From Truepera radiovictrix DSM 17093 (lineage in GTDB: Bacteria; Deinococcota; Deinococci; Deinococcales; Trueperaceae): DNA of 64,000 bases. Location: positions 2,051,001 to 2,115,000 of the forward strand of contig NC_014221.1 in assembly GCF_000092425.1 (NCBI RefSeq). The letters run 5' to 3'. Below, in pieces: positions 1 through 64,000 of this stretch (position 1 is the stretch's first letter; each line of letters starts with the position of its first letter). The notes beneath the pieces are model-generated. The model was not told the DNA's origin. It searched no databases and saw only the letters and a program-made list of their open reading frames with translations. A program made the translations under genes and the position numbers.

Positions 1-961
1 CCGTGTAGTTGACGCCGGTGACCTCGTCGATCTGCCGGATGACGGCCCAGGTCTCCTCGTACGAGATCTCGATAAACTGCGCCTCGCCGCTTCGGCTAAA
101 CTCCTCCTGGAGCGGTGTCCCCTCCCAGTCGTAGGAGAAAAACGCCTCGCGGACCCTTTCGGCCAGCTCGGGCTCTAGGTTGTAGACGTGGCCGTAGGCG
201 GTCGTCGGAAAGGTCTCCGAGGTGTAGATCACGCGAAAGTCGTCGGCCGCGACGACGCCGCGCTCGATCATGCGCGCTTTGACGGAGTTGGCGATCGAAG
301 CCGCTTCGTAGTCGCGGTTGGCCACCCCCAGGATGGACACGTCGTGCCCCCCCGAGAAGAGCGGCTCGATGTCCTCGCCGACCACAAGCCCGAACTCGCC
401 CTGCAAAATGGCGCTCGGCGCTTTGAACCCCGAGTTCGAGGTCTCTTCGGTAAAGGTCAGGGTGCGACCCCTAAGGTCGGCGACCTCCTGGATGTCGCTG
501 TCCGCCGGAACGATGATCTCCATTTCGTAACCGTAGGACCCGTCCTCCGCCGCCATCATGGCGAAGGGGCGAAACCCCGCGACGTTGACCGCGAAGGGGA
601 CGCCGCCGGTGTTAAACCCGGCGACGTGCAAACGCCCCGCGCGCATCGCCTCGAGCTGCGCGGCGTTCGAGTCGACCGGAAAAAACTGCACGCGCCGCCC
701 CGTGACCTCTTCCATGTGCGCGAGAAAATCCGCCCAGACGTCGGCGTACACCGCGGGGTCCTCGACGGGCGTGTAGGAAAAGATGAGGGTGTCGGGGTCG
801 ACGAGTTCGGCGGGATCGGTGGGCACGTCCGCCAACAGGTCGCCGTCCTCGTCGCAAAAGCGGACGTCCAGGATGCCGCGCGGGCATTCGGGCGCTTGCG
901 CCGCCAGACCCAAAGGGGCGAGTAGCGGGAGCAGCAGGCTCGTCAGGCGTTGCACGTTCAT
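1..961 (-). CDS. PhnD-type phosphonate/phosphate ABC transporter substrate-binding protein (3' end outside window)
   Basis: Periplasmic binding protein of the PhnD family, which captures phosphonate, phosphite or phosphate for a PhnC/PhnE importer. The first 320 codons are visible; the C-terminus lies beyond base 1. The ATG at 961-959 follows GGAGG. Residues 1-23 form a signal peptide ending near AAQA. An acidic patch with DEDGDLLAD spacing follows, then family motifs SYTPVEDP, RAGRLHVAGFNTG and LFSGGHDVSILGV (anion-binding loop region). It diverges from the second phnD (1170) and shares a PHO-box-like dyad with it. The two paralogues differ strongly, so they may bind different phosphorus compounds; the ligand is not deducible from sequence. 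Confidence 0.85.
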   Translation of the reverse strand, partial: MNVQRLTSLLLPLLAPLGLAAQAPECPRGILDVRFCDEDGDLLADVPTDPAELVDPDTLIFSYTPVEDPAVYADVWADFLAHMEEVTGRRVQFFPVDSNAAQLEAMRAGRLHVAGFNTGGVPFAVNVAGFRPFAMMAAEDGSYGYEMEIIVPADSDIQEVADLRGRTLTFTEETSNSGFKAPSAILQGEFGLVVGEDIEPLFSGGHDVSILGVANRDYEAASIANSVKARMIERGVVAADDFRVIYTSETFPTTAYGHVYNLEPELAERVREAFFSYDWEGTPLQEEFSRSGEAQFIEISYEETWAVIRQIDEVTGVNYT

Positions 962-1021
962 CTTGACCTCCAAGCGAGGGGCGCGAAAACCTCCCCGTGT
1001 TTTCCGACCCTAAAGGGTGGA

Positions 1022-1065
1022 TGTCAGACCCTTGTCAGAACCCGGCACCTGACACCCCCCTGACG
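1022..1065. promoter_or_regulatory. Double PHO-box-like dyad between divergent phnD genes
   Basis: TGTCAG occurs at 1022-1027 and 1033-1038, exactly 11 bp apart. Its inverse occurs as CTGACA at 1049-1054 and CTGACG at 1060-1065, again 11 bp apart. The four copies form one dyad centred near 1043. Eleven-bp-spaced TGTCA direct repeats are the known layout of PhoB/PhoP binding boxes. One box faces each divergent phnD gene. A TTAGACT that could serve as a -10 lies at 1075-1081 on the plus strand. Regulation by phosphate is inferred from this pattern and the context. Confidence 0.65.
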
Positions 1066-1169
1066 AGGGGGCGGTTAGACTTGGGAGGTTTGCACTTTAG
1101 AGCGCGCCAATCTCGATGCCAAATGCGGTAGTCTCTAGAGAGCCTTTAAGAGAACCTCAAGGAGGAAAG

Positions 1170-2021
1170 ATGCTTAAACGCACCCTAGCCGTAGGTCTGA
1201 CGCTCGCCCTGACCCCTGCTCTGGCCCAAGGCGACCGCCCCGATTCGCTCGTGCTCGGTATGGTGCCCTCGCGTGAAGCCGACCGCATCGTCGACTCGCT
1301 CGACCCGATCGCCGAGATGCTCACCGAGCGCATCGGCATCCCGGTCGAGACCTTTGTGTCGACCAACTTTACGGGGCTCGTCGAAGCGATGGGCACGGGC
1401 CGCGTCGACATCGGCTTTTTCGGCCCCGCCGCCCTCGTGCAAGCCATGGACCGCCACGGCGCCGAGGTGATCCTCGCGTCGGTGCGTAACGGCGAGACGA
1501 CCTACCTGTCGCAGTTTAGCGTCCGCTGCGATTCGGGTATCGAGGACTTTAGCGACCTCGTGGGCCGCACCATCGCCTTCGTCGACCCCGCTTCGGCTTC
1601 GGGCTACCAGTTCCCCTTCGTCTACCTCAACTCCCAGCACGGCATCAACCCCGACACGGACATGCAGGCGATCTTCGCCGGGTCGCACGACGCGGCGATC
1701 CTCGCGGTCTATAACGGCGACGTCGACGTGGCGGTGTCGTTTAACGACGCCCGCACCGCTATCGAGGGCGACTTTCCCGACGTGATGGAACAGGTGTGCG
1801 TGCTCGGGTACACCGACCCCATCCCCAACGACGGCGTCGTGGTGCGCGCCGGGCTCGACCCGGAGCTGACCCAAGAGATCGCCCAAGCGCTCATTGACAT
1901 CGCCGACACCGAGGAGGGCGAGGCGCTCACCAGCGAGCTCTTTAACGTCACCGCCTTTGCCCCGGTAGAGGCTTCGGCGTTCGACATCGTTCGCGAGACC
2001 TCGGCGTTCTTCGACCAGTAA
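1170..2021 (+). CDS. phnD: PhnD-type phosphonate/phosphate ABC transporter substrate-binding protein
   Basis: Binding protein (283 aa) for the PhnC/PhnE1/PhnE2 importer encoded just downstream. The chosen ATG at 1170 follows AAGGAGG; a longer reading frame from 1116 would place 18 residues before an obvious signal peptide (MLKRTLAVGL...LAQG), so it is rejected. Family features: VLGMVPSREAD at the mature N-terminus, GRVDIGFFGPAAL, and FAGSHDAAILAVYNGDVDVAVSFND, the loop that contacts the phosphoryl group in this family. A strong terminator follows at 2046, yet phnC starts with its own leaderless promoter, so binding protein and permease genes are probably separate transcripts. Substrate could be phosphonate, phosphite or phosphate. 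Confidence 0.88.
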   Translation: MLKRTLAVGLTLALTPALAQGDRPDSLVLGMVPSREADRIVDSLDPIAEMLTERIGIPVETFVSTNFTGLVEAMGTGRVDIGFFGPAALVQAMDRHGAEVILASVRNGETTYLSQFSVRCDSGIEDFSDLVGRTIAFVDPASASGYQFPFVYLNSQHGINPDTDMQAIFAGSHDAAILAVYNGDVDVAVSFNDARTAIEGDFPDVMEQVCVLGYTDPIPNDGVVVRAGLDPELTQEIAQALIDIADTEEGEALTSELFNVTAFAPVEASAFDIVRETSAFFDQ

Positions 2022-2045
2022 GCGCAGCGTTGACGCACGTTACGC

Positions 2046-2077
2046 GACCTCGAGCCCGGCTCGAGGTCCTCTTTTTG
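2046..2077 (+). terminator. Rho-independent terminator after phnD
   Basis: Stem GACCTCGAG / CTCGAGGTC (2046-2054 with 2060-2068) is followed by a CTCTTTTTG tail. It separates phnD from phnC. Confidence 0.8.
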
Positions 2078-2129
2078 CCCCCTCGGGGCCCTCGCTCGAG
2101 CCCCCCAAGCGAGCGGGTAAACTAACGGT

Positions 2130-2900
2130 ATGATCCAGTTTAACGAGGTCGGGGTCGTCTACCCGAACGGCTTTAGAGCCCTCAAGGGGATCTCGCTAGA
2201 GATCCCCAAAGGCCAGTTCGTCGTGGTCGTCGGGCTCTCCGGCGCGGGCAAGTCGACCCTGATCCGCACCATCAACAACCTCGTCGTCCCCTCCTCGGGC
2301 GAGGTGCTGATTAACGGGCGCTCGATCACCAAGGCCAAGGGGCGCGAGCTGCGCGCCATGCGCACGCCCATCGGGATGATCTTTCAGACCTTTAACTTGG
2401 TCAAGCGCTCGACGGTGCTGCGCAACGTCCTCTCCGGCCGCCTCGGGCAAGCCAACCCCGCACTGAGCCTTTTAGGCATCTTTTCGGAAGCCGACATCGC
2501 TCTGGCGCACGACTGCCTGCGGCGCGTCGGCATTCCCGATAAGGCCTTTGTCCGCGCCGACGCCCTCTCGGGCGGTCAGCAGCAGCGGGTCGGTATCGCC
2601 CGCGCCCTGGCCCAAGACCCCGAGATCATGCTCGCCGACGAGCCCGTCGCGAGCCTCGACCCGCCGACCTCGCACGCGGTGATGAGCGACCTTAAACGCA
2701 TCTCCCGCGAGGACGGCATCACCACGCTCGTCAACCTGCACTTTATCGACATGGCGCGCGATTACGCCGACCGCATCATCGGTATGCGGGGCGGCGAGGT
2801 GGTCTTCGACGGCACCCCGGCAGAGGCCACGAACCGCGTCTTCGAGGAGATCTACGGGCGCCCCATCGACAAGGAACGGGACCTCCGTGGCGCTGCCTGA
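2130..2900 (+). CDS. phnC: Phosphonate ABC transporter ATP-binding protein PhnC
   Basis: ATPase subunit (256 aa) that drives phosphonate/phosphate import through PhnE. Walker A GLSGAGKST at residues 35-43, Q-loop in IFQTFNL, signature LSGGQQQRV near 144 and Walker B IMLADEP near 168 followed by the D-loop SLDP are all intact. The ATG at 2130 has no Shine-Dalgarno; a TAAACT -10 box at 2118-2123 lies 6 nt before it, so the mRNA is probably leaderless. The 3' end overlaps phnE1 by 14 nt, which points to translational coupling within phnC-phnE-phnE. Confidence 0.93.
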   Translation: MIQFNEVGVVYPNGFRALKGISLEIPKGQFVVVVGLSGAGKSTLIRTINNLVVPSSGEVLINGRSITKAKGRELRAMRTPIGMIFQTFNLVKRSTVLRNVLSGRLGQANPALSLLGIFSEADIALAHDCLRRVGIPDKAFVRADALSGGQQQRVGIARALAQDPEIMLADEPVASLDPPTSHAVMSDLKRISREDGITTLVNLHFIDMARDYADRIIGMRGGEVVFDGTPAEATNRVFEEIYGRPIDKERDLRGAA

Positions 2901-3696
2901 GGCTAAGCCGCCCCCCCCCGCGCTGCCGCAGCGCCCGCTCGCACCGCGCCTGCTGTCGTGGGGCGTGTGGCTCGCGTTCGCCTTGCTCCTTTACGTCTCG
3001 GCCGTGCAGACGGGGTTTCGCCTAGACGACCTCTGGGGGAGCACGGTCGACTTCGTGCTCTTTTTCCGCAACTTCTGGCCGCCCGACTGGCGCGCGCTCT
3101 CCGACATCGGGCGCCCCCTCGTTCAGACGCTGCAGATGGCCTGGTTAGGGACGGTGTTCGGTGTCCTTTTGGGGCTCCCGTGGCTTTTCTGGTCGTCGCG
3201 CAACACCTCGCCCAGCGGGTTGCTCCTGTGGTTCTCGCGCACCCTGATGACGGTGCTGCGGAGCATCCCCGACCTCGTCTACGCCGCCGTTTTGGTGGGC
3301 GTGCTGGCCCTGGGGCCGCTGCCGGGGGTGGTGGCGCTAACCATCTTTACGCTCTCCATCCTCGCCAAGCTCGGTAGCGAGTACGTCGAGGCGGTCGACC
3401 CCGGCCCCTTGGAGGCGCTCCGCGCGAGCGGCGCGAGCGGCACGCACGTCATCGTCTACGGGGTGGTGCCCCAGGTCGCGGCGAGCTTGGTCTCCTACAT
3501 CCTCTACATCTTCGAGGTCAACGTGCGCGCCTCGACGGTGCTGGGGTTTGTCGGCGCGGGTGGCGTGGGTCAGCTCCTTAATACCTATACCGCCCTCTTT
3601 CAGTACCGGCGCCTGACGGTCTTGCTGCTGGTGACCTTTGTGGTGGTGGCGATCATCGACGCGGCCTCCGCGTGGGTGCGCTCGAGGCTCACCTGA
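2887..3696 (+). CDS. phnE: Phosphonate ABC transporter permease PhnE (first copy)
   Basis: Inner-membrane permease, 269 aa, GTG start inside the end of phnC. A proline-rich cytoplasmic N-terminus precedes about six membrane segments. The EAA-type coupling loop facing PhnC reads EYVEAVDPGPLEALRASGASGTHVIVYGVVPQV (around 160-195), the family hallmark. It pairs with the second permease encoded immediately downstream to form the heterodimeric channel. Stop and next start overlap (TGATG). Confidence 0.92.
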   Translation: MALPEAKPPPPALPQRPLAPRLLSWGVWLAFALLLYVSAVQTGFRLDDLWGSTVDFVLFFRNFWPPDWRALSDIGRPLVQTLQMAWLGTVFGVLLGLPWLFWSSRNTSPSGLLLWFSRTLMTVLRSIPDLVYAAVLVGVLALGPLPGVVALTIFTLSILAKLGSEYVEAVDPGPLEALRASGASGTHVIVYGVVPQVAASLVSYILYIFEVNVRASTVLGFVGAGGVGQLLNTYTALFQYRRLTVLLLVTFVVVAIIDAASAWVRSRLT

Positions 3697-4526
3697 TGGC
3701 CGCGCCAAGCCGCAAGCGCGCGCGTGATCTCAGCGCCATCCCCCCGACCCCGCCGCACGCGCGCCGCACAAAAGCCTTTCAGTACGCCCTCGGCTTTTTC
3801 CTCGTCGCCGTGACGCTGCTCTGCTTGCTGACGCTGCAAAACGTCTCGTGGGAGCGCGTCATCAGCGGCGCGCAACGCAACCTCGCGCCGCTCGCACGGG
3901 GCTTCGCCAACCCCTCGCAGGAGATCTTCGGCCGCGCCTTTGAGGCGATGATGGAGACGCTCTACATGGCGGTCATCGGCACCGTCATCGGCGGCGTCTT
4001 GTCGGTGCCGCTCGCGTTTATCTCCGCGGCTAACCTCATGGGAGGGGGTCGCGGCGCGCTGCCGGGGCGGGGCATCTTGGCCGGGGTGCGGGTCTTTCCA
4101 GAGCTCCTTTTCGCCATCATCTTCGTCGCCGCCATCGGCCCGGGCGCGGTCGCGGGAATCATGGCCCTGGGCGTCAACTCGGTAGGCTTTTTGGGCAAGA
4201 TGTTTAGCGACATCATCGAGTCGATCGACCCCGGCCCCGGCGAGGCGCTGCGGGCGACGGGGGCGGGGCCGGTGCACACCTTCGTCTACGCCGTGCTCCC
4301 GCAAGTCATGCCGGAGTTCGCCTCGAACGTCCTGTACCGCTTCGAGATCAACCTGCGCGCCGCCTCGGTGTTGGGGCTCGTGGGGGCGGGGGGTATCGGC
4401 GGCCTCCTCAGCCAGCGCATCCAGTTTCGGCGCTGGGAGGAGATCTCGATGATCCTCCTCGTGATCATCGCGTTCGTGGTGGTCGTCGACATCGTGAGCT
4501 CTTATGTGCGGCGGAGGTTGGTGTAG
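3696..4526 (+). CDS. phnE: Phosphonate ABC transporter permease PhnE (second copy)
   Basis: Second inner-membrane permease, 276 aa. The start ATG at 3696 overlaps the phnE1 stop (TGATG). It has an Arg/Lys-rich N-terminus, about six membrane spans, and the coupling loop FSDIIESIDPGPGEALRATGAGPVHTFVYAVLPQV, closely parallel to the first copy. Two tandem phnE genes behind phnC are common where the importer is a heterodimer. No phosphonate-degrading enzymes (C-P lyase, phosphonatase) or phosphite dehydrogenase follow, so the pathway after uptake is not shown here and phosphate itself remains a possible substrate. Confidence 0.92.
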   Translation: MAAPSRKRARDLSAIPPTPPHARRTKAFQYALGFFLVAVTLLCLLTLQNVSWERVISGAQRNLAPLARGFANPSQEIFGRAFEAMMETLYMAVIGTVIGGVLSVPLAFISAANLMGGGRGALPGRGILAGVRVFPELLFAIIFVAAIGPGAVAGIMALGVNSVGFLGKMFSDIIESIDPGPGEALRATGAGPVHTFVYAVLPQVMPEFASNVLYRFEINLRAASVLGLVGAGGIGGLLSQRIQFRRWEEISMILLVIIAFVVVVDIVSSYVRRRLV

Positions 4527-4636
4527 GATTAGGCTACAGGATTACGCTGTACCCGACCCCACCGCGCAGCTCCGGCGTGGGTCAAAACGCCTGCGCGACG
4601 GTCACGGACCAAGGTGCCGAGGTGTAAGGCTCGCCT

Positions 4637-4861
4637 ATGCCGTTTTTTATCGTTGAAGTCTCCCGCAAAGGGGCGCTCACGGTGACCCACACCTTCGCCG
4701 ACGCCCCCCTCGCCGAGGCGTACACCTACCACCACGCGCAGGCGAAGCTGCGCGAACTGCGGCGCGCCGCCCGCCCCGAAGACGGGGTGTACTTCCACCT
4801 CGTCTTCGGCGAAACGCCGGAGGCGGCCCTTCGGCGCCTGCGCGCGTCGCTCGGTCGCTAG
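4637..4861 (+). CDS. Small conserved-looking hypothetical protein (74 aa)
   Basis: Unrecognised small protein, probably cytosolic: no signal peptide or membrane span. It begins MPFFIVEVSRKGALTV, predicted beta strands, then a charged helix rich in Arg/Ala (HHAQAKLRELRRAARPED) and a short C-terminal helix (EAALRRLRASLGR). A GAGGTG sequence about 14 nt before the ATG is a weak ribosome site. It sits alone downstream of phnE2 on the same strand. Codon use matches its neighbours, which favours a real gene; function unknown. Confidence 0.55.
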   Translation: MPFFIVEVSRKGALTVTHTFADAPLAEAYTYHHAQAKLRELRRAARPEDGVYFHLVFGETPEAALRRLRASLGR

Positions 4862-4978
4862 CTCGCGACCCCGCCCCAGCTCAGTCCCGAGTCGGTCGTG
4901 ACATCTGCCAAGCCGTGCAAAAGGCGGAGGGTGTACCCTCCGCCCAACCGCTAGGGGCCTTGACGCCTGCAGCAGCCT

Positions 4979-5398
4979 TTAGTAGGCGTGTTTGTCGTCA
5001 CACACCACGCTAGTTTCAACCCCCCAGCGCTGCGCCGCGCTGCACACCACGGGGCCGCGGTGCACGGTGATGCTGTTAAGCGTCGGGGTGCCGTTCTGGT
5101 TCTGCGCCGCCGCGACGACCCCAGCGCGGCGCCCCCCCCACACCATCACCGTGTAGGGGTAGGTCGCCTCGAAGGTGCGCCCCGAAGCGAGCGCCTCCTC
5201 CGGGTTCGGCGGGAGCGTACCGAGCACCTCGTAGCGCCCCGTAAACGCCTCCCCCCTAGGGCCATTCCAGTTGATGAGGTACGGGATGGGACCGCCGAAG
5301 GTGTAGTAGAACCCCCCTAGAACGGCGAGCGTAAAGAAGGCGATGAGCACGTGCGCCAAGCGAACTTCAAAGGGGTGACGTTGATAAGGTTTAAACAT
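4979..5398 (-). CDS. Membrane-anchored hypothetical protein (139 aa)
   Basis: Unrecognised protein with a basic N-terminus (MFKPYQRHPFEVR) and one membrane segment at about 14-34, followed by an extracytoplasmic domain of about 100 residues. Two cysteines near the C-terminus (VVCSAAQ and VVCDDKH, spaced 14 residues) could form a disulphide outside the membrane. GAGGAG precedes the ATG. A TTGCTC/TACAAT promoter lies about 120 bp upstream, and the HxlR-type regulator gene diverges from it, so it may be that regulator's target. No family is recognised. Confidence 0.7.
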   Translation of the reverse strand: MFKPYQRHPFEVRLAHVLIAFFTLAVLGGFYYTFGGPIPYLINWNGPRGEAFTGRYEVLGTLPPNPEEALASGRTFEATYPYTVMVWGGRRAGVVAAAQNQNGTPTLNSITVHRGPVVCSAAQRWGVETSVVCDDKHAY

Positions 5399-5744
5399 AA
5401 ACTCCTCTACGCGACATGGACTTGGCGGCTCGAGCAGCGAGGGTGCGCGGGTCCGCGGCGGCGTCTGTTGTCATAGGAACCCGGCCCCCAAGGGGCGCCG
5501 AGCGTGGTGATGCCCCTATTGTAAGCTAGTTGCGCCTCCGAGCAAAAGGGCGGCGGGTGTCTCGGGTTGCCCCCTGCGACGTTACGCGTGACGGTCTCAC
5601 CGTGAGGGGCCGCCGACGCACCTGCCGAGGCGTTCGCGGGTGGTTTCGCGCAGCCGCCTGCAGCAGCGCGCGCCGCGTCGTTACCGCTGCAACGCGCCCT
5701 CCGGCACACAGCGGTTAGGGTGAGGCGGCGAGGACAGCTAGACG
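5399..5744. other. Intergenic region between the hypothetical membrane gene and the HxlR regulator
   Basis: 346 bp between divergent genes. It carries the minus-strand promoter at 5518-5545. No convincing gene or RNA is visible; the short reading frames here are arginine-rich shadows. Confidence 0.5.
5518..5545 (-). promoter_or_regulatory. Sigma-70-type promoter for the 139-aa membrane protein
   Basis: Reading the minus strand: TTGCTC (5545-5540), a 16-bp spacer, TACAAT (5523-5518). Transcription would start about 110 nt before the ATG at 5398. Confidence 0.4.
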
Positions 5745-6122
5745 ATGCCAGAGAAGCGGAGCGAGCGCGAAAGGGAATCAGCACGGGGCGTGCGAGCGGC
5801 GTGCGGTGCGGGCGGCCACACCCCTACCTGTCCGGTTCACGCCTCGGTGAACCTGCTGCAGGAGAAGTGGACGCTCCACATCATTCGGTCACTTTTGGCC
5901 GGCGACAAAGGCTTTAACGAGCTAGGCCGCGACATCGGCGGGTGCAACCCGACGACCTTGGCGCAGCGCCTCGAGCGTTTGGAGGCGTGCGGGATCCTCT
6001 CCAAAACGGTCACGTCGACCTCCCCCCCGCGCACCCGCTACGCCCTCACCGAAGCGGGCCGCGACCTACAGGAGGTCATCCGCGCGATCAGCCAGTGGGG
6101 TGAGCGCCACCTGCGGCGCTAG
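5745..6122 (+). CDS. HxlR-family winged-helix transcriptional regulator
   Basis: DNA-binding regulator, 125 aa. After a charged, Cys-containing N-terminus (residues 1-28) the HxlR domain begins: CPVHASVNLLQEKWTLHIIRSLLAG matches the family CP...LxGKWTLxIL pattern. The helix-turn-helix is NPTTLAQRLERLEACGIL and the wing TSTSPPRTRYALTEAGRDL. Family members often sense thiol-reactive or redox stress through the conserved Cys (here in PTCPVH). It diverges from the 139-aa membrane protein gene and may control it. The exact start is uncertain because no strong ribosome site is present. Confidence 0.85.
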   Translation: MPEKRSERERESARGVRAACGAGGHTPTCPVHASVNLLQEKWTLHIIRSLLAGDKGFNELGRDIGGCNPTTLAQRLERLEACGILSKTVTSTSPPRTRYALTEAGRDLQEVIRAISQWGERHLRR

Positions 6123-6196
6123 GCGTGCGCTCCGTCCAGATCACGTGCTAGGCAGCGGCGGGCCCAGCCGCACGCGCAGCAGCCCCCCTAGAGCAG

Positions 6197-8371
6197 CTAG
6201 GCGGAGCGCTCTACCTGCGCCGCTTGTTCTGCCTGCTTAGCCTGAATCGCGGTCAGCGCGATGGTAAAGACGATGTCGTCGACGAGCGCCCCCCTGGAGA
6301 GGTCGTTCACGGGTTTTTTAAGGCCCTGCAGCATCGGCCCGATGCTGATGACATCTGCCGAGCGCTGCACCGCCTTGTAGGTGGTGTTGCCCGTGTTTAA
6401 GTCCGGAAAGATAAAGACCGTCGCGCGCCCCGCCACCTTGGAGCCGGGCGCCTTGCTCCGCGCCACCGTCTCTATCGCGGCGGCGTCGTACTGCAAAGGG
6501 CCGTCGATGAGCAGGTCGGGCCGCCGTGCCTGGGCGATGCGGGTCGCCTCGCGCACCTTTTCGACGTCGGAGCCCGCCCCCGAGGTGCCGGTGCTATACG
6601 ACAGCATGGCGACGCGCGGCGGAATACCGAAAGCGGCCGCCGAGTCGGCGCTCTGCAAGGCGATGTCGGCGAGCTCCTCGGCCGTCGGGTTGGGGTTGAT
6701 GGCGCAGTCGCCGTAGACCAACACCTGCTCCGGCAAGCACATGAAAAAGACCGACGACACGACCCGCACCCCGGGCGCCGTTTTAATCAACTGCAGCGCG
6801 GGGCGAATCGTGTTGGCGGTGGTGTGGACCGCGCCGGAGACGAGCCCGTCGACCTCACCCTGCTGCAGCATCATGGTGCCGAGCACGACGTTGTCCTGCA
6901 GGGCCTCCTCGGCCATGGGGGCGTTCATCCCCTTGTGCTTGCGCAGCGCGACGAGCGGCTCGATAAAGCGCCCTATGTGCTCCTCGGGGCGGAGGATCTC
7001 GAGCCCCTCGGGGAGGGTCAGGCCGTGGCGCGCGGCGACCGCGTGGATCTCGTCGGGGTCGCCTAGGAGCACGCAGCGGGCGATCTTGCGCTCTAGACAG
7101 ATGGTCGCCGCGCGCAGGGTGCGCGGTTCGTCCCCCTCGGGCAAGATGATGCGTTTGTTGGCCGCGCGCGCGCGCTCGACGAGGAGGTAGCGAAAGGCCG
7201 GCGGGCTGAGGCGCCGTCCTTCGGCGGCCCCGCGCGTGCGGCGCTCTAATGCCTCGACGTCTAGGTGCGCCGCGACGTGCTCGACAAGGCGCGCGATGCG
7301 TTCGGTGTCGTCCAGGGGGATCTCGAGGTCCATCCCGCGCACCCGCAGCGCCGCCCCGAACGAGTCGTCGGCGACGAGCAGCAGCGGCAGACCGGTGGCG
7401 AACCCTTGCGCGCACAGCGCGAGCAGGTCGTCGCTCGGCCGGCGCCCGTTGGTGAGCAAAAGCGCGGCGATCGGGCGGCCGCTTAGAGCTGCCATGGCGG
7501 CGGCCATCACCAGGTCGTCGCGGTCGCCGGAGGTGATAAAGAGCGTGCCGGGCAACAGGCGTTTGGCGGCGTTGAGCATGGTGCTCGCCCCGAGGGCGAC
7601 CTCGGTGACGCGGCGCCCCAAGTCGCCCTCGCGCAGCACCTCCGCCCCTAAAAACGCCTGCACGTCGCGGACGCGCGGCGCGAGCAGGTCGCGGTCCCAG
7701 GGGACGGCGCCGTAGAGCCGAAAGCCCTCCCCCTTTAAAACGGGCGCTTCGGCGCGCAGCTGCGCCTCGAAGGCGCCAGGGTCGCGCTGCGGTTCGCTGC
7801 CGAGCCGCATAAAGGTGTGCGCTTCGGGGGGGGCGCCGACTTGGTTGAGGATGCAACCGATCACCCGCCCCCCCTCGGTGCCGCCAAAGTCCTGCGCGGC
7901 GAGCTCGAGCGTGTCGGAGAGCTCCGCGGGCGTGCTCGAGCCCGGCGCGGCGACCAGGAGGACCTTGGCGTCTAAGCTGCGGGCGATGCCGGCGTTGAGC
8001 GCGCCCGCGTAGGGCTGCTCGGGGGTCGCGACGAGCCCCTCGACGACCACCACGTCGGCGCGCGACGCGGCTGCCTCGAAGCGGGCCACGACCTCCTCGA
8101 GGAGCACCTCGCGCTGAGCGTGGGCGAAGCGCTCCTCGGCGACGCTCGCGGGCACGGGCTCGGGGGGGGAAAACCCCGCGACGCGCTCGACGAGGCGGCT
8201 CGAGCGCTCGGGTTCGGGTGCGCGCCCGGAGGCGCGCGCCGACATCTGCGCCACCGGTTTGCAAAACCCGACCCGCACCCCGCGGCGATCCAAGGCGTGT
8301 ACGAGCCCGACAGCGACGCTCGTAAGCCCCACGCGCTGCCCCGTCGGAACGACCAAGATTGCCTGTGCCAC
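6197..8371 (-). CDS. pta: Phosphate acetyltransferase, long form
   Basis: Pta (724 aa) interconverts acetyl-CoA and acetyl phosphate. It has the long three-part layout: an N-terminal P-loop/BioD-like domain (VPTGQRVGLTSVAVGL at residues 9-24, GFCKPVAQ), a central DRTGG-type domain (about 210-390) and the C-terminal catalytic PTA_PTB domain from about 395, with IILPEGDEPRTLRA, DGLVSGAVHTTANTIRP, MLSYSTGTSGAGSD and PDLNTGNTTYKAVQR. The GTG start at 8371 follows GGGAGG. No ackA lies next to it. The long form is known to be allosterically controlled through the N-terminal domains in enterobacteria. Confidence 0.95.
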   Translation of the reverse strand: MAQAILVVPTGQRVGLTSVAVGLVHALDRRGVRVGFCKPVAQMSARASGRAPEPERSSRLVERVAGFSPPEPVPASVAEERFAHAQREVLLEEVVARFEAAASRADVVVVEGLVATPEQPYAGALNAGIARSLDAKVLLVAAPGSSTPAELSDTLELAAQDFGGTEGGRVIGCILNQVGAPPEAHTFMRLGSEPQRDPGAFEAQLRAEAPVLKGEGFRLYGAVPWDRDLLAPRVRDVQAFLGAEVLREGDLGRRVTEVALGASTMLNAAKRLLPGTLFITSGDRDDLVMAAAMAALSGRPIAALLLTNGRRPSDDLLALCAQGFATGLPLLLVADDSFGAALRVRGMDLEIPLDDTERIARLVEHVAAHLDVEALERRTRGAAEGRRLSPPAFRYLLVERARAANKRIILPEGDEPRTLRAATICLERKIARCVLLGDPDEIHAVAARHGLTLPEGLEILRPEEHIGRFIEPLVALRKHKGMNAPMAEEALQDNVVLGTMMLQQGEVDGLVSGAVHTTANTIRPALQLIKTAPGVRVVSSVFFMCLPEQVLVYGDCAINPNPTAEELADIALQSADSAAAFGIPPRVAMLSYSTGTSGAGSDVEKVREATRIAQARRPDLLIDGPLQYDAAAIETVARSKAPGSKVAGRATVFIFPDLNTGNTTYKAVQRSADVISIGPMLQGLKKPVNDLSRGALVDDIVFTIALTAIQAKQAEQAAQVERSA

Positions 8372-8557
8372 AACGTCCTCCCGCCTAACGCTACCACCCG
8401 CCGAGCGCCCCTTTTGGTCGCCGGCGCGCTTGACCCGGCGCGCCTCGCGCCCGTAACGGCGCTAAAGGATCGCGGCACGCACCCGCCGCGCCTCATCGAT
8501 CGTGCGCCACTTTGCAGTAAGATTTTTCACATCGCGCTACGCTCGCTAGGAGCTGCC

Positions 8558-8773
8558 ATGTCCGTTGCACCCACATCCCCCCCCTCGAGCGATGACACCT
8601 CCCGGCGACGCACCTTTTGGTGGGGCGTTGTCGTCGCGGTGCTGCTGCTCGCCTTCTGCCTCGGTTTGCCGCAGTTTCACTACGCGGCGGCGCTCATGGT
8701 CGCGGTGATCTTTCGCTACCGTGACGAGCCCATGGGAGCGCTCCCCGCTTGGCTGACGGCGTCGCGGCGCTAG
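8558..8773 (+). CDS. Small membrane protein (71 aa)
   Basis: Unrecognised protein: a Ser/Thr/Pro-rich cytoplasmic N-terminus, RRR, then a hydrophobic segment (WWGVVVAVLLLAFCLGL) and a second, shorter one around AAALMVAVIF. The ATG at 8558 follows TAGGAG. A far longer frame from 8120 would overlap pta antisense and is rejected. A TAAGAT -10-like box lies at 8518-8523. Function unknown. Confidence 0.55.
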   Translation: MSVAPTSPPSSDDTSRRRTFWWGVVVAVLLLAFCLGLPQFHYAAALMVAVIFRYRDEPMGALPAWLTASRR

Positions 8774-9005
8774 GACCTGCGCGCGACGCTTTAGCGGGTT
8801 TTCGCTCAGCCCCTAACCCACCGTGGGCCGCCCCGCGAAAATCAAACTAGCGTGGGGGCCTGGCGGCTTATAGCGCGAGAGTTTGTAGGAAGGGACTGAC
8901 GGGTTCTACGCCGCAGCAAGGAGCTTCACTCGGCCCACGCCGCAAAGATGCCCGTGGCACGTGGAGGCTCCCTATACCCACCGGCGCGCTACACCGAGCA
9001 CGGAC

Positions 9006-9260
9006 TTACGCCGCCCCTTTGACCCTTTTGGAGGCGTTGCACGCTCGGTAGTACAGATCGGCGAGCTCGAGGTTGAGCCGCACGAGGTCACGGTCGCGCA
9101 GATCGGCTTCCAGCTTGGCCTTGTAGGCGCCGACGCACTCGGCGAGGCGCTGGCTGTCGCGGCGCGCAGCGTTCGGCCCCCCCAAGCGGCGCTCGAGCTG
9201 CGCGATGAGCGCCTGCGCCGCGCCGCGGTGCCGTTCGCGTTGCGCTTTAGAGAGCTTCAT
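9006..9260 (-). CDS. Small helical hypothetical protein (84 aa)
   Basis: Unrecognised soluble protein, almost entirely charged alpha helix (KAQRERHRGAAQALIAQLERRL...LRDRDLVRLNLELADLYYRA). GAGGGA lies 7 nt before the ATG. It stands alone, with 230 bp of apparently empty DNA before it and the MATE exporter gene after it on the same strand. Confidence 0.6.
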   Translation of the reverse strand: MKLSKAQRERHRGAAQALIAQLERRLGGPNAARRDSQRLAECVGAYKAKLEADLRDRDLVRLNLELADLYYRACNASKRVKGAA

Positions 9261-9372
9261 AGGCGTCCCTCATGAGTCGCGTGAAGTCTATCACACAAGC
9301 TTGTCGTCGGGGTGCGCCGAGGTTTCACCAAGCCTTAACCTCGCCGCCTTTTTTTGTTACGCGGAGCTGCGC

Positions 9373-10860
9373 TTAGGGCTCTAGCGGGGCGTCGCAGCCC
9401 CCCTTGTCGCCCGCAGGGACGCCCCCAAGGGCTGAGCCGGGCGGCATAGGCCTCACCGGCCCGCTCCCTGCAGGCTCGGTTACGCGCGGCGCGGCGGGCT
9501 GGGGCGTGGGCCGCGTCGTGCGGCGAAAGCGCCAGGTAAGGAGCAGCGCTGCGCTCAAAAGCCCCATGACGAGCCCCAACCAGAGCCCCTGCCCCCCGAG
9601 GCCGCCGCGAAACGCGAGCAGCACCCCGGTGCTCAGCCCTACCCCCCAGTACGACGCGAGCGAGATGAGCATCGGCACCCGCGTGTCCTTGAGCCCGCGC
9701 AGCGCCCCCGCCGCGCTGACCTGCAACCCGTCGAACACCTGAAAGGCGGCAGCGAAAGCGAGAAAGCGCGTGGCGGTGCGCACGATGTCGGCGTTTGCGG
9801 GGTCGCCGACGTCGAGGTAGAGCCCCACGACGCGCTCCGGGATGAGCCAGAAGGTCAGCGCGGTGAGGAGCATGAAAGCGGCGCTCAGCGCGATACCGAC
9901 CCCCCCCGCCCGCCGCACCGCCCCCCGTTCGCGGCGGCCCGCCGCCTGGCCGACGCGCACGGCGGTCGCCGTGGCGAGCCCCACGGGCACCATGAACGTA
10001 AAGCTCGCGCTCTGCAGGGCGATCTGGTGCGCGGCGAGCGCGACCGTACCGAAAAGCCCCATCAGCACGGCGGTCGCCGAGAAGAGCCCGGTCTCGAAAC
10101 CCAAGGTGAGGCCGATCGGCCAACCGACGCGCAAAAGCTCGCGGAGCGTCCTGGGCTCGAGCCGCCGCAGGCGCCACAGCTGCACCCACGGCAGCGCTCG
10201 GTGCACGTAAAAGGCCGCCGCGGCGCACATCGACCAGTAGACCAACGCGCTCGCCCAGCCGCTGCCGACGAGCCCGAGGGCGGGCAGCCCGAAGTGACCG
10301 AAGATGAGCGCGTAGTTGGCGACGACGTTGAGCGCGACGCCCAAAAGCGCGATCACCATCACCGGGCGCGGGCGCGCTAGCCCCTCCAAAAGCCCGCGCA
10401 ACCCGGTGAGCCAGAGCGCGGGCAGGTAGCCCCACGCGATAGCGTGCAGGTAGCGCGTCGCGAGCGCCGCCGTCGCCTCCTCTTGCCCCAAAAGGCGCAG
10501 CAAGGGCCCGACCTGCCAAAAGAGCAGCCAAGCCGGGACGCTCAACCCCACGGCCAACACGAGCGACGCGCGCAGCGCGCGCCCGACCTCGGCGCGATCC
10601 CCCGCGCCATAGGCTTGTGACACGGTCGGCCCGACCGCGAACATCACCCCCATGCCGACAATGAGCGCGAAGGTGTAGACGCTCCCGCCCAAGGCGATCC
10701 CCGCGAGCGCCCCCTCGCCGAGGCGGCCGACCATCAGGGTGTCGACGAACGACATGGACATCTGCGCGAGCTGCGCCAGGATGAGGGGGAGCGCGAGCAG
10801 CAGCGTGGCGCGCAGCTCGAGCGCGAGGCTAGTGGAGGTGACGGGGGGAGCGCGGCGCAT
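9373..10860 (-). CDS. MATE-family multidrug/toxin efflux transporter
   Basis: Cation-coupled exporter of the MATE (NorM/DinF) superfamily, 495 aa, about 12 membrane helices in two six-helix halves. Each half begins with the typical pattern: LALPLILAQLAQMSMSFVDTLMVGRLGEGALAGIALG near 20-60, and QIALQSASFTFMVPVGLATATAVRVGQAAG in the second half. The C-terminal 50 residues are a Pro/Gly-rich tail. A TAGAGT -10-like box lies 9 nt before the ATG with no clear ribosome site, so the mRNA may be leaderless. Substrate unknown. Confidence 0.92.
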   Translation of the reverse strand: MRRAPPVTSTSLALELRATLLLALPLILAQLAQMSMSFVDTLMVGRLGEGALAGIALGGSVYTFALIVGMGVMFAVGPTVSQAYGAGDRAEVGRALRASLVLAVGLSVPAWLLFWQVGPLLRLLGQEEATAALATRYLHAIAWGYLPALWLTGLRGLLEGLARPRPVMVIALLGVALNVVANYALIFGHFGLPALGLVGSGWASALVYWSMCAAAAFYVHRALPWVQLWRLRRLEPRTLRELLRVGWPIGLTLGFETGLFSATAVLMGLFGTVALAAHQIALQSASFTFMVPVGLATATAVRVGQAAGRRERGAVRRAGGVGIALSAAFMLLTALTFWLIPERVVGLYLDVGDPANADIVRTATRFLAFAAAFQVFDGLQVSAAGALRGLKDTRVPMLISLASYWGVGLSTGVLLAFRGGLGGQGLWLGLVMGLLSAALLLTWRFRRTTRPTPQPAAPRVTEPAGSGPVRPMPPGSALGGVPAGDKGGCDAPLEP

Positions 10861-10972
10861 AACGGCTCAACTCTACGCGCAAAGCGCCCCGTGCGCGGGT
10901 GCGGCGCGCGACCAGAGGAGCACTGTTCGGCACGCCCCTGTTCCCCCGAACCCCCCCCCGATAGGGTAAAGC

Positions 10973-11935
10973 ATGGCAACGATCGGCTACCACGCCTCGC
11001 ACGAACAGTACCCCCCGAGCCAGCTCCTAAGGTACGCTCAGGCAGCCGAGCGGGCTGGGTTCACAGCGGCCATGTGTTCGGATCACTTCTACCCCTGGAG
11101 CGAGCGGCAGGGCCAGAGCGGCTTCGCCTGGTCGTGGCTGGGCGCGGCGCTGCAGGCGACCGAGCTGCCCTTTGGCGTCGTGAACGCGCCGGGCGGCCGC
11201 TACCACCCGGCCATCGTCGCGCAGGCGGCGGCGACGCTCGCCGAGATGTTCCCGGGGCGCTTCTGGCTCGCTCTGGGCAGCGGGCAGAACCTCAACGAAC
11301 ACCCGCTCGCGCAACCTTGGCCGAGCAAAGCCGAGCGCAACGAGCGCCTTTTGGAGGCCGCCGAGGTCATGCGCGCGCTCTGGCGCGGTGAACGGGTCAC
11401 CCACCGCGGCCACTTCGGGCTTAACGGCGCGCAGCTCTACACCCGGCCAGCGGAGCCGCCCAAGCTCGTCGGCGCGGCGATCACCCCCGAGACGGCCGCG
11501 TGGGTCGGGTCTTGGGCGGACGCGCTCATCACGGTCAACAAACCGACCGACGAGCTTAGGGAGGTCGTAGACGCCTTTCAGGGGGGTGCGGGGCGCGGCA
11601 AACCGATGCTCTTACAGCTGCAGCTCGCCTACGCGCCCACCGAACAGGAGGCCGAGCGGGCCGCGTTTGAGGCGTGGCGGACGAACATCTTCGACAGCCC
11701 CGTGCTCGCCAACCTGCCGAACCCCGAAGCTTTCGACGCCGCCGCCGCGTTTGTCAAACCGAGCGACCTGCGCGGCCCGGTGCGCGTCTCGGCCGACCTC
11801 GAGCAGCACCTCGACCGGCTGCACGAGCTTTTGGCGCTGGGCTTTTCGGAGGTCTATCTACATAACGTCCACCCCGACCAGCACCGCTTCGTGCGCGACT
11901 TCGGCGCGCGGGTGCTGCCGCGCTTACCCAAGTAA
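10973..11935 (+). CDS. Luciferase-like (LLM class) flavin-dependent oxidoreductase
   Basis: TIM-barrel flavoenzyme of the bacterial luciferase-like superfamily, 320 aa, cytosolic. It resembles the non-F420 flavinoid oxidoreductase subgroup (TIGR03885-like; from memory, not searched). Motifs: IGYHASHEQYPPSQLLRYAQAAERAGF at the N-terminus, CSDHFYPW, GVVNAPGGRYHPAIVAQAAATLAEMFPGRFWLALGSGQ and LGFSEVYLHNVHPDQ near the end. A TAGGGT box at 10962-10967 lies 5 nt before the ATG, suggesting leaderless translation. It diverges from the MATE exporter, so the pair might share regulation. Substrate unknown. Confidence 0.88.
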   Translation: MATIGYHASHEQYPPSQLLRYAQAAERAGFTAAMCSDHFYPWSERQGQSGFAWSWLGAALQATELPFGVVNAPGGRYHPAIVAQAAATLAEMFPGRFWLALGSGQNLNEHPLAQPWPSKAERNERLLEAAEVMRALWRGERVTHRGHFGLNGAQLYTRPAEPPKLVGAAITPETAAWVGSWADALITVNKPTDELREVVDAFQGGAGRGKPMLLQLQLAYAPTEQEAERAAFEAWRTNIFDSPVLANLPNPEAFDAAAAFVKPSDLRGPVRVSADLEQHLDRLHELLALGFSEVYLHNVHPDQHRFVRDFGARVLPRLPK

Positions 11936-11978
11936 CGCGCCGGGGCGGCTCATAACGCCGCTCTGGGGGGTGAGCCGG

Positions 11979-11984
11979 TATAAT
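11979..11984 (+). promoter_or_regulatory. Consensus -10 box of alaS
   Basis: TATAAT at 11979-11984 is a perfect -10 hexamer. It overlaps the ATG at 11983, so that ATG cannot be the start of translation; the transcript must begin near 11991 and the GTG at 12007 is used. No good -35 is seen. Confidence 0.65.
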
Positions 11985-12006
11985 GGGCCGTTACGTAGGA
12001 GGCCAC

Positions 12007-14760
12007 GTGCAGAGCCACACCCAGTCACCGACCAATGCGCCGAGCGCCAGCGACCGCAGCCAAGCGGGCACCAGCCCAGACGCGCTACGGCGCAAGTTCC
12101 TCGAGTTCTTCCGCAGCAAAGGGCACCTCATCTACCCGTCGGCGCCCCTTAAGAGCGACGACCCGGGTTTGCTGTTCAACGTCGCCGGGATGCAGCAGTT
12201 CAAACCCTACTTCCAGGGCGCGACGCCCAAGTTTCCGGGTGTCGAGGGGGTCTGGCCGCGCGTCGCGACGAGCCAGAAGTGCATGCGCGCCGGCGGCAAG
12301 GACTCGGACATCGAGAACGTCGGGCGCACGCGGCGGCACCACACGTTTTTCGAGATGCTCGGCAACTTCTCCTTCGGCGACTACTTCAAGCGCGAGGCGA
12401 TCGGGTGGGCGTGGGAGTTTCTCACCGCACCCGAGTGGCTCGGCCTCGACCCCGAGAGGCTTTACGCCACGGTCTACCTGGACGACGACGAAGCCTACAA
12501 CATCTGGAAAGACGAGGTCGGGTTGCCCGAGGCGCGCCTGTCGCGCTTCGGTGAGGGCGAGAACTTCTGGCCCGCCAACGCCATTAAAGACGAGCGTTCG
12601 GGCCCCTGCGGGCCCTGCTCGGAGATCTTTTACGACCGCGGCCCCGCGTACGGCTCGCCGGACGAGACCGGCCCCAACACCGGCTCCGGCGACCGCTTTG
12701 TCGAGATCTGGAACCTCGTCTTCACCCAGTTCAACCTCGAAAACGGCGTGCTGACGCCCTTGCCGCAGCAGAACATCGACACGGGCGCCGGTTTAGAGCG
12801 CTTCGCGGCGGTCATCGCGGACGTCAAAGACGCCTACGCCACCGAGCTCTTTCAACCGATCATCCGGCGCCTAGAGCGGCTCTCCGGCGTCCCCTACCGT
12901 GACCTCGAGAGCGTTCACCACCGCATCATCGCCGACCACGTGCGCTCGGTGAGCATGTGCATCGCTGACGGTATCCTGCCCGCCAATGACGGCGCGGGGT
13001 ACGTCATCAAGATGCTCCTGCGCCGCGCGTCGCGCCAGGCGTACCTGCTCGGACTGCGCGAACCGGTTTTGCACCAGCTCGTGAGCGGCGTCGTCGAGGC
13101 CATGGGTGAGGCCTACCCCGAGGTCAAAGACGCGCAGGCGCGCATCGAGGGGATCGTGCGCGCCGAAGAGGAGAGCTTTTTGCGCACCTTAGAGAGCGGG
13201 ATCGCCCGCGTCTCCGGGCTTTTGGACGAGCTAGGCGGCGACACCCTGCCCGGCGACGTGGCCTTCGACCTCTGGCAGACCTACGGCTTCCCCTTGGACC
13301 TCACCGAGGAGATGGCCCAGGAGCGTGGCGTGCGGGTCGACCGCGAGGGGTACGCGCACGCGCGCGAAGCGGCGCGCAGCCTGTCCCGAGCGGCGCGCGG
13401 TGAGGGCGCGCTGTTCGGGGGCACCGACGTCTTCGGGCAGCTTGCCGAGGCGCACGGTGAGACGGCGTTCGTGGGTTACAGCGCCCGCGACGCCGAAGCG
13501 GCGGTGCGCGCGCTCGTGCAGGGGGGCGAGGCCGTCTCCGAGGCGGGCGAAGGGACGCATGTCCAGGTCGTCTTGGACACCACCCCCTTCTACGCCGAGG
13601 GGGGCGGACAGGTCGGCGACGCGGGCGTGCTCGAGTGGCGTGGCGGCGACCATGAGGGCAAAGCCTTGGTCACCACCACGACCAAGACCAAAGGCGGCGT
13701 GGTCGTCCACCACGCGCGCGTGCTGCGCGGCACGCTCAAAACCGGCCAACGCGTGCGCGCCGCGGTGGACCCGAGCCGCACAGAGACCGAAAAGCACCAC
13801 ACCGCCACGCACCTCCTGCACGCGGCGCTGCGGAGCGTCTTGGGGACGCACGTGGCGCAGGCGGGCTCGCTGGTGGCGCCCGAGCGGCTGCGCTTTGACT
13901 TCTCGCACCCGCAACCGCTCTCCGAAAGCGAGCTGCGGCGCCTCGAGGCCCTCGTCAACCGCTGGATCCAGGCTGACTTCACCGTCTCGTGGCGGGTCGT
14001 ACCGTTAGAGGAGGCGCGCGCCGCGGGCGCCATGATGCTCTTCGGCGAGAAGTACGGCGCGAACGTGCGGATGGTCTCGGTAACGCCCGAGCGTGACCCT
14101 AAGAGCAGCGTCTCCACCGAGCTCTGCGGCGGCACCCACGTCGCGCGCACGGGGACGCTCGGGGTGTTTGTGATCACGGGTGAGGAGGCGGTCTCGGCGG
14201 GGGTGCGGCGCGTCGAAGCCCTGGTTGGCGAGGCGGCGCTAAGCTACCTCGCCGACCTGCGCGCGACGCTTGCGGCGGCCGCTAAAAGCCTCGGGGTCAC
14301 ACCCGGCGAGCTGGGGCCCCGGTTGGAGAGGCTGCAGAGCGACCTTAAAGCGGCGCAGCGCACGGCGGCCGAGCTCCGCGACCGCCTCGCTGCGGCGCAG
14401 ACCGCGGGCGAATCGGGGCTCGAGGTAAGCGAGGCGGGCGGTTTCAGCTACGCCGTTGCGCAGTTGGGCGGCCTCGACGCAAGCGCCCTGCGCGGGGCGG
14501 CCGACCGGCTCCTGGCGCGCTCGGGCGCCGACCTCGTGGTCGTCGGCAGCGGCCCGCTGCTCGTCGTCAAGGCGAGCGACGCGGCGCAGGCGCGCGGCGC
14601 GCACGCGGGTCGGCTCGTCGGCGAGATCGCGCGGCGGGCGGGCGGCGGCGGCGGCGGGCGGCCCAACCTGGCCCAAGCGGGCGTCAAAGACCCCGCGCAG
14701 CTCGGCCGAGCGCTCGCCGCTTTGCCTGACATCCTCGAGCATCTGGCGGGGGGCGCTTAG
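12007..14760 (+). CDS. alaS: Alanyl-tRNA synthetase
   Basis: Charges tRNA-Ala, 917 aa. The start is set at GTG 12007, which follows AGGAGG, because the in-frame ATG at 11983 lies within the -10 box. Domain order: class II catalytic core from about residue 20 (LRRKFLEFFRSKGH, TSQKCMRAGGKDSDIENVGRTRRHHTFFEMLGNFSFGDY), tRNA-recognition domain, editing domain with the zinc motifs HTATHLLHA and CGGTHVARTG, and the C-terminal C-Ala/DHHA1 domain with a Gly-rich RRAGGGGGGRPNLAQAG. All key residues are present. The stop is followed at once by the HAD phosphatase gene. A tRNA-Ala gene lies at 59626. Confidence 0.97.
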   Translation: MQSHTQSPTNAPSASDRSQAGTSPDALRRKFLEFFRSKGHLIYPSAPLKSDDPGLLFNVAGMQQFKPYFQGATPKFPGVEGVWPRVATSQKCMRAGGKDSDIENVGRTRRHHTFFEMLGNFSFGDYFKREAIGWAWEFLTAPEWLGLDPERLYATVYLDDDEAYNIWKDEVGLPEARLSRFGEGENFWPANAIKDERSGPCGPCSEIFYDRGPAYGSPDETGPNTGSGDRFVEIWNLVFTQFNLENGVLTPLPQQNIDTGAGLERFAAVIADVKDAYATELFQPIIRRLERLSGVPYRDLESVHHRIIADHVRSVSMCIADGILPANDGAGYVIKMLLRRASRQAYLLGLREPVLHQLVSGVVEAMGEAYPEVKDAQARIEGIVRAEEESFLRTLESGIARVSGLLDELGGDTLPGDVAFDLWQTYGFPLDLTEEMAQERGVRVDREGYAHAREAARSLSRAARGEGALFGGTDVFGQLAEAHGETAFVGYSARDAEAAVRALVQGGEAVSEAGEGTHVQVVLDTTPFYAEGGGQVGDAGVLEWRGGDHEGKALVTTTTKTKGGVVVHHARVLRGTLKTGQRVRAAVDPSRTETEKHHTATHLLHAALRSVLGTHVAQAGSLVAPERLRFDFSHPQPLSESELRRLEALVNRWIQADFTVSWRVVPLEEARAAGAMMLFGEKYGANVRMVSVTPERDPKSSVSTELCGGTHVARTGTLGVFVITGEEAVSAGVRRVEALVGEAALSYLADLRATLAAAAKSLGVTPGELGPRLERLQSDLKAAQRTAAELRDRLAAAQTAGESGLEVSEAGGFSYAVAQLGGLDASALRGAADRLLARSGADLVVVGSGPLLVVKASDAAQARGAHAGRLVGEIARRAGGGGGGRPNLAQAGVKDPAQLGRALAALPDILEHLAGGA

Positions 14761-14761
14761 C

Positions 14762-15559
14762 ATCTCGCCGCTACCCAAACTTATCGCCCTCGACCTCGAC
14801 GGGACGCTGCTGACCTCGGACAAGACCCTCTCGCCGCGCACCGTCCAGGCGGTCGAGCGCGTCACGCGGGCGGGGACCAAGGTGGTGCTCTGCACGGGTC
14901 GCCCCCCCCGCACCGCGCGGCCCTTCGCCGAGCGGCTGAAGCTCGTTGAGCTCGCCATCGTCTACAACGGCGGCGCGATCTACGACTTTGCGCGGGACAC
15001 GGCGCTCTGCCGCTATGACTTTCCCGTAGCGGTCGCGCACGAGGCCATCGAGCGCCTCCGCGCGCGCTACCCGGACGTCATGTGCGGCGCCGAGACCGCC
15101 TACGGCTGGTTTGTCGACACCGCGCGCTACGAGATCGTGCGGCGCGGCCGGGTCCCCTACGAGACCGAACCCGACGGCGTCGGCGAGGTCGAACGCTTTT
15201 TACGTGAGAGCGTCACCAAGCTGCTCTTCTGGCACCCGACCGCGAGCGCCGAAACGCTCGCCGCGGCGCTTGACGGCGTCTCGGTCCACTGCACCTGGAG
15301 CATGCCGGGGCTTTTGGAAGTGATCGCCCCGGAGGTCAACAAACAGGTCGCCCTGGCGCGCGTCGCCGCCGACTTGGGCCTTCAGGCGCGCGAGGTCGCG
15401 GCCTTCGGCGACCAGAACAACGACAAGGAGATGCTCGCTTGGGCGGGCCTGGGCGTGGCGATGGGTAACGGCAGCGAGAGCGTGCGCGCGCTCGCCGACC
15501 TCGTCGCCCCCAGCAACGACGAGGACGGCGTAGCGCAGGTGCTCGAGGCGTGGCTCTAG
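14762..15559 (+). CDS. Cof-type HAD-IIB family phosphatase, probable ATC start
   Basis: Hydrolase of the HAD superfamily (265 aa), likely acting on a sugar or nucleotide phosphate. Motif I LIALDLDGTLL, motif II VLCTGRPP, motif III Lys in EVNKQVAL and motif IV AFGDQNNDKEML are intact, with the IIB cap between about 80 and 190. No ATG, GTG or TTG is in frame near the N-terminus: ATC at 14762 stands where the start is expected, directly after the alaS stop; a CTG at 14726 is the other option. The start is therefore uncertain; the reading frame itself is secure. Confidence 0.88.
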   Translation: MSPLPKLIALDLDGTLLTSDKTLSPRTVQAVERVTRAGTKVVLCTGRPPRTARPFAERLKLVELAIVYNGGAIYDFARDTALCRYDFPVAVAHEAIERLRARYPDVMCGAETAYGWFVDTARYEIVRRGRVPYETEPDGVGEVERFLRESVTKLLFWHPTASAETLAAALDGVSVHCTWSMPGLLEVIAPEVNKQVALARVAADLGLQAREVAAFGDQNNDKEMLAWAGLGVAMGNGSESVRALADLVAPSNDEDGVAQVLEAWL

Positions 15560-15569
15560 GGGCGCTGCG

Positions 15570-16034
15570 GTGAGCGAGGTGGTGCTCGCCCTCGACGTCG
15601 GCGAGCGCCGCATCGGCGTGGCGCGCGGCGAGGTCGGTTCGCCCTTCGCCTTCGGGCGGGGCGTCATCGCGCGCCGGAGCCTCCGAGCGGACGTCGCGGC
15701 GGTTCGAGCGCTCGCCGACGCCGAGGGGGCGGCGCGCGTCGTCGTGGGTCTGCCGCGCCGCCTACGGGGCGGCGACTCGGCGCAGACCTCCCGGGTGCGC
15801 GCCTTTGCGGCGCAGCTTCAGGCCGCGGGGCTCGAGGTGGTGTTCGAGGACGAGCGCTTTACGAGCCGGATCGCCACGCAGAGCCTGGTGAAAAGCGGCC
15901 TCAAACGGGGCCAGCGGCAGGAAAAGGGGCGCGTCGACGAGGGGGCGGCGGTCTTGATCCTTGAAACCTACCTCGCGAAAGCGCGCGCGCCTCGCGCCCC
16001 CGCTAGCGACGCACCGGATCACGACCCCTCATGA
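15570..16034 (+). CDS. ruvX: Putative Holliday junction resolvase / pre-16S rRNA nuclease YqgF
   Basis: RuvX/YqgF RNase H-fold nuclease (154 aa), which in well-studied bacteria matures the 5' end of 16S rRNA. Residues: ALDVGERRIGVA (first catalytic Asp, about residue 9), VVVGLPRRLRGGDSAQ, FEDERFTSRIA (Glu/Asp cluster) and DEGAAVLILETYL with the last catalytic Asp. GTG start 10 nt after the HAD phosphatase stop; it appears to be in one transcription unit with alaS and the phosphatase. Confidence 0.92.
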   Translation: MSEVVLALDVGERRIGVARGEVGSPFAFGRGVIARRSLRADVAAVRALADAEGAARVVVGLPRRLRGGDSAQTSRVRAFAAQLQAAGLEVVFEDERFTSRIATQSLVKSGLKRGQRQEKGRVDEGAAVLILETYLAKARAPRAPASDAPDHDPS

Positions 16035-16055
16035 GGCGCGGGGTAAGCTAGGGGC

Positions 16056-17123
16056 GTGGAAGCGTCCCTCCCCGACCCCCAGTCACGACCTCAGGGGCCG
16101 CCGCGCTGGCTCAAGCTGCTCGGCGGCCTTCTCCTCCTGGCCGCGCTCGCTTTCGGTCTCCTAGCGTGGTGGGCAGGGAGGCTCCTCGCCCCCGCCGCGC
16201 CGGGAGCGACCCACGAGACGGAGCTCGAGGTGCTCCCCGGTTGGGGCGCCTATGAGGTCGCGAGCGCCCTCGAAGGTGCCGGCCTCGTCCGCAGCGGCCG
16301 CGTTTTCAGCCTCTACCTGCGCGCCGCCGGGCTCGACCGCAGCGTCGGCGAAGGGCTCTACAGCTTGAGCCCCAGCCTCAGCACCCCCGAGATCGCCCGC
16401 CGCCTCGCCGCAGGGGGCCGCGTGCGCACCGTCACGGTGGTTATCCCCGAGGGGTTTCGCGCCGCGCAAGTCGCCGAACGCCTCGCCGCGCTCGAGCTCG
16501 GCGGCCCCGAACTCGGCGCGCTGATTGCCGACCCCGGCGACCTGCGCCCCGCGTTCGTCCCCGAAGGGGTGGGGCTCGAGGGCTACCTCTTCCCCGCCTC
16601 CTACGAGCTGCCCCTCCAGGCCACCGCCGAGGGCGTGCTGCGCGCCATGCTGAGCCGCTTCGAGCGCGTCCTGACCCCCGAACGGCGCGCCAAGCTCGAA
16701 GCCCTCGGTTTGAGCGTCCACGAGTGGGTCACGCTCGCCAGCATGATCCAGGCCGAGGCGGGCCACTACGATGAAATGCCGATCATCGCGGGGGTGTTTT
16801 TAAACCGGCTCGAGCTCGGGATGCCGCTCCAGTCCGACCCCACCGTGGCTTACGGGCTGGGTAAACGCCTCCCCGAACTCAGCGCGTTAGAGGGCGACCT
16901 GCAGCGCGACCACCCCTGGAACACATACACCCGCACGGGCCTCCCCGTAGGCCCCATCGGCAACCCCGGCGAGCACGCCCTAGAGGTCGTCTTTCACGCC
17001 CAACGGACGAACGAGGACGGCGAGCCGTACCTCTACTTTCTGCACGGCCTCGGCGGCGAGTTTCGGCCCAACCTGACGCTAGAGGACCACAACCGTGACA
17101 TCGAGCTCTTTTTGCGCCCGTAG
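16056..17123 (+). CDS. mltG: Endolytic murein transglycosylase MltG
   Basis: Inner-membrane lytic transglycosylase that cuts nascent peptidoglycan strands, 355 aa. A cytoplasmic tail precedes one membrane span (about 24-44), then a LysM-like subdomain and the YceG catalytic domain. LASMIQAEAGHYDEMPIIAGVFLNRLELGMPLQSDPTVAYGLG carries the catalytic Glu, and YTRTGLPVGPIGNPGEHAL is the family's second motif. GTG start; TAAGCT at 16044-16049 lies 6 nt before it, so a leaderless internal promoter is likely although the gene lies close behind ruvX. Confidence 0.94.
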   Translation: MEASLPDPQSRPQGPPRWLKLLGGLLLLAALAFGLLAWWAGRLLAPAAPGATHETELEVLPGWGAYEVASALEGAGLVRSGRVFSLYLRAAGLDRSVGEGLYSLSPSLSTPEIARRLAAGGRVRTVTVVIPEGFRAAQVAERLAALELGGPELGALIADPGDLRPAFVPEGVGLEGYLFPASYELPLQATAEGVLRAMLSRFERVLTPERRAKLEALGLSVHEWVTLASMIQAEAGHYDEMPIIAGVFLNRLELGMPLQSDPTVAYGLGKRLPELSALEGDLQRDHPWNTYTRTGLPVGPIGNPGEHALEVVFHAQRTNEDGEPYLYFLHGLGGEFRPNLTLEDHNRDIELFLRP

Positions 17124-17150
17124 CGTTCGGGTGCGGCGGGGGGGGGCGCG

Positions 17151-18332
17151 GTGACCCTGCGCCCGTTCGTCCTCTTCCTCGCCCTGCGCCACATCCGCCG
17201 CCGCGCCCTGCAGAGCGCCCTGACGGTGTTGGGGGTCGCCGTCGGGGTGATGGTGCTCGTCACGGCGTTGTCCTTGACAAACGGTTTTATCGACGAGCTG
17301 ATCTCGAGCACCCTGCAAGCGACCCCCCACGTGTCGCTCTACCCAGCGGGCGGCGGCACGCTCCCCGACGACGGGAGGCTCTTGGCGGCCATCGAAGCGC
17401 ACCCCGAGGTCGTCGCGGCCGCGCCCTACGTCTCCGCGCAGGCGCTCATCGCCCGCCGCGCCGACGCGCAGGCCGGGATCCCGGGCCGCCAGGGCTACAC
17501 CCAGGTCCTCGGCATCGACCCCGAACGCCAGCAGGCGGTGCTCGACCTGGAGGTCCTCTCCGCGGAGGCGTCGGCGCTCGAGGCGGGCGGCATCATCTTG
17601 GGGAGCAGCCTCGCCAACAGCCTCGGCGTCTGGGCGGGCGACGAGGTGCTCCTAGTGGACTTTAACCGCAGCCGCACCGCCTTTCCGGTGGCGGGTACGT
17701 TTCGCGTCGGCAACGAGATCATCGACGCGGCGGTGTCGTACACCTCGGTGCAAGCGCTGCAGGACTATCTGGGCGCGCCGGGGGAGCTGAGCGGTTTTCA
17801 CGTCCGCCTCGCCGACCCCGACCGCGCGCTCGCGGTCGCCCAAACGCTCGCCGACACCACCGGGCTCCTCGCCACCCCCTGGCAGCACCTGTTCGGCAAC
17901 CTCGTCGAACAGCTCGAGCTGCAGAAAACCTTGATCAGCGTGGTGGTCTTTTTGATCGTGTTGGTCGCCGCTATGGGGATCGCCAACATCTTGATCCTGA
18001 CGGTCGCCGAAAAAACCGAGGAAATCGCCCTTTTGCGGGCGGTCGGCGCCTCGCAGCGGCAGATCTTGGCCGTTTTCACCACCGAAGGGCTGCTGTTGGG
18101 GGGCGTGGGCACGCTGCTGGGGGCACTTTTGGGGCTCGGCCTCTCCTTGTACTTCAAGTTCCAACCCTACCCGCTCCCCGGCGACCTCTACTTCATCACC
18201 CAGCTCCCCGTCGCGCTGCAGGCGTGGGACTTCGTCTGGGTCTGCACCCTGTCGCTGGTCACGAGCGTCGTCGCCGGCCTTCTCCCCGCGCGGCGCGCGG
18301 GGAGGCTCGACCCCGCCGAGATCTTGCGCTAA
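17151..18332 (+). CDS. ABC transporter permease, MacB/LolC-FtsX type
   Basis: Integral membrane permease, 393 aa. One N-terminal span (LALRHIRRRALQSALTVLGVAVGVMVLV), a large extracytoplasmic domain of the MacB-PCD kind (about 45-265), then three C-terminal spans in an FtsX domain (ILILTVAEKTEEIALLRAVGASQRQI is the conserved coupling segment; the end is LLPARRAGRLDPAEILR). GTG start 28 nt after mltG. No ATPase partner is adjacent, so its mate must be encoded elsewhere. It could export lipoproteins, peptides or another substrate. Confidence 0.9.
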   Translation: MTLRPFVLFLALRHIRRRALQSALTVLGVAVGVMVLVTALSLTNGFIDELISSTLQATPHVSLYPAGGGTLPDDGRLLAAIEAHPEVVAAAPYVSAQALIARRADAQAGIPGRQGYTQVLGIDPERQQAVLDLEVLSAEASALEAGGIILGSSLANSLGVWAGDEVLLVDFNRSRTAFPVAGTFRVGNEIIDAAVSYTSVQALQDYLGAPGELSGFHVRLADPDRALAVAQTLADTTGLLATPWQHLFGNLVEQLELQKTLISVVVFLIVLVAAMGIANILILTVAEKTEEIALLRAVGASQRQILAVFTTEGLLLGGVGTLLGALLGLGLSLYFKFQPYPLPGDLYFITQLPVALQAWDFVWVCTLSLVTSVVAGLLPARRAGRLDPAEILR

Positions 18333-18349
18333 GCTCACCTTCGGTTAGG

Positions 18350-18397
18350 TAGACTAGCCTGATGACGCTCCCCTACCCCGTAAGGCCCCGCCGATGA
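18350..18397 (+). other. Leaderless 11-codon mini-ORF overlapping the traB start
   Basis: TAGACT (18350-18355) acts as a -10 box only 6 nt before ATG 18362. The mini-ORF reads MTLPYPVRPRR and stops at TGA 18395-18397, which overlaps the ATG of the next gene (ATGA at 18394). This layout suggests a leaderless mini-cistron that feeds ribosomes into the next gene. Translation is inferred. Confidence 0.4.
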
Positions 18398-19617
18398 CCG
18401 TCACACCGGAACCGCCCCTAGACACCGCCCAACCGCTGCGCGACGTCACCCTAAAGGGCGTCGACTTCACCCTCTTGGGCACCGCCCACGTCTCCCGGAC
18501 GAGCGCCGACGAGGTCGAGCGCCTCATCCAGACGGGCGACTTCGACGCCGTCGCGGTCGAGCTCGACGCGGGCCGTTTCGGCGCCATCAGCGACCCCGAC
18601 CGCTGGGCCAAAACCGACCTGTTTGAGGTGTTTCGCGAGGGCAAAGCCGCGATGATGGCCGCGAGCCTCGCCCTGGGCGCCTTTCAGCAGCGCCTCGCCG
18701 AGCAGTCGGGGGTCGAACCGGGCGAGGAGATGCGCCGCGCGGTGCGGCTCGCCCGAGCGCGCGGCTTGCCGCTGCTACTTATCGACCGCGACCTCGGCGT
18801 GACCCTGCGCCGCGTCTACGGCAACGTGCCCTGGTGGCAGCGCCTGGTGCTCATCGGCGGCCTTCTGGGGAGCGTCTTGAGCCGCGACGAGGTGACCCCC
18901 GAAGAGGTCGAGAAGCTTAAAGAGGGGGACGTCTTGGAGGCCACCTTCGCGGAGTTCGCGGAGGACTCGGCGGCGCTCTTTGAACCCCTCATCCGCGAGC
19001 GCGACCGCTACATGGCGGCGCGGCTTCGCGAGGAGGTGTGGCGGGATGGCGAGCCGCGCTTTAAGCGGGTGCTCGTGGTGATCGGCGCGGGGCACCTCAA
19101 GGGGGTCGCGGAGCACCTGGCGGCGCCCCCGGCGACCCCGCCGGCGCTCGAGCGCGCCGCCCTCGAGGCGCTCCCCAAGGGGACGCCGTGGCACAAGCTC
19201 CTGCCCTGGGCGCTCGTGGGGCTTATCGTGCTGGGCTTTGCCATCGGGTTTTCGCGCGACCAAGCGCTGGGTTGGCAGCTCCTGCGCGAATGGGTCCTCA
19301 TCAACGGCGGGCTCTCGGCGCTCGGGGCGCTCGTCGCGACCGCGCACCCCCTAACGGTCCTCACCTCGTTCGTGGCCGCGCCGCTCACCTCGCTCAACCC
19401 CCTGGTCGGCGTGGGCTTCGTCGCAGCGGGCGTCGAGCTCTGGCTCCGCAAACCCCAGATGGGTGACTTCGCCGCCCTGCGCCGCGACGTCACGACCGCG
19501 CGCGGCTGGTGGCGCAACCGGGTCGCGCGCACCCTGTTGGTCTTTTTCCTAGCGACGCTCGGCTCGGTTCTCGGCACCTACTTGGCGGGCTTTCGGATCC
19601 TCGAGCGCTTGTTATAG
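18394..19617 (+). CDS. TraB/PrgY-family membrane protein
   Basis: TraB-family protein (407 aa), a predicted metal-dependent peptidase-like fold (Tiki/TraB/PrgY); enterococcal TraB/PrgY acts on peptide pheromone. Soluble domain 1-245: LLGTAHVSRTSADEVERLI, VAVELDAGRF (metal-ligand Glu), RERDRYMAARL and VLVVIGAGHLKGV. Four hydrophobic segments follow in the C-terminal 160 residues, including PLTSLNPLVGVGFVAAGVELWLRKPQMGDF, characteristic of bacterial and archaeal members. The ATG overlaps the stop of a leaderless mini-ORF. Physiological substrate unknown. Confidence 0.9.
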   Translation: MTVTPEPPLDTAQPLRDVTLKGVDFTLLGTAHVSRTSADEVERLIQTGDFDAVAVELDAGRFGAISDPDRWAKTDLFEVFREGKAAMMAASLALGAFQQRLAEQSGVEPGEEMRRAVRLARARGLPLLLIDRDLGVTLRRVYGNVPWWQRLVLIGGLLGSVLSRDEVTPEEVEKLKEGDVLEATFAEFAEDSAALFEPLIRERDRYMAARLREEVWRDGEPRFKRVLVVIGAGHLKGVAEHLAAPPATPPALERAALEALPKGTPWHKLLPWALVGLIVLGFAIGFSRDQALGWQLLREWVLINGGLSALGALVATAHPLTVLTSFVAAPLTSLNPLVGVGFVAAGVELWLRKPQMGDFAALRRDVTTARGWWRNRVARTLLVFFLATLGSVLGTYLAGFRILERLL

Positions 19618-19696
19618 CAGGTAGCATCTGGTCACGAACGCTCCGCACCTAAACCGTCTAGTCAAGCGCTCACCTTCTTGGATACTACCTGCCTAT
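19614..19696. repeat. Imperfect inverted repeat around the traB-recX gap
   Basis: ATAGCAGGTAGCATC at 19614-19628 matches the reverse complement of 19681-19696 with one insertion and one mismatch. The left arm includes the traB stop codon; the right arm lies just before the recX promoter box. It could be a stem-loop at the end of the traB mRNA or paired operator sites. Confidence 0.45.
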
Positions 19697-19721
19697 TCCC
19701 ATAACGGCTTAAACTCGCCTT

Positions 19722-20204
19722 GTGCCTGACACGCCCGAAGACGCCTACCCCTATGAGCGCGCCTGGCGCTACGCCCTCTGGCTCCTGGGGCGCCAAGCCT
19801 ACACGGGCGCGCAGCTCCAAGAGCGGCTCCGGCGCAAGGGCGCGACGCCCGAGACGGTCGAGCGGGTGCTCGCCAAGCTCGTCGACCTCGAGTTTGTAGA
19901 CGACGCCCTCTACGCCGAGGCGTACGTGCGCTCCCGCAGCCGCAACAAGGGGGCGCTGCGGTTGCGGCAGGAGCTGTTTCACAAGGGGGTGAACGAGGAG
20001 CTGGTCGAGAAGGCGCTCGGGGCGTTGGACGAGCGCGCACAGGTCGAGGCCGCTTCAGCGCTCGTCGAGAAGAACCTCTGGCGCTGGAAGGGCGAGCCCC
20101 GGGAACGCTACGCCAAAGCCTACGCCTTTTTGGTGCGGCGCGGGTTTCCGGCGGACGTGGTAAGAGCGGCGCTCGAACACCTGCCGCCCACGCAGGACAT
20201 TTAA
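19722..20204 (+). CDS. recX: Regulatory protein RecX
   Basis: RecX (160 aa) binds RecA filaments and limits their activity. It consists of three repeated three-helix modules: AWRYALWLLGRQAYTGAQLQERLRRKGAT, FVDDALYAEAYVRSRSRNKGALRLRQELFHKGV, and RERYAKAYAFLVRRGFPADVVRAAL, each with the family R-xx-T/S-xx-EL and L-xx-KG pattern. recA itself is not in this window. The GTG at 19722 is preceded 6 nt upstream by TAAACT (19710-19715), so it is probably leaderless. Confidence 0.9.
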   Translation: MPDTPEDAYPYERAWRYALWLLGRQAYTGAQLQERLRRKGATPETVERVLAKLVDLEFVDDALYAEAYVRSRSRNKGALRLRQELFHKGVNEELVEKALGALDERAQVEAASALVEKNLWRWKGEPRERYAKAYAFLVRRGFPADVVRAALEHLPPTQDI

Positions 20205-20270
20205 CTCTGCTCGGCGCGCCCTTGGGCCGTTACCATAGCGGCGTTTGGCAGTTGACCACTCGGAGGAAAG

Positions 20271-20627
20271 ATGCTCGCACTATACAACCTGCACAACTTC
20301 TACGGCGAGTTTTTGCAGCTCGTCCCCATCGTCGTGCTCATCTGGTTCGCCGTCCGCCGCCGCACGCCGCTGCAGCGCGTCGCCCCGGTGCTGCTCGACA
20401 TAAACGTGCTCATCGGCTTTCTCCTCTACCTCACCTCGGGGATCCGGGTTTCGGTCTGGCACCCGGTCTTTATGCTGGCGGCCATCGGGCTCGCTCACGG
20501 CGTCGCTAGGAGCACCAATCGCAAACTCGTCATCGGGGCGTGGGTCGGGGTGCTCGTGCTGGTCGCGCTCGGCGTTCAGATCGCCGGTGGCCGCTTCCTG
20601 ACGCGCCCGCTCTTGCCCGCGCTCTAG
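20271..20627 (+). CDS. Four-helix membrane protein of unknown function (118 aa)
   Basis: Unrecognised integral membrane protein with four predicted helices (about 14-30, 42-58, 66-82, 88-106), separated by short basic loops (VRRRTP, RSTNRK). The length and layout resemble small conserved membrane proteins. GGAGGAAAG precedes the ATG. Codon use is normal for the window. No partner gene is evident; tRNA-Pro follows on the same strand. Confidence 0.8.
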   Translation: MLALYNLHNFYGEFLQLVPIVVLIWFAVRRRTPLQRVAPVLLDINVLIGFLLYLTSGIRVSVWHPVFMLAAIGLAHGVARSTNRKLVIGAWVGVLVLVALGVQIAGGRFLTRPLLPAL

Positions 20628-20807
20628 GGTGCTCCGCTAAGCGTGTGAGCGCGTGTCAAAAGCGGGGCAACCGGACGACCCCACGCCCGCCCTACTGACC
20701 CAGAGCCCCTGCGATCCAGGGGCTCGGTCGGTTTCGGTTTGAGCGTCCGCCTAACTTCGCTGCGCGCGCGGGAGCTACCCCCGTCGGTCGCGCTGCAGAG
20801 CGTGCGC

Positions 20808-20837
20808 TTGACGCTCTCGGCAGGCCTACGCTAAAGT
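20808..20837 (+). promoter_or_regulatory. Promoter of tRNA-Pro
   Basis: TTGACG (20808-20813), 18-bp spacer, TAAAGT (20832-20837). The predicted start is a few bases before the tRNA 5' end at 20851. Confidence 0.6.
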
Positions 20838-20850
20838 AGGATCTTGACGT

Positions 20851-20928
<78 letters not shown>

Positions 20929-20930
20929 GG

Positions 20931-20955
20931 GCACCACCAAGGGTGGTGCTTTTTT
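20931..20955 (+). terminator. Terminator after tRNA-Pro
   Basis: GCACCACC-AAG-GGTGGTGC followed by TTTTTT. It lies 3 nt after the tRNA CCA end and also ends close to the 3' end of the convergent thioesterase gene. Confidence 0.9.
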
Positions 20956-20958
20956 CTT

Positions 20959-21354
20959 TTAGGGGTGGTCGATGACCGCTAGCGTGCACCTCGAGACGCA
21001 CACCCTTTGACCCGCTTCATCCACGATCTCAACCGTCCAGACCTGCGTGCTGCGCCCCTTGTGCACGGGCGTCGCGGTCGCCGTGACCGACCCCGAACGC
21101 TTGCCGCGCAGGTGGTTGGCGTTGATCTCCAACCCGACGACCGCTTTGCCCTCTGGGACACTGACCGCCCCCCCGACCGAAGCGACGGTTTCGGCGAGCG
21201 CGACCGACGCCCCGCCGTGCAGCAGTCCGTAGGGTTGATGTACGGCAGGGCCGACCGGCATGGTGGCGACCACACGTTCGGGGGTGGCCTCTAAGATATC
21301 GATCCCGAGCGTCTGCATCAGGGTGTTCGGCAGGGTTCCCGTAAAGCGGCTCAT
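20959..21354 (-). CDS. Hotdog-fold thioesterase (PaaI/YbgC-like)
   Basis: Acyl-CoA thioesterase of the PaaI subgroup, 131 aa. [19 protein letters not shown] and [23 protein letters not shown] carry the HGG loop and catalytic acidic residue (Glu of LAETVAS), and [11 protein letters not shown] lies on the dimer strand. The ATG at 21354 is chosen over a GTG at 21369 because TAGAGT (minus strand, 21365-21360) lies 5 nt before it, a leaderless promoter that overlaps the GTG. The substrate may be an aromatic or menaquinone-pathway acyl-CoA; this cannot be fixed from sequence. Confidence 0.88.
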
Positions 21355-21394
21355 GCGCCACTCTAGCACCCGAAAACCACAAACGGGTGCGAAA

Positions 21395-21403
21395 ATGTTA
21401 GAA
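21395..21403 (+). promoter_or_regulatory. Extended -10 promoter of gyrA
   Basis: TGT-TAGAAT (21395-21403) is an extended -10 element. It gives gyrA a leader of about 145 nt. No clear -35 is seen. Confidence 0.4.
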
Positions 21404-21554
21404 TGACCCGTTTGCGAGGGCGTTTTTATACCCCCGCACGCGCTCTACTGAGCTGACTTAAACCGCCTTGCGGCGCGCTACAACATCGCAAGAGGAGCCC
21501 TAGCGCCACGCAAGCGGCGCCAAAAGCCGAACCCGCTCGGCCATGGAGGTTTGT

Positions 21555-24026
21555 TTGAACGAGGGACAGGTCGTACCCGTCGTCATCACCGACGAGATCA
21601 AAACGAGTTTTATCAACTACGCGATGTCGGTCATCGTCGACCGCGCGCTACCAGACGTACGCGACGGCCTGAAACCCGTGCAGCGGCGCATTCTCTACGC
21701 CATGCAGGAGCTCGGCCTCTTTCCGCGCAACAAGTACGTCAAATCCGCCGGGGTCGTCGGTGAGGTCATCAAAAAGTATCACCCGCACGGCGACACCGCC
21801 ATCTACGACGCGATGGTCCGCATGGCGCAGGACTGGAACGTGCGCTACACCTTGGTCGACGGTCAGGGCAACTTCGGTTCGATCGACGGCGACCCCGCCG
21901 CCGCCTACCGCTACACCGAAGCGCGCATGACGAGCGTCGCCGAGGCGATCCTCGCCGACATCGACAAAGAGACGGTCGACTTCAAGGAGAACTTCGACGG
22001 CACCACCGTCGAACCGGAGGTGCTCCCCTCGGCCGTACCCAACATGCTCGTCAACGGCGCTTCGGGGATCGCCGTGGGGATGGCGACGAACATCCCGCCG
22101 CACAACCTTGGGGAGGTGGTCGACGGGCTTCTGGCGATGCTGGACAACCCCGAGATCACCCTCGACGAGCTCATGGAGCACATCAAGGGCCCGGACTTCC
22201 CGACGGGCGGGGTGATGAGCCGCACGGGGATCCGCCAAGCGTTCGAGACGGGCCGCGGCAGCATCCGGCTGCGCGCCAAGGTGCGCTTCGAGGAGCGGGG
22301 CCGCGGCACCTCGATCGTCGTCACCGAGATCCCCTATCAGGTCAACAAGACCTCGCTCATCCAGACCGCCGCGGGGCTCGTGCGCAGCAAGCGCATCGAG
22401 GACATCGCCAACATCCGCGACGAGTCCGACCGCCAGGGGATGCGCATCGTCTTCGAGCTCAAGCGCGGCGCGCACCCCGAGCTGGTGCTCAATCAGCTCT
22501 ACAAGTACACCCAGCTGCAGAGCACCTTTAGCGTCAACAACCTAGCCATCGTCGACCGCTCGCCGCGCGTGCTCCCCCTCAAGGACGCGCTCGCCCTCTT
22601 TCTCGACCACCGCGCCGACGTGGTGCGCCGCCGCACGACGTTCGAGCTGCGCAAAGCGCGCGAACGGGCGCACATCTTAGAGGGCTACCTCATCGCGCTA
22701 GAGCGGCTCGACGAGGTGATCGCGCTCATTCGCGGCTCCGCCGACGGCCCGACGGCGCGCGAGGGGCTCGTGGCCGAGTTTGGCCTCACCGAGGTGCAAG
22801 CGCAAGCTGTCTTGGACATGCGCCTGCAACGCCTCACCGGGCTAGAGCGTGAAAAGCTGCAGGGCGAGTACCGCGAGCTGCAAGCGGAGATCGCCCGCCT
22901 CGAGGCGATCTTGGGCGACGCGAACGAGCTGCGCAAGGTGATCAAGCGCGAGCTGCGCGAGGTCAAGAAAAACTTCGCCGATGCGCGCCGCACGCAGATT
23001 AGCGACAACGACAGCGACATCTCCAAAGAGGACCTCATCGCCGAAGAGCACATGGTCGTGACCCTGACGCGGGGCGGCTACATCAAACGCACGCCGCTCG
23101 CGGCCTACCGCGCCCAAGCGCGCGGCGGGCGCGGCGTCAACGCGCAAAAGGCCAAAGAGGACGACATCAACTCGATGCTGATCGTCGGCAACACGCACGA
23201 CTATCTGCTCTTCTTTACCGACCGCGGCCGCGTCTACCGCGAGAAGATCTACGACCTCCCCGAGGCCGAACGGGCGGCGCGCGGCAGCCACCTGCGCAAC
23301 ATCTTGCCGCTCGCGGAGGACGAACGGGTCGCCACGGTGCTCTCGGTCCGCGACTTTAACGCCGAAGGGTACTTCGTCTTCGCCACCCGCCAGGGGATGA
23401 TCAAAAAGACCGCCATCCGCGAGTACGGCAACCTCAACGCCTCGGGGCTGATCGCCATCAACCTCATCGAGGGTGACGAGCTGGTCTCGGTGCGCCACGG
23501 CTGGGACGGCGCACACGTCGTGTTAGCGACCCGCGAGGGGCAGGCCATCCGCTTCCCCGAAGCCGACGTGCGCGACACCGGGCGGGCGACCCAAGGGGTG
23601 CGCGGCATCCGCCTCAAACCGAACGACGCCCTTGTGAGCCTCTCGGTCATCGCCGGCGAGCATCTCGGCGACGCCGAACTCCTCGCCGTCACGGAGTGCG
23701 GGTACGGCAAGCGCACCCCTTTAAGCGACTACCCCGTGCAGGGCCGCGGCGGCCAAGGGGTCATCACGCTGCGCGTGACCCCCAAGACCGGCCCGCTCGT
23801 CTCGCTCGACTACGTGCGCGGCGATGAGGAGCTTTTGGTGCTCTCCGAGGGGGGGGTCTTGATCCGCACGCGCGTCGGCGAGGTGAGCCGCTACGGCAGG
23901 CCGTCGCAAGGCGTCACCATCATGCGCCTCGGCGACGGCGACCGCGTCGTCTCGGTGATGGTGATGCTCGCCGAAGAGACGCTCGGAAGGGCTGCTGACA
24001 CCGACGACACCTCGCTGCTCAACTAG
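21555..24026 (+). CDS. gyrA: DNA gyrase subunit A
   Basis: Type IIA topoisomerase subunit that breaks and rejoins DNA, 823 aa. TTG 21555 is preferred because GGAGG at 21545-21549 lies 5 nt before it; the ATG at 21543 overlaps that site. [28 protein letters not shown] opens the winged-helix domain, [12 protein letters not shown] is the quinolone region (Thr at the E. coli Ser83 position), and [10 protein letters not shown] holds the catalytic Tyr. The GyrA box QARGGRGV at about 515 and a second, similar [11 protein letters not shown] near 725 belong to the beta-pinwheel and support gyrase rather than Topo IV. gyrB is not nearby. Confidence 0.97.
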
Positions 24027-24057
24027 CACCCCCCAACCAAGGCGCTTTTTGCGCCAG

Positions 24058-24090
24058 AACCCCCTCGCCCGCGCGGCCGAGGGGGTTTTC
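24058..24090 (+). terminator. Terminator after gyrA
   Basis: Stem AACCCCCTCG (24058-24067) with CGAGGGGGTT (24078-24087) followed by TTTTC. A smaller hairpin GGCGC-TTTTT-GCGCC precedes it at 24041-24055. Confidence 0.85.
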
Positions 24091-24435
24091 TACGAGATGA
24101 ACTGACCCTGAGCCAACGCGCCGGTTCCCCCTCGAGCCCCCCTAGTGGCGGCTGCACCGGGCGACGGCGCGGGTAAGGGTCAGGGTTGGCTGTGTGGTGG
24201 TGAGCAGCACGCGGCGCTACGCCACCGGTAGTACAACCGCTTGCGCCGAACCGAACGCTCGTTCATACTGTGAGAACGTCGTCTTGTCACGTCCTTGTCA
24301 GGCGCGCTTTAAGCGCCGACGTCACCGCACTATAGGCCCTATCGTAGGAGCGCGAACGCCATAGGTCGGTGAAACGCGTCACACGGTTTGCTCGTTCGAG
24401 CGGCAACCACCCGCCGCTCACCTGGAGGAGACGCC
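24091..24435. other. Intergenic region before the TubC_N-like gene
   Basis: About 345 bp with no gene seen. It contains the PHO-box-like repeat at 24285-24300 and a small hairpin GGCGC...GCGCC just after it (24301-24317). Confidence 0.5.
24285..24300 (+). promoter_or_regulatory. PHO-box-like direct repeat upstream of the TubC_N-like gene
   Basis: TGTCA at 24285-24289 and again at 24296-24300, exactly 11 bp apart, as in the dyad at 1022-1065. It lies 136 bp before the start of the 121-aa gene. A role in phosphate regulation is inferred from the pattern only. Confidence 0.45.
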
Positions 24436-24801
24436 ATGGTGATTGGACAAACAGCGCTGCGCTCGCCCGCCTTTAGCGAGCGCCTCAGTGCGCTCTTAAG
24501 GGAGCTGCAAGCGCGCGGCTGCACGGTCTGGCTCGAGGGTATGACCTTGCGCTTCGACGTCCCCGAGGGCCAGCTCGCGTGGGTGCGAGCGGGGGGCGTG
24601 AGCGAGCTGCTCGGGCGCTACGGCGACGTGGTGCTCTGGCTGCCCGAGGAGCTGCCGAGCGACCTCCGGGAAGCGCAGCTCGGTTTTCAACCCGTCTGGC
24701 CGCGCGCGCCTGCCGCGGAGGGGCCAGCAGCACGCACCCTGCAGCGCCCCCAGCGATGGCCGCGCTTTGGCGCGCGCCCGCAAAACAAGTCTCACCGCTA
24801 A
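24436..24801 (+). CDS. Stand-alone TubC_N-like docking-domain protein (121 aa)
   Basis: Small soluble protein. Residues about 15-70 (LSALLRELQARGCTVWLEG, then LRFDVPEGQLAWVRAGGVSELL) resemble the TubC N-terminal docking domain: helix, W-x-E-G turn, L-R-x-x-x-P-x-G strand pair, final helix. That domain normally heads NRPS/PKS proteins, but no such genes are nearby. The C-terminal 45 residues are Pro/Arg-rich and probably disordered. ATG 24436 follows GGAGGAG. A PHO-box-like repeat lies upstream. Family assignment is by eye and moderate; function unknown. Confidence 0.7.
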   Translation: MVIGQTALRSPAFSERLSALLRELQARGCTVWLEGMTLRFDVPEGQLAWVRAGGVSELLGRYGDVVLWLPEELPSDLREAQLGFQPVWPRAPAAEGPAARTLQRPQRWPRFGARPQNKSHR

Positions 24802-25031
24802 AGCGGCAAAACGCCACACCAAGCAGCGCGCCGCACCGCCCAGGTTCGGCGCGTTTGCCGTGGGGTTTGCGCCCCTAGGCCGCGCCGTTGACGCCTCTAC
24901 GCCGCAGACGTTAGGATGCGCCGAGCAAACGTGCACATAACCCCCATCCCGCTCGCCTCGAGGCGCGCCCTTATGGTGGCGCGGGGGTCGCTACGCACGT
25001 CGGCCAAGCCACGTCGGCAAAGGAGGAAGCC

Positions 25032-25667
25032 GTGAAGGGTTTGCTTGCGGTTTCGAGGGGTATCGACGCCCTAACGACCGCGGTCGGTCGGGTGATGTTT
25101 TGGCTTACGTTGGTGATGGTGCTGATCGGCGCTTTTAACGTCATCACGCGCTACGTCGGGCGCGCCTTTAACCTCTCGCTCGGCGGCACGCGCTACATCG
25201 TCTTGCAAACCTACGCCTACAACCTCGTCTTCTTGCTCGGCGCCGCGCACGTCTTTAACCGCGACGGCCACGTCCGGGTCGACATCCTCTACGCCAACCG
25301 CAGCCCCCGCACAAAGGCGTGGATCGACATCCTCGGCACGCTCTTTTTCCTCTTCCCCTTCTGCGTGCTGGGTTTCTACCTGAGCTGGGGCTACGTCATG
25401 CGCTCGTGGCAGCAAAATGAGGTCAACATCAACGCCGGTGGGTTACCGGTCTATCCCATCAAAACGGTGATCCTCGTCGCTTTTGCGCTGTTGGTGCTGC
25501 AGGGCGTGAGCGAGATCATCAAGCGCGTCGCCGTGCTGCGCGGCTACCCGCCGCCGGCGACCGCGGCCCCCGCCGACGTGCCCCACTCGGGCGCGCTGGG
25601 CGCGGATCACCCCACCGAGCTGCTGCCACCCGAGCGTCCAGAGACGTCTACGAGGCGTGAGCGCTAA
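25032..25667 (+). CDS. TRAP transporter small permease (DctQ family)
   Basis: Small membrane subunit of a tripartite ATP-independent periplasmic transporter, 211 aa. Four membrane helices at about 18-40, 68-86, 100-118 and 145-165; family motif NVITRYVGRAFNLSLGGTRYIVLQTYAYNLVFLLGAAHVFNRDGHVRVD. The C-terminal 45 residues form a Pro/Glu-rich cytoplasmic tail. GTG start with AAAGGAGG upstream. The stop overlaps the next start (TAATG). It works with DctM (25667) and the convergently encoded binding protein (27121). Confidence 0.92.
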   Translation: MKGLLAVSRGIDALTTAVGRVMFWLTLVMVLIGAFNVITRYVGRAFNLSLGGTRYIVLQTYAYNLVFLLGAAHVFNRDGHVRVDILYANRSPRTKAWIDILGTLFFLFPFCVLGFYLSWGYVMRSWQQNEVNINAGGLPVYPIKTVILVAFALLVLQGVSEIIKRVAVLRGYPPPATAAPADVPHSGALGADHPTELLPPERPETSTRRER

Positions 25668-27043
25668 TGGCCTACCTCAGCTTGTGGATGTTCGGCGCCG
25701 CTATCTTGCTCCTGCTCATCGGCTACCCGGTCGCCTTCTCCTTGGGCGGCACCGCCGTGCTCTTTACGCTTATCGGCTCCGACCTGCTCCCCTCGTGGGG
25801 GGTGCCGCTCCCCTGGGAGCCGATGTTCCCGCTTGCGCGCCTTAACATCTTGCCCAACCGCATCTACGGCACCATCATGGACAACTACACCCTGGTGGCG
25901 GTGCCCTTTTTCGTCTTTATGGGGGTGATGCTCGAAAAGTCCGGCCTCGCCGAGGAGCTCCTCGAGACCATGGGCACCCTTTTCGGCTCCCTGCGGGGGG
26001 GGCTAGCGATCTCGGTCGTGGCCGTCGGGGCGCTGCTCGCCGCCTCGACCGGGGTGGTCGGCGCTTCGGTCGTCACCATGGGGGTGCTCGCGCTCCCCGT
26101 GATGCTCAAGTACAACTACAGCAAATCCCTCTCGACGGGCGTCATCGCCTCGTCGGGGACGCTCGGGCAGATCATCCCGCCCTCTATCGTGCTCGTCATC
26201 TTGGGTGACCAGATCGGCGTCTCCGTCGGGCAGCTTTTTTTGGGGGCGCTCATCCCCGGCTTTTTGCTCGCCGGGCTCTTTATCCTCTGGGTGGTGTTCG
26301 TCGCCATCACGCGCCCGCAAGACGCCCCCGCCATGCCGCCCGAAGCGCGCACGCTGCGCGGCGGGGCGCTCGCTCTCAAGGTGCTTAAAAGCCTTATCCC
26401 CCCCCTTTTTCTCATCCTCTTGGTGCTCGGCACCATCTTTTTCGGCTTGGCCACACCTACCGAGGCGGGCGCCATGGGCGCGCTCGGCGCCATGCTCTTA
26501 GCCGCCATCAATCGCCGCTTGACCCTGCGCAACCTGCTCGACACGATGAGCCAGACGGTCACGCTCACCAGCATGGTCTTTATCATCCTCGTCGGGGCGA
26601 CCGCCTTTAGCATGGTCTTTACCGCGCTGCGCGGCGATCAGGTGATCGACAACTTTTTGCTCAACCTCCCCGGCGGGCAGTGGGGCTTTTTGTTCTTCAC
26701 CATGTTGGTGATTTTTCTGCTGGGGTTTTTCATCGACTTTATCGAGATCACCTTTATCGTGGTCCCCTTTATCGCGCCGATCGCGCTGCAGTACTTCGGT
26801 CCGGAGATGATGCTGTGGTTTGGCATCCTGGTCGCCATGAACCTGCAGTCGTCGTTTCTCACCCCGCCCTTTGGCTTCGCCCTCTTCTACCTCAAGGGGG
26901 TCGCACCGCCCAGCATCAAGTCGGGCCACATCTACCAGGGCATCATCCCCTTTATCGTGCTGCAGCTCCTGATGCTCGTGCTCCTCGTCCTCTTCCCACG
27001 CCTCGTGACGTGGCTCCCCTCGCTCGCGCGGCCGACGGGCTAA
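25667..27043 (+). CDS. TRAP transporter large permease (DctM family)
   Basis: Main Na+-coupled membrane subunit of the TRAP transporter, 458 aa, about 12 helices. Family motifs: VAVPFFVFMGVMLEKSGLAEELL, LLAASTGVVGASVVTMGVLALPVMLKYNYSKSLSTGVIASSGTLGQIIPPSIVLVI and FIDFIEITFIVVPFIAPI. The gene is coupled to dctQ by a TAATG overlap and ends in a bidirectional terminator shared with the convergent binding-protein gene. The substrate is probably an organic or keto acid, but it cannot be assigned. Confidence 0.95.
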   Translation: MAYLSLWMFGAAILLLLIGYPVAFSLGGTAVLFTLIGSDLLPSWGVPLPWEPMFPLARLNILPNRIYGTIMDNYTLVAVPFFVFMGVMLEKSGLAEELLETMGTLFGSLRGGLAISVVAVGALLAASTGVVGASVVTMGVLALPVMLKYNYSKSLSTGVIASSGTLGQIIPPSIVLVILGDQIGVSVGQLFLGALIPGFLLAGLFILWVVFVAITRPQDAPAMPPEARTLRGGALALKVLKSLIPPLFLILLVLGTIFFGLATPTEAGAMGALGAMLLAAINRRLTLRNLLDTMSQTVTLTSMVFIILVGATAFSMVFTALRGDQVIDNFLLNLPGGQWGFLFFTMLVIFLLGFFIDFIEITFIVVPFIAPIALQYFGPEMMLWFGILVAMNLQSSFLTPPFGFALFYLKGVAPPSIKSGHIYQGIIPFIVLQLLMLVLLVLFPRLVTWLPSLARPTG

Positions 27044-27063
27044 CGCTGCACCCTAGTCACGTC

Positions 27064-27091
27064 AAACGCCGAGCTTTTTTGCTCGGCGTTT
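27064..27091. terminator. Bidirectional terminator between TRAP permease and binding-protein genes
   Basis: AAACGCCGAGC-TTTTTT-GCTCGGCGTTT, an 11-bp perfect stem that ends in T on both strands and serves both convergent genes. Confidence 0.85.
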
Positions 27092-27120
27092 CAACGTGCC
27101 AAAGCCCTCCGCGCCGCCAG

Positions 27121-28224
27121 CTAGCCGCCGGCCTCCTCCTGGGCGCTTTGGTCGTAGATAAAGTTCTGGAAGGCGTACTCCGCTTGGCGGTGCCACTCGC
27201 GGATGTTATCGCGAAACGCGGTAAAGCTTTCAAGCGTGCGCGCGTAGAACTCGTTGCCCGAGGCGTTCTGGTCGTGCACCTCGTCCATGTGGCCCCGCAG
27301 CGCCGTGAGGATCTCCGGCGAGAAGGTGCGCAGCTGCGTCCCCGAGTCGACGAGGCGCTGCAGCGCGGGGCCGTTTTCGGCCTCGTAGCGCGCGAGCATC
27401 AGCTCGTTAGCGGCGTGCGCCGCGGTTCGGAAGGCCTCCTGGATTTCGGGCGGAAACGCGTTGTAGGTGTCGAGGTTGACGTAGAGGCAGAGCGTCGCCG
27501 ACGGCTCCTGCCAACCGGGGCCGTAGTAGAAGGGCGCGGCTTGGTTAAGCCCCAAGATCTCGTCGTCGTAGGGGCCGACCCACTCGGTCGCGTCGATCAC
27601 GCCGGTGTCGAGGGCCAGAAAGATCTCCCCCCCCGGCAGATTCTGCACGTTGGCGCCGGCGCGCGTCATCACCTCGCCGCCGAAGCCGGGGATGCGCATC
27701 GTCAGCCCGCGCAGGTCTTGGGGGGTGTTGATCTCGCGGCGGAACCAGCCGCCCATCTGCGTGCCGGTGTTGCCCGCGGCGAAGGCGATGAGGTTGTCCT
27801 GGGCGTTGAGCTCGTTCCACAGCTCTTGGGCGCCGCCCGCCATAAGCCACGCATTATGCTGCTGCGCCGTGAGCCCAAAGGGCACGGCGGTAAAAAAGGC
27901 GTGCGCGGGGTTGCGCCCGACGTAGTAGTACGCGGCCGAGTGACCGAGCGCAAAGGCCCCCGAGGAGACGGCGTCGTAGACCTCAAACCCCCCGACCTGC
28001 GCGCCCGCCGGGTAGACGGTAATCTGCACGTCGCCGCCGGTCAGCTCGTCGAGCACCCGCGCGATCTCCTCGCCACCACCATAGATGATGTCTAACGAGG
28101 CGGGAAACGAGCTCACCATCTCGAGCCGAAAGGTGCTCGCCTGCGCGCGCGCGAACATGAGCGGCGAAAAGGCCCCGCTCGCTGCGACCACACCCGCTTT
28201 TTTAAGGAACTCCCGACGCTTCAT
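27121..28224 (-). CDS. TRAP transporter substrate-binding protein with a Tat signal
   Basis: Periplasmic DctP-family binding protein, 367 aa. The start ATG at 28224 follows AGGAGGACAG; an in-frame start at 28248 would add 8 residues before the signal. MKRREFLKKAGVVAASGAF is a twin-arginine signal peptide (R-R-E-F-L-K). The mature part has QITVYPAGAQVGGFEVYDAVSSGAFALGHSAAYYYVGRNP, WFRREINTPQDLRGLTMRIPGFGGEV (the conserved Arg that binds the carboxylate of ligands) and DATEWVGPYDD. These motifs fit the DctP7-type group that binds keto acids or lactate. tatA and tatC follow at 28554 and 28997. Confidence 0.93.
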   Translation of the reverse strand: MKRREFLKKAGVVAASGAFSPLMFARAQASTFRLEMVSSFPASLDIIYGGGEEIARVLDELTGGDVQITVYPAGAQVGGFEVYDAVSSGAFALGHSAAYYYVGRNPAHAFFTAVPFGLTAQQHNAWLMAGGAQELWNELNAQDNLIAFAAGNTGTQMGGWFRREINTPQDLRGLTMRIPGFGGEVMTRAGANVQNLPGGEIFLALDTGVIDATEWVGPYDDEILGLNQAAPFYYGPGWQEPSATLCLYVNLDTYNAFPPEIQEAFRTAAHAANELMLARYEAENGPALQRLVDSGTQLRTFSPEILTALRGHMDEVHDQNASGNEFYARTLESFTAFRDNIREWHRQAEYAFQNFIYDQSAQEEAGG

Positions 28225-28553
28225 CCTGTCCTCCTGAGGTTTGGCCACCCTGCCTAGAACCGCCTCGAAAGCCGCTACCGCAACCCCTTCCCCACGAGGC
28301 TACGCTAGCCCGAGGCCGCAGGGCTCCCCCTGCGCAACCGCTACGCTTTGAGACGCGTTCTAAACACGTGCAGTATACTCAGCGGCTCTAGCGCTAGCAA
28401 GCTGTACGCGAGGGCGCAAGGACAACCCGCCCCGGCGCACCCCGAACCCCCTGCGCAGCCAGCACCGTCCCCACAATCGTAGTTCTGTCGGCACCCTCCC
28501 TAACCCGCCCGGGCGCCTGGGGATGCTAAGCTGAAAAGACGAGGAGGTTAACT
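28225..28553. other. Divergent intergenic region between the TRAP binding protein and tatA
   Basis: 329 bp. It contains the minus-strand promoter at 28372-28400. No gene or RNA is recognised in the rest. Confidence 0.5.
28372..28400 (-). promoter_or_regulatory. Promoter of the TRAP binding-protein gene
   Basis: On the minus strand, TTGCTA (28400-28395), a 17-bp spacer and TATACT (28377-28372). It gives a leader of about 140 nt to the ATG at 28224. Confidence 0.5.
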
Positions 28554-28919
28554 ATGCGTTTTGGACCGTTAGGCGTCTGGGAAATTCTGATCATCTTGCT
28601 CGTGATCTTGCTCGTCTTCGGGCCGCGCCGGTTGCCGGAGATGGCGCGCGGTTTGGGGCAGTCGGTACGCGAGTTTCGCAAGGGCATCCGCGACATAAAA
28701 GACGACATCGCGAAAGAGGAGGAGCGCCCGAACGCTGTCACGGTCGCCCCATCGACCGCTCAGCAGAGCTCCCCCCCGCCGAGCGCGCACGCGCCCAGCA
28801 CCCACGTAGGGCCCGAGAGCGCAACCCAGGTGCACGAGGTGCGCACCGAGCCGGCAGCCGTTCAGAGCGCTCAGACGCGCGCCGACGACGCGGACGCCCC
28901 CCGACCCAAGTCCACCTAG
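28554..28919 (+). CDS. tatA: Sec-independent protein translocase subunit TatA
   Basis: TatA/TatE-type pore subunit of the twin-arginine export system, 121 aa. The short N-terminal membrane helix (WEILIILLVILLVFG) is followed by the conserved FGPRRLPEMARGLGQSVREFRKGIRDIKDD amphipathic helix. The C-terminal 70 residues are an acidic, Pro/Ala-rich disordered tail. GAGGAGG precedes the ATG. tatC follows after 77 bp, so the two form an operon next to a gene for a Tat-exported protein. Confidence 0.94.
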   Translation: MRFGPLGVWEILIILLVILLVFGPRRLPEMARGLGQSVREFRKGIRDIKDDIAKEEERPNAVTVAPSTAQQSSPPPSAHAPSTHVGPESATQVHEVRTEPAAVQSAQTRADDADAPRPKST

Positions 28920-28996
28920 ACCGGCTTGAAGACCCCTCTCTCAACGCCAAGTGCAACGTCGGGAGGGTGGCCGTGGCGCCCTCCCGCTAGGGTTTT

Positions 28997-29731
28997 ATGA
29001 CGCTGATCGAACACTTCGAGGAGCTAAGGACGCGCCTATTTATCGCGCTCGGCGCGTGGGTCGTCGGGATGGGGGTGGCGTTCGTCTTCCGTACGGAGCT
29101 GCTCGCTTGGCTGCAGGCGCCTCTGCCCGAGGGCCTGACGCTGACCGCTTTCGGCATTCTGGAGCCCTTTATCGTCAGCATGCAGATCTCCGCCTTTTTC
29201 GGGCTGGCGCTCGCCGCCCCCGTGATCGTCGGGCAGATCTGGGGGTTTATCGCCCCCGGCCTCTACCCCGAAGAGCGCCGCTGGGCGGTACCCTTTGTGC
29301 TCCTGACCGCGCTCGCCTTTAGCGCCGGGATCCTTTTCGCCTACTACATCGTGCTGCCCTTTGCGCTCCCGATTATCGTCGGCTTTTTGGTCGGCGAGGT
29401 GCAGCTCTTGCCGGGCATCGGCGACTACATCTCGAAGATCCTCGTCTACATGGCGGTCTTCGGTTTGATCTTCGAGATGCCCGTGGTGAGCTTTCTTTTC
29501 GCGCGCCTCGGCCTCTTGAGGGCGCCTCTGCTGCAGCACTACCGCCGCTACGCGATCGTCATCAGCTTCGTTGCAGCGGCGCTCATCACCCCGACCGCCG
29601 ACCCCATCAACTTGCTCCTGGTCGCCCTGCCGCTCGTTATACTCTACGAGGTGAGCATCCTCGTGGTGCGAATTTTCCAGCGGAAGGTGCCCTTTGCAAG
29701 AGACCATCCAGAACCTACGCGCCCGCATTGA
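28997..29731 (+). CDS. tatC: Sec-independent protein translocase subunit TatC
   Basis: Signal-recognising subunit of the Tat translocase, 244 aa, six membrane helices. The conserved N-terminus TLIEHFEELRTRL (binds the twin-arginine motif), FGLALAAPVIVGQIWGFIAPGLYPEERR and ISFVAAALITPTADPINLLLVALPLVILYEVSIL are intact. The start lacks a strong ribosome site. The last 38 nt overlap the next gene, whose TTG start lies inside tatC. Confidence 0.95.
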   Translation: MTLIEHFEELRTRLFIALGAWVVGMGVAFVFRTELLAWLQAPLPEGLTLTAFGILEPFIVSMQISAFFGLALAAPVIVGQIWGFIAPGLYPEERRWAVPFVLLTALAFSAGILFAYYIVLPFALPIIVGFLVGEVQLLPGIGDYISKILVYMAVFGLIFEMPVVSFLFARLGLLRAPLLQHYRRYAIVISFVAAALITPTADPINLLLVALPLVILYEVSILVVRIFQRKVPFARDHPEPTRPH

Positions 29732-30794
29732 CGCGCTCAACCTGCAGCTGTTAGCGCTCCTGTCCGAGCGCGCGGCGGTCGCCGAAGAGATCGGCAGACT
29801 GCAGACCGCGCTCGGGATGCCGCACTACGACCCCGTGCGCGAGGCGCAGATGCTCGAGGCGCTCACCGCGGCCAACCGTGGCCCCTTTTCGGACGAGACC
29901 GTCAAGGGGCTTTTCAAGGCCATCTTCCAAGCGAGCATGCAGCTCGAGCAGGAGAGCGACAAGGTCAAGTACCTCACCTCGCGCCAGACCCGCCGCGAGG
30001 ACACGGTCGTAAAGCTTGGCGACGTGGTTTTGGGCAGCCACCACGCCCCCGTGCTCGTCGCGGGCCCCTGCTCGATCGAGTCGCACGAACAGGTCGAGGC
30101 GGCAGCGGCGTTTGTCGCCTCGCGCGGGGTCAAGCTCTTTCGCGGCGGCGCCTTTAAACCGCGCACCGACCCCTACTCGTTTCAGGGTCTCGGCGAACAG
30201 GGTTTACGGCTCGGCCGCGAGGCGTGCGACCGGCACGGGCTCCTCTTTATCTCCGAGATCATGGACGCCTGCGACCTGCCGCTTTTCCTCGAGTACGCCG
30301 ACGTGCTGCAGATCGGCGCGCGCAACATGCAGAACTTTACGCTGCTCCGCGCCGTAGGCCGCGCCAACAAACCCGTGCTCTTAAAGCGCGGCCTCTCGGC
30401 CACCATCGAAGAGTGGTTGATGGCCGCCGAGTACCTGCTCAGCGAGGGCAACACCAACGTCATCCTCTGCGAGCGCGGCATCCGCACCTTCGAGCGCTAC
30501 ACCCGCAACACCCTAGACGTCTCGGCGGTCGCGCTCGCCAAACAGGAGACCCACCTCCCCGTGCTCGTCGACGTCACCCACTCGGGGGGCCGCCGCGACC
30601 TGCTCGTCCCGCTGACCAAAGCGGGGCTCGCAGTCGGCGCCGACGGCATCATGGTCGAGGTGCACCCGAACCCCGCCGTGGCGCTCTCGGACAACAAGCA
30701 GCAGATGGACTTTGACGCCTTCGACCGCTACCTAGAGGAGACGGGCTACCACAAAAAGCTCTCGCAGAAGCGGCACGAGGTGTACGGGTTTTAG
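29694..30794 (+). CDS. aroF: Bifunctional chorismate mutase / 3-deoxy-7-phosphoheptulonate synthase
   Basis: Fusion enzyme at the entry of aromatic amino-acid synthesis, 366 aa. Residues 1-90 form an AroQ-type chorismate mutase (RARIDALNLQLLALLSERAAVAEEIGRLQ); residues 105-366 are a type I-beta DAHP synthase: VLVAGPCSIESHEQ, FRGGAFKPRTDPYSFQGLG, QIGARNMQNFTLL, KRGLSATIEEWLMAAEYL, DVTHSGGRRDL and MVEVHPNPAVALSDNKQQ. In such fusions the mutase domain gives feedback control by chorismate or prephenate. TTG start with GGAAGG upstream; overlaps tatC by 38 nt. The stop is followed 3 nt later by a heptamer repeat array. Confidence 0.95.
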   Translation: MQETIQNLRARIDALNLQLLALLSERAAVAEEIGRLQTALGMPHYDPVREAQMLEALTAANRGPFSDETVKGLFKAIFQASMQLEQESDKVKYLTSRQTRREDTVVKLGDVVLGSHHAPVLVAGPCSIESHEQVEAAAAFVASRGVKLFRGGAFKPRTDPYSFQGLGEQGLRLGREACDRHGLLFISEIMDACDLPLFLEYADVLQIGARNMQNFTLLRAVGRANKPVLLKRGLSATIEEWLMAAEYLLSEGNTNVILCERGIRTFERYTRNTLDVSAVALAKQETHLPVLVDVTHSGGRRDLLVPLTKAGLAVGADGIMVEVHPNPAVALSDNKQQMDFDAFDRYLEETGYHKKLSQKRHEVYGF

Positions 30795-30797
30795 ATC

Positions 30798-30923
30798 GTC
30801 AGAAGTCAGGAGTCAGTAGCCAGTAGGCACAAGTCAGGGTGGGCGACGCGTTCGTGCTGAGCCCGAGCCCTGACTTCCGAACACTGAATACTGACCCCTG
30901 AATTCTTACCCCTCGCTACTGAC
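30798..30923. repeat. Heptamer repeat array A (foldback)
   Basis: Six consecutive 7-mers at 30798-30839: GTCAGAA, GTCAGGA, GTCAGTA, GCCAGTA, GGCACAA, GTCAGGG. After a 28-nt loop, eight inverse 7-mers follow at 30868-30923: CCCTGAC, TTCCGAA, CACTGAA, TACTGAC, CCCTGAA, TTCTTAC, CCCTCGC, TACTGAC. The two blocks can pair. It starts 3 nt after the aroF stop. Confidence 0.8.
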
Positions 30924-30984
30924 CCACCCCCCGACGTCTCGCCGCGCACCCCGAGCGCGCGGCCCAAGGGTAGACTGAGGCGAC

Positions 30985-31983
30985 GTGCTTAACCGCCTGC
31001 TCAGCTTGATCGTCAAGGCGACGAACATCACACCGAGCTACACGCCGGAGCACTGCCTCGTCGTGACCAAAGCGGTCGGGGGGTGCACGGTCTGCGAGGA
31101 GACGTGCCCGCACCAGGCGATCACCATCGGGCGCGCGGTCGAGATCGACGAGATCGACTGCACCGGCTGTGGGCTCTGCGTGCAGGCGTGCCCCTCGCAG
31201 GCGCTCTCGAGCAGCGTCGCCTATAGCCGCGGCGCGCCCCTTAAGTGCTCGCAAGTCAAGGGCGACGCGCAGAGCGTTCAGTGCCTGACCCGCCTTCAAC
31301 CCTCCGACGTGCTGGCCCTAGCGGGGCGCAAAGACCGCGTCACGCTCGTGCGCGGCGCGTGCGAGGGGTGTGCGATCGGTAGCCCCGAGGTACCGGCGCG
31401 CCTAGCGCAGCTGCTTCAGGACGCGGCGGCGCTCGCGGCGGTGCGGGGGCGCACGCTGCACACCGAGGTGCTCGTCCGCGAGCGCTACGACACCACCGAC
31501 AACCCCGAAACCCTCAGCCGCCGCGAGCTGCTGCGCGGCGGCCTGCGCAGCTCCAAGCGCTTCTCGGCCGACCTGTTGGCCCCTTTGGAGGCGCTCGGCG
31601 AGGCGCAAGCCGAGGAGAAGGGGGTGCCGCTCGAGCTCGAAAAGCGCTTTTTGCTCCTCCGAGCGGCTCAACCCGAAGCGGAGGCGCGCGTCCCCTGGAC
31701 CCTGCCGCGCGTTCACGACGGCTGCATCATGTGCCCGGTCTGCACCAACGTCTGCCCGACGGGCGCCTTTAAACGCGAGCTGAGCCCCGTTCAGATGGGC
31801 GGCGGCGGGGTGCTCAAGCTCGAGCCCGAGCGCTGCAACGGCTGCAACGCCTGCGTCACCTCCTGCCCCGTCCGGGTGATCACCCTCGACGGCGAGGTGA
31901 CCTGGGGGGAGCTCTCCGGCGGCACCCAAGAGGTCTACCGCAAAGCCGGAGGGGCCCTGACGGGTTCGGTCGCCCGCCGGTAG
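30985..31983 (+). CDS. Multi-cluster 4Fe-4S ferredoxin-type protein
   Basis: Cytosolic electron carrier, 332 aa, no signal peptide or membrane span. The N-terminal pair of cluster motifs is CTVCEETCP and CTGCGLCVQACP; the C-terminal pair is CIMCPVCTNVCP and CNGCNACVTSCP. That gives room for four [4Fe-4S] clusters. The middle part has further Cys residues (KCSQ, QCLT, ACEGCAIG) and may once have bound another cofactor or act as a docking site. No dehydrogenase or reductase gene lies beside it, so its partner is unknown. GTG start 8 nt after a TAGACT box (30971-30976), probably leaderless. Confidence 0.85.
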   Translation: MLNRLLSLIVKATNITPSYTPEHCLVVTKAVGGCTVCEETCPHQAITIGRAVEIDEIDCTGCGLCVQACPSQALSSSVAYSRGAPLKCSQVKGDAQSVQCLTRLQPSDVLALAGRKDRVTLVRGACEGCAIGSPEVPARLAQLLQDAAALAAVRGRTLHTEVLVRERYDTTDNPETLSRRELLRGGLRSSKRFSADLLAPLEALGEAQAEEKGVPLELEKRFLLLRAAQPEAEARVPWTLPRVHDGCIMCPVCTNVCPTGAFKRELSPVQMGGGGVLKLEPERCNGCNACVTSCPVRVITLDGEVTWGELSGGTQEVYRKAGGALTGSVARR

Positions 31984-32101
31984 CGCCCCCCACCGAACGC
32001 TCGCGGGCGCCTCACCAAGCCGACGGTGCAGCGCCTCGTACCGTCGCGCCTCAGCAAGCGCTCGCGGGCGCCTCGCCCGGGTAGGTGTCGTACACTAACC
32101 T

Positions 32102-32341
32102 ATGGCCACCGACGACTGGGTTTACGAAGCGGTCGCGTCTACCCCCCACGGCGCGTCACTGCGCGAGGTGCAGCGCTACATCGACGAGCGCCACCACGAG
32201 GAGCTGTCGGTCAAGGTGCTCGGCGACGCGCTCGACCGCCTCGTGCAGCAGGGGCGGCTCGAGGTCGACAACGAACGCTACTTCGTCGTCCGCAAAACCA
32301 ACAAAGAGGACGCCATGAGGCGCCTTTTCGGCGACACCTAG
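32102..32341 (+). CDS. Small winged-helix-like protein (79 aa)
   Basis: Unrecognised small protein whose predicted helix-turn-helix-wing order (WVYEAVASTPHGASLREVQRYI, VKVLGDALDRLVQQGRLEVDNERYFVVRK) looks like a winged-helix domain. TACACT at 32091-32096 lies 5 nt before the ATG with no ribosome site, so the mRNA is leaderless. Its stop codon overlaps the stop of the convergent MFS gene by 3 nt. It may be a small regulator; targets unknown. Confidence 0.7.
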   Translation: MATDDWVYEAVASTPHGASLREVQRYIDERHHEELSVKVLGDALDRLVQQGRLEVDNERYFVVRKTNKEDAMRRLFGDT

Positions 32342-33468
32342 CGCTTTACCGGCGGCCAGACGGCCTGCAGCCACGCGGCGAGCAGCGCCGCCCCCAGGAG
32401 CGCCGTCGAGAACCCCAAAGCGCCTACCGGGCCGCCGAGGCGGTCCCCGGCAAAGCCGCTCACGCTCGGGCCGAGCGCCTGTCCGAGGGCGAAGACCGCC
32501 GTCGACACCCCCATCGCCCCCGCCCAAGCGCCCGGCGGCAAGAGCTTGCTAAAGGCGGCGGTCACGGCCGTGATCACCCCCAGAAAGCTCACCCCGAACG
32601 CGAACGCCGAGACCCACGGCCAGGCCGTCAGAACCGGGTAGAGGCTCGCGAGCGTCAGCACCAGGAGCACGTGCGTCATCCCCGCGCCGCCCCCCACGCG
32701 GTCGATCCACCGGCCCCACATAAGCCCCGTACACGACGCGCTCAGGCCCAAAAGCGCCCAGAAGGGGGCGAGCGGCACCCCGAGGGCGGTCGTAACGAAG
32801 GTCATGTAACCGATGTAGCCCGCACCGTAAAGGCCATAAGCGGCGAGCAAGGGCGCGATGGGGCGCAGGCTACCGGAGGCGCCGACGGTGCGCGGGGCGG
32901 GTTCTTGAAGCGCGCGCACGGGCGCTGTCGCCGCCCCACCGAGAAGCAGCGACAGTCCGCCTAGGAGCGCCCACGTCTCGCGCCAAGGAAGGGCCGCGAG
33001 CATCGCGAGCGGCGACAGCGCGATACCGACCCCCACCCCGCCGAAGTAGAGGCCGGTCGCAAGACCCCGCGAGGAGCGCCTCGGGGTGCTCGCGAGTACG
33101 AGCGCCGCCCCGCCCACGAAGACCCACGCGCCCAAGACCCCCTGCACCAGCCGTAGCGCCAGCAGCGCTCCGAAACTCGTACCGAGCGCCAGCAGCGCGA
33201 GCGCGAACGCCTGGAGGGCGAGCGCGGCGTAGAAGCCACGCCGGTAACCGACGGCGTAGAGCAGCCGGTGGCTGACGAGCGCCCCCACGAAGTAGCCCAG
33301 GGTGTTGGCGCTCCCCAAAAGCCCCGCCTGCGCGTAGGAGAGGCCCAGGGCGCGCTGCATCTCGGGTAAAACGAGCGCGTAGGCAAAACGCCCCACCCCG
33401 AGCGCCGCCGCCGGCCCCAGACCGAGGAGCGCCCCGACGATCAAAGGGCGCCCCGCCCCCCTTAGCAC
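32338..33468 (-). CDS. MFS transporter, YbfB/YjiJ-like
   Basis: Major facilitator permease, 376 aa, about 12 membrane helices. LGPAAALGVGRFAYALVLPEMQRALGLSYAQAGLLGSANTLGYFVGAL is the conserved first segment of the YbfB/YjiJ (MFS_4) group. GTG 33468 is taken as the start because translation from 33624 would run through the upstream membrane protein gene in a Ser/Arg-rich shadow. Substrate unknown. It is the last gene of a minus-strand run that includes 33485 and 33827. Confidence 0.85.
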   Translation of the reverse strand: MLRGAGRPLIVGALLGLGPAAALGVGRFAYALVLPEMQRALGLSYAQAGLLGSANTLGYFVGALVSHRLLYAVGYRRGFYAALALQAFALALLALGTSFGALLALRLVQGVLGAWVFVGGAALVLASTPRRSSRGLATGLYFGGVGVGIALSPLAMLAALPWRETWALLGGLSLLLGGAATAPVRALQEPAPRTVGASGSLRPIAPLLAAYGLYGAGYIGYMTFVTTALGVPLAPFWALLGLSASCTGLMWGRWIDRVGGGAGMTHVLLVLTLASLYPVLTAWPWVSAFAFGVSFLGVITAVTAAFSKLLPPGAWAGAMGVSTAVFALGQALGPSVSGFAGDRLGGPVGALGFSTALLGAALLAAWLQAVWPPVKR

Positions 33469-33484
33469 GCGGCGCGAGCGAGCG

Positions 33485-33823
33485 TCACAGCGGGTAACGC
33501 ACGGTGAGCTCCGCGAGAGCGTAGAGCCCCAGGGCGAAGAGCGCGCGCAGGAGGTGGTTGCGCCACACGACGCGGCCGATGACCACCCGCGCGTTGACGA
33601 GCGAGGCGAGAGACGCCCCGACAAGACCTAGCGCCAGGATGGGGCGGTTATAGGGGATGGCCGACACGAACGCCGCCGCCGCCACCGCGAGCGTCAGGGC
33701 GGCCGCCATGAAAAGCCCCGCTACCCAGGGCTTGCGGCGGCTTACAAGCCACGCTCCGAAAACGTTGACGACCGCGTAGGCGGCGCTCAGCAGTGCGACG
33801 AGAAGGGCCCAAAAGAGCGCCAC
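33485..33823 (-). CDS. Small integral membrane protein (112 aa)
   Basis: Unrecognised protein with about four membrane helices (residues 3-25, 37-52, 60-78, 92-108) and short basic loops (SRRKP, RNHLLR). GTG start 3 nt after the stop of the upstream gene, and the MFS gene starts 16 nt after its stop, so the three are probably co-transcribed. No function can be assigned. Confidence 0.75.
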   Translation of the reverse strand: MALFWALLVALLSAAYAVVNVFGAWLVSRRKPWVAGLFMAAALTLAVAAAAFVSAIPYNRPILALGLVGASLASLVNARVVIGRVVWRNHLLRALFALGLYALAELTVRYPL

Positions 33824-33826
33824 GCC

Positions 33827-34711
33827 CTAGGGTCCTCCCGCGTCGGGCGCTGCGAGGAGGTGCAGCGGCGCGTCCTGCGCGAGCGCCTGCACCGAGACGA
33901 CGGTGAGCGGTTTGTAGGCGAGCTTTTGCACCTTGGCGACGAGCCACGCGTCCGCACCCGAGGTCTCGTCGGCGACCATAACGAGGCGCCCGACGCTGCC
34001 CTTACGACCGAGAAAGCGCGCCGCGCCCAACACCTCGAGGTCGGTATCGACCAGCCCTCCGTCGACCCGCCGCCCCTCCTCGCGTAAGAGCGCCGGCGAG
34101 AGCTGGTGCTGCGAGACGATGTGAAGGTAGGCGCCCTCCGAGGGGAGCGCGTGGGCTGCGGCGCGCTCGGCCAGCGCGCTACTCAGCAGCCACGGCTGGC
34201 CGAGCACACCGAGCGTCTCCCCCTCGGAGGGGCGCACGCGCCACTTGACCTCCGGCAATCGGGGCGCTCTCGCGCGGCTGCGGTAGCGCTCCCAGGTGCG
34301 GCGCACCAAGGCGGGGTCGTGGGTCAGCTTGAGGAGCGTACTTACCGCGAGGCTTTCAAGCGGCACCTCCAAAGTGGCGGGCACCCCGACAACGGGCGGC
34401 AGCCCGTAGAGGCGCGTCGCGAGCGCTTCGGGGAAGTCGGCGATAAAGGGGTCTTGCCCCCCGCCCCGCGTCGAGCCCCCGCTCGGATTCAGCTGCGGGG
34501 CGAGCAGGGCGTCGGCCTCTAGCGCGAGAGCCTGGGCGGCCGCCAGGCGAAAGGCGAGCCCCGGCACGGCGCCCAGCTGCGCGTCCCCCAAGCGTCCCCG
34601 CACCGCCTCGGCGGTCGGATAGACGACCTCTAACCCCGCGCCGGCGACGAGCTTGCTCCAAAAGTCGCCGTAGCGGGGCCAGAGCAGCTGAGTGACGAAA
34701 CCAACACGCAT
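33827..34711 (-). CDS. Hypothetical protein, distantly DUF2229-like
   Basis: 294-aa soluble protein. The N-terminus (MRVGFVTQLLWPRYGDFWSKLVAGAGLEVVYPT) and the pattern of strands and helices recall DUF2229, a domain linked to 2-hydroxyacyl-CoA dehydratase activators; similarity is by eye only. No cysteine is seen where a metal centre would be expected, so it should not be called an activase. TAGACT lies 8 nt before the ATG on the minus strand, a leaderless-type promoter. It heads a small unit with the two membrane-protein genes after it. Confidence 0.65.
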   Translation of the reverse strand: MRVGFVTQLLWPRYGDFWSKLVAGAGLEVVYPTAEAVRGRLGDAQLGAVPGLAFRLAAAQALALEADALLAPQLNPSGGSTRGGGQDPFIADFPEALATRLYGLPPVVGVPATLEVPLESLAVSTLLKLTHDPALVRRTWERYRSRARAPRLPEVKWRVRPSEGETLGVLGQPWLLSSALAERAAAHALPSEGAYLHIVSQHQLSPALLREEGRRVDGGLVDTDLEVLGAARFLGRKGSVGRLVMVADETSGADAWLVAKVQKLAYKPLTVVSVQALAQDAPLHLLAAPDAGGP

Positions 34712-34775
34712 AACGCATTAGTCTAGCATGAGCTTTTTTGGGGGTCCGCGCCCCCTAGAGGCCGCGCGACCTGTG

Positions 34776-35777
34776 TCAGAACCTCACCGCGCGCCCCGCG
34801 GCCGCTGCAGCGACCGCGCCGAGCGTCAGGGCCAAACTGCCTAGGTTCTCGCGCCCCGAGCTGGGCGGCTCCTGCTCGGTCGCCACGGCCTCGGCGAAGG
34901 CTACGAGCACGCCGCGCCGCCCCGGGTGCGCCACCTCAGGGAGCGTCACGCGGCGCCCGCGCAGCGTCACCGCCTCCCCCCCTAGGTCGCGCCCGTTGCG
35001 GCTCGTCCAGGTGAGCCGCCCCCGGCTCCCCTCGAGGCGCCACACGCCGGCCCAGTTTGTTCTGGGATTGCTGAGCCAGCTCCCGCGGTAGCTCATCACG
35101 GCGCCCCCGCGAAGCTGCACCGTCACCGCCGCGACGGCCGGATGGGCGAAGGGGCTGCCGGGGGGGTTCCAAGCGGTGCAGCTCACCGCCCCCGCCTCTT
35201 GGCGGAGCGTAAAGCGCAGGAGGTCGAAGTGGTGAATCGCCATGTCGAGCAGCAGCGGGTCGCGCAGCGCGAAGTAGGGGTGCCCCGCCGGCAGGAGGCG
35301 GGGCATGGGAAAGCGAAAGTCGACGTAGACGCTGCCGAGCGCGCCGAGCGCCCCTTCTGCCAGGAGCGCGCGCACGGCCAGGGGCGCCGGGAAAAAGCGG
35401 TAGTTTTGGCTCACCATCAGCACGCGCCCTTGCGCCTCGGCGGCCGCGACCACCGCGCGCGCCGCCTCGAGCGTCTCGGCGAGCGGCTTTTCGACGAGCA
35501 CGTGCTTGCCCGCCGCGAGCGCCTCCAAAGCGAGCGGTGCGTGCGCGGCGGCGGGCGCCGTGACGAGCACCGCCTCGGCGTCCGTCGCCGCGAGGGCGTC
35601 CCCGAGCGACGCGAAGGCGGCGGCCACGGGGAGGGCGTAGCGCGCCCTCGCCGCCTCCAAGGCGGCCGGCCGGGGGTCGACGACGCCGACGACGCGCACC
35701 TCCGGCACCGAGGTCGTGTGCCGCACCCAATCGAGCCCCCAACCGCCAAACCCTGCGTGAATAAGACGAAGCGCCAT
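34776..35777 (-). CDS. Gfo/Idh/MocA-family NAD(P)-dependent oxidoreductase
   Basis: Sugar or inositol-type dehydrogenase, 333 aa. The N-terminal Rossmann domain has LIHAGFGGWGLDWVRH (an unusual form of the GxGxxG loop), VVGVVDPRPAALEAAR and VTAPAAAHAPLALEALAAGKHVLVEKPLAET, where EKP is the family signature. The C-terminal domain has FALRDPLLLDMAIHHFDLLRF with the catalytic-site His region. GAGAGGGTG precedes the ATG. No sugar transporter or partner enzyme lies beside it; substrate unknown. Confidence 0.9.
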   Translation of the reverse strand: MALRLIHAGFGGWGLDWVRHTTSVPEVRVVGVVDPRPAALEAARARYALPVAAAFASLGDALAATDAEAVLVTAPAAAHAPLALEALAAGKHVLVEKPLAETLEAARAVVAAAEAQGRVLMVSQNYRFFPAPLAVRALLAEGALGALGSVYVDFRFPMPRLLPAGHPYFALRDPLLLDMAIHHFDLLRFTLRQEAGAVSCTAWNPPGSPFAHPAVAAVTVQLRGGAVMSYRGSWLSNPRTNWAGVWRLEGSRGRLTWTSRNGRDLGGEAVTLRGRRVTLPEVAHPGRRGVLVAFAEAVATEQEPPSSGRENLGSLALTLGAVAAAAAGRAVRF

Positions 35778-35847
35778 CTTGTCACCCTCTCCGGACGAAC
35801 GCCCACAACCGCTCGTCTGCCGGGTGTCACCTTAACCCTTCGGAGCG

Positions 35848-38157
35848 CTACGCCGAGAGCGCCGCGCGCCTCCCCCCCAGACGCGCCAAGAGCGCCTCCG
35901 CGAGCGCCAACGCCGCCCCTTTGTCCAGCATCTGGTTGCCGTTGCCGCACTTGGGGGACAGCACGCAGCGCGGGCAACCCGACGTGCAGGGACAGCGCGC
36001 CAGGAGGTCGCGGGCGGCCCTCAGCCAGGCGTCAAACTGCGCCGCCCCCTCGCGCGCGTAGCCGACGCCCCCCGGGTACCCGTCGTAGATGAATACAAGC
36101 GGCTCACCCGTCGCCGGGTACAGGGGGTAGGACACCCCACCCACGTCGGCGCGTTCGCAGAGGACAAAGGCGGGCAACAGGCCGATCAGCGTGTGCTCGA
36201 GGGCGTGCATGGCAGCCGGTAGGAGGCCCGGGGGCACGGCAGCGGCGGCCTCGCGCACGGAGAACCAGAGCGCTTGGGTGGTGTAGGCGAGCTCGGGGAG
36301 GTCCAAGGGGCGCTCGTCTAAGGTGGCGTCGCTGTAGAGGCGTTTGCGCACGTATGAGGTGACGCGGGTCGTCACGCGGACGCGCCCCGTGCGGATGGGG
36401 TCGGCGAGCGCCAGGGCGCCGATCCCCGACGCGTCAGCTCCCAGAGCGTCGACGCCCAACACGTCGATCTCGGTCACCGCGCGCACTTGGGTGTAGTAGT
36501 CCCCTAGGTGCGGCAGCAAAAAGGCCTCGCCTCGGTCTAGGTCGAGGTTGCGCACCACGTAGTCCTCGCCCTGGTGCAGGTAGACCGCTCCCGGGTGGAG
36601 CTCGCGCAGCGCGGTCTCTAGGTCGGCGACGCCCAGGCGCTTGCCGCTCCGGTCTTTCAGGACGACCCGCCCGCCCCCCGTACCGCGCACGCTGAGTTTG
36701 GCGTGCGGGTAACCGCCGCGGTAGTACCAGCGGCCGCGCGCGCGCACGAAGTTGGGGAGCGCCGCCGGGTCGGCGCCGTGCCGGGCGGCCGCGCGCGCCT
36801 CCGATTCCTCCAGGGGGTGCTCGAAGGCGGCGCAGGCGAGGTGCCTGGGAAAGAGCTCGCTGTTAAAGGCGTCGGCGACGGCGTGCTCCGCCCGCCCTTC
36901 GGTGATCATCTCGGGGTGCGTCAGGTAAAACTCGTCCAAGGGGTCGTTGCCGGGGATAAAGAGCGTGAGCGCCCGCCTGCCGGCGCGGCCCGCCCGCCCG
37001 GCGCGCTGCCAAAAGGCCGTCAGCGACCCCGGGTAACCGACCAAGACCACCGCGTCGACCCCGCCGACGTCGACGCCGAGCTCGAGCGCGCTGGTCGCCG
37101 CCAAGACGAGCAGGTCGCCGCGCTTAAAGCGCGCCTCGAGCGCGCGCCGGTCCTCGGCGGTGTAGCCCGCGCGGTACGCGGCGATGCACCCCGCCTCCGC
37201 CTCGGTGAGCCCCCCCGCGACGTAGCGGCGGAGCAGCTCGGCCGAGCGGCGCGAGTTGCAGAAAAAGATGCTCTTTAACCCCGCGCGCACGAAGTGCGCG
37301 GCGAGGTCGGCGGCCTCGCTGTGGACGCTGCGCCGCCGCCCCTCGGCGCCGGCTTCGCCCGGCAGGTCTGGGGGACGCCAGAAGAGGAGTTCTCGGGGGG
37401 CCGCTGGCGCCCCGTCGTCGGTGACCGCCGCGAAGGCCTCGCCGGTGAGGTTTTCGGCGTGCGCCGCCGGGTTACCGACCGTCGCGCTCGCCGCCACGAA
37501 GCGCGGCGCGGCGCCGTAGCGCCGCGCGAGCCGCAGGAGCCGCCGGAGGATGTTGGCGACGTGCGTCCCCATCACCCCGCGGTAGGCGTGCAGCTCATCG
37601 ATAACGATGAGTTCAAGCGCCCCCAAGAAGTGCGCCCAGAGCCCGTGGTGCGGCAAGATACCGTAGTGCAGCATGTCGGGGTTCGTCAGCAAGCAGCGCG
37701 CGCCCTCGCGCAGAGCGCGCCGGCGCGGGGCGGGGGTGTCGCCATCGAACGCCGCGATGGCCTCCCCGAGCCCCAGGGGTTCGGCCCTCGCCCGCAACTT
37801 CTCCAACTGGTCGTGCGCGAGCGCTTTGGTGGGAAAGAGCAGGAGCGCCGTGCGGCCGCGTCCAAGCGCCGCTAGCGTCGGCAGCTGGTAGCAGAGCGAC
37901 TTCCCCGACGCCGTCGGCGTCGCCACCACCACGTTGTGCCCCGCCTCGGTGAGCTCGAGCGCCGCCGCTTGGTGGGTGTAGGGCGTGAGCGAAAGCGCCG
38001 CTAGGAGCTCTCCGTAGCGTCCCCCGAGGGGCGAGGGCGCGGGGGTCGCGGCGCGCTCCGGCAAAAAGCCGGAGAAGACGATCTGCCCTTTGTACCCCTC
38101 TTGGGCGGTGAGCCAACCGTGATAGGAGCGGCCGTCGAGGGCCTTTGGAGCGCGCAC
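35848..38157 (-). CDS. MrfA/YprA-type DEAD/DEAH-box helicase with DUF1998
   Basis: Superfamily 2 helicase, 769 aa, of the MrfA/YprA group, whose Bacillus member repairs mitomycin C damage. Helicase motifs: Q-motif region LTPYTHQAAALEL, motif I ATPTASGKSLCYQLP, DEAH-like box VIDELHAYRG, motif III ASATVGN, and in the second half AATSALELGVDVGGVDAVVLVGYPGS with QRAGRAGRAGR. The C-terminal DUF1998 domain carries YDGYPGGVGYA and a Cys4 zinc site (RCPCTSGCPRCVLSPKCGNGN). GTG start; TAGGCT lies 6 nt before it, so leaderless. The presence of a mrfB exonuclease partner cannot be judged here. Confidence 0.92.
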   Translation of the reverse strand: MRAPKALDGRSYHGWLTAQEGYKGQIVFSGFLPERAATPAPSPLGGRYGELLAALSLTPYTHQAAALELTEAGHNVVVATPTASGKSLCYQLPTLAALGRGRTALLLFPTKALAHDQLEKLRARAEPLGLGEAIAAFDGDTPAPRRRALREGARCLLTNPDMLHYGILPHHGLWAHFLGALELIVIDELHAYRGVMGTHVANILRRLLRLARRYGAAPRFVAASATVGNPAAHAENLTGEAFAAVTDDGAPAAPRELLFWRPPDLPGEAGAEGRRRSVHSEAADLAAHFVRAGLKSIFFCNSRRSAELLRRYVAGGLTEAEAGCIAAYRAGYTAEDRRALEARFKRGDLLVLAATSALELGVDVGGVDAVVLVGYPGSLTAFWQRAGRAGRAGRRALTLFIPGNDPLDEFYLTHPEMITEGRAEHAVADAFNSELFPRHLACAAFEHPLEESEARAAARHGADPAALPNFVRARGRWYYRGGYPHAKLSVRGTGGGRVVLKDRSGKRLGVADLETALRELHPGAVYLHQGEDYVVRNLDLDRGEAFLLPHLGDYYTQVRAVTEIDVLGVDALGADASGIGALALADPIRTGRVRVTTRVTSYVRKRLYSDATLDERPLDLPELAYTTQALWFSVREAAAAVPPGLLPAAMHALEHTLIGLLPAFVLCERADVGGVSYPLYPATGEPLVFIYDGYPGGVGYAREGAAQFDAWLRAARDLLARCPCTSGCPRCVLSPKCGNGNQMLDKGAALALAEALLARLGGRRAALSA

Positions 38158-38510
38158 CCCCCTAGCCTACCGCTCCTGCGCCACGCGCGCCGCACGCAGC
38201 CTACGCGCCACCCGCGTCGGCGCCTAGAGCAGCCCCACGAAACGCCCGGTCTCACCTCGAGGGCGTGCAGGGCGACGCTTGATAAGAGGGCGCTCGACGA
38301 AAGAACGCCCCTTCGCACGGTGCACGGTGACGCAGCAGCCGACCGGAGGCTAGCTGCCAGACGAACCGGGACGTGCTTAGGGGTTATCGCGACTCGGCGA
38401 GCTGGGACCCGAAAACGAGGGTCGTAGCGCGTTCTAGCTGGCGCAGAGGCTACGGGCGGCGCGGACACCCCCGCCGGCCTCAACGCTACCCGCTTGGGCG
38501 GGCGCAGATG
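38158..38510. other. Intergenic region upstream of the MrfA-type helicase
   Basis: 353 bp with the leaderless helicase promoter at its left edge. No gene, tRNA or clear hairpin is seen in the rest. Confidence 0.45.
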
Positions 38511-38696
38511 TTAGACTCTCCTTAGACCGATGTAAACCGCGGCACCCCACAACCCTGTCGGGGCGAGCAGGACAGCGCGTCGCAGTGCCGCGGCGATGAC
38601 CTTTCGGGGATGCGGTTTCTCACGCTCGGCGATGGTGTCCACGGCGGTACGCCACGGCCGCGCAGCTCCCAACAGCGGGATTAAGGGGTAAGGCAT
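38511..38696 (-). CDS. Possible small membrane-associated protein (61 aa)
   Basis: Weakly supported reading frame. It has a basic middle (REKPHPRKVIAAALRRA) and a hydrophobic end (VLLAPTGLWGAAVYIGL). GGGAG lies 7 nt before the ATG. The opposite strand holds the promoter of the GT2 gene. It may be real or chance; no family is recognised. Confidence 0.3.
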   Translation of the reverse strand: MPYPLIPLLGAARPWRTAVDTIAEREKPHPRKVIAAALRRAVLLAPTGLWGAAVYIGLRRV

Positions 38697-38698
38697 GC

Positions 38699-38742
38699 TA
38701 GACTCCCGTGTGCCGTTTCACTCACTCATCCGGAGCCCATGA
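38699..38742 (+). other. Leaderless 10-codon mini-ORF overlapping the GT2 start
   Basis: TAGACT (38699-38704) is a -10 box 5 nt before GTG 38710. The mini-ORF (GTG CCG TTT CAC ... CGG AGC CCA) stops at TGA 38740-38742, overlapping the ATG 38739 of the glycosyltransferase (ATGA). The layout is the same as before traB at 18350. Translation is inferred. Confidence 0.4.
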
Positions 38743-39956
38743 ACGTCTTTGTCGCGCTGCTCTACACCCTCGTGCTGCCCTATATCGGCCTGATGCTGCT
38801 CGTTATCGTCGGCCTGTTGCGTCGCCGCGCGCCCGAGCGCAGCGCGAAAACGCCCTCGGTGAGCGTTATCATCCCCGCGCACAACGAAGAGGCCAGGCTG
38901 CCGGCGACGCTGCACTCGCTCGCCGCGCAGCGCTACGGGGGGGCGCTCGAGTTCGTCATCGTCAACGACCGCTCCACCGACGCCACCGACGCCATCATCC
39001 GCGCCTTTAGCGAGCGCGACCCGCGCTTTCGGCTCGTCAGCGTCACCGCGCCGAGCCGCCGCCTGTCGCCCAAAGTCAACGCGGTCAACACCGGGATCGC
39101 CGCCTCCACGGGTGAAATCATCCTCACGAGCGACGCCGACTGCCAGTTTTCACCCGACTGGGTCGCGGGGATGGTGTCGCACTTCGCGCCAGACGTCGCG
39201 ATGGTCCTCGGGTACGTCGAGAGCACGCGGCCGGGCGACGGCGCGGGGTTGGTGCAGCGGCTCGAGTCGGCCGACTGGCTCTCCTTGATGCTCACCTCGA
39301 TGGCGCTCACCCACTTCGGGTGGAAGGTCGCCAGCAGCGCCAACAACCAGGGCTACCGCCGCAGCGCCTTCGAAGCCATCGGCGGCTTCGGCGCTTCGGG
39401 GCGCGCCCCCTCGGGCGACGAGGACCTCTTGACGCAGCGCATGGGCCGTTTGCAAGCGGGGCGGATCGTCTTCGCGTCGGCGCCGGAGACGCGGGTGCTC
39501 ACCCGGCCGATGGCGAACGCTTGGGCGCTGCTGAGTCAGCGCCGGCGCTGGGTCAGCCGCTACCGCCACCTCATCCACTACCACCCGCTCTTTTGGCTCG
39601 CGATCGTGCTCCTCGGCGCGCAGAGCGTCGCGCTCTCGGCGAGCGTCCTCGCCACCCCTTTGCTGCCCGCCCTGGCGCCCTACGTCTTCGGCCTCTGGGC
39701 GCTCAAGCTCGGCGTCGAACTCACGGGGATGCACCTCGGCGAGGCGCTGATGGACCGGCGCGACCTCGGCGGCCTCACCACCCTCCTGTGGGCGCTTTTG
39801 CACCCCTTTTACGTCGCCGTCGTCGCCCTCTGGGCGCTTTTCAAGACGGGCGAGTGGCGCGCGGGCGCACAACCCTATCACCGCCGCTTCGTCAAACGGC
39901 AGCTGCGCGAGCTGCGCCGCGGTTGGCGGCGGCGGCTGCGCGGGGAGGCACTCTAG
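38739..39956 (+). CDS. Family 2 glycosyltransferase, membrane-bound
   Basis: GT-A fold enzyme, 405 aa, anchored by an N-terminal helix (VALLYTLVLPYIGLMLLVIVGLL) and two to three C-terminal helices. Catalytic elements: SVSVIIPAHNEEARLPATL, VNDRSTDATD, LTSDADCQFS (DxD-like), SGDEDLLTQRM and SQRRRWVSR, the QxxRW motif of processive or lipid-type GT2 enzymes. The start overlaps a leaderless mini-ORF (ATGA). The neighbours sqdB and sqdX suggest a role in glycolipid synthesis, but carotenoid glycosylation or other work is possible. Confidence 0.88.
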   Translation: MNVFVALLYTLVLPYIGLMLLVIVGLLRRRAPERSAKTPSVSVIIPAHNEEARLPATLHSLAAQRYGGALEFVIVNDRSTDATDAIIRAFSERDPRFRLVSVTAPSRRLSPKVNAVNTGIAASTGEIILTSDADCQFSPDWVAGMVSHFAPDVAMVLGYVESTRPGDGAGLVQRLESADWLSLMLTSMALTHFGWKVASSANNQGYRRSAFEAIGGFGASGRAPSGDEDLLTQRMGRLQAGRIVFASAPETRVLTRPMANAWALLSQRRRWVSRYRHLIHYHPLFWLAIVLLGAQSVALSASVLATPLLPALAPYVFGLWALKLGVELTGMHLGEALMDRRDLGGLTTLLWALLHPFYVAVVALWALFKTGEWRAGAQPYHRRFVKRQLRELRRGWRRRLRGEAL

Positions 39957-40037
39957 CGCGCCCTGGCCGAGCGCGCGCCGCCGCCAAGCCCTCCAGCGCC
40001 TAAAGGCGGGCCCCGAGATGCTAGACTAGCCCAACAG

Positions 40038-40056
40038 TAGGCGCCTCAAGCGCCTA
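40038..40056 (+). promoter_or_regulatory. Hairpin directly before the sqdB ribosome site
   Basis: TAGGCGC-CTCAA-GCGCCTA (40038-40056), followed at once by the GGTGGAGG ribosome site. A TAGACT -10 box lies at 40022-40027, so the hairpin is near the mRNA 5' end, where it could stabilise the message or modulate initiation. Confidence 0.5.
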
Positions 40057-40070
40057 GGTGGAGGACACCC

Positions 40071-41282
40071 ATGAAAGTATTGATTCTAGGCGGAGACGGA
40101 TTTTGTGGTTGGCCGACCGCCCTGCACCTCTCCAACCTCGGCCACGACGTCGTCATCGTCGACAACCTGTCGCGGCGGAACATCGACAACGAGTTAGAAG
40201 CCGGTTCGCTGACCCCCATCGCCCCGATGGGCACGCGCATCGCGGCCTGGCGCGAGCTGACGGGCCGCGAGTTGGGGTTTTACAACCTCGACCTCGCGCG
40301 CGACTACGAGCGCTTTTTGCGGGTGCTGCAAGACGAGCGGCCGGACGCGCTGGTGCACTTCGCCGAGCAGCGCGCCGCCCCCTACTCGATGAAGTCGCCG
40401 CGCCACAAGCGCTACACGGTCGACAACAACGTCAACGCTACCCACAACGTGCTCTGCGCCGTCGTCGAGTCGGGGCTCGACGTGCACGTCGCGCACCTAG
40501 GCACCATGGGCGTCTACGGCTACGGCACGGCGGGGATGAAGATCCCCGAGGGTTACCTCGACGTCGAGGTCGTCACCGACGAGGGCGAGCGCCTCATGCA
40601 GCAGATCCTCTACCCCTCGAACCCGGGGAGCATCTACCACATGACCAAGACGCTCGACCAGCTCATGTTCGCCTACTACAACAAGAACGACGGCGTGCGC
40701 GTCACGGACTTGCACCAGGGGATCGTGTGGGGGACCAACACCCAAGAGACGAGCCGCGACGAGCGCCTCATTAACCGCTTCGACTACGACGGCGACTACG
40801 GCACCGTCTTGAACCGCTTTTTGATGCAAGCGGCTGTCGGCTACCCCTTAACCGTCCACGGCACGGGCGGCCAGACGCGCGCGTTTATCCACATCCAAGA
40901 CACGGTGCGGTGCGTGCAGCTCGCGCTCGAGAACCCCCCCGCCAAGGGCGAGCGGGTCCGCATCCTCAACCAGATGACCGAGACCCACAAGGTGCGCGAC
41001 CTCGCCCACATGATCGCAGCGCTCACGGGCGCGGAGGTCGCGATGGTCCCGAACCCGCGCAAAGAGGCGGCCGAAAACGACCTGCACGTCAAAAACGACC
41101 TCTTCTTGGACATGGGCCTCAACCCCACGACGCTCTCAGACGGCCTGCTTCTAGAGGTCACCGAGGTCGCCAAGCGCTACGCGCACCGCGCCGACCTGTC
41201 GAAGATCCCCTCGAGGTCGCTATGGACCAAAGAGCAGCGCGCGGGGGTGCCGGAAGAGAAGACAGAAGTCAGGAGCCAGTAG
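40071..41282 (+). CDS. sqdB: UDP-sulfoquinovose synthase
   Basis: Converts UDP-glucose and sulfite to UDP-sulfoquinovose for the sulfolipid SQDG, 403 aa. It follows plant SQD1 closely: VLILGGDGFCGWPTALHLSN (NAD-binding loop), VDNLSRRNIDNELEAGSLTPIAP, VHFAEQRAAPYSMKS, LGTMGVYGYG, IYHMTKTLDQ (YxxxK-type active site), DLHQGIVWGTNTQET, RFDYDGDYGTVLNRF, GYPLTVHGTGGQTRAFIHIQDTVRC and VPNPRKEAAENDLHVKND. The last nine residues (EEKTEVRSQ) and the stop codon come from a heptamer repeat array, so the natural C-terminus was probably shorter. An SqdX-like transferase lies at 42262. Confidence 0.92.
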   Translation: MKVLILGGDGFCGWPTALHLSNLGHDVVIVDNLSRRNIDNELEAGSLTPIAPMGTRIAAWRELTGRELGFYNLDLARDYERFLRVLQDERPDALVHFAEQRAAPYSMKSPRHKRYTVDNNVNATHNVLCAVVESGLDVHVAHLGTMGVYGYGTAGMKIPEGYLDVEVVTDEGERLMQQILYPSNPGSIYHMTKTLDQLMFAYYNKNDGVRVTDLHQGIVWGTNTQETSRDERLINRFDYDGDYGTVLNRFLMQAAVGYPLTVHGTGGQTRAFIHIQDTVRCVQLALENPPAKGERVRILNQMTETHKVRDLAHMIAALTGAEVAMVPNPRKEAAENDLHVKNDLFLDMGLNPTTLSDGLLLEVTEVAKRYAHRADLSKIPSRSLWTKEQRAGVPEEKTEVRSQ

Positions 41283-41331
41283 CCAGCCCCCAGGCGTCCG
41301 CAGTCGGTAGAAAAGCCTCCTGACTTCTGGC
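41261..41331. repeat. Heptamer repeat array B (foldback) at the sqdB 3' end
   Basis: 7-mers GACAGAA, GTCAGGA, GCCAGTA, GCCAGCC, CCCAGGC run from 41261 to 41295, and inverse 7-mers TCCTGAC, TTCTGGC occupy 41318-41331. CAGAAGTCAGGAG (41263-41275) pairs perfectly with 41317-41329. The array encodes the last residues and the stop of sqdB. Confidence 0.8.
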
Positions 41332-41647
41332 GCCTGCACGCTGGTCTCCCCTCAGGCGCAGCGCTTATTTCACCGAGACCTTTTTGCCCAACATCGACGG
41401 CAACGTCACCCGACTCACGCGCACCTTGGAGCAGTTGCGGGCGCATGCTCGGATGACGTTGCCGTCGAGCATAACGCCTTATCTGGCTCGTCGGCAAAAC
41501 GCGCAACCATCTCGCTCCATAGGCTTTGTTCACTCCAACGGCCGAAGCATGTGCAGACGCTGTTCCAGTTTCCTTAGCGCCAGCTCGCCACAGCCATTGG
41601 ACACCTAAAGGAGTCGTCCATTGAGATGCCAAAGGAGGTAGCGGCGA
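41283..41647. other. Patchwork region between sqdB and the BsuPI-like lipoprotein gene
   Basis: 365 bp: the tail of heptamer array B, the sqdX 5' fragment (41356-41444) and about 200 bp of lower-GC DNA with no recognised gene, which leads into the lipoprotein ribosome site AAAGGAGG. Confidence 0.6.
41356..41444 (+). pseudogene. Fragment duplicating the 5' end of sqdX
   Basis: About 89 bp match 42264-42352, the first codons of sqdX, with 8 mismatches (about 91%), four of them silent. The frame is kept (AYFTETFLPNIDGN against AYFTETFLPKIDGI in the intact copy) but the GTG start has become AGG and the similarity stops abruptly after LEQLRA. It marks the left edge of the lipoprotein insert. Confidence 0.85.
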
Positions 41648-42163
41648 GTGAACAAGTATTCCTCGAAAAGTCTAGCCTTTTCGATCCTCCTAGAGTCGGG
41701 TTTGGCGGCGTGCAGTAACGGAAGCCCCGATGTTGATACAGTTACCTATGCACACTCAACAGATACGCATCTTTGTCTCGACGTAGCGGTAGCTGCGCCT
41801 AGCATCATGGATCTTGGGACTGAAACAACAACTCGCGTAGAGGTCGGCAATCGGTGCGACGAAGCGACCACCTACGAAAGTTCCGGTCCGCCTTACTCCT
41901 TGGCACTCGTTCGTGATGATAACGAGGTAGTCTGGTACACACCATCGGAGCCTGTTCCGTCTATCCTTTTTGAGTACACCGTAGAGGCGAATGAAACAAC
42001 GCCTTACGAGGTGCCTGTGCTGCTCTCAGCCGACAGTGTGCCCCCCGGTAACTACAGCATGATCGCCAACCTTTTCGTTCATCAGATGGAACCGGGCGCA
42101 ACGCAGTACGAAAAACCTCTAAGGCTCGAGTCCGAACCCCAGACCGTCACTGTAGCGCCCTAA
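41648..42163 (+). CDS. Lipoprotein with a BsuPI-like domain, lower GC than its surroundings
   Basis: Secreted lipoprotein of 171 aa. Residues 1-22 form a lipoprotein signal ending LLESGLAAC, with Cys22 as lipid anchor. The rest looks like a beta-sandwich of the BsuPI (intracellular proteinase inhibitor-like) type: SLALVRDDNEVVWYTP, FEYTVEANETTPYEVPVLL, VPPGNYSMIANLFVH. The assignment is by eye. Base composition and codon use (AAT, AGT, CTA, TTT) are clearly less GC-rich than in adjoining genes, and it sits between the sqdX fragment and intact sqdX, so it was probably acquired. GTG start after AAAGGAGG. Confidence 0.75.
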   Translation: MNKYSSKSLAFSILLESGLAACSNGSPDVDTVTYAHSTDTHLCLDVAVAAPSIMDLGTETTTRVEVGNRCDEATTYESSGPPYSLALVRDDNEVVWYTPSEPVPSILFEYTVEANETTPYEVPVLLSADSVPPGNYSMIANLFVHQMEPGATQYEKPLRLESEPQTVTVAP

Positions 42164-42177
42164 GTTTCCGGCTCGTC

Positions 42178-42223
42178 AAAGCGCCGAGCCCCCGAGGTAT
42201 GAGCTTGGCGTTTTTTTGCTTGC
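42178..42223 (+). terminator. Terminator after the BsuPI-like lipoprotein gene
   Basis: Imperfect stem built from AGCGCCGAGC and GAGCTTGGCGTT, followed by a run of seven T. It insulates the acquired gene from sqdX. Confidence 0.7.
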
Positions 42224-42261
42224 ACGCCACACTTCAGAGCTGAACGGGGTACGCTAGGCTC

Positions 42262-43407
42262 GTGCGCATCGCTTATTTCACCGAGACCTTCTTGCCCAAA
42301 ATCGACGGCATCGTCACCCGGCTCACGCGCACGTTAGAGCAGCTGCGGGCGCTCGGGCACGAGGCGCTGGTCTTCGCGCCGCACAAACCCCCCGAGACCT
42401 ACGCCGGGTTTCGGGTCGTGCGGGTGCCGGGGGTGCCCTTTCGCCCCTGGTACCCCGAGCTGATGCTAGGACTCCCGCGCCCGCGTCTGGGCCGCGAACT
42501 CGACGCTTTCGCCCCCGACATCGTGCACGTCGTCAACCCGGTCATCTTGGGTCTTTGGGGCACAGCCATCGCCAAACAGCGCAACCTGCCCCTGCTAGCG
42601 TCGTTTCACACCGACTTACCGCAGTACGTCACGCACCTCAAGCTGGGGTTTTTAAAACCGCTCTCGCACACCTGGATCCGCGACGTCCACAACCAAGCGC
42701 ACGTCAACCTCTGCACGAGCCAACCGATGGTCAACTCGGCCAGGGGCTTGGGGATCAAACGGGTGCGGCTCTGGCCCAAAGCGGTCGACACCGAGCGCTA
42801 CCAGCCGACGAACCGGAGCGCGGCGATGCGCGAACGCCTCTCCGGCGGGCACCCCGACGCGCCCTTGATGATCTACGTGGGGCGGCTGTCGCACGAAAAG
42901 CGCCTCGACTGGCTCTACGCCCCCATCACCCAGCTCCCCGGGGTGCGGTTGGCGATGGTCGGCTCCGGCCCCGCCGAGAGCTTTTTGCGCGAGCGCTTCA
43001 AGGACACGCCGACGGTCTTTACGGGGTACATGAGCGGCGACGAGCTCGCGCAGGCGTACGCCAGCGCCGACGTGTTCGCTTTCCCCTCGGACACCGAGAC
43101 CCTGGGGTTCGTCGCGATGGAGGCGATGGCCTCGGGGGTGCCGGTCGTCGGCGCGCGGGCCGGCGGGATCCCCGACGTCATCCGCGAGGGTGAAACGGGG
43201 CTGATGTTCTCCCCCGGCGACCTGGGCGACCTCACCGAAAAGCTCCGGACGCTCCTCTTTAACCCCGAGCTGCGGCGCGCCATGGGCGAGCGGGCGCGGC
43301 AGGACATGGAGCGCTGGAGTTGGCGCGCCGCCACCGAGGCGCTGCTGACGTTTTACGAGCGCGCCGCGACCATCCACCGCCGCTACGACCCGCCGAGCAA
43401 GTACTAG
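42262..43407 (+). CDS. sqdX: SqdX-like glycosyltransferase (probable sulfoquinovosyltransferase)
   Basis: GT4 glycosyltransferase, 381 aa, thought to move sulfoquinovose from its UDP form to diacylglycerol. Similarity to plant SQD2 and cyanobacterial SqdX is visible along the length: PHKPPETYAGFRVVRVPGVPFRPWYPE, RVRLWPKAVDTERYQP, PLMIYVGRLSHEKRLDWL, TVFTGYMSGDELAQAYASADVFAFPSDTETLGFVAMEAMASGVPVVGARAGGIPDVI, including the E-x7-E nucleotide-sugar motif. Other GT4 lipid transferases look alike, so the assignment leans on sqdB. GTG start 6 nt after TACGCT (42250-42255), leaderless. Its 5' end is duplicated at 41356. Confidence 0.8.
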   Translation: MRIAYFTETFLPKIDGIVTRLTRTLEQLRALGHEALVFAPHKPPETYAGFRVVRVPGVPFRPWYPELMLGLPRPRLGRELDAFAPDIVHVVNPVILGLWGTAIAKQRNLPLLASFHTDLPQYVTHLKLGFLKPLSHTWIRDVHNQAHVNLCTSQPMVNSARGLGIKRVRLWPKAVDTERYQPTNRSAAMRERLSGGHPDAPLMIYVGRLSHEKRLDWLYAPITQLPGVRLAMVGSGPAESFLRERFKDTPTVFTGYMSGDELAQAYASADVFAFPSDTETLGFVAMEAMASGVPVVGARAGGIPDVIREGETGLMFSPGDLGDLTEKLRTLLFNPELRRAMGERARQDMERWSWRAATEALLTFYERAATIHRRYDPPSKY

Positions 43408-43416
43408 GGCTCCTAG

Positions 43417-43500
43417 GTGTGTGGCCTGTGGCACGTAGCGATGCTCACCGCCACGAGCCATAGGCCACGAACCACAGGCCACGAACCACAGGCCACACAC
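43417..43500. repeat. Heptamer repeat array C (foldback) after sqdX
   Basis: GTGTGTGGCCTGTGG (43417-43431) is the exact inverse of 43486-43500. Seven-bp units run through it, for example CACGAGC, CATAGGC, CACGAAC, CACAGGC, CACGAAC, CACAGGC, CACACAC. It starts 9 nt after the sqdX stop. Confidence 0.8.
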
Positions 43501-43541
43501 AACCGAACGCCCGACGCCGACTTTTGCGGTAGCATAACCCC

Positions 43542-44441
43542 ATGACGGTGCGCGCTCTTGAAAGTCGTGACTTCCCGGACCTGTTGGCGCTCCTTAAACT
43601 TCAAGACGAGGACGCCGCGCACCGCAGCATGACGCCGGAGAGCCGCAGCGTCGAGGAGCTCGCCCTCGAGCTCGGCGAGCTCTCCCCCTACAGCGAACTC
43701 GTCCCGCTGGTGCTCGAGAGCGACGCCGGGCTCACCGCCTACGTCGCGCTCTGCCGCTACGACGGCGAGGCCTTTTTGGAGGGGCCTCTTATGCACCCCG
43801 AGGCTAGCGTCGAGGAGGTCAAACCGCTCGTGCTCGAGGCGACCGCCGAGGCCAAGCGGCGCGGGTTCGCCTTTGTCGAAGCGTTTGTCGATGAGGAAAA
43901 CCGGCGGGCGCAGCAGGTGCTCTCGGAAGCCGCCTTTGAACCCTTTCGCACGACCTACATCTACACCTTTACCCGCGGCACCCCCCTCGCCCCCCTCGCC
44001 CCCAGTCCCTTCCGCTTCGAGCGCACCAAAACGGTCGACCTCTCCTCGTACCGCGACCTCTACCGCGAGACGAGCGACAACTGGGCGACGCGGCTCGCGT
44101 GGCGCGACGAGGACCTCTTGGAGCGCTTTGCCGACCCCAACGTGACGCTCACGCTCGCCTACAGGGGCGACAAGCTCGTCGGGCACCTCGAGCTCGAGCG
44201 CTTCCCCGACGAAGGCTACGCCGAAGTGGCCTACTTCGGCGTCTTGCCGGAGGCGCGCGGCCAGAAGCTCGGCCGCGAACTCCTGCTGCGCGGCCTTCAC
44301 GAAGCCTTCGCCGACGAGGCCATCGAACAGGTCCTCGCCCGCGCCCAGGACGACGAGCGCGCCGCGTCGTTTGCCTTAGAGGGGGTCGGTTTTCGGCTCT
44401 CGCACGGGGTGGTGGCCTTTACCTTGGAGCTCGAGCCTTAA
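43542..44441 (+). CDS. GNAT-family acetyltransferase with two tandem domains
   Basis: 299-aa protein with two GNAT folds: residues 1-145 (MTVRALESRDFPDLLALLKLQDEDAA...) and 155-299. The C-terminal copy has the acetyl-CoA loop FGVLPEARGQKLGRELLLRGL (V-x-P-x-x-R-G-x-x-L/I-G); the N-terminal copy is degenerate. The acceptor is unknown. TAGCAT at 43530-43535 lies 6 nt before the ATG, leaderless. The last 27 bp before its stop are repeated at 45559-45585, which shows that the gene once ended next to the permease at 45567. Confidence 0.88.
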   Translation: MTVRALESRDFPDLLALLKLQDEDAAHRSMTPESRSVEELALELGELSPYSELVPLVLESDAGLTAYVALCRYDGEAFLEGPLMHPEASVEEVKPLVLEATAEAKRRGFAFVEAFVDEENRRAQQVLSEAAFEPFRTTYIYTFTRGTPLAPLAPSPFRFERTKTVDLSSYRDLYRETSDNWATRLAWRDEDLLERFADPNVTLTLAYRGDKLVGHLELERFPDEGYAEVAYFGVLPEARGQKLGRELLLRGLHEAFADEAIEQVLARAQDDERAASFALEGVGFRLSHGVVAFTLELEP

Positions 44442-44823
44442 GCCTCACGTCACCCCAGCGAACCCGTTAAACAGCGAGAGTAGAGCTTAAGAAGGTTTCA
44501 TTAAGCTTCCACTTAGCAATCACTGTAAACTGCTAACATCCTCGAAGCAACAAAGGGGGTGGCAGCCTTTGCCCAGATAGCCCTTCTGCAAGTTGGCGGT
44601 TCATCTAGGAGCTGGTCGGCTTTCAACCTTCTCGTAGGTTGTCAGGGGGCATCTTGAACGCTCCTAATTCTCGTGCAACGAAACTTTTTTCTGCTCAGGT
44701 GAACTTCTCTTCGGGTGCGTTGAGCCCTGGTACGTATCGCTGGCACGTCATTGCAACCAGTGGCAGCGGTAGCCTTGACATGTTCCCAAAAGGTTGACCT
44801 TGGCTCTGCGGAGGCATATGGAC
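44442..44823. other. Lower-GC acquired DNA before the fasciclin gene
   Basis: 382 bp that begin just after the GNAT stop. The first 165 bp are AT-richer than the window average, with no gene seen; the rest holds an open frame without a proper start (44609-44797). Confidence 0.55.
44609..44797 (+). pseudogene. Remnant of a gene 3' end
   Basis: Open frame of 62 codons with no good start, ending FSAQVNFSSGALSPGTYRW and then HVIATSGSGSLDMFPKG. The SPGTYRWHVIATSGSG segment looks like the last strands of a beta-sandwich domain. It probably is the truncated end of a secreted protein carried in with the insert. Confidence 0.35.
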
Positions 44824-45345
44824 ATGAGATACGGTTTCGTCCTTTTAATCCTGTTGCTGTTCACTGCTTGCGGCTCAACGACAAGCCCCATCTCAGACCC
44901 TGGTCTACTCGGTCAGGTTTTGGTTGGTGTTGAGCCAACTGAACCCGCGTTCGGAACGTTCTCTAGTGCGCTTGCTGACGAAGAGCTGGCAGATGTTCGT
45001 GAACTGCTCATGCAAGAAGGGCCATATACAGTGTTCGTTCCCGGCAACGCGGCCTTCGACGCGTACTTCGAGGCGCGCGGCATCACCAAAGAGGCGTTTT
45101 TGGCGAGTGACGAGATGCCCGAGATCATCCGTGCTCACATCGCACTCGGCAAGTACAACGCCGATACACTGCTTGGTAACGACACTTTGACCGCCGAGAA
45201 CCTCAACGGTGACACATTGACGATCAGCCGAGAAGGCGACGACTTTTACGTCAACGGCGTCCCAGTTGACGGCCCCGTTGTCGAGGGAACAGGGAACGTC
45301 AAGAACGGTGCACTCCACTTCCTCTTAGGCGTCATTGAACCCTAG
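44824..45345 (+). CDS. Fasciclin-domain lipoprotein
   Basis: Surface lipoprotein of 173 aa. MRYGFVLLILLLFTAC is a lipoprotein signal with Cys16 as anchor. One fasciclin (FAS1) domain follows: FGTFSSALADEELADVRELLMQEGPYTVFVPGNAAFDAYF (the conserved TVFVPxNxAF), then VLL-type H-box region IIRAHIALGKYNADTLL and a final VVEGTGNVKNGALHFLLGVIEP. Such domains mediate adhesion. ATG 44824 follows GGAGG at good distance. Its codon use is less GC-rich than its neighbours', and flanking duplications mark it as acquired. Confidence 0.85.
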   Translation: MRYGFVLLILLLFTACGSTTSPISDPGLLGQVLVGVEPTEPAFGTFSSALADEELADVRELLMQEGPYTVFVPGNAAFDAYFEARGITKEAFLASDEMPEIIRAHIALGKYNADTLLGNDTLTAENLNGDTLTISREGDDFYVNGVPVDGPVVEGTGNVKNGALHFLLGVIEP

Positions 45346-45371
45346 CTGAAGCGTCTCAACCAACCTCAGAC

Positions 45372-45399
45372 GGGCCGCTCTTAGGGGCGGCCCTTTTTC
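45372..45399 (+). terminator. Terminator after the fasciclin gene
   Basis: GGGCCGC (45372-45378) pairs with GCGGCCC (45387-45393), followed by TTTTT. Confidence 0.85.
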
Positions 45400-45416
45400 G
45401 TGCCGCATCCGCGCCG

Positions 45417-45563
45417 CCATAAACCCCCGGAGAGGATGCGTTGTTGCGCTCCGTTTTTCCACCCCAGCGCCCCTGCCGCGTCCCGCAGCGCGCTCCGGCA
45501 ACAGAGCCCAGCAGCGAGCACGTATGAAAGAGACCAAGTACATCTTCGTGACGGGTGGGGTGG
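45417..45563 (+). repeat. Duplicate of the pyrG promoter, leader and first codons
   Basis: 147 bp are 98% identical (3 mismatches) to 46863-47009. The copy holds the pyrG leader and its first 13 codons, up to the GGGTGGGGTGG, then switches to the GNAT 3' end. It is not a functional pyrG. Confidence 0.95.
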
Positions 45564-45589
45564 CCTTTACCTTGGAGCTCGAGCCCTAG
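45559..45589 (+). repeat. Copy of the GNAT gene 3' end
   Basis: 27 bp (45559-45585) are identical to 44411-44437; the copy then ends CCCTAG instead of CCTTAA. Read in the GNAT frame this is the likely original end of that gene, still overlapping the stop of the convergent permease. The switch from the pyrG copy lies within the shared GGGGTGG. Confidence 0.9.
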
Positions 45590-46790
45590 CGGGTCGCTCC
45601 GCGCGGGTGTCGCCGAGGGTGTCGCGGAGGTAGAGCTCGCGCACGAGCACCAACAAAAGCGCCAGAAGCGGCGCGGCGACGAGAGCGCCTAAAAGCCCCA
45701 AGAGGCTGGCGAGCGCGAACACGCCGATGATCCCTAGCACCGGCGGCAGGTCGACCGCCCGCCGCTGGATCAGCGGGTGGATGACGTTGCCCTCGAGCTG
45801 CTGAATGACGAGGTAGAAGAGCGCCACGTAGAGCGCAAGCAGCGGGCTCTGGGCGAACGCCAGCAGCACGGCCGGCACCGCCGCTAGCACCGGGCCGATG
45901 TTGGGGATGAACTCGAAAAGGGCGGCGATAACGCCCAGCACAAAGGCGAGCGGCACGCCGAGCACCCAGAGCCCCACGCCCGTCACGGTGCCGATTAAAA
46001 GCATCGAGATAAGTTGCCCCACGAGCCACGCGCGCAGGGTGTAGCCGAGCTTGCTGGTGACCTCGCGCGCGCGGCGGCGCTGCGGCGGCGGCCACAGGCT
46101 GACCAGGCCCTCTTGGTAGTAGCGCGGATGGATGGCCAAAAAGAGCCCCACGAAAAAGATGAAGACGCCGTAGAAGACGAGGGTGGTGAGCGAGGTGATG
46201 AGCTGCGTCGTCTGCGCCAGCACCTGCGACAGCATCTGCCCCAACCGATCAGCCCCCTCGTCGGGTGCGGGGAGGAGCGCGCGGAGGCTGTCGTACCACG
46301 GCGTTCCGCCGAGCTCCGCCTCGAGGTTCTGCAAAAACCGGGGCAGCCCCTCGAAGAGCGCTACCGCTTGCGCGGCCAGCGTAGGCCCCAAGAGCGAGAG
46401 GGCAAGGGCGAAAACGCCGGCGAAAAGCAGCAGCGTGAGCGCGAGCGACCAACCGCGCGGCAGCGACAGGTAGCGGCGAAAAAGGCTCGAGGCGGCGTCT
46501 AGAAACACGCCGAACAGGAGCCCGATAAAGGCGAGCAGGAAGATGTCGGCGAGGCGCCACAGCAAAAGCGCCCCCAGCACGGTGAGGCCGACGATACCGG
46601 TCGCGATCAGCACGCGTTTGGCGTAGGTGCCTAGCGTCATCTCTTTGGCGATCACCCTCACCGGTGAGGCCCACTTCGGTCCACGCACGTCGTCTCCTCT
46701 CTGGCCACGCGTCGCCACGAAAAGCGCCCCAGAAGCGTCGTTAGCGGTCTTTGTGGCACCCGCCGGAAGCGCTGGCGCAACCGCGGACAC
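45567..46790 (-). CDS. AI-2E family (PerM/TqsA-like) membrane transporter
   Basis: Permease of the AI-2E/PerM family, 407 aa, about eight membrane helices. Family motifs: FEFIPNIGPVLAAVPAVLLAF and QQLEGNVIHPLIQRRAVDLPPVLGIIGVFALASLLGLLGALVAAPL. GTG 46790 has GGAGG at good distance, although the first 50 residues are unlike the family and an ATG at 46640 is an alternative. The last codons lie inside the copied GNAT 3' end, so permease and GNAT genes were convergent and overlapping before the fasciclin insert. Substrates in the family range from signal molecules to Na+/H+; unknown here. Confidence 0.88.
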   Translation of the reverse strand: MSAVAPALPAGATKTANDASGALFVATRGQRGDDVRGPKWASPVRVIAKEMTLGTYAKRVLIATGIVGLTVLGALLLWRLADIFLLAFIGLLFGVFLDAASSLFRRYLSLPRGWSLALTLLLFAGVFALALSLLGPTLAAQAVALFEGLPRFLQNLEAELGGTPWYDSLRALLPAPDEGADRLGQMLSQVLAQTTQLITSLTTLVFYGVFIFFVGLFLAIHPRYYQEGLVSLWPPPQRRRAREVTSKLGYTLRAWLVGQLISMLLIGTVTGVGLWVLGVPLAFVLGVIAALFEFIPNIGPVLAAVPAVLLAFAQSPLLALYVALFYLVIQQLEGNVIHPLIQRRAVDLPPVLGIIGVFALASLLGLLGALVAAPLLALLLVLVRELYLRDTLGDTRAERPARARAPR

Positions 46791-46862
46791 AGCGGCCCCT
46801 CCACCATAACAGGCCCAACCACCCGCCAGCCTAGAGCGCGGGACCGCTCCCCATCCGTGCTA

Positions 46863-46969
46863 CCATAAACCCCCGGAGAGGATGCGTTGTTGCGCTCCGT
46901 TTTTCCACCAGAGCGCCCCTGCCGCGTCCCGCAGCGCGCTCCGGCGACAGAGCCCAGCAGCGAGCACGT
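46863..46969 (+). promoter_or_regulatory. pyrG leader region (source of the duplicated segment)
   Basis: 107-nt leader before pyrG, preceded by a TACCAT box (46861-46866). It contains an ATG at 46881 that opens a frame of about 48 codons running into pyrG in another frame (starting MRCCAPFF). It may be an upstream ORF or chance. The leader is conserved almost perfectly in the copy at 45417. Confidence 0.4.
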
Positions 46970-48655
46970 ATGAAAGAGACCAAGTACATCTTCGTGACGG
47001 GTGGGGTGGTGTCGTCCTTGGGTAAGGGCATCGTCACCTCGAGCCTCGGGGCGCTCTTGCGCGCGCGCGGCTACCGCGTCACGGCCGTCAAGATCGACCC
47101 CTACATCAACGTGGACGCGGGCACCATGCGCCCGTACGAACACGGCGAGGTCTTCGTCACCGCCGACGGCGCCGAGACCGACCTCGACCTAGGCACCTAC
47201 GAACGCTTTTTGGACGTGCCGATGAGCCGCGCGAACAACATCACCACCGGGCAGGTCTATTTGCGGGTCATCGAGCGCGAGCGCGCGGGTGAGTACCTGT
47301 CGCAGACCGTGCAGGTGATCCCGCACGTAACCGACGAGATCAAGGGGCGCATCCGCGAGGCGGGCCGCGCCGTGGGCGCCGAGGTGGTGCTCGTCGAGGT
47401 CGGCGGGACGGTCGGCGACATCGAGTCGCTCCCCTTTTTGGAGGCCATCCGGCAGCTGCGCTTCGAGGTGGGGGGCGGCAACGCGCTCTACCTGCACGTC
47501 ACGCTCCTGCCCTACCTGGGCACCAGCGAGGAGTTCAAGACCAAACCCACCCAGCACTCGGTCGCGACCCTGCGCAGCGTCGGCATCCAACCCGACGGCA
47601 TCGTGCTGCGCTCGCCGAGCCCGGTGCCCGAGGAGGTGAGCCGCAAGATCGCGCTCTTTACGAACGTCGAGGCGCGCGACGTCTTTAACTCGTTTGACAC
47701 CGACATCATCTACGAGGTGCCGGAGATCCTCGAGCAGCAGGGGCTGGGCCGCTTCGTCGAGCGCCGCTTGGAGCTCGAGAAAGTCACTCCCGAGCTGCAC
47801 GCCTGGCACAAGGCGGTGCGCGTTTTGCGCAACCCCAAAAGGCAGGTCACCATCGGCGTGGTCGGCAAGTACGTGGCCATGCCCGACGCCTACTTGAGCC
47901 TCACCGAGGCGCTTAAACACGCCGGCATCGCCAACGAGGCGCGGCTCGAGCTACGCTGGGTGAGCGCCGAAGCGCTCGTGGAGGGCGACCTGAGCCCCTT
48001 GGCCGAGCTCGACGGTATCCTCGTACCGGGCGGTTTCGGCGTGCGCGGCATCGAGGGCAAGGTGCGCGCGGCACGCTACGCCCGGGAGCGGGGGGTGCCC
48101 TACCTGGGGATCTGCCTGGGCATGCAGATCGCTGTCATCGAGTTTGCCCGCAACGTCGCGGGGCTGCAGGCGGCGAACTCGACCGAGTTCGACCCCTACA
48201 CGCCGCACCCGGTCATCGACCTCATGCCCGAACAGCGGGGGCTCGCCGACACGGGCGGCACCATGCGCCTGGGCGACTGGCCCATGCAGGTGGCTCCCGA
48301 CACGCGCCTCCATGAACTCTACAAAGACCGCCTGGACCACCGCGGCGTGGTGTTCGAGCGCCACCGCCACCGCTTCGAGGTCAACCCGGCGTACGTGACA
48401 CCCCTGCAGGAGGCGGGGCTCACGGTCTCCGGCGTGACCCCGGGGATGGCGGGGCGCGGCGCGGGGCTCGTCGAGGCCGTCGAGCTCCCCGAGCACCCCT
48501 TTTTCGTCGCTCTGCAGTCGCACCCCGAGTTCGGCACGCGGCCGATGCGCCCCTCGCCGCCCTTTCGCGGCTTCGTGGGGGCGGCGGTGCGCTACGGGGA
48601 GGCGCGCGCGGCCCGTGAGGCCGGCGCCGAGGCGGACGTCCGTGCGCGGGCCTAG
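46970..48655 (+). CDS. pyrG: CTP synthase
   Basis: Makes CTP from UTP, ATP and glutamine, 561 aa. The synthase domain has KYIFVTGGVVSSLGKGIVTSSLGALLRARGYRVTAVKIDPYINVDAGTM; the glutamine amidotransferase domain has the nucleophile Cys in YLGICLGMQIAVIEFARNV and the His/Glu pair in LQSHPEFGTRP. Length is normal (about 540-560). The ATG at 46970 lacks a strong ribosome site. Promoter and 5' end are duplicated at 45417. udk follows 15 nt after the stop, giving a pyrimidine-nucleotide unit. Confidence 0.97.
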   Translation: MKETKYIFVTGGVVSSLGKGIVTSSLGALLRARGYRVTAVKIDPYINVDAGTMRPYEHGEVFVTADGAETDLDLGTYERFLDVPMSRANNITTGQVYLRVIERERAGEYLSQTVQVIPHVTDEIKGRIREAGRAVGAEVVLVEVGGTVGDIESLPFLEAIRQLRFEVGGGNALYLHVTLLPYLGTSEEFKTKPTQHSVATLRSVGIQPDGIVLRSPSPVPEEVSRKIALFTNVEARDVFNSFDTDIIYEVPEILEQQGLGRFVERRLELEKVTPELHAWHKAVRVLRNPKRQVTIGVVGKYVAMPDAYLSLTEALKHAGIANEARLELRWVSAEALVEGDLSPLAELDGILVPGGFGVRGIEGKVRAARYARERGVPYLGICLGMQIAVIEFARNVAGLQAANSTEFDPYTPHPVIDLMPEQRGLADTGGTMRLGDWPMQVAPDTRLHELYKDRLDHRGVVFERHRHRFEVNPAYVTPLQEAGLTVSGVTPGMAGRGAGLVEAVELPEHPFFVALQSHPEFGTRPMRPSPPFRGFVGAAVRYGEARAAREAGAEADVRARA

Positions 48656-48670
48656 GCCGGTGGGGGACGC

Positions 48671-49363
48671 GTGAACCTCGCCCGCTCCGCGGAGACCCAA
48701 ACGCTGGTGATCGGGCTCGCCGGCGGCACCGGTTCGGGCAAGACCACCGTCTCGGAGGCCGTTAGGCGCGCCGCCGGCCCCGAGCGCGTCCTCATCTTGC
48801 CGCAAGACGCCTACTACCGCGCGCAGAGCGAGCTGCCCTTCGCGGTGCGCGAGCGCACCAACTACGACGAACCGAGCGCCTTCGACACGCCCCTACTCAT
48901 CGAACAGCTCGACGCCCTCTTGCGCGGCGAAGCGGTGGCGCGGCCCGTGTACGACTTTGCCCGGCACGACCGCGCGGCGACCACGGTGCACGTCACCCCG
49001 CGCCCCGTCATCGTGGTCGAGGGCATCTTGGTGCTTCACGACCCCGCCTTGCGCGAGCGCTTTACCCTCCGCGTCTTTGTCGACGCGCCCCCCGACGAAC
49101 GCTTTATCCGGCGCCTCGAGCGCGACGTGCGCGAGCGGGGCCGGAGCGCGCAGAGCGTCATCGAGCAGTACCGCCGGAGCGTCAAACCGATGCACGACCT
49201 TTTCGTCGAACCGACCAAAGCCCACGCCGACCTCATCATCCCCGAAGGGGGCAACAACCGCGTCGCGCTCGAAGTCTTAAGCGCGTTTGTCGCGAGCTTT
49301 ACCGAGCGCCGCAGCGAACGCGCCACGGAACGCCGCGCGGGGCAACGCGAGGGGGCGGCGTGA
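48671..49363 (+). CDS. udk: Uridine kinase
   Basis: Phosphorylates uridine and cytidine for salvage, 230 aa. P-loop IGLAGGTGSGKTTVSEAV at residues 14-31, PQDAYYRAQSELPFAVRERTNYDEPSAFD, PVYDFARHDRAATTVHVTPRPVIVVEGILVLHDPALRERF and FIRRLERDVRERGRSAQSVIEQY are all typical. GTG start; it lies close behind pyrG and its stop overlaps the next gene's start (GTGA). The C-terminal 20 residues are a basic extension. Confidence 0.95.
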   Translation: MNLARSAETQTLVIGLAGGTGSGKTTVSEAVRRAAGPERVLILPQDAYYRAQSELPFAVRERTNYDEPSAFDTPLLIEQLDALLRGEAVARPVYDFARHDRAATTVHVTPRPVIVVEGILVLHDPALRERFTLRVFVDAPPDERFIRRLERDVRERGRSAQSVIEQYRRSVKPMHDLFVEPTKAHADLIIPEGGNNRVALEVLSAFVASFTERRSERATERRAGQREGAA

Positions 49364-51261
49364 CGACCCGCGGCGTCCTCTACCTGCTGGTGCTGCTAAG
49401 CCTCATCCCCGGCGGCTGGCTCGCCTACCGGCGGGTGCAGCACGAGGGGAGCCGCACGGCGGTGACGCTGTTGCTCGACGAGGCCGCCCTCACCGAACAG
49501 GCGGCCTACAAGGGGCTCGACCCCATGGCGCTGGCCGAGCGCTACCGCGAGGCGGGGCTTAACGGCGTCGCGCTCTTTGAAGACACCCTGCACACGCTCG
49601 CGCTCAAGGGGCGCGTCGCCCTCCTACCGAGCACGGACGCGCGCGCCGCCGCGGCGTTGCGCGGCGAAGGGCTCGCGCTCCCCCCGCAGAGCCTGTTGGT
49701 CGCCGAGCTCGAGCCCGGCGCCTTGACGGGCGCGCTCGCCAAAACCGCCCCCGCCCCCGAGACGCTGAGCCTAGCGGGCCGCACCTGGTACGTCTTCCCC
49801 GACCCCGCCGACGGGAGCGGCGCCGACCGCCCCGCCGGGCCGGACCGCGAGCTGCTCGCGGCCTACCACGAGGCGGGTTGGGACGTCGCCTACCGCCCGC
49901 TCAACTACCCGGGGTTACAGAACGTCGGGGCCGACTTCCCACCCGAAGCGCGCTACCTCATCCACGGCGGGCTCGAGGTCGCGGGCAACCCCGAAGCGCT
50001 CGCGGACACGGTCGCCGCCTCGCAAAGCTACCTCACCGGCCTCATCGAAGGCACCCCCCAAGCCGGCCTCGCTGACGTCCTCGGCGAGGTGCCCGCCGCG
50101 CGCGTCTTTAGCCTCGCGCAGGACTGGCTCAACACCCTCCCCCCCGAGGAGGCCGCCAGCAAGTACGTGCTCGCGGCGAGCGAGCGCGGCGCGCAGCTCC
50201 TCTACGTGCGGCCCTACACCACCGAAAGGGTCGGCGAGATGGTGGCCGCCACCGAGGCGCTCATCCGGAGTCTGCGCGCGGGGCTCGAGGCGCGCGGCTT
50301 CTTGGTGGGGCCCGTCGAGGCCGCGGCGTACGAGAGCCCCATCCTCTTGCGCGCGCTCGCTGCGCTCGGCGTCCTCGCGGGGCTCGTCCTGTTGGCGGGG
50401 CTCTACCCGGGCCTCTGGGGCGCTTTCGTGGCCTTCGGCGTGCTCGCGCTCGGCGTGCTCGCCGCCGGGTTCAGCTGGGGCGCGCTGGCGCTCGTTGCCG
50501 CGCTGAGTTTTCCCGTGCTCGGTTACGCGCTCCTGCCCCCCAAGCTCTGGGCGTTGGGCGGGGCGACCTTGGTCAGCCTCGTCGGCGCGACCCTTTTGGC
50601 CGCGGTTGGCAGCGACCGCGACACCCTGCTGGCCGTGACGCCCTTCGCCGGGGTGGCGGCGACGCTGGTGGTGCCACCCGCGCTCTTCGCCTTTCACGTG
50701 GCGCTGCGCGCACGCCCCCCCGCCCGCTGGGTGACCGACTTCTGGAACGCGCCGGTGCGCCTCGGCTACGTCCTGCTCACGCTCCTTGGCTTAGCGGCCT
50801 TTGCCCTGCTCCTTTTGCGGCGCGGCAACTTCCCGGTCTTGCCCGCGAGCGAGGCCGAGCTCGGGCTGCGGGCGCTCCTCTCCGAGTGGTTCGCCCGCCC
50901 GCGCTTCAAGGAGCTTTTGGGGCACCCGCTGGCGGTGCTGGCCCTGCTCAATGCGCGCTGGCCGCTCTGGGTGCGGGGGCTGCTGCTGAGCGCCGGGGTC
51001 GTGGCGCAAGCGAGCGTCGTCAACTCGTTTAGCCACTACCACACGCCGCTTCTGGTGTCACTAGAGCGCACCCTCGTCGCGCTCGCCCTCGGGCTCGCGC
51101 TGGGGCTTGTGCTCACGCCCGCCGTGCGGCTCGGCGAACGCCTCGTGACGCGCTGGCTGGCGCGGGGGGGCGCAGCCGGAACGCCGCCCCAGACGCCACA
51201 GGCGCACCCACCCTCCCAGAGCGCACCACGGGGGCCGCGGCGCTCGAGCGCGCGGGGTTAG
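49360..51261 (+). CDS. DUF5693-family multi-spanning membrane protein
   Basis: Membrane protein, 633 aa. An N-terminal helix (VLYLLVLLSLIPGGWLAYRRV) is followed by a 290-residue extracytoplasmic domain with VTLLLDEAALTEQAAYKGLDPMALAERYREAGLNGVALFEDTL and then about eight helices (from residue 330). The C-terminus is Pro/Ser-rich. Gene order with csaB next to it matches the known pairing of DUF5693 proteins with CsaB. The biochemical role is unknown, but a function in pyruvylated cell-wall polymer assembly and S-layer attachment is likely from context. The GTG start overlaps the udk stop. Confidence 0.8.
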   Translation: MTTRGVLYLLVLLSLIPGGWLAYRRVQHEGSRTAVTLLLDEAALTEQAAYKGLDPMALAERYREAGLNGVALFEDTLHTLALKGRVALLPSTDARAAAALRGEGLALPPQSLLVAELEPGALTGALAKTAPAPETLSLAGRTWYVFPDPADGSGADRPAGPDRELLAAYHEAGWDVAYRPLNYPGLQNVGADFPPEARYLIHGGLEVAGNPEALADTVAASQSYLTGLIEGTPQAGLADVLGEVPAARVFSLAQDWLNTLPPEEAASKYVLAASERGAQLLYVRPYTTERVGEMVAATEALIRSLRAGLEARGFLVGPVEAAAYESPILLRALAALGVLAGLVLLAGLYPGLWGAFVAFGVLALGVLAAGFSWGALALVAALSFPVLGYALLPPKLWALGGATLVSLVGATLLAAVGSDRDTLLAVTPFAGVAATLVVPPALFAFHVALRARPPARWVTDFWNAPVRLGYVLLTLLGLAAFALLLLRRGNFPVLPASEAELGLRALLSEWFARPRFKELLGHPLAVLALLNARWPLWVRGLLLSAGVVAQASVVNSFSHYHTPLLVSLERTLVALALGLALGLVLTPAVRLGERLVTRWLARGGAAGTPPQTPQAHPPSQSAPRGPRRSSARG

Positions 51262-51271
51262 GGGTCGTACG

Positions 51272-52255
51272 ATCCGCGTCCTTTTAAGCGGCTACTACGG
51301 CTTCGGCAACGTGGGCGACGAAGCCATCCTCAGCGGCCTCAGCGCGGGGCTTAAGGCGCGCGGCTTCGAGGTCACGGCGCTGTCGGGGGCGCCGCGCGCG
51401 ACGGAGGCGCTGCACGGGGTGCGCGCCGCACACCGCGTGCGCGCCCTTCTCCCCGCCCTGCTGCAGCACGACGCCCTCATCTCGGGGGGCGGGGGGTTGC
51501 TGCAAGACCGCACGAGCGCGCGCAGCCTGCGCTACTACCTCGGGGTGCTCGCGCTCGCGCGCCGGCTCGGCAAACGGGCGGTCGTCTACGGACAATCGGT
51601 GGGCCCACTCAGCCCGGCGGGTCAGCGCGCCGTCGCGAGCACCCTGCGGGGGCTCCCGGTCGCGGTGCGCGACGAGGCCTCGAGGGAGCTGCTGTACACC
51701 CTCGGCGTCCCCGCCGCCCTCACCGCCGACGCCGCGCTCCTCCTCCCGCGCCCTCGCGTGACCCCTGGCGGCGACGCCCCCGTCCTCCTCATCCCGCGCG
51801 GCGGTTTCCCCGAAGCGACCGCGACGCTCGTCGCGCTCGGCAAGCGCCTCGCCGCCGCTGGTCTGCGCGTCGCGGCGATGAGCGTTCAGGCCGCCGAAGA
51901 CGACGCCCCCGTACGGGCGCTCGCGGCGCATGTGAGTGGCCTCGAGCCCCTGCGCGCCGACACGGTCACCGCGGCGCTAGCGCACGTCGCGCGCAGCCGC
52001 GCGGTCGTCTCCGTGCGGCTGCACGGCCTCGTGTTCGCGGCGCTCGCCGAGCGGCCCTTTTACGCGCTCGCCTACGACCCCAAGGTGACGGCTTTTATGC
52101 AGGAAGTGGGGACGCGCGCCTACCCCTTGCGCGCCGACACGGCGCAGCTCTTTGACGACGTGCTGCGCGGCGCGCGGCCGCCGGCGTGCGCGCCCTTGCG
52201 GCGCCGCGCCGCAGCCGGTTTGGACTGGCTCGAGGCGCAGCTGAAACGACCCTAA
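51272..52255 (+). CDS. csaB: Polysaccharide pyruvyl transferase CsaB, probable ATC start
   Basis: Adds ketal pyruvate to a cell-wall polysaccharide, the ligand that SLH-domain S-layer proteins bind; 327 aa. The conserved N-terminus IRVLLSGYYGFGNVGDEAILSGL is in frame from 51272, but no ATG, GTG or TTG occurs between the stop of the previous gene and GTG 51311, which would cut off RVLLSGYYGFGN. ATC 51272 (ACG 51269 next to it) stands exactly where ATG is expected, with TAGGGG about 8 nt before. Other motifs: DALISGGGGLLQDRTS, KRAVVYGQSVGPLS and VVSVRLHGLVFAALAERPFYALAYDPKV. The frame is secure; the start is inferred. Confidence 0.9.
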   Translation: MRVLLSGYYGFGNVGDEAILSGLSAGLKARGFEVTALSGAPRATEALHGVRAAHRVRALLPALLQHDALISGGGGLLQDRTSARSLRYYLGVLALARRLGKRAVVYGQSVGPLSPAGQRAVASTLRGLPVAVRDEASRELLYTLGVPAALTADAALLLPRPRVTPGGDAPVLLIPRGGFPEATATLVALGKRLAAAGLRVAAMSVQAAEDDAPVRALAAHVSGLEPLRADTVTAALAHVARSRAVVSVRLHGLVFAALAERPFYALAYDPKVTAFMQEVGTRAYPLRADTAQLFDDVLRGARPPACAPLRRRAAAGLDWLEAQLKRP

Positions 52256-52311
52256 AGGGCTCCTCAAACCGCCCCTATGCGCGTCTCACCCCGCACCGGT
52301 AGGCTAGAGGC

Positions 52312-53082
52312 GTGTCCGCCCCGCTCCGCCCCCTTTACCGCTCCCTGCTCCTCGCCGCGCTCGGGTGGGGCGCCTGGGCCGCCGCATCGGCACCTACCCT
52401 GCAGGGGGAGCTGAGCGCCCTTCGCGAACTCCTCGCCGAGGGCTACTACGCGCTCGCCGCCCAGGTCGAGGGGCCGCGGGTCGTCGCGGCCTTTCCGGAG
52501 AGCCTCGAGGCGCGCCTCCTCTACGCGCGCGCGCTTCTGCTCGTCGGCAACCCCGACGCGGCGGGCGAGGTGCTAAGCGCCCTGGGCTCCGCCCCGCAAG
52601 CGCCCGACGCGTTGCACCTCAGCGCCCTCGTGCGCGCCGCTCAGGGCGACACCGAGGGCGCGGCCGAACTCCTGCGCGCAGCTTTTGAAACCTCCCCCAG
52701 CTACGACGTCGCGATGGACTGGGGGCAGGTGGCGTGGCAGGGTGGACACTTCGAGGAGGCCGAGCGCGCCTACCGCGCCGCGATGACGACCCCCAAGGGG
52801 CGGCACGAGCCCTGGCCGACGCTCAACATTGCCCGGCTGCAACTCATGCAAGGCCGCTTCGAGGAGGCCGTCGAGAGCCTCAACACGACCCTGGACATCC
52901 TCGAGGACGACACCGCCCTCCTCCCTTCCCCCGCCTACATCGAGGCGTTTTACCGCCTCGGCGAAGCGCACGAGGCGCTCGGCGACCTCGAGGGGGCGGT
53001 CTCGCACTATCAGGCCGCGCGCAGCGTCGACCCGGACTTCGCCCCCGCCAGGGAGGCGCTGCGCCGACTGGGGAGCCCATGA
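52312..53082 (+). CDS. TPR-repeat protein, probably exported
   Basis: 256 aa. A signal-like N-terminus (SLLLAALGWGAWAAASA) suggests export. At least five tetratricopeptide units follow, for example LLYARALLLVGNPDAAGEVLSALGSAP, VAWQGGHFEEAERAYRAAMTTP and YRLGEAHEALGDLEGAVSHYQAARSVDPDFAPAREALRRLG. It probably is a scaffold for protein complexes. GTG start 6 nt after TAGGCT (52300-52305), leaderless. It lies behind csaB on the same strand but has its own promoter. Confidence 0.85.
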   Translation: MSAPLRPLYRSLLLAALGWGAWAAASAPTLQGELSALRELLAEGYYALAAQVEGPRVVAAFPESLEARLLYARALLLVGNPDAAGEVLSALGSAPQAPDALHLSALVRAAQGDTEGAAELLRAAFETSPSYDVAMDWGQVAWQGGHFEEAERAYRAAMTTPKGRHEPWPTLNIARLQLMQGRFEEAVESLNTTLDILEDDTALLPSPAYIEAFYRLGEAHEALGDLEGAVSHYQAARSVDPDFAPAREALRRLGSP

Positions 53083-53154
53083 CGCCCCGACGACACCGCC
53101 AAGCGCAGGAAGTGTAGGAATCCCCACCGACTTCCGAGACGCGATCGACGACGA

Positions 53155-53160
53155 TATAAA
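53155..53160 (+). promoter_or_regulatory. -10 box of the Crp/Fnr gene
   Basis: TATAAA at 53155-53160, with TTCCGA 17 bp upstream as a weak -35. GTG 53168 lies 7 nt after it in frame with the regulator, so a leaderless form 19 residues longer is possible beside the ATG at 53225. Confidence 0.45.
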
Positions 53161-53224
53161 TAGTGTAGTGCACGGGGTGCTGAGCCGTCTGGGGCAGACG
53201 TCAGCACCGAGAAGGAGGCCCCAC

Positions 53225-53902
53225 ATGCTAAGCATCTCCGAACACATCGCGCCGCAAAACTGCGACACCCCCGAGGTCGTGCCGAGCACCCTCGCGCACC
53301 CCACGCGGACGCTCGAGCCGGGCGGCATCCTCTATGAGGCGGGCCGCGAGGCGAGCTCACTCTACATCGTCAATAGCGGCGTGCTCAAAGCCGTCGTGCC
53401 GACCTCGCTGGGGCGCGACCGCATCGCCGACCTGCACGGCCCCGGCGATGTCTTAGGGCTTGCTGCTATCGACGGTAGCACCCACGCCGAGACCATCCAA
53501 GCCGTCCACGACGCCTGCTTAACGCCGCTCGACCCGCAGCAGGCGATGAACGACCGGCGCTTGCGCGACTACATCCTGCGGAGCATGGCGCGGCAGCTGC
53601 GCCGCAGCCGCGAAGCCATCGACGACGCCGAGCTGCCCGTCGGCGCCCGCGTCACCCGCGCTTTCCTGCGCCTGACCGAGCGCTTCGGCCAAGCCTCGGA
53701 CAGCGGCGAGGGCGTCAAGCTCCCCCTCGCTCTTACCCACGAAGACCTCGCCTCACTCACGGGCTCCTCGCGCGTGACCATCACCCGCATCTTGGGCGAG
53801 CTGCGCCAAGAGGGCGCGCTCTCGGGCACCCGCGGCGTCTACCTTGCCAACCCCAAAGTCCTCGAGGCGGCCACCGACCACTACGTGATGCAGGTCATCT
53901 GA
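53225..53902 (+). CDS. Crp/Fnr-family transcriptional regulator
   Basis: 225 aa. The N-terminal cyclic-nucleotide-type beta-roll (TLEPGGILYEAGREASSLYIVNSGVLKAVVPTSLGRDRIADLHGPGDVLGLAAIDG) is joined by a long dimer helix to the C-terminal winged helix (LPLALTHEDLASLTGSSRVTITRILGELRQEGAL). No cysteine cluster for an FNR-type iron-sulfur centre is present, so it is CRP-like; whether it binds cAMP is not certain, since the phosphate-cassette Arg-Ser is not obvious. ATG 53225 follows AAGGAGG. In Deinococcus, Crp-type regulators take part in stress responses. Confidence 0.9.
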   Translation: MLSISEHIAPQNCDTPEVVPSTLAHPTRTLEPGGILYEAGREASSLYIVNSGVLKAVVPTSLGRDRIADLHGPGDVLGLAAIDGSTHAETIQAVHDACLTPLDPQQAMNDRRLRDYILRSMARQLRRSREAIDDAELPVGARVTRAFLRLTERFGQASDSGEGVKLPLALTHEDLASLTGSSRVTITRILGELRQEGALSGTRGVYLANPKVLEAATDHYVMQVI

Positions 53903-53923
53903 ACCCAGCCACCTCGAGCTCGG

Positions 53924-53956
53924 AACCCGTGCTGCGACGCAGCACGGGTTTTTTTT
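53924..53956 (+). terminator. Terminator after the Crp/Fnr gene
   Basis: AACCCGTGCTGC-GAC-GCAGCACGGGTT, a perfect 12-bp stem, followed by six further T. It also lies close to the 3' end of the convergent aminotransferase gene. Confidence 0.92.
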
Positions 53957-53984
53957 GGCGTACGCTTGGCGAGCGTAAAGACCG

Positions 53985-55292
53985 CTACGCGATGTCGGCG
54001 AGCGCGGCGCCCAGCAGCTCACACCCGGTCGCGACGTCTTCGGACGAAACGTTGAGGTGCGGAGCGACGCGGCTCACGTTGCCGTAGCGCCCCCCTTTGC
54101 CGATCAGCAGCCCCCGTTTGCGCGCGGCAGCGACGAGCGCGTTCGCCCGTTCCGGGTCCGGCGTCTTCGTCCCCGGCTGCACCATCTCAAACGCTTGCAT
54201 AAGCCCCATACCGCGCACGTCACCGATAAAGTCGTAGCGCTCAGCCTGCTCCTCCATAAAGGCACGCAGGGCGCCCCCTTGCACTTCGGCGTTTTCCCAC
54301 AAGCGGTGTTTTTCGATGTAGCTGATCGTCGCATAGGCTTGCGCCATCGACACGGGGTTGCCACCGTAGGTCGAGAGCGTAAGGCCGCTCATCGCTTCGG
54401 CCACCTCCGGCGTCATGATCGTGCAGCCGACCGGCGCGCCGTTGGCGATCCCCTTGGCGAACGTCATGATGTCGGGCTCAACCCCCCAGTGTTCGATCCC
54501 GCACCAGTAGCGTCCCGTCCGGCCCCAGCCGGTCTGCACCTCGTCGACGATAAGCACGCCACCCGCGGCTTTCACGAGCGGCAAGATGCGTTTAAAGTAG
54601 TCTTTGGGCAGCACCACGAAACCGCCCACCCCTTGGATCGGTTCGGCGATAAAGGCGGCGATGCGACCGTCCGTGCAGGTCGCCAAGAAGTCCTCAAAGT
54701 CGGCGACCAAAAAGTCCAGGTACGCCTCCTCGCTCATCCCCTCGGGGCGGCGGTACATGTTGGGGCTCCTGACGTGTTTGATGGTGCCGTCGTACACCCC
54801 GCCGAGCCGCCAGTTGGCGTGCGCGGTCATCGACATCATCGCGCTGCTGCGTCCCGAATAGGCGTGGCGCAGGGCGATGATATCGGTGTTGCCGGTGTAG
54901 ACGCGGGCGGCGAGGATGGCCATCTCGTCGGCTTCGGTGCCCGAGTTGGTGAAAAAGCACTTCTGCAACCGACCGGGGGTGATCTCGGCGATCTTCTCGG
55001 CGACGTTGAGGGTGACCTCGTTGAGGTAGAGGGTGCTGGTGTGGCCTAGGCGCTTCATCTGCGCGTAGGTCGCCTCGACGACCTCGTCGTTGCAGTGCCC
55101 CACGGAGATCGTGAGGATCCCCCCGAAAAAGTCCAGGTAGCGCCGGCCCTCGATGTCCCAGACGTACTGGTCTTTCGCGCGCTCGACCGCTAGGGGTTCG
55201 TCGCCGTAGTAGAGCATGTTGCTCAAACTAGGGATTAAAAACCGCTGCTGCCGCTCCCGCAGGTCCTGGGTCTTGCTGGCGGTGGTCGTCAT
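53985..55292 (-). CDS. Class III (AGXT2-like) PLP-dependent aminotransferase
   Basis: 435 aa, subgroup III aminotransferase. Motifs: [44 protein letters not shown] (PLP phosphate cup), [79 protein letters not shown] (Asp for the PLP ring nitrogen and Lys of FAKG as Schiff base). It looks most like alanine-glyoxylate or beta-amino-acid:pyruvate aminotransferases. GAGGAGGG precedes the ATG. It is monocistronic; the true amino donor and acceptor are open. Confidence 0.93.
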
Positions 55293-55761
55293 AGCACCCT
55301 CCTCAAAGCGCGAAGAACTGCCGTGAGAGCTACTCTAGCACTTGTGGGAACGCCGTCGGGCGGGAGCGCTTGACGGTGCTCTCAGGTAGCGTCGCAGAGC
55401 GTGATGCGGTGCCCCGAGCAGGTCTCTAGAAGCCTCGCGAAAACGAGCTATGCTGCCGCTCACGACGTTGGCACCTGAGACGTTGGCACCTGACCCTGAA
55501 GCGTCCAGGCGGTAGCGTGGCGTAACGCCGACGTACTCCCTAAGTCACGGGCGCGCCCTGCACGCCTAGCGCCGGTAGCAGTCGAGGTCGTGCGGGGCGT
55601 CAGCGCGCGACCACCTCGGGGATGCGAGAGCCGTTCGCAGTCGCCACCCCCGTACGGCGCCGAGCCCATCGGCTTAAGCGCGACTTGTCCCCTGCAGAGC
55701 GGCCCCGTTTCAGGTGCTGCCAGGTACGCGCCCGAACGCCCGCAGCAGGTGGTACGGGACG
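55293..55761. other. Intergenic region between aminotransferase and P-type ATPase genes
   Basis: 469 bp. It carries a 15-bp tandem repeat at 55464-55493 and probably the aminotransferase promoter (TAGAGT on the minus strand near 55333). No gene is supported. Confidence 0.5.
55464..55493. repeat. Tandem 15-bp repeat
   Basis: GACGTTGGCACCTGA occurs twice without a gap (55464-55478 and 55479-55493). It is not coding in any supported frame. Confidence 0.85.
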
Positions 55762-58542
55762 TCACACCGCGCCCTTTTTTCGGCGCGCGAGCAGTTTGCG
55801 CAGCTCGTCGGCGATGAGGAGCACGGGAGCCCACACAATGACCCCTAGCCAGTCGCGCGGGCTCAGCGCGGCCGTACCAAAAACGCGCTGCAGTGGGGGC
55901 AAGTAGACGATGAAAGCTAGAAGGACGAGCTCGCTCGCTACACCCGCCCAAGCCAAGCGGTTGGAAAAGAACCCTCGTTGCAAGATGGAGAGCCGCTCCG
56001 TGCGGTGGGCGAACAGGTTACCGACCTGGGTCATCACCACGGTAGCCAGCGCCACCGTGGTAGCGAGCCGGTAGAGCGGACCGCTATCGGGTACGCCGAA
56101 CCAGCTCCCGGCGTAGCCGCTCCGCCAGTAGAAGCTGTAAAAGGCGGCCATGACCGCGACGCTTTGCAAGGGGCCGAGCCAGAGGTAGGCGCGGGCGAGC
56201 AGCGCTGGCGAGATCAGGTGCTCTTCTCTCCGGCGCGGCGGTCGGTCCATCACCCCGGGTTCGGGTCGTTCGGCGCCCAGCGCCAGGGCGGGCACCATGT
56301 CCGTCCCGAGGTCTACGGCGAGGATCTGCATGATATTGAGCGCGAGTGGGATGCGACCGCCGCTCAAGGCGAAAAGGACGAAGGGCACGGCCTCGGGCAC
56401 GTTGCTGGTAAAGATGTAGGAGGTAAACCGCTTGATGTTGGCGTAGACCGCGCGCCCCTCCTCCACGGCGTTCACGATGGTGGCAAAGTTGTCGTCCAAG
56501 AGGATGAGGTCAGCAGCCTCCTTGGCGACGTCGCTACCGCTCTCACCCATAGCCACCCCGATGTCCGCGCGCTTTAATGCGGGCGCGTCGTTGACCCCGT
56601 CCCCCGTGACGGCGACCACGTGCCCCCGGCGCTTAAGCGCCTCTACCACGCGCAGCTTGTGCTCGGGCGCCATCCGCGCGAAGATCACGTCGCCCTCCAG
56701 CGCCGCCGCGAGCGCCTCTTCGGACATGGTGTCGACCTCGCTGCCCGTGACGATGCGCCCCCCCGGACCCCGGAGGATACCGATCCGGCGAGCGATGCTC
56801 TGAGCCGTGAGACCGTAATCACCCGTGATCATGATCACGCGGATACCCGCGCGGTGGCAGGTGGCCACCGCCGCCGCCACTTCGGGGCGTGGCGGGTCCA
56901 TCATGGCGACGAGGCCGAGAAAGGTGAGCTCCCGTTCGACGCCCTCCACGCTGAGCTCGAGGTCGCCGGGAAGATCGCGCTGCGCGACGGCCAGGACGCG
57001 CAAACCCTCGGCGGCGAAGCGGTCGGTGGCGGCCTCGATACGCGCCCGCAGAGGTGCACTGAGCGCGTGCGGCCGTCCGGCATGCCAGACATGGGTGCAC
57101 AACTCGAGCACCTCTTTGGGCGCCCCCTTGACGTACACGCGGCGACCTCCGGCTAGCTCGTGCACCGTGCTCATACGCTTGCGCCGCGACTCGAAAGGTA
57201 GCGTGCGCAGGCGAGGGTAGCGCGCCGTTTCACGCTCCAAGTCCACCCCGCCCTTGGCCGCTACCACCAGCAACGCTGCCTCGGTCGGGTCGCCGAGCGC
57301 TGTCCAATGCGTGGCGGGCGCTTCTGGCGGCACCACGCGGGCGTCCGTACAGAGCGCTGCGGCGAGCAGGAGGGCGCGGAGTTCCTCGTCGTCCTGTGCC
57401 CGCATCACGCGCGCCCCTTCCATGATCGTCCCGCCTGGCGCGTAGCCTTCACCCGTGACGCGCAACGTGCGTCCACCCAACCAGAGCGCCCGCACCGTCA
57501 TCTCGTTCTGCGTCAGCGTGCCCGTCTTGTCCGTGCAGATGACTGTCGTGCAGCCGAGCGTCTCGACCGCTGAGAGGCGTTTGACGAGCGCGTGGCGCGC
57601 CGCCATCCGCTGCACCCCCATCGCCAACGCGAGGGTCACGGTAGGCAGGAGGCCCTCCGGGACGAAGGCGACGATCATACCGAGCGAGAAGATCAGCGCT
57701 TGGGCAAGCGGCATCGTACCGAGAAGGGTGGCCAGCAAGAAAAAGATCACGCCAACGCCTACGGCAAGGGCGCTGACGACCTGGGTGACGTGGGCGATCT
57801 CCCGCTGTAACGGGCTGAGGTCTTCACCCATGCTCCCCGTGAGGTGGGCGATGTGACCGAACTCGGTAGCCATGCCGGTGGCGATGACCACGGCCTTGCC
57901 CGTGCCCGTGGTGACGCTCGTACCCGCGAAGATCAGGTTAGGCAGCTCGGTGTGCGCGAGGCCGGCGCGCGTGACCTGCTCCGCCGTCTTACGCACGGCG
58001 TGAGATTCGCCGCTCAGGGTGGACTGATCCACCCATAGCTCGGTCTCCTCGACGAGGCGGGCGTCGGCTGAGACGTTTTCCCCTGCGGCGATGAGCATGA
58101 CGTCGCCGGGTACGAGCGTCTCGGCGGCGATCTCCCGCACTGTCCCCTCACGTAGGACCCGGGCGCGTCGTGGCAAGAGTTTGCGCAGCGCCTCGGTGGC
58201 CCGCTCCGCGCGGTACTCCTGCCAGAAGCTGAAAACGCCATTGATCACGACCACCAGCCAGATGGCGAGCGCGAGCTGTGGCAGCCGCGCCGCCAGCGCC
58301 AGCGCTCCCCCCAACCAGAGGAGGAGGGCCATGAGGTGGGTGAAGTTGGCGAGCAACGCTCGCGTCAGCGGTTTGCGCTCGGCCTCTTGTAGGCGGTTGG
58401 GGCCGTAACGCTCGAGGCGCGCTTGCGCCTCGGTTTCGGTGAGACCCGTGGGGCGCGTGTCGAGAGCACCGTACACGTCGTCTGCAAGCAGCCTGTGCAC
58501 CTGCAGCTCGGACGCGCCCACAGAACGCGGCGTGGCTTTCAC
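55762..58542 (-). CDS. Cation-transporting P-type ATPase (P2 class)
   Basis: 926-aa ion pump with about ten membrane helices. The cation-ATPase N-domain opens the protein (GLTETEAQARLERYGPNRLQ); TLSGESHAVRKT is the actuator TGES-type loop (SGES here); FVPEGLLPTVTLALAMG is the ion-binding M4 (PEGL); TVICTDKTGTLTQNEM has the phosphorylated Asp; MMDPPRPEV, ITGDYGLTAQSIARRIGI and VTGDGVNDAPALKRADIGVAMG complete the set. PEGL and the N-domain place it among Ca2+, Na+/K+-like or broad P2 pumps rather than heavy-metal P1B. GTG start after GAGGAGG. Its leader holds several long inverted repeats. Confidence 0.93.
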   Translation of the reverse strand: MKATPRSVGASELQVHRLLADDVYGALDTRPTGLTETEAQARLERYGPNRLQEAERKPLTRALLANFTHLMALLLWLGGALALAARLPQLALAIWLVVVINGVFSFWQEYRAERATEALRKLLPRRARVLREGTVREIAAETLVPGDVMLIAAGENVSADARLVEETELWVDQSTLSGESHAVRKTAEQVTRAGLAHTELPNLIFAGTSVTTGTGKAVVIATGMATEFGHIAHLTGSMGEDLSPLQREIAHVTQVVSALAVGVGVIFFLLATLLGTMPLAQALIFSLGMIVAFVPEGLLPTVTLALAMGVQRMAARHALVKRLSAVETLGCTTVICTDKTGTLTQNEMTVRALWLGGRTLRVTGEGYAPGGTIMEGARVMRAQDDEELRALLLAAALCTDARVVPPEAPATHWTALGDPTEAALLVVAAKGGVDLERETARYPRLRTLPFESRRKRMSTVHELAGGRRVYVKGAPKEVLELCTHVWHAGRPHALSAPLRARIEAATDRFAAEGLRVLAVAQRDLPGDLELSVEGVERELTFLGLVAMMDPPRPEVAAAVATCHRAGIRVIMITGDYGLTAQSIARRIGILRGPGGRIVTGSEVDTMSEEALAAALEGDVIFARMAPEHKLRVVEALKRRGHVVAVTGDGVNDAPALKRADIGVAMGESGSDVAKEAADLILLDDNFATIVNAVEEGRAVYANIKRFTSYIFTSNVPEAVPFVLFALSGGRIPLALNIMQILAVDLGTDMVPALALGAERPEPGVMDRPPRRREEHLISPALLARAYLWLGPLQSVAVMAAFYSFYWRSGYAGSWFGVPDSGPLYRLATTVALATVVMTQVGNLFAHRTERLSILQRGFFSNRLAWAGVASELVLLAFIVYLPPLQRVFGTAALSPRDWLGVIVWAPVLLIADELRKLLARRKKGAV

Positions 58543-58892
58543 CCGCGCCTCCTCACCGGTACGCCACCCCTACCCCGACGACCCGAGAAGGCGGCAGCGT
58601 ATCCTGGGTGCCGCCTTCTCCAACGACGCGGGCCTTGCGGTAGGCTGCACCCCTCTCGCGAAAAGCCCGAGCCCGGGGTACCGGGGACGGAGCCAGCGGT
58701 GGGTTCCCGCCCCCCCTGGGGCAGCTCTGCCGCGCGCGGAGGCCGAACAAGCGGGGTGCAGCCGGCTTTCGAGCAAGGTGCCTTTGGGCCCGCTTCAGAT
58801 CGCCGCTGCGATGAGGTCTCGGTGCCAAAGACGCCCAGCGCGACCCGCCTCGTCTCCTTTTCAAAGGCTATGCTCGGCGCTGTGGCACCGAG
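58543..58892 (-). promoter_or_regulatory. Structured leader of the P-type ATPase gene
   Basis: 350 bp without a gene that read as the ATPase leader. Three perfect inverted repeats: CTCGGTGCCA (58818-58827) with 58883-58892; GGCTGCACCCC (58643-58653) with 58753-58763; GAGAAGGCGGCA (58585-58596) with 58609-58620. The last forms a 12-bp hairpin about 42 nt before the start codon. The order (two large stems, then a compact hairpin near the start) is like a riboswitch, but no known class is recognised. Confidence 0.45.
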
Positions 58893-59583
58893 GTGAGGAG
58901 GTTGCGCTTGACGTTTCACGTTCCCCCGTCTCCATCCCCTTTAGCGAACTCAAGGCACACCTCAACGCGGGTGAACCGTCGTTCTAGAGCGACATCCTAG
59001 GCAGTCTGGCGGGGCGGTGGTATCTCGGAAAGTCCGACAAAGGGGTAGGAGTATCGCGGACACCGAGGCAACCCCCTTGACGTGACCCTAGTAAACCTGA
59101 GGTCGGGGGATGTGCGTCAGGCTGAGAGGGAAGAGGACGTGAGAAAGGCTCACAGCCCCTCGCTGCTCTTCACTCGTCTCGAGGTCTCATCGCTGTAGGC
59201 CCTTCACGAGAGGTCGCGTTTAAGCCGCCCCAACTCCTCCTGGCCAATCTCGCCCTTCGCGCAACGCTCACGCGCGATGTTCCAGGGCCTTGTCCTTGCC
59301 CGACGCACCGCCACCCGGCTATCGACCCGCATCCCGCCTTACGCCTCGCGTCACCGGTAGTGCGGCATCTCGCTGAGCTGCGAGGCTCTCACCACCTTAA
59401 CCGCGCGCTCCCTGGCAGAAATGCACCTCCGCTTCGCGCAATTTGCTGGTCATCTCTTCAAGCTTGTACGCTTCACTCGGCACCCCTCCCGGAGCCGTGT
59501 GGCACCCTCATCGCGCCCGGTCTCCTGGGATCATCCGTGTCACTCGGGCCGACCGCAGGTGTGAGCGGGACGCCAAATGAAAG
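58893..59583. other. About 690 bp with no intact gene
   Basis: Between the ATPase leader and the terminator of tRNA-Ala. Reading frames are short and lack family features. A short open stretch ending about 58987 (FSELKAHLNAGEP, stop after SF) faintly resembles the start of a Phd-type antitoxin and may be a relic. Composition is a little less GC-rich than the genes around it. Confidence 0.4.
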
Positions 59584-59610
59584 GGACGGGGCGCTGTTCC
59601 TTCCCCGTCC
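59584..59610 (-). terminator. Terminator of tRNA-Ala
   Basis: GGACGGGG (59584-59591) pairs with CCCCGTCC (59603-59610). Read on the minus strand it is followed by CTTTCATTT, a weak T-rich tail. Confidence 0.55.
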
Positions 59611-59625
59611 AAACCGACTGTTGTG

Positions 59626-59701
59626 TGGTGGAGCCTATCAGATTCGAACTGATGACCCCCTGCTTGCAAAGCAGGTGCTCTCCCAGCTGAGCTAAGGCCC
59701 C
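59626..59701 (-). tRNA. tRNA-Ala (anticodon UGC)
   Basis: 76-nt cloverleaf with encoded CCA. Acceptor GGGGCCT pairs with AGGCTCC and contains G3-U70, the alanine identity pair. Anticodon loop TTTGCAA gives UGC; T-loop GTTCGAATC. It is charged by AlaS (12007). Confidence 0.97.
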
Positions 59702-59768
59702 GCGGCAGCAAGGTAGTTTACTGGTCTAGAGCCCTTTGCGTCAAGCCGCCGCGGACGAACGCGCCGCG

Positions 59769-60743
59769 TTAGGGGACGGGCGCCCCGCGGGCCGCCTCGA
59801 GCAGCCGGTACCACTCCGTGCGCGTCAGCGTCACCTCGTCGGCGCGGACCGAGTCGGCCAGGCGGTCTACTTTGAGCGTTCCCAAGATCGGTTGGATGGG
59901 GGCCGGGTGACGCAGCAGCCACGCGAGCGCCACGGCCTCCTTCGTGGTGCCCTTCTCCTCGGCGAGCTGCGCAATCAACGCTGCCGCGCTCCGCACGTTT
60001 TCAGGCGCGTCATCAGCGGGGTTGAAGAGCCGCCCCCCTGCGACCGGCGACCACGCCTGGATCAAGATGTCGTGCAGGCGGCAGTACTCGAGCGTCTCGG
60101 CGGTGTTGGCGTAGACCGCCGCCGTCTGGTTGACCAAGATGCCGCTGCTAATCAGGTGGTGGTGCAGCAAGTTGAGCTCGAGCTGATTGACCACCAAAGG
60201 CTTGTCCAGGTGCTTTTGCAGCAGCGCGATCTGCATGGGGCTATGGTTGCTGACACCGAAGTAGCGCACCCGCCCCTCCCTATACAGGTAGTCGGCGGCG
60301 CGCGCGACCTCCTCTAGGTCGGCGAGCGGGTCCGGCCGGTGAAAGGCGAGCAGGTCGACGTAGTCGGTGCCGAGGCGTTTTAAGCTCGCCTCGACCGTGC
60401 CGACGAGGTGCTCGTACGAAAAGTCGTAGCGTCCGGGGGGGCCGTAGTCGGGGTCGGCACCGACGATGATCCCCGCTTTTTGCTGCAAGACGAGCTTTTC
60501 GCGCAGCCCGGGGTTGTGCTGAAGCGCGTAACCCACGGCCTCGTCGGACTTACCTAGCGTGTAGATGTCAGCCAAGTCGATGTGGTTGATCCCGTACTCA
60601 AAAGCCGCGACCAACAGGGCATTCGCCCGCTCCTTGAGCTCACCCGAAAGGGGCGTTTTGTCCCAGCTCCCGCCCAGGTGCCAGGTGCCGTAGGCGAGGC
60701 GGCTGACCTCGAGGTCGGTGTGGGGGATGCGGTAGGTCTTCAT
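59769..60743 (-). CDS. Aldo/keto reductase
   Basis: NADPH-dependent TIM-barrel reductase, 324 aa, related to the YdhF group. Catalytic tetrad: Asp and Tyr in NHIDLADIYTLGKSDEAVG, Lys in LVLQQKAGIIVG, His in DLLAFHRPDPL. The Lys motif (QQKAG) and Tyr spacing match the YdhF type. The NADP-binding end reads QPILGTLKVDRLADSVRADEVTLTRTEWYRLLEA. GAGGAGG precedes the ATG. It diverges from pfkA with about 125 bp between. Substrate unknown. Confidence 0.92.
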   Translation of the reverse strand: MKTYRIPHTDLEVSRLAYGTWHLGGSWDKTPLSGELKERANALLVAAFEYGINHIDLADIYTLGKSDEAVGYALQHNPGLREKLVLQQKAGIIVGADPDYGPPGRYDFSYEHLVGTVEASLKRLGTDYVDLLAFHRPDPLADLEEVARAADYLYREGRVRYFGVSNHSPMQIALLQKHLDKPLVVNQLELNLLHHHLISSGILVNQTAAVYANTAETLEYCRLHDILIQAWSPVAGGRLFNPADDAPENVRSAAALIAQLAEEKGTTKEAVALAWLLRHPAPIQPILGTLKVDRLADSVRADEVTLTRTEWYRLLEAARGAPVP

Positions 60744-60855
60744 GGGGCGGCCTCCTCTATGGGCGCCGAGCCGGGGCTCGCTCCGCTCACTATAACGCGG
60801 CGGCCCACGAAACCCGCGCCCCAGGCGGCTGAAGCTCCCTTTACAGGGGACGGGC

Positions 60856-60861
60856 TATACT
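60856..60861 (+). promoter_or_regulatory. Leaderless promoter box of pfkA
   Basis: TATACT at 60856-60861 lies 7 nt before the pfkA ATG and no ribosome site is present, so transcription and translation probably start together. Confidence 0.6.
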
Positions 60862-60868
60862 TGGGCCG

Positions 60869-61837
60869 ATGAGACACCTTGCCGTTTTGACGAGTGGAGG
60901 CGACGCGCCCGGGATGAACGCCGCGATCCGCGCGGTCGTGCGCACGGCGATCTACCGGGGGCGTACGGTTTCGGGGGTTTACAGGGGCTATCAGGGGCTC
61001 ATTAATGGCGACATCCACGAGCTCGGCGCCCGCAGCGTCGCCAATATCATCCAGCGCGGCGGCACGATGCTCCGCAGCGCCCGCAGCATGCCCTTTATGA
61101 CCCCCGAGGGCCGCGCGCAAGCGGCTGAGAACCTGCGCCGACACGGCGTCGAGGGGCTCATCGTCATCGGTGGCGACGGCTCGTTTCGGGGGGCGCACGC
61201 GCTCTCGCAGGAGCACGGCGTGCCGGTGATCGGCATCCCCGGTACCATCGACAACGACATCTACGGCACAGACGTCACCATCGGCTTTAACACGGCGCTC
61301 AACATCGCCACCGAGGCCATCGACCGGCTGCGCGACACGGCGGCGAGCCACGACCGCCTCTTTCTGGTCGAGGTGATGGGGCGCCACGCCGGCCACATCG
61401 CCCTTAACGTGGGGCTCGCCGGCGGGGCCGAGGCCATCTTGCTCCCCGAGGTGCCGCACGACCTCGACGAGGTGGTCTCATCGATCGTCGAGGCCCAAGC
61501 GCGCGGCAAGTCGTCGTCGATCATCGTCGTCGCCGAGGGCGCCTACGAGGGGGGCGCGATGCACCTCAAAGAGAAGATCGAGGCGGCCTGCGGTTACGAG
61601 GTGCGCACGAGCATCTTGGGGCACATGCAGCGGGGCGGTTCACCGACGACGCGCGACCGGGTGCTCGCCAGCAGGCTCGGCTACGCCGCTGTCGAGGCGC
61701 TGTTGGAGGGTCAGCAGGGTGTCATGGCCGGGGTCGACAAACGCGGGACGGTCTTCGTCCCCCTCGAGGACACCTGGAGCAAGCAAAAGGAGATCGACTG
61801 GCAGCTCTTCGAGATCGCTAAGGTGCTCGCCGTCTAA
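60869..61837 (+). CDS. pfkA: ATP-dependent 6-phosphofructokinase
   Basis: Commits fructose-6-phosphate to glycolysis, 322 aa. LTSGGDAPGMNAAIRAVVRTAIYRG (ATP loop with Gly at the ATP-type positions), VIGGDGSFRGAHALS, IPGTIDNDIYGTDVTIGFNTALNIATEAIDRLRDTAASHDR (catalytic Asp in TIDND), VMGRHAGHIALNVGLAGGAEAILLPE, and LGHMQRGGSPTTRDR (F6P-binding His/Arg) are intact. GGDGS and the length fit the allosteric bacterial ATP-PFK rather than the PPi type. Probably monocistronic with a leaderless mRNA. Confidence 0.97.
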   Translation: MRHLAVLTSGGDAPGMNAAIRAVVRTAIYRGRTVSGVYRGYQGLINGDIHELGARSVANIIQRGGTMLRSARSMPFMTPEGRAQAAENLRRHGVEGLIVIGGDGSFRGAHALSQEHGVPVIGIPGTIDNDIYGTDVTIGFNTALNIATEAIDRLRDTAASHDRLFLVEVMGRHAGHIALNVGLAGGAEAILLPEVPHDLDEVVSSIVEAQARGKSSSIIVVAEGAYEGGAMHLKEKIEAACGYEVRTSILGHMQRGGSPTTRDRVLASRLGYAAVEALLEGQQGVMAGVDKRGTVFVPLEDTWSKQKEIDWQLFEIAKVLAV

Positions 61838-62018
61838 CGCCTAGCGGCGCGCCCGCCGCCGTCGACGGGCGGTCACCAGGGCCCGCACACCCAGGACCGC
61901 ACGTCACCATGCAGGGCAGCCGACGCCGAGACGACTGCCCCGGGCTCATGGCCGCAGCGCCCAGAGCTGAGGCTACGCCCCGCTAGGCCCCAGACGTCGT
62001 CCTAGACATCTTCTAGTT

Positions 62019-62276
62019 CTAGACATCGTCGCTGACGTAGACGCGGTCGAAGTCGCTGGCCAGCTGCAGCCTTTCGTGGAGCGCCCGCGCGCGCTCGAGG
62101 AGCCCGCGCAGCGTCTCGGTGTCCTGCGCCAGCGCCGCGAGCACCTCCCGCCGCTCCGCGTCATCCGCGCCCTCGAGCCGCTTTTGTAACGCCTCCGCCC
62201 GAAAGGCCGCGCTCAGGACCTGGAGCGATTCGGCAGCCGAGCGGTAAGCCCGCAGCGTCGCCTCGACGTCTTCCAT
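62019..62276 (-). CDS. Small coiled-coil hypothetical protein (85 aa)
   Basis: Unrecognised soluble protein, nearly all alpha-helical with heptad-like leucine/alanine spacing (VEATLRAYRSAAESLQVLSAAFRAEALQKRL, LRGLLERARALHERLQLA). ATG 62276 is preferred over GTG 62285 because AAGGGG then lies at a proper distance. Strong acidic and basic charge pattern suggests a coiled-coil dimer. It diverges from the universal stress protein gene. Confidence 0.6.
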   Translation of the reverse strand: MEDVEATLRAYRSAAESLQVLSAAFRAEALQKRLEGADDAERREVLAALAQDTETLRGLLERARALHERLQLASDFDRVYVSDDV

Positions 62277-62408
62277 CGTGTTCACCCCTTCCTCGCTTTG
62301 TAGTTTAGGGGAAACCGCAAAGGGGCGACGAGGTTCGTCGGTGTTTTTCGGGCGGCCGCGTCGACGTCTATCTCACGAGCCCGTGACGAGCACGCTGTAC
62401 CCTAGGGC

Positions 62409-62852
62409 ATGTTTACGCACCTTCTCGTCCCCGTCAGTCGCACCGAGGCCGTGGGGCGGGCGCTCGAGGTCGCCCTCGCGCTGGCGCAACCCGCACAGAG
62501 CCGGGTGACGCTGCTCCACGTGGTCGAACGCCTTCAGGACACCGACGACGAAGAGCCCTGCGACGAAACCGATGAGGCCTTCGGCAGCTTTTACGAGCGG
62601 CTCGAGCAGCAGGCGGCGCGCGACCTGGAGACCGCCGGCGAACGCTTTCGCGGCGCGGGGGTGGCGCTCTACACCAAAGTGCTTCTGGGAACGCGCGTCG
62701 AGACCCTGGTGCAGTACACCCACGAACACGACGTCGACCTCGTCGTGATGCAGTCACACCCCGTCGACCCCGCCGACCCGGCGAGGGGGTGGAACACGAT
62801 CAGCTACAAGGTGGCGCTCTTGGCGCCCTGTCCGGTGCTGCTCGTTAAATAA
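62409..62852 (+). CDS. Universal stress protein (UspA family)
   Basis: 147-aa Usp-fold protein. THLLVPVSRTEAVGRALEVALALAQPAQSRVTLLHVVE opens the fold and VDLVVMQSHPVDPADPARGWNTISYKVALLAPCPVLLVK closes it. The ATP-binding G-x2-G-x9-G-S/T loop is not kept (QSHPVDPADPARG instead), so it is probably of the non-nucleotide-binding type. TACCCT (62398-62403) lies 5 nt before the ATG, leaderless. Likely a stress or stationary-phase protein. Confidence 0.85.
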   Translation: MFTHLLVPVSRTEAVGRALEVALALAQPAQSRVTLLHVVERLQDTDDEEPCDETDEAFGSFYERLEQQAARDLETAGERFRGAGVALYTKVLLGTRVETLVQYTHEHDVDLVVMQSHPVDPADPARGWNTISYKVALLAPCPVLLVK

Positions 62853-63089
62853 GCACCCGTCCTCCAGCTCCCGTTTCACAGGGCGCGAAGGCGACACGAG
62901 CGGTGTTCGGTTCGAACACATAGAACCCTTGCGCCCCAGGCATCATCGGTCTGTCTCGGAGCTTGCCAAAGGCGCGTCACTGCGATGCCGTCTGCGCGCC
63001 GTTCCGCTGACCTATTGAAAACACCGCCGGCCTCTTTGCGACCCGTGAGGCGTCGAGAGGGCTGAAAAACGTCTCGGAAAGGACCCCTT

Positions 63090-63836
63090 ATGGCTCACGA
63101 CGCCGAGCTCGCCGCCGAACACGAACCCGAAGCGATCCGCGAACGCCTTGCCGCGACGCGGCGGCACTCCTACCTCGGCGACGCCGTCTTGGGCGGCATC
63201 GACGGCTGCGTGACGACCTTTGCCGTCGTGGCGGGCACGGTGGGGGGCGGCTTTTCGGACGCGGTGGCGCTCGTGTTGGGGCTCGCCAACCTCATCGCAG
63301 ACGGCTTTAGCATGGCGGTGAGCAACTATCAAAACGCGCAGAGCCAACGCGAGGCGCTTTTAGACACCCGCCGCACCGAGGAGCGGCACATCGCGGCGGT
63401 ACCCGAGGGCGAACGCGAGGAGGTGCGGCAGCTTTTTGCGGCCAAAGGGTTCACCGGCGAGGCCCTCGAGGAGATCGTCCGCGTCATCACGCAAGACCGG
63501 CAGCTGTGGGTCAACACCATGCTCACCGAAGAGCACGGTCTGGCTCTCGAGGGGCCAAAGCCGCTGCGGGCCGCGCTGGCGACCTTCGCGGCTTTTTTGC
63601 TGGTCGGCGCCCTGCCGCTCCTGCCCTTTCTCCTCCCCGGCCTGGAGCGGTCAGAGACCTTTGCCTTAAGCGCCGGGGTCACGGGGTTGGCCTTTTTCGG
63701 GATCGGTGCCGCCAAGGGCTGGGTCGTCGGGCGCCCCTTGCTGCGCGCGGGGGTGCAGACGCTGCTCCTTGGGGGGGCGGCGGCGGCGCTCGCCTATCTC
63801 GTCGGCTACTGGCTGCGCACGACCTTCGGGATCTAG
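63090..63836 (+). CDS. VIT1/CCC1-family Fe2+/Mn2+ transporter
   Basis: Membrane protein of 248 aa with five predicted helices. The conserved segment SYLGDAVLGGIDGCVTTFAVVAGTVGGGFSDAVALVLGLANLIADGFSMAVSNYQNAQSQ matches the VIT1/CCC1 family; the Asp and Met in DGFSMA line the ion path. A charged cytoplasmic loop rich in Glu (RRTEERHIAAVPEGEREEV...) between helices 2 and 3 is the metal-binding domain of the family. Bacterial members export or sequester Fe2+ or Mn2+, which fits a radiation-tolerant lineage that manages Mn and Fe. GGAAAGG precedes the ATG. Confidence 0.92.
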   Translation: MAHDAELAAEHEPEAIRERLAATRRHSYLGDAVLGGIDGCVTTFAVVAGTVGGGFSDAVALVLGLANLIADGFSMAVSNYQNAQSQREALLDTRRTEERHIAAVPEGEREEVRQLFAAKGFTGEALEEIVRVITQDRQLWVNTMLTEEHGLALEGPKPLRAALATFAAFLLVGALPLLPFLLPGLERSETFALSAGVTGLAFFGIGAAKGWVVGRPLLRAGVQTLLLGGAAAALAYLVGYWLRTTFGI

Positions 63837-64000
63837 GCGCGCGAGGCGTGCCGCAAAGGGGTGACAAGGCCCGCGAGCCCCGCGCTACGGAGAAACGCCG
63901 CGCACCACCCTCGCGCTTCCCTGGCAGCTCCGCTGCTCTTCGCAAGTACGGGCTAGGCGCTGCAGCACCAAGCGCTATCAGCGCAGTTGCACGGCGCGTT
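63837..64000. other. Window end, nothing recognised
   Basis: 164 bp after the VIT-family gene. No hairpin with a T-run, no gene start and no RNA are seen. Confidence 0.4.

Follow-up and report, generated by a model that had tools for sequence, protein, structure and literature searches.

Upstream of pyrG, the chromosome of Truepera radiovictrix carries a real and well-preserved recombination scar that is larger than first described, and the locus probably arose when chromosomal DNA of a close relative was imported with the help of homology. It is best read as a clear natural example of homology-facilitated illegitimate recombination, not as a new mechanism. New here are a copied promoter that appears dead, a mirror scar at the glycosyltransferase gene, and a third scar near 1.91 Mb. 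The analysed window comprises 64,000 nucleotides (bases 2051001–2115000 of the T. radiovictrix chromosome), and the feature coordinates below are window positions.

Duplicated Gene Ends and Their Joint

The intact pyrG gene, encoding CTP synthase, was located by Pfam search at 46970–48655 (+ strand). A sequence-only reading of the window had reported a 147-bp copy of the pyrG leader and 5′ end at 45417–45563, 98% identical to the original, with a switch into a duplicate of the GNAT 3′ end ahead of the permease gene. Both the copy and the switch are real: 144 of the 147 positions are identical to 46863–47009, with mismatches at 45464, 45465 and 45500, and BLAST widened the match to 161 bp (45403–45563 against 46849–47009; 95.7%), so that the partial copy (+ strand) spans the pyrG leader and the first 13 codons. 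No further DNA copies of the pyrG piece or of the GNAT-end piece were found genome-wide.

The GNAT acetyltransferase gene (43542–44441, + strand; Pfam Acetyltransf_1, 1.9e-14) is intact, ends in TAA and has orthologues in the family genomes G001, G013 and G010. Its last 27 bp (44415–44441) are repeated at 45563–45589 (+ strand) as a relic of another GNAT 3′ end with the stop codon TAG. The two differences, CCT TAA versus CCC TAG, are both silent and, differing in this way only, the two ends look like two alleles. The AI-2E family transporter (permease) gene (45567–46790, − strand; Pfam AI-2E_transport, 1.9e-55) has its C-terminus antisense to the GNAT relic. Since the permease stop codon (TAA, 45567–45569 on the − strand) lies antisense within the GNAT-end copy, the original convergent overlap of GNAT and permease can still be read, as the earlier reading had held.

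The illegitimate joint was placed by sequence comparison of parents and joint at 45559–45563. The 7-bp microhomology (GGGGTGG) suggested previously had to be shortened, the exact register of the joint being 5 bp (GGTGG). In a common reading frame, the pyrG and GNAT parents are alike over 9 bp, GGGGTGGTG (Gly-Val-Val), and the joint is one GTG short; thus, the fusion is in frame, reading MKETKYIFVTGG followed by VAFTLELEP and the stop codon. In random pyrG/GNAT joins, microhomology of at least 5 bp occurs in about 1% of position pairs and 0.2% of distinct products. The 5 bp of GGTGG fall within the 3–10 bp at which the joints of homology-facilitated illegitimate recombination form in transformable bacteria (PMC6382021).

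An 18-bp stretch at 44556–44573, GGGGTGGCAGCCTTTGCC, is like the GNAT 3′ end save for three transitions, and could be a further relic or chance; a resemblance of this quality, with three mismatches, is expected 0.06 times per window. It was not taken as an additional GNAT relic because no wider match was seen, and an equally good unrelated match is found at 3325.

The Fasciclin Insert

Between the GNAT gene and the pyrG copy stands a segment with a G–C content of 0.52–0.55, against 0.68 for the window. It consists of a spacer (44442–44823; 0.52, from base composition), a gene for a fasciclin-domain lipoprotein as cargo (44824–45345, + strand; Pfam Fasciclin, 6.1e-16; GC 0.554, GC3 0.64), and an intrinsic terminator 3′ of this gene (45372–45398, + strand) revealed by the terminator search. 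No fasciclin relatives above about 39% identity were found in the relatives or in the class searched, a scan of genome contigs returned no relative, and among plasmids there was a single match of 31%. G001 has no orthologue of the fasciclin gene and none of the permease gene, its best matches reaching 33%. The low G–C content of the fasciclin region and the lack of an orthologue in relatives are what a gain of foreign DNA predicts. The locus does not look like the insertion of a mobile element: none of its genes was assigned to a recombinase by Pfam, and the flanking repeats differ in length and origin, unlike terminal repeats with a short target duplication.

The pyrG Promoter and Leader

A scan for consensus promoters found nothing, and the −10 element was assigned by its conservation in relatives, 27 of 29 of which have TGnTA in the pyrG leader. 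By sequence comparison, the native extended −10 element and leader occupy 46858–46969 (+ strand). In the copy (45412–45420, + strand), the native TGCTACCAT is replaced by CGCCGCCAT, with three of the four TG.TA positions altered, and the copied pyrG promoter looks dead. If the homology reaches 45406, there are six differences in 158 bp, three of them on the four TG.TA bases (P about 1.2e-4); alternatively, the homology may stop at 45417, the 11 bp further left matching at 8/11, as do 0.7% of window positions. The predicted folding energy is −33.6 kcal/mol for the leader of the copy versus −39.3 kcal/mol for the native one, and neither is far off its shuffles (z, −0.75 and −1.86, respectively).

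In the relatives read, pyrG starts a few bases past a conserved leader, TGnTAnnnT...GGAGAAGG. Among these genomes, about 83 further nt in this leader are found in T. radiovictrix only, and they are also within the copy. Because the copy holds this insertion, the donor of an imported copy must, on the comparison with these genomes, be very close to T. radiovictrix, of the same or a very near species; otherwise the copy would be endogenous. As a separate observation, at 46882–46973 these nucleotides, specific to T. radiovictrix among the relatives read, separate the ribosome-binding site of pyrG from its start. The segment folds into a long hairpin and has room for a possible leader peptide of 28 codons, starting at TTG, the TGA of which overlaps the pyrG ATG (ATGA).

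A Second Scar at the Glycosyltransferase Gene

About 3 kb upstream, the pyrG/GNAT scar has a mirror image, in which a glycosyltransferase relic is followed by a low-GC lipoprotein gene. The relic (41356–41444, + strand) is a copy of the 5′ end of the glycosyltransferase gene (native, 42264–42352; 91%) that has lost the start codon and promoter. The intact gene (42262–43407, + strand; Pfam Glycos_transf_1, 6e-33) would be part of the homologous core. Between the two lies an orphan lipoprotein gene (41648–42163, + strand; GC 0.535) that has no relatives in the 38 other family genomes. Codon comparison revealed five silent changes, and the non-silent ones, including the loss of the start codon, sit in the relic.

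Since the glycosyltransferase relic and the GNAT relic are the two outer tips of a glycosyltransferase–GNAT pair, the segment 41445–45563 could be one import. It is conceivable, though on balance doubtful, that a single import of about 4.1 kb (lipoprotein–glycosyltransferase–GNAT–fasciclin–pyrG start) replaced the resident glycosyltransferase–GNAT pair, with an illegitimate joint at either end and an outer tip of that pair remaining as a relic at each. The two scars differ in divergence (9/92 versus 3/147; Fisher P 0.012), and two events are therefore possible; the comparison of 9/92 with 6/161 gives P 0.058. If a single swap is the true course of events, double-ended swaps may recur in Truepera as a route to small surface-protein genes.

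Gene Order in Relatives

This GNAT gene is present in four of the 39 family genomes. G001 and G013 keep the order epimerase–glycosyltransferase–GNAT but have no lipoprotein gene there; the gap between epimerase and glycosyltransferase contains a reading frame called NUDIX-like on its sequence only in the former and measures 72 bp in the latter. The contig of G001, the sister species, stops 41 bp past GNAT and no G001 contig overlapping beyond it was found; its order can be read only to that point. In G010, the order is glycosyltransferase–GNAT–[glucose/sorbosone dehydrogenase, − strand]–pyrG–udk; with another gene standing between GNAT and pyrG, this space is thus variable among genomes. The predicted donor order, GNAT–fasciclin–pyrG, for which the sequence-only reading had advised a search, was found in none of the genomes examined.

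Origin of the Locus

The gene order would be explained by homologous pairing at one end and an illegitimate closure at microhomology at the other, a course that the evidence supports, mostly by inference. Before the import, the resident order would have been epimerase–glycosyltransferase–GNAT(TAG)–permease–pyrG. The incoming strand would have carried GNAT(TAA)–fasciclin–pyrG, possibly with lipoprotein–glycosyltransferase on its left, and would have paired by homology within the glycosyltransferase–GNAT part, the GNAT gene presumably serving as homology anchor. The far end of this strand, lying 13 codons within pyrG, would have had no homologous partner there and would have been joined to the resident GNAT 3′ end via GGTGG, which would leave the 27-bp GNAT relic before the permease gene and, 3′ of the fasciclin gene, the partial copy of pyrG, whose promoter and leader would later have decayed. 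This course of events, as first proposed, keeps its support from the copies and the joint, the explained gene order, the low G–C content of the insert, the epimerase–glycosyltransferase–GNAT order shared by G001 and G013, the variable gene between GNAT and pyrG seen in G010, and the two similar scars. Recombination within GNAT, part of the same proposal, would fit the silent-only differences, which look like those of two alleles; the microhomology needed correction. The donor, the direction, uptake by transformation and the number of events belong to what we infer. The reverse import, with permease–pyrG entering a GNAT–fasciclin–pyrG resident, would give the same product, and thus the direction cannot be told. 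Against import stands the missing donor order, in a family of which only four of the 39 genomes have this GNAT gene. Moreover, a working donor pyrG needs a promoter and the −10 element of the copy is broken; it would have to have changed afterwards, unless the copy is bounded on its left by another junction. A ComEC gene is present (the gene alone, not competence) and Ku was not found, which fits import and proves neither competence nor a repair route.

The start of the clean pyrG copy inside the −10 element, without a working promoter, would also suit a templated filler, in which a break in the GNAT 3′ end caught a fasciclin fragment, and 147–161 nt of pyrG, 1.4 kb off, were copied by repair synthesis before it returned to GNAT at GGTGG. 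The microhomology at the joint and the origin of every duplicated piece within 2.6 kb agree with such an event. We consider it unlikely, as it requires that an in-frame stop arose by chance in the left GNAT end at precisely that codon, whereas two silent changes are all that separates the ends. In addition, a weak resemblance to the sequence 5′ of pyrG continues towards the fasciclin terminator, suggesting a decayed leftward extension of the copy. Less likely still is a tandem duplication from the GNAT end to the pyrG start by microhomology, one copy later losing the permease gene and the other gaining or losing fasciclin: it would be expected to join the 5′ end of pyrG to the 3′ end of GNAT at GGTGG, but it requires two further clean replacements and leaves the restriction of low G–C content to the fasciclin side unexplained. 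Short near-identical repeats can lead to misjoining, yet an assembly error is hardly credible as the source of the duplicate or joint, since several bases distinguish the two copies and the chromosome of strain RQ-24T (3,260,398 bp) was finished at 153x from 454, 454 paired-end and Illumina reads (PMC3072082).

Comparison with Known Systems

Homology-facilitated illegitimate recombination, a RecA-dependent process that follows DNA uptake, has been described in Acinetobacter baylyi, Streptococcus pneumoniae and Pseudomonas stutzeri (PMC6382021). The Truepera locus shares with it one joint at 3–10 bp of microhomology, a gain of foreign DNA and, putatively, one homologous anchor, and differs in being seen as an evolutionary scar. 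The nearest natural parallel is the meningococcal capsule island, where an intact galE1 and a truncated remnant, galE2, have been ascribed to illegitimate recombination (PMC5349592); there too, acquired DNA adjoins one intact version of a gene and a truncated remnant of the resident version. That island is 24 kb in size with inverted flanking regions, and population data exist for it, whereas in Truepera one or two small genes make up the cargo, with relics of 27–161 bp.

Transformation experiments have made joints of this kind familiar; a natural one can seldom be resolved base by base. In Truepera, relics on both sides make the resident and incoming orders readable, and scars of this kind could trace gene acquisition in a radiation-resistant, poorly sampled lineage.

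A Third Scar and Other Repeats

The scar pattern is recurrent. Near 1.91 Mb, an ABC-F gene has its 3′-terminal ~115 bp repeated at 11971–12084 of segment L138 (bases 1900001–1920000), and a toxin–antitoxin pair, a PhdYeFM antitoxin gene and a PIN gene, stands between the two 3′ end copies. Three scars of such type were counted in 1.18 Mb of T. radiovictrix sampled, and G017 has one comparable pair in 0.36 Mb; a genome-wide rule of unusually frequent scars is not supported by these counts. Within L138:11971–13027 (T. radiovictrix 1911971–1913027), the ABC-F copies end in different last codons. A dispersed intergenic repeat of ~115 bp occurs in 30–37 copies in the 484 kb of T. radiovictrix sampled, with L128:12112–12451 and L130:10779–11348 among them. 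The window also contains a direct repeat of ~178 bp at 3386–3560 and 4216–4390, with an identity of 73%.
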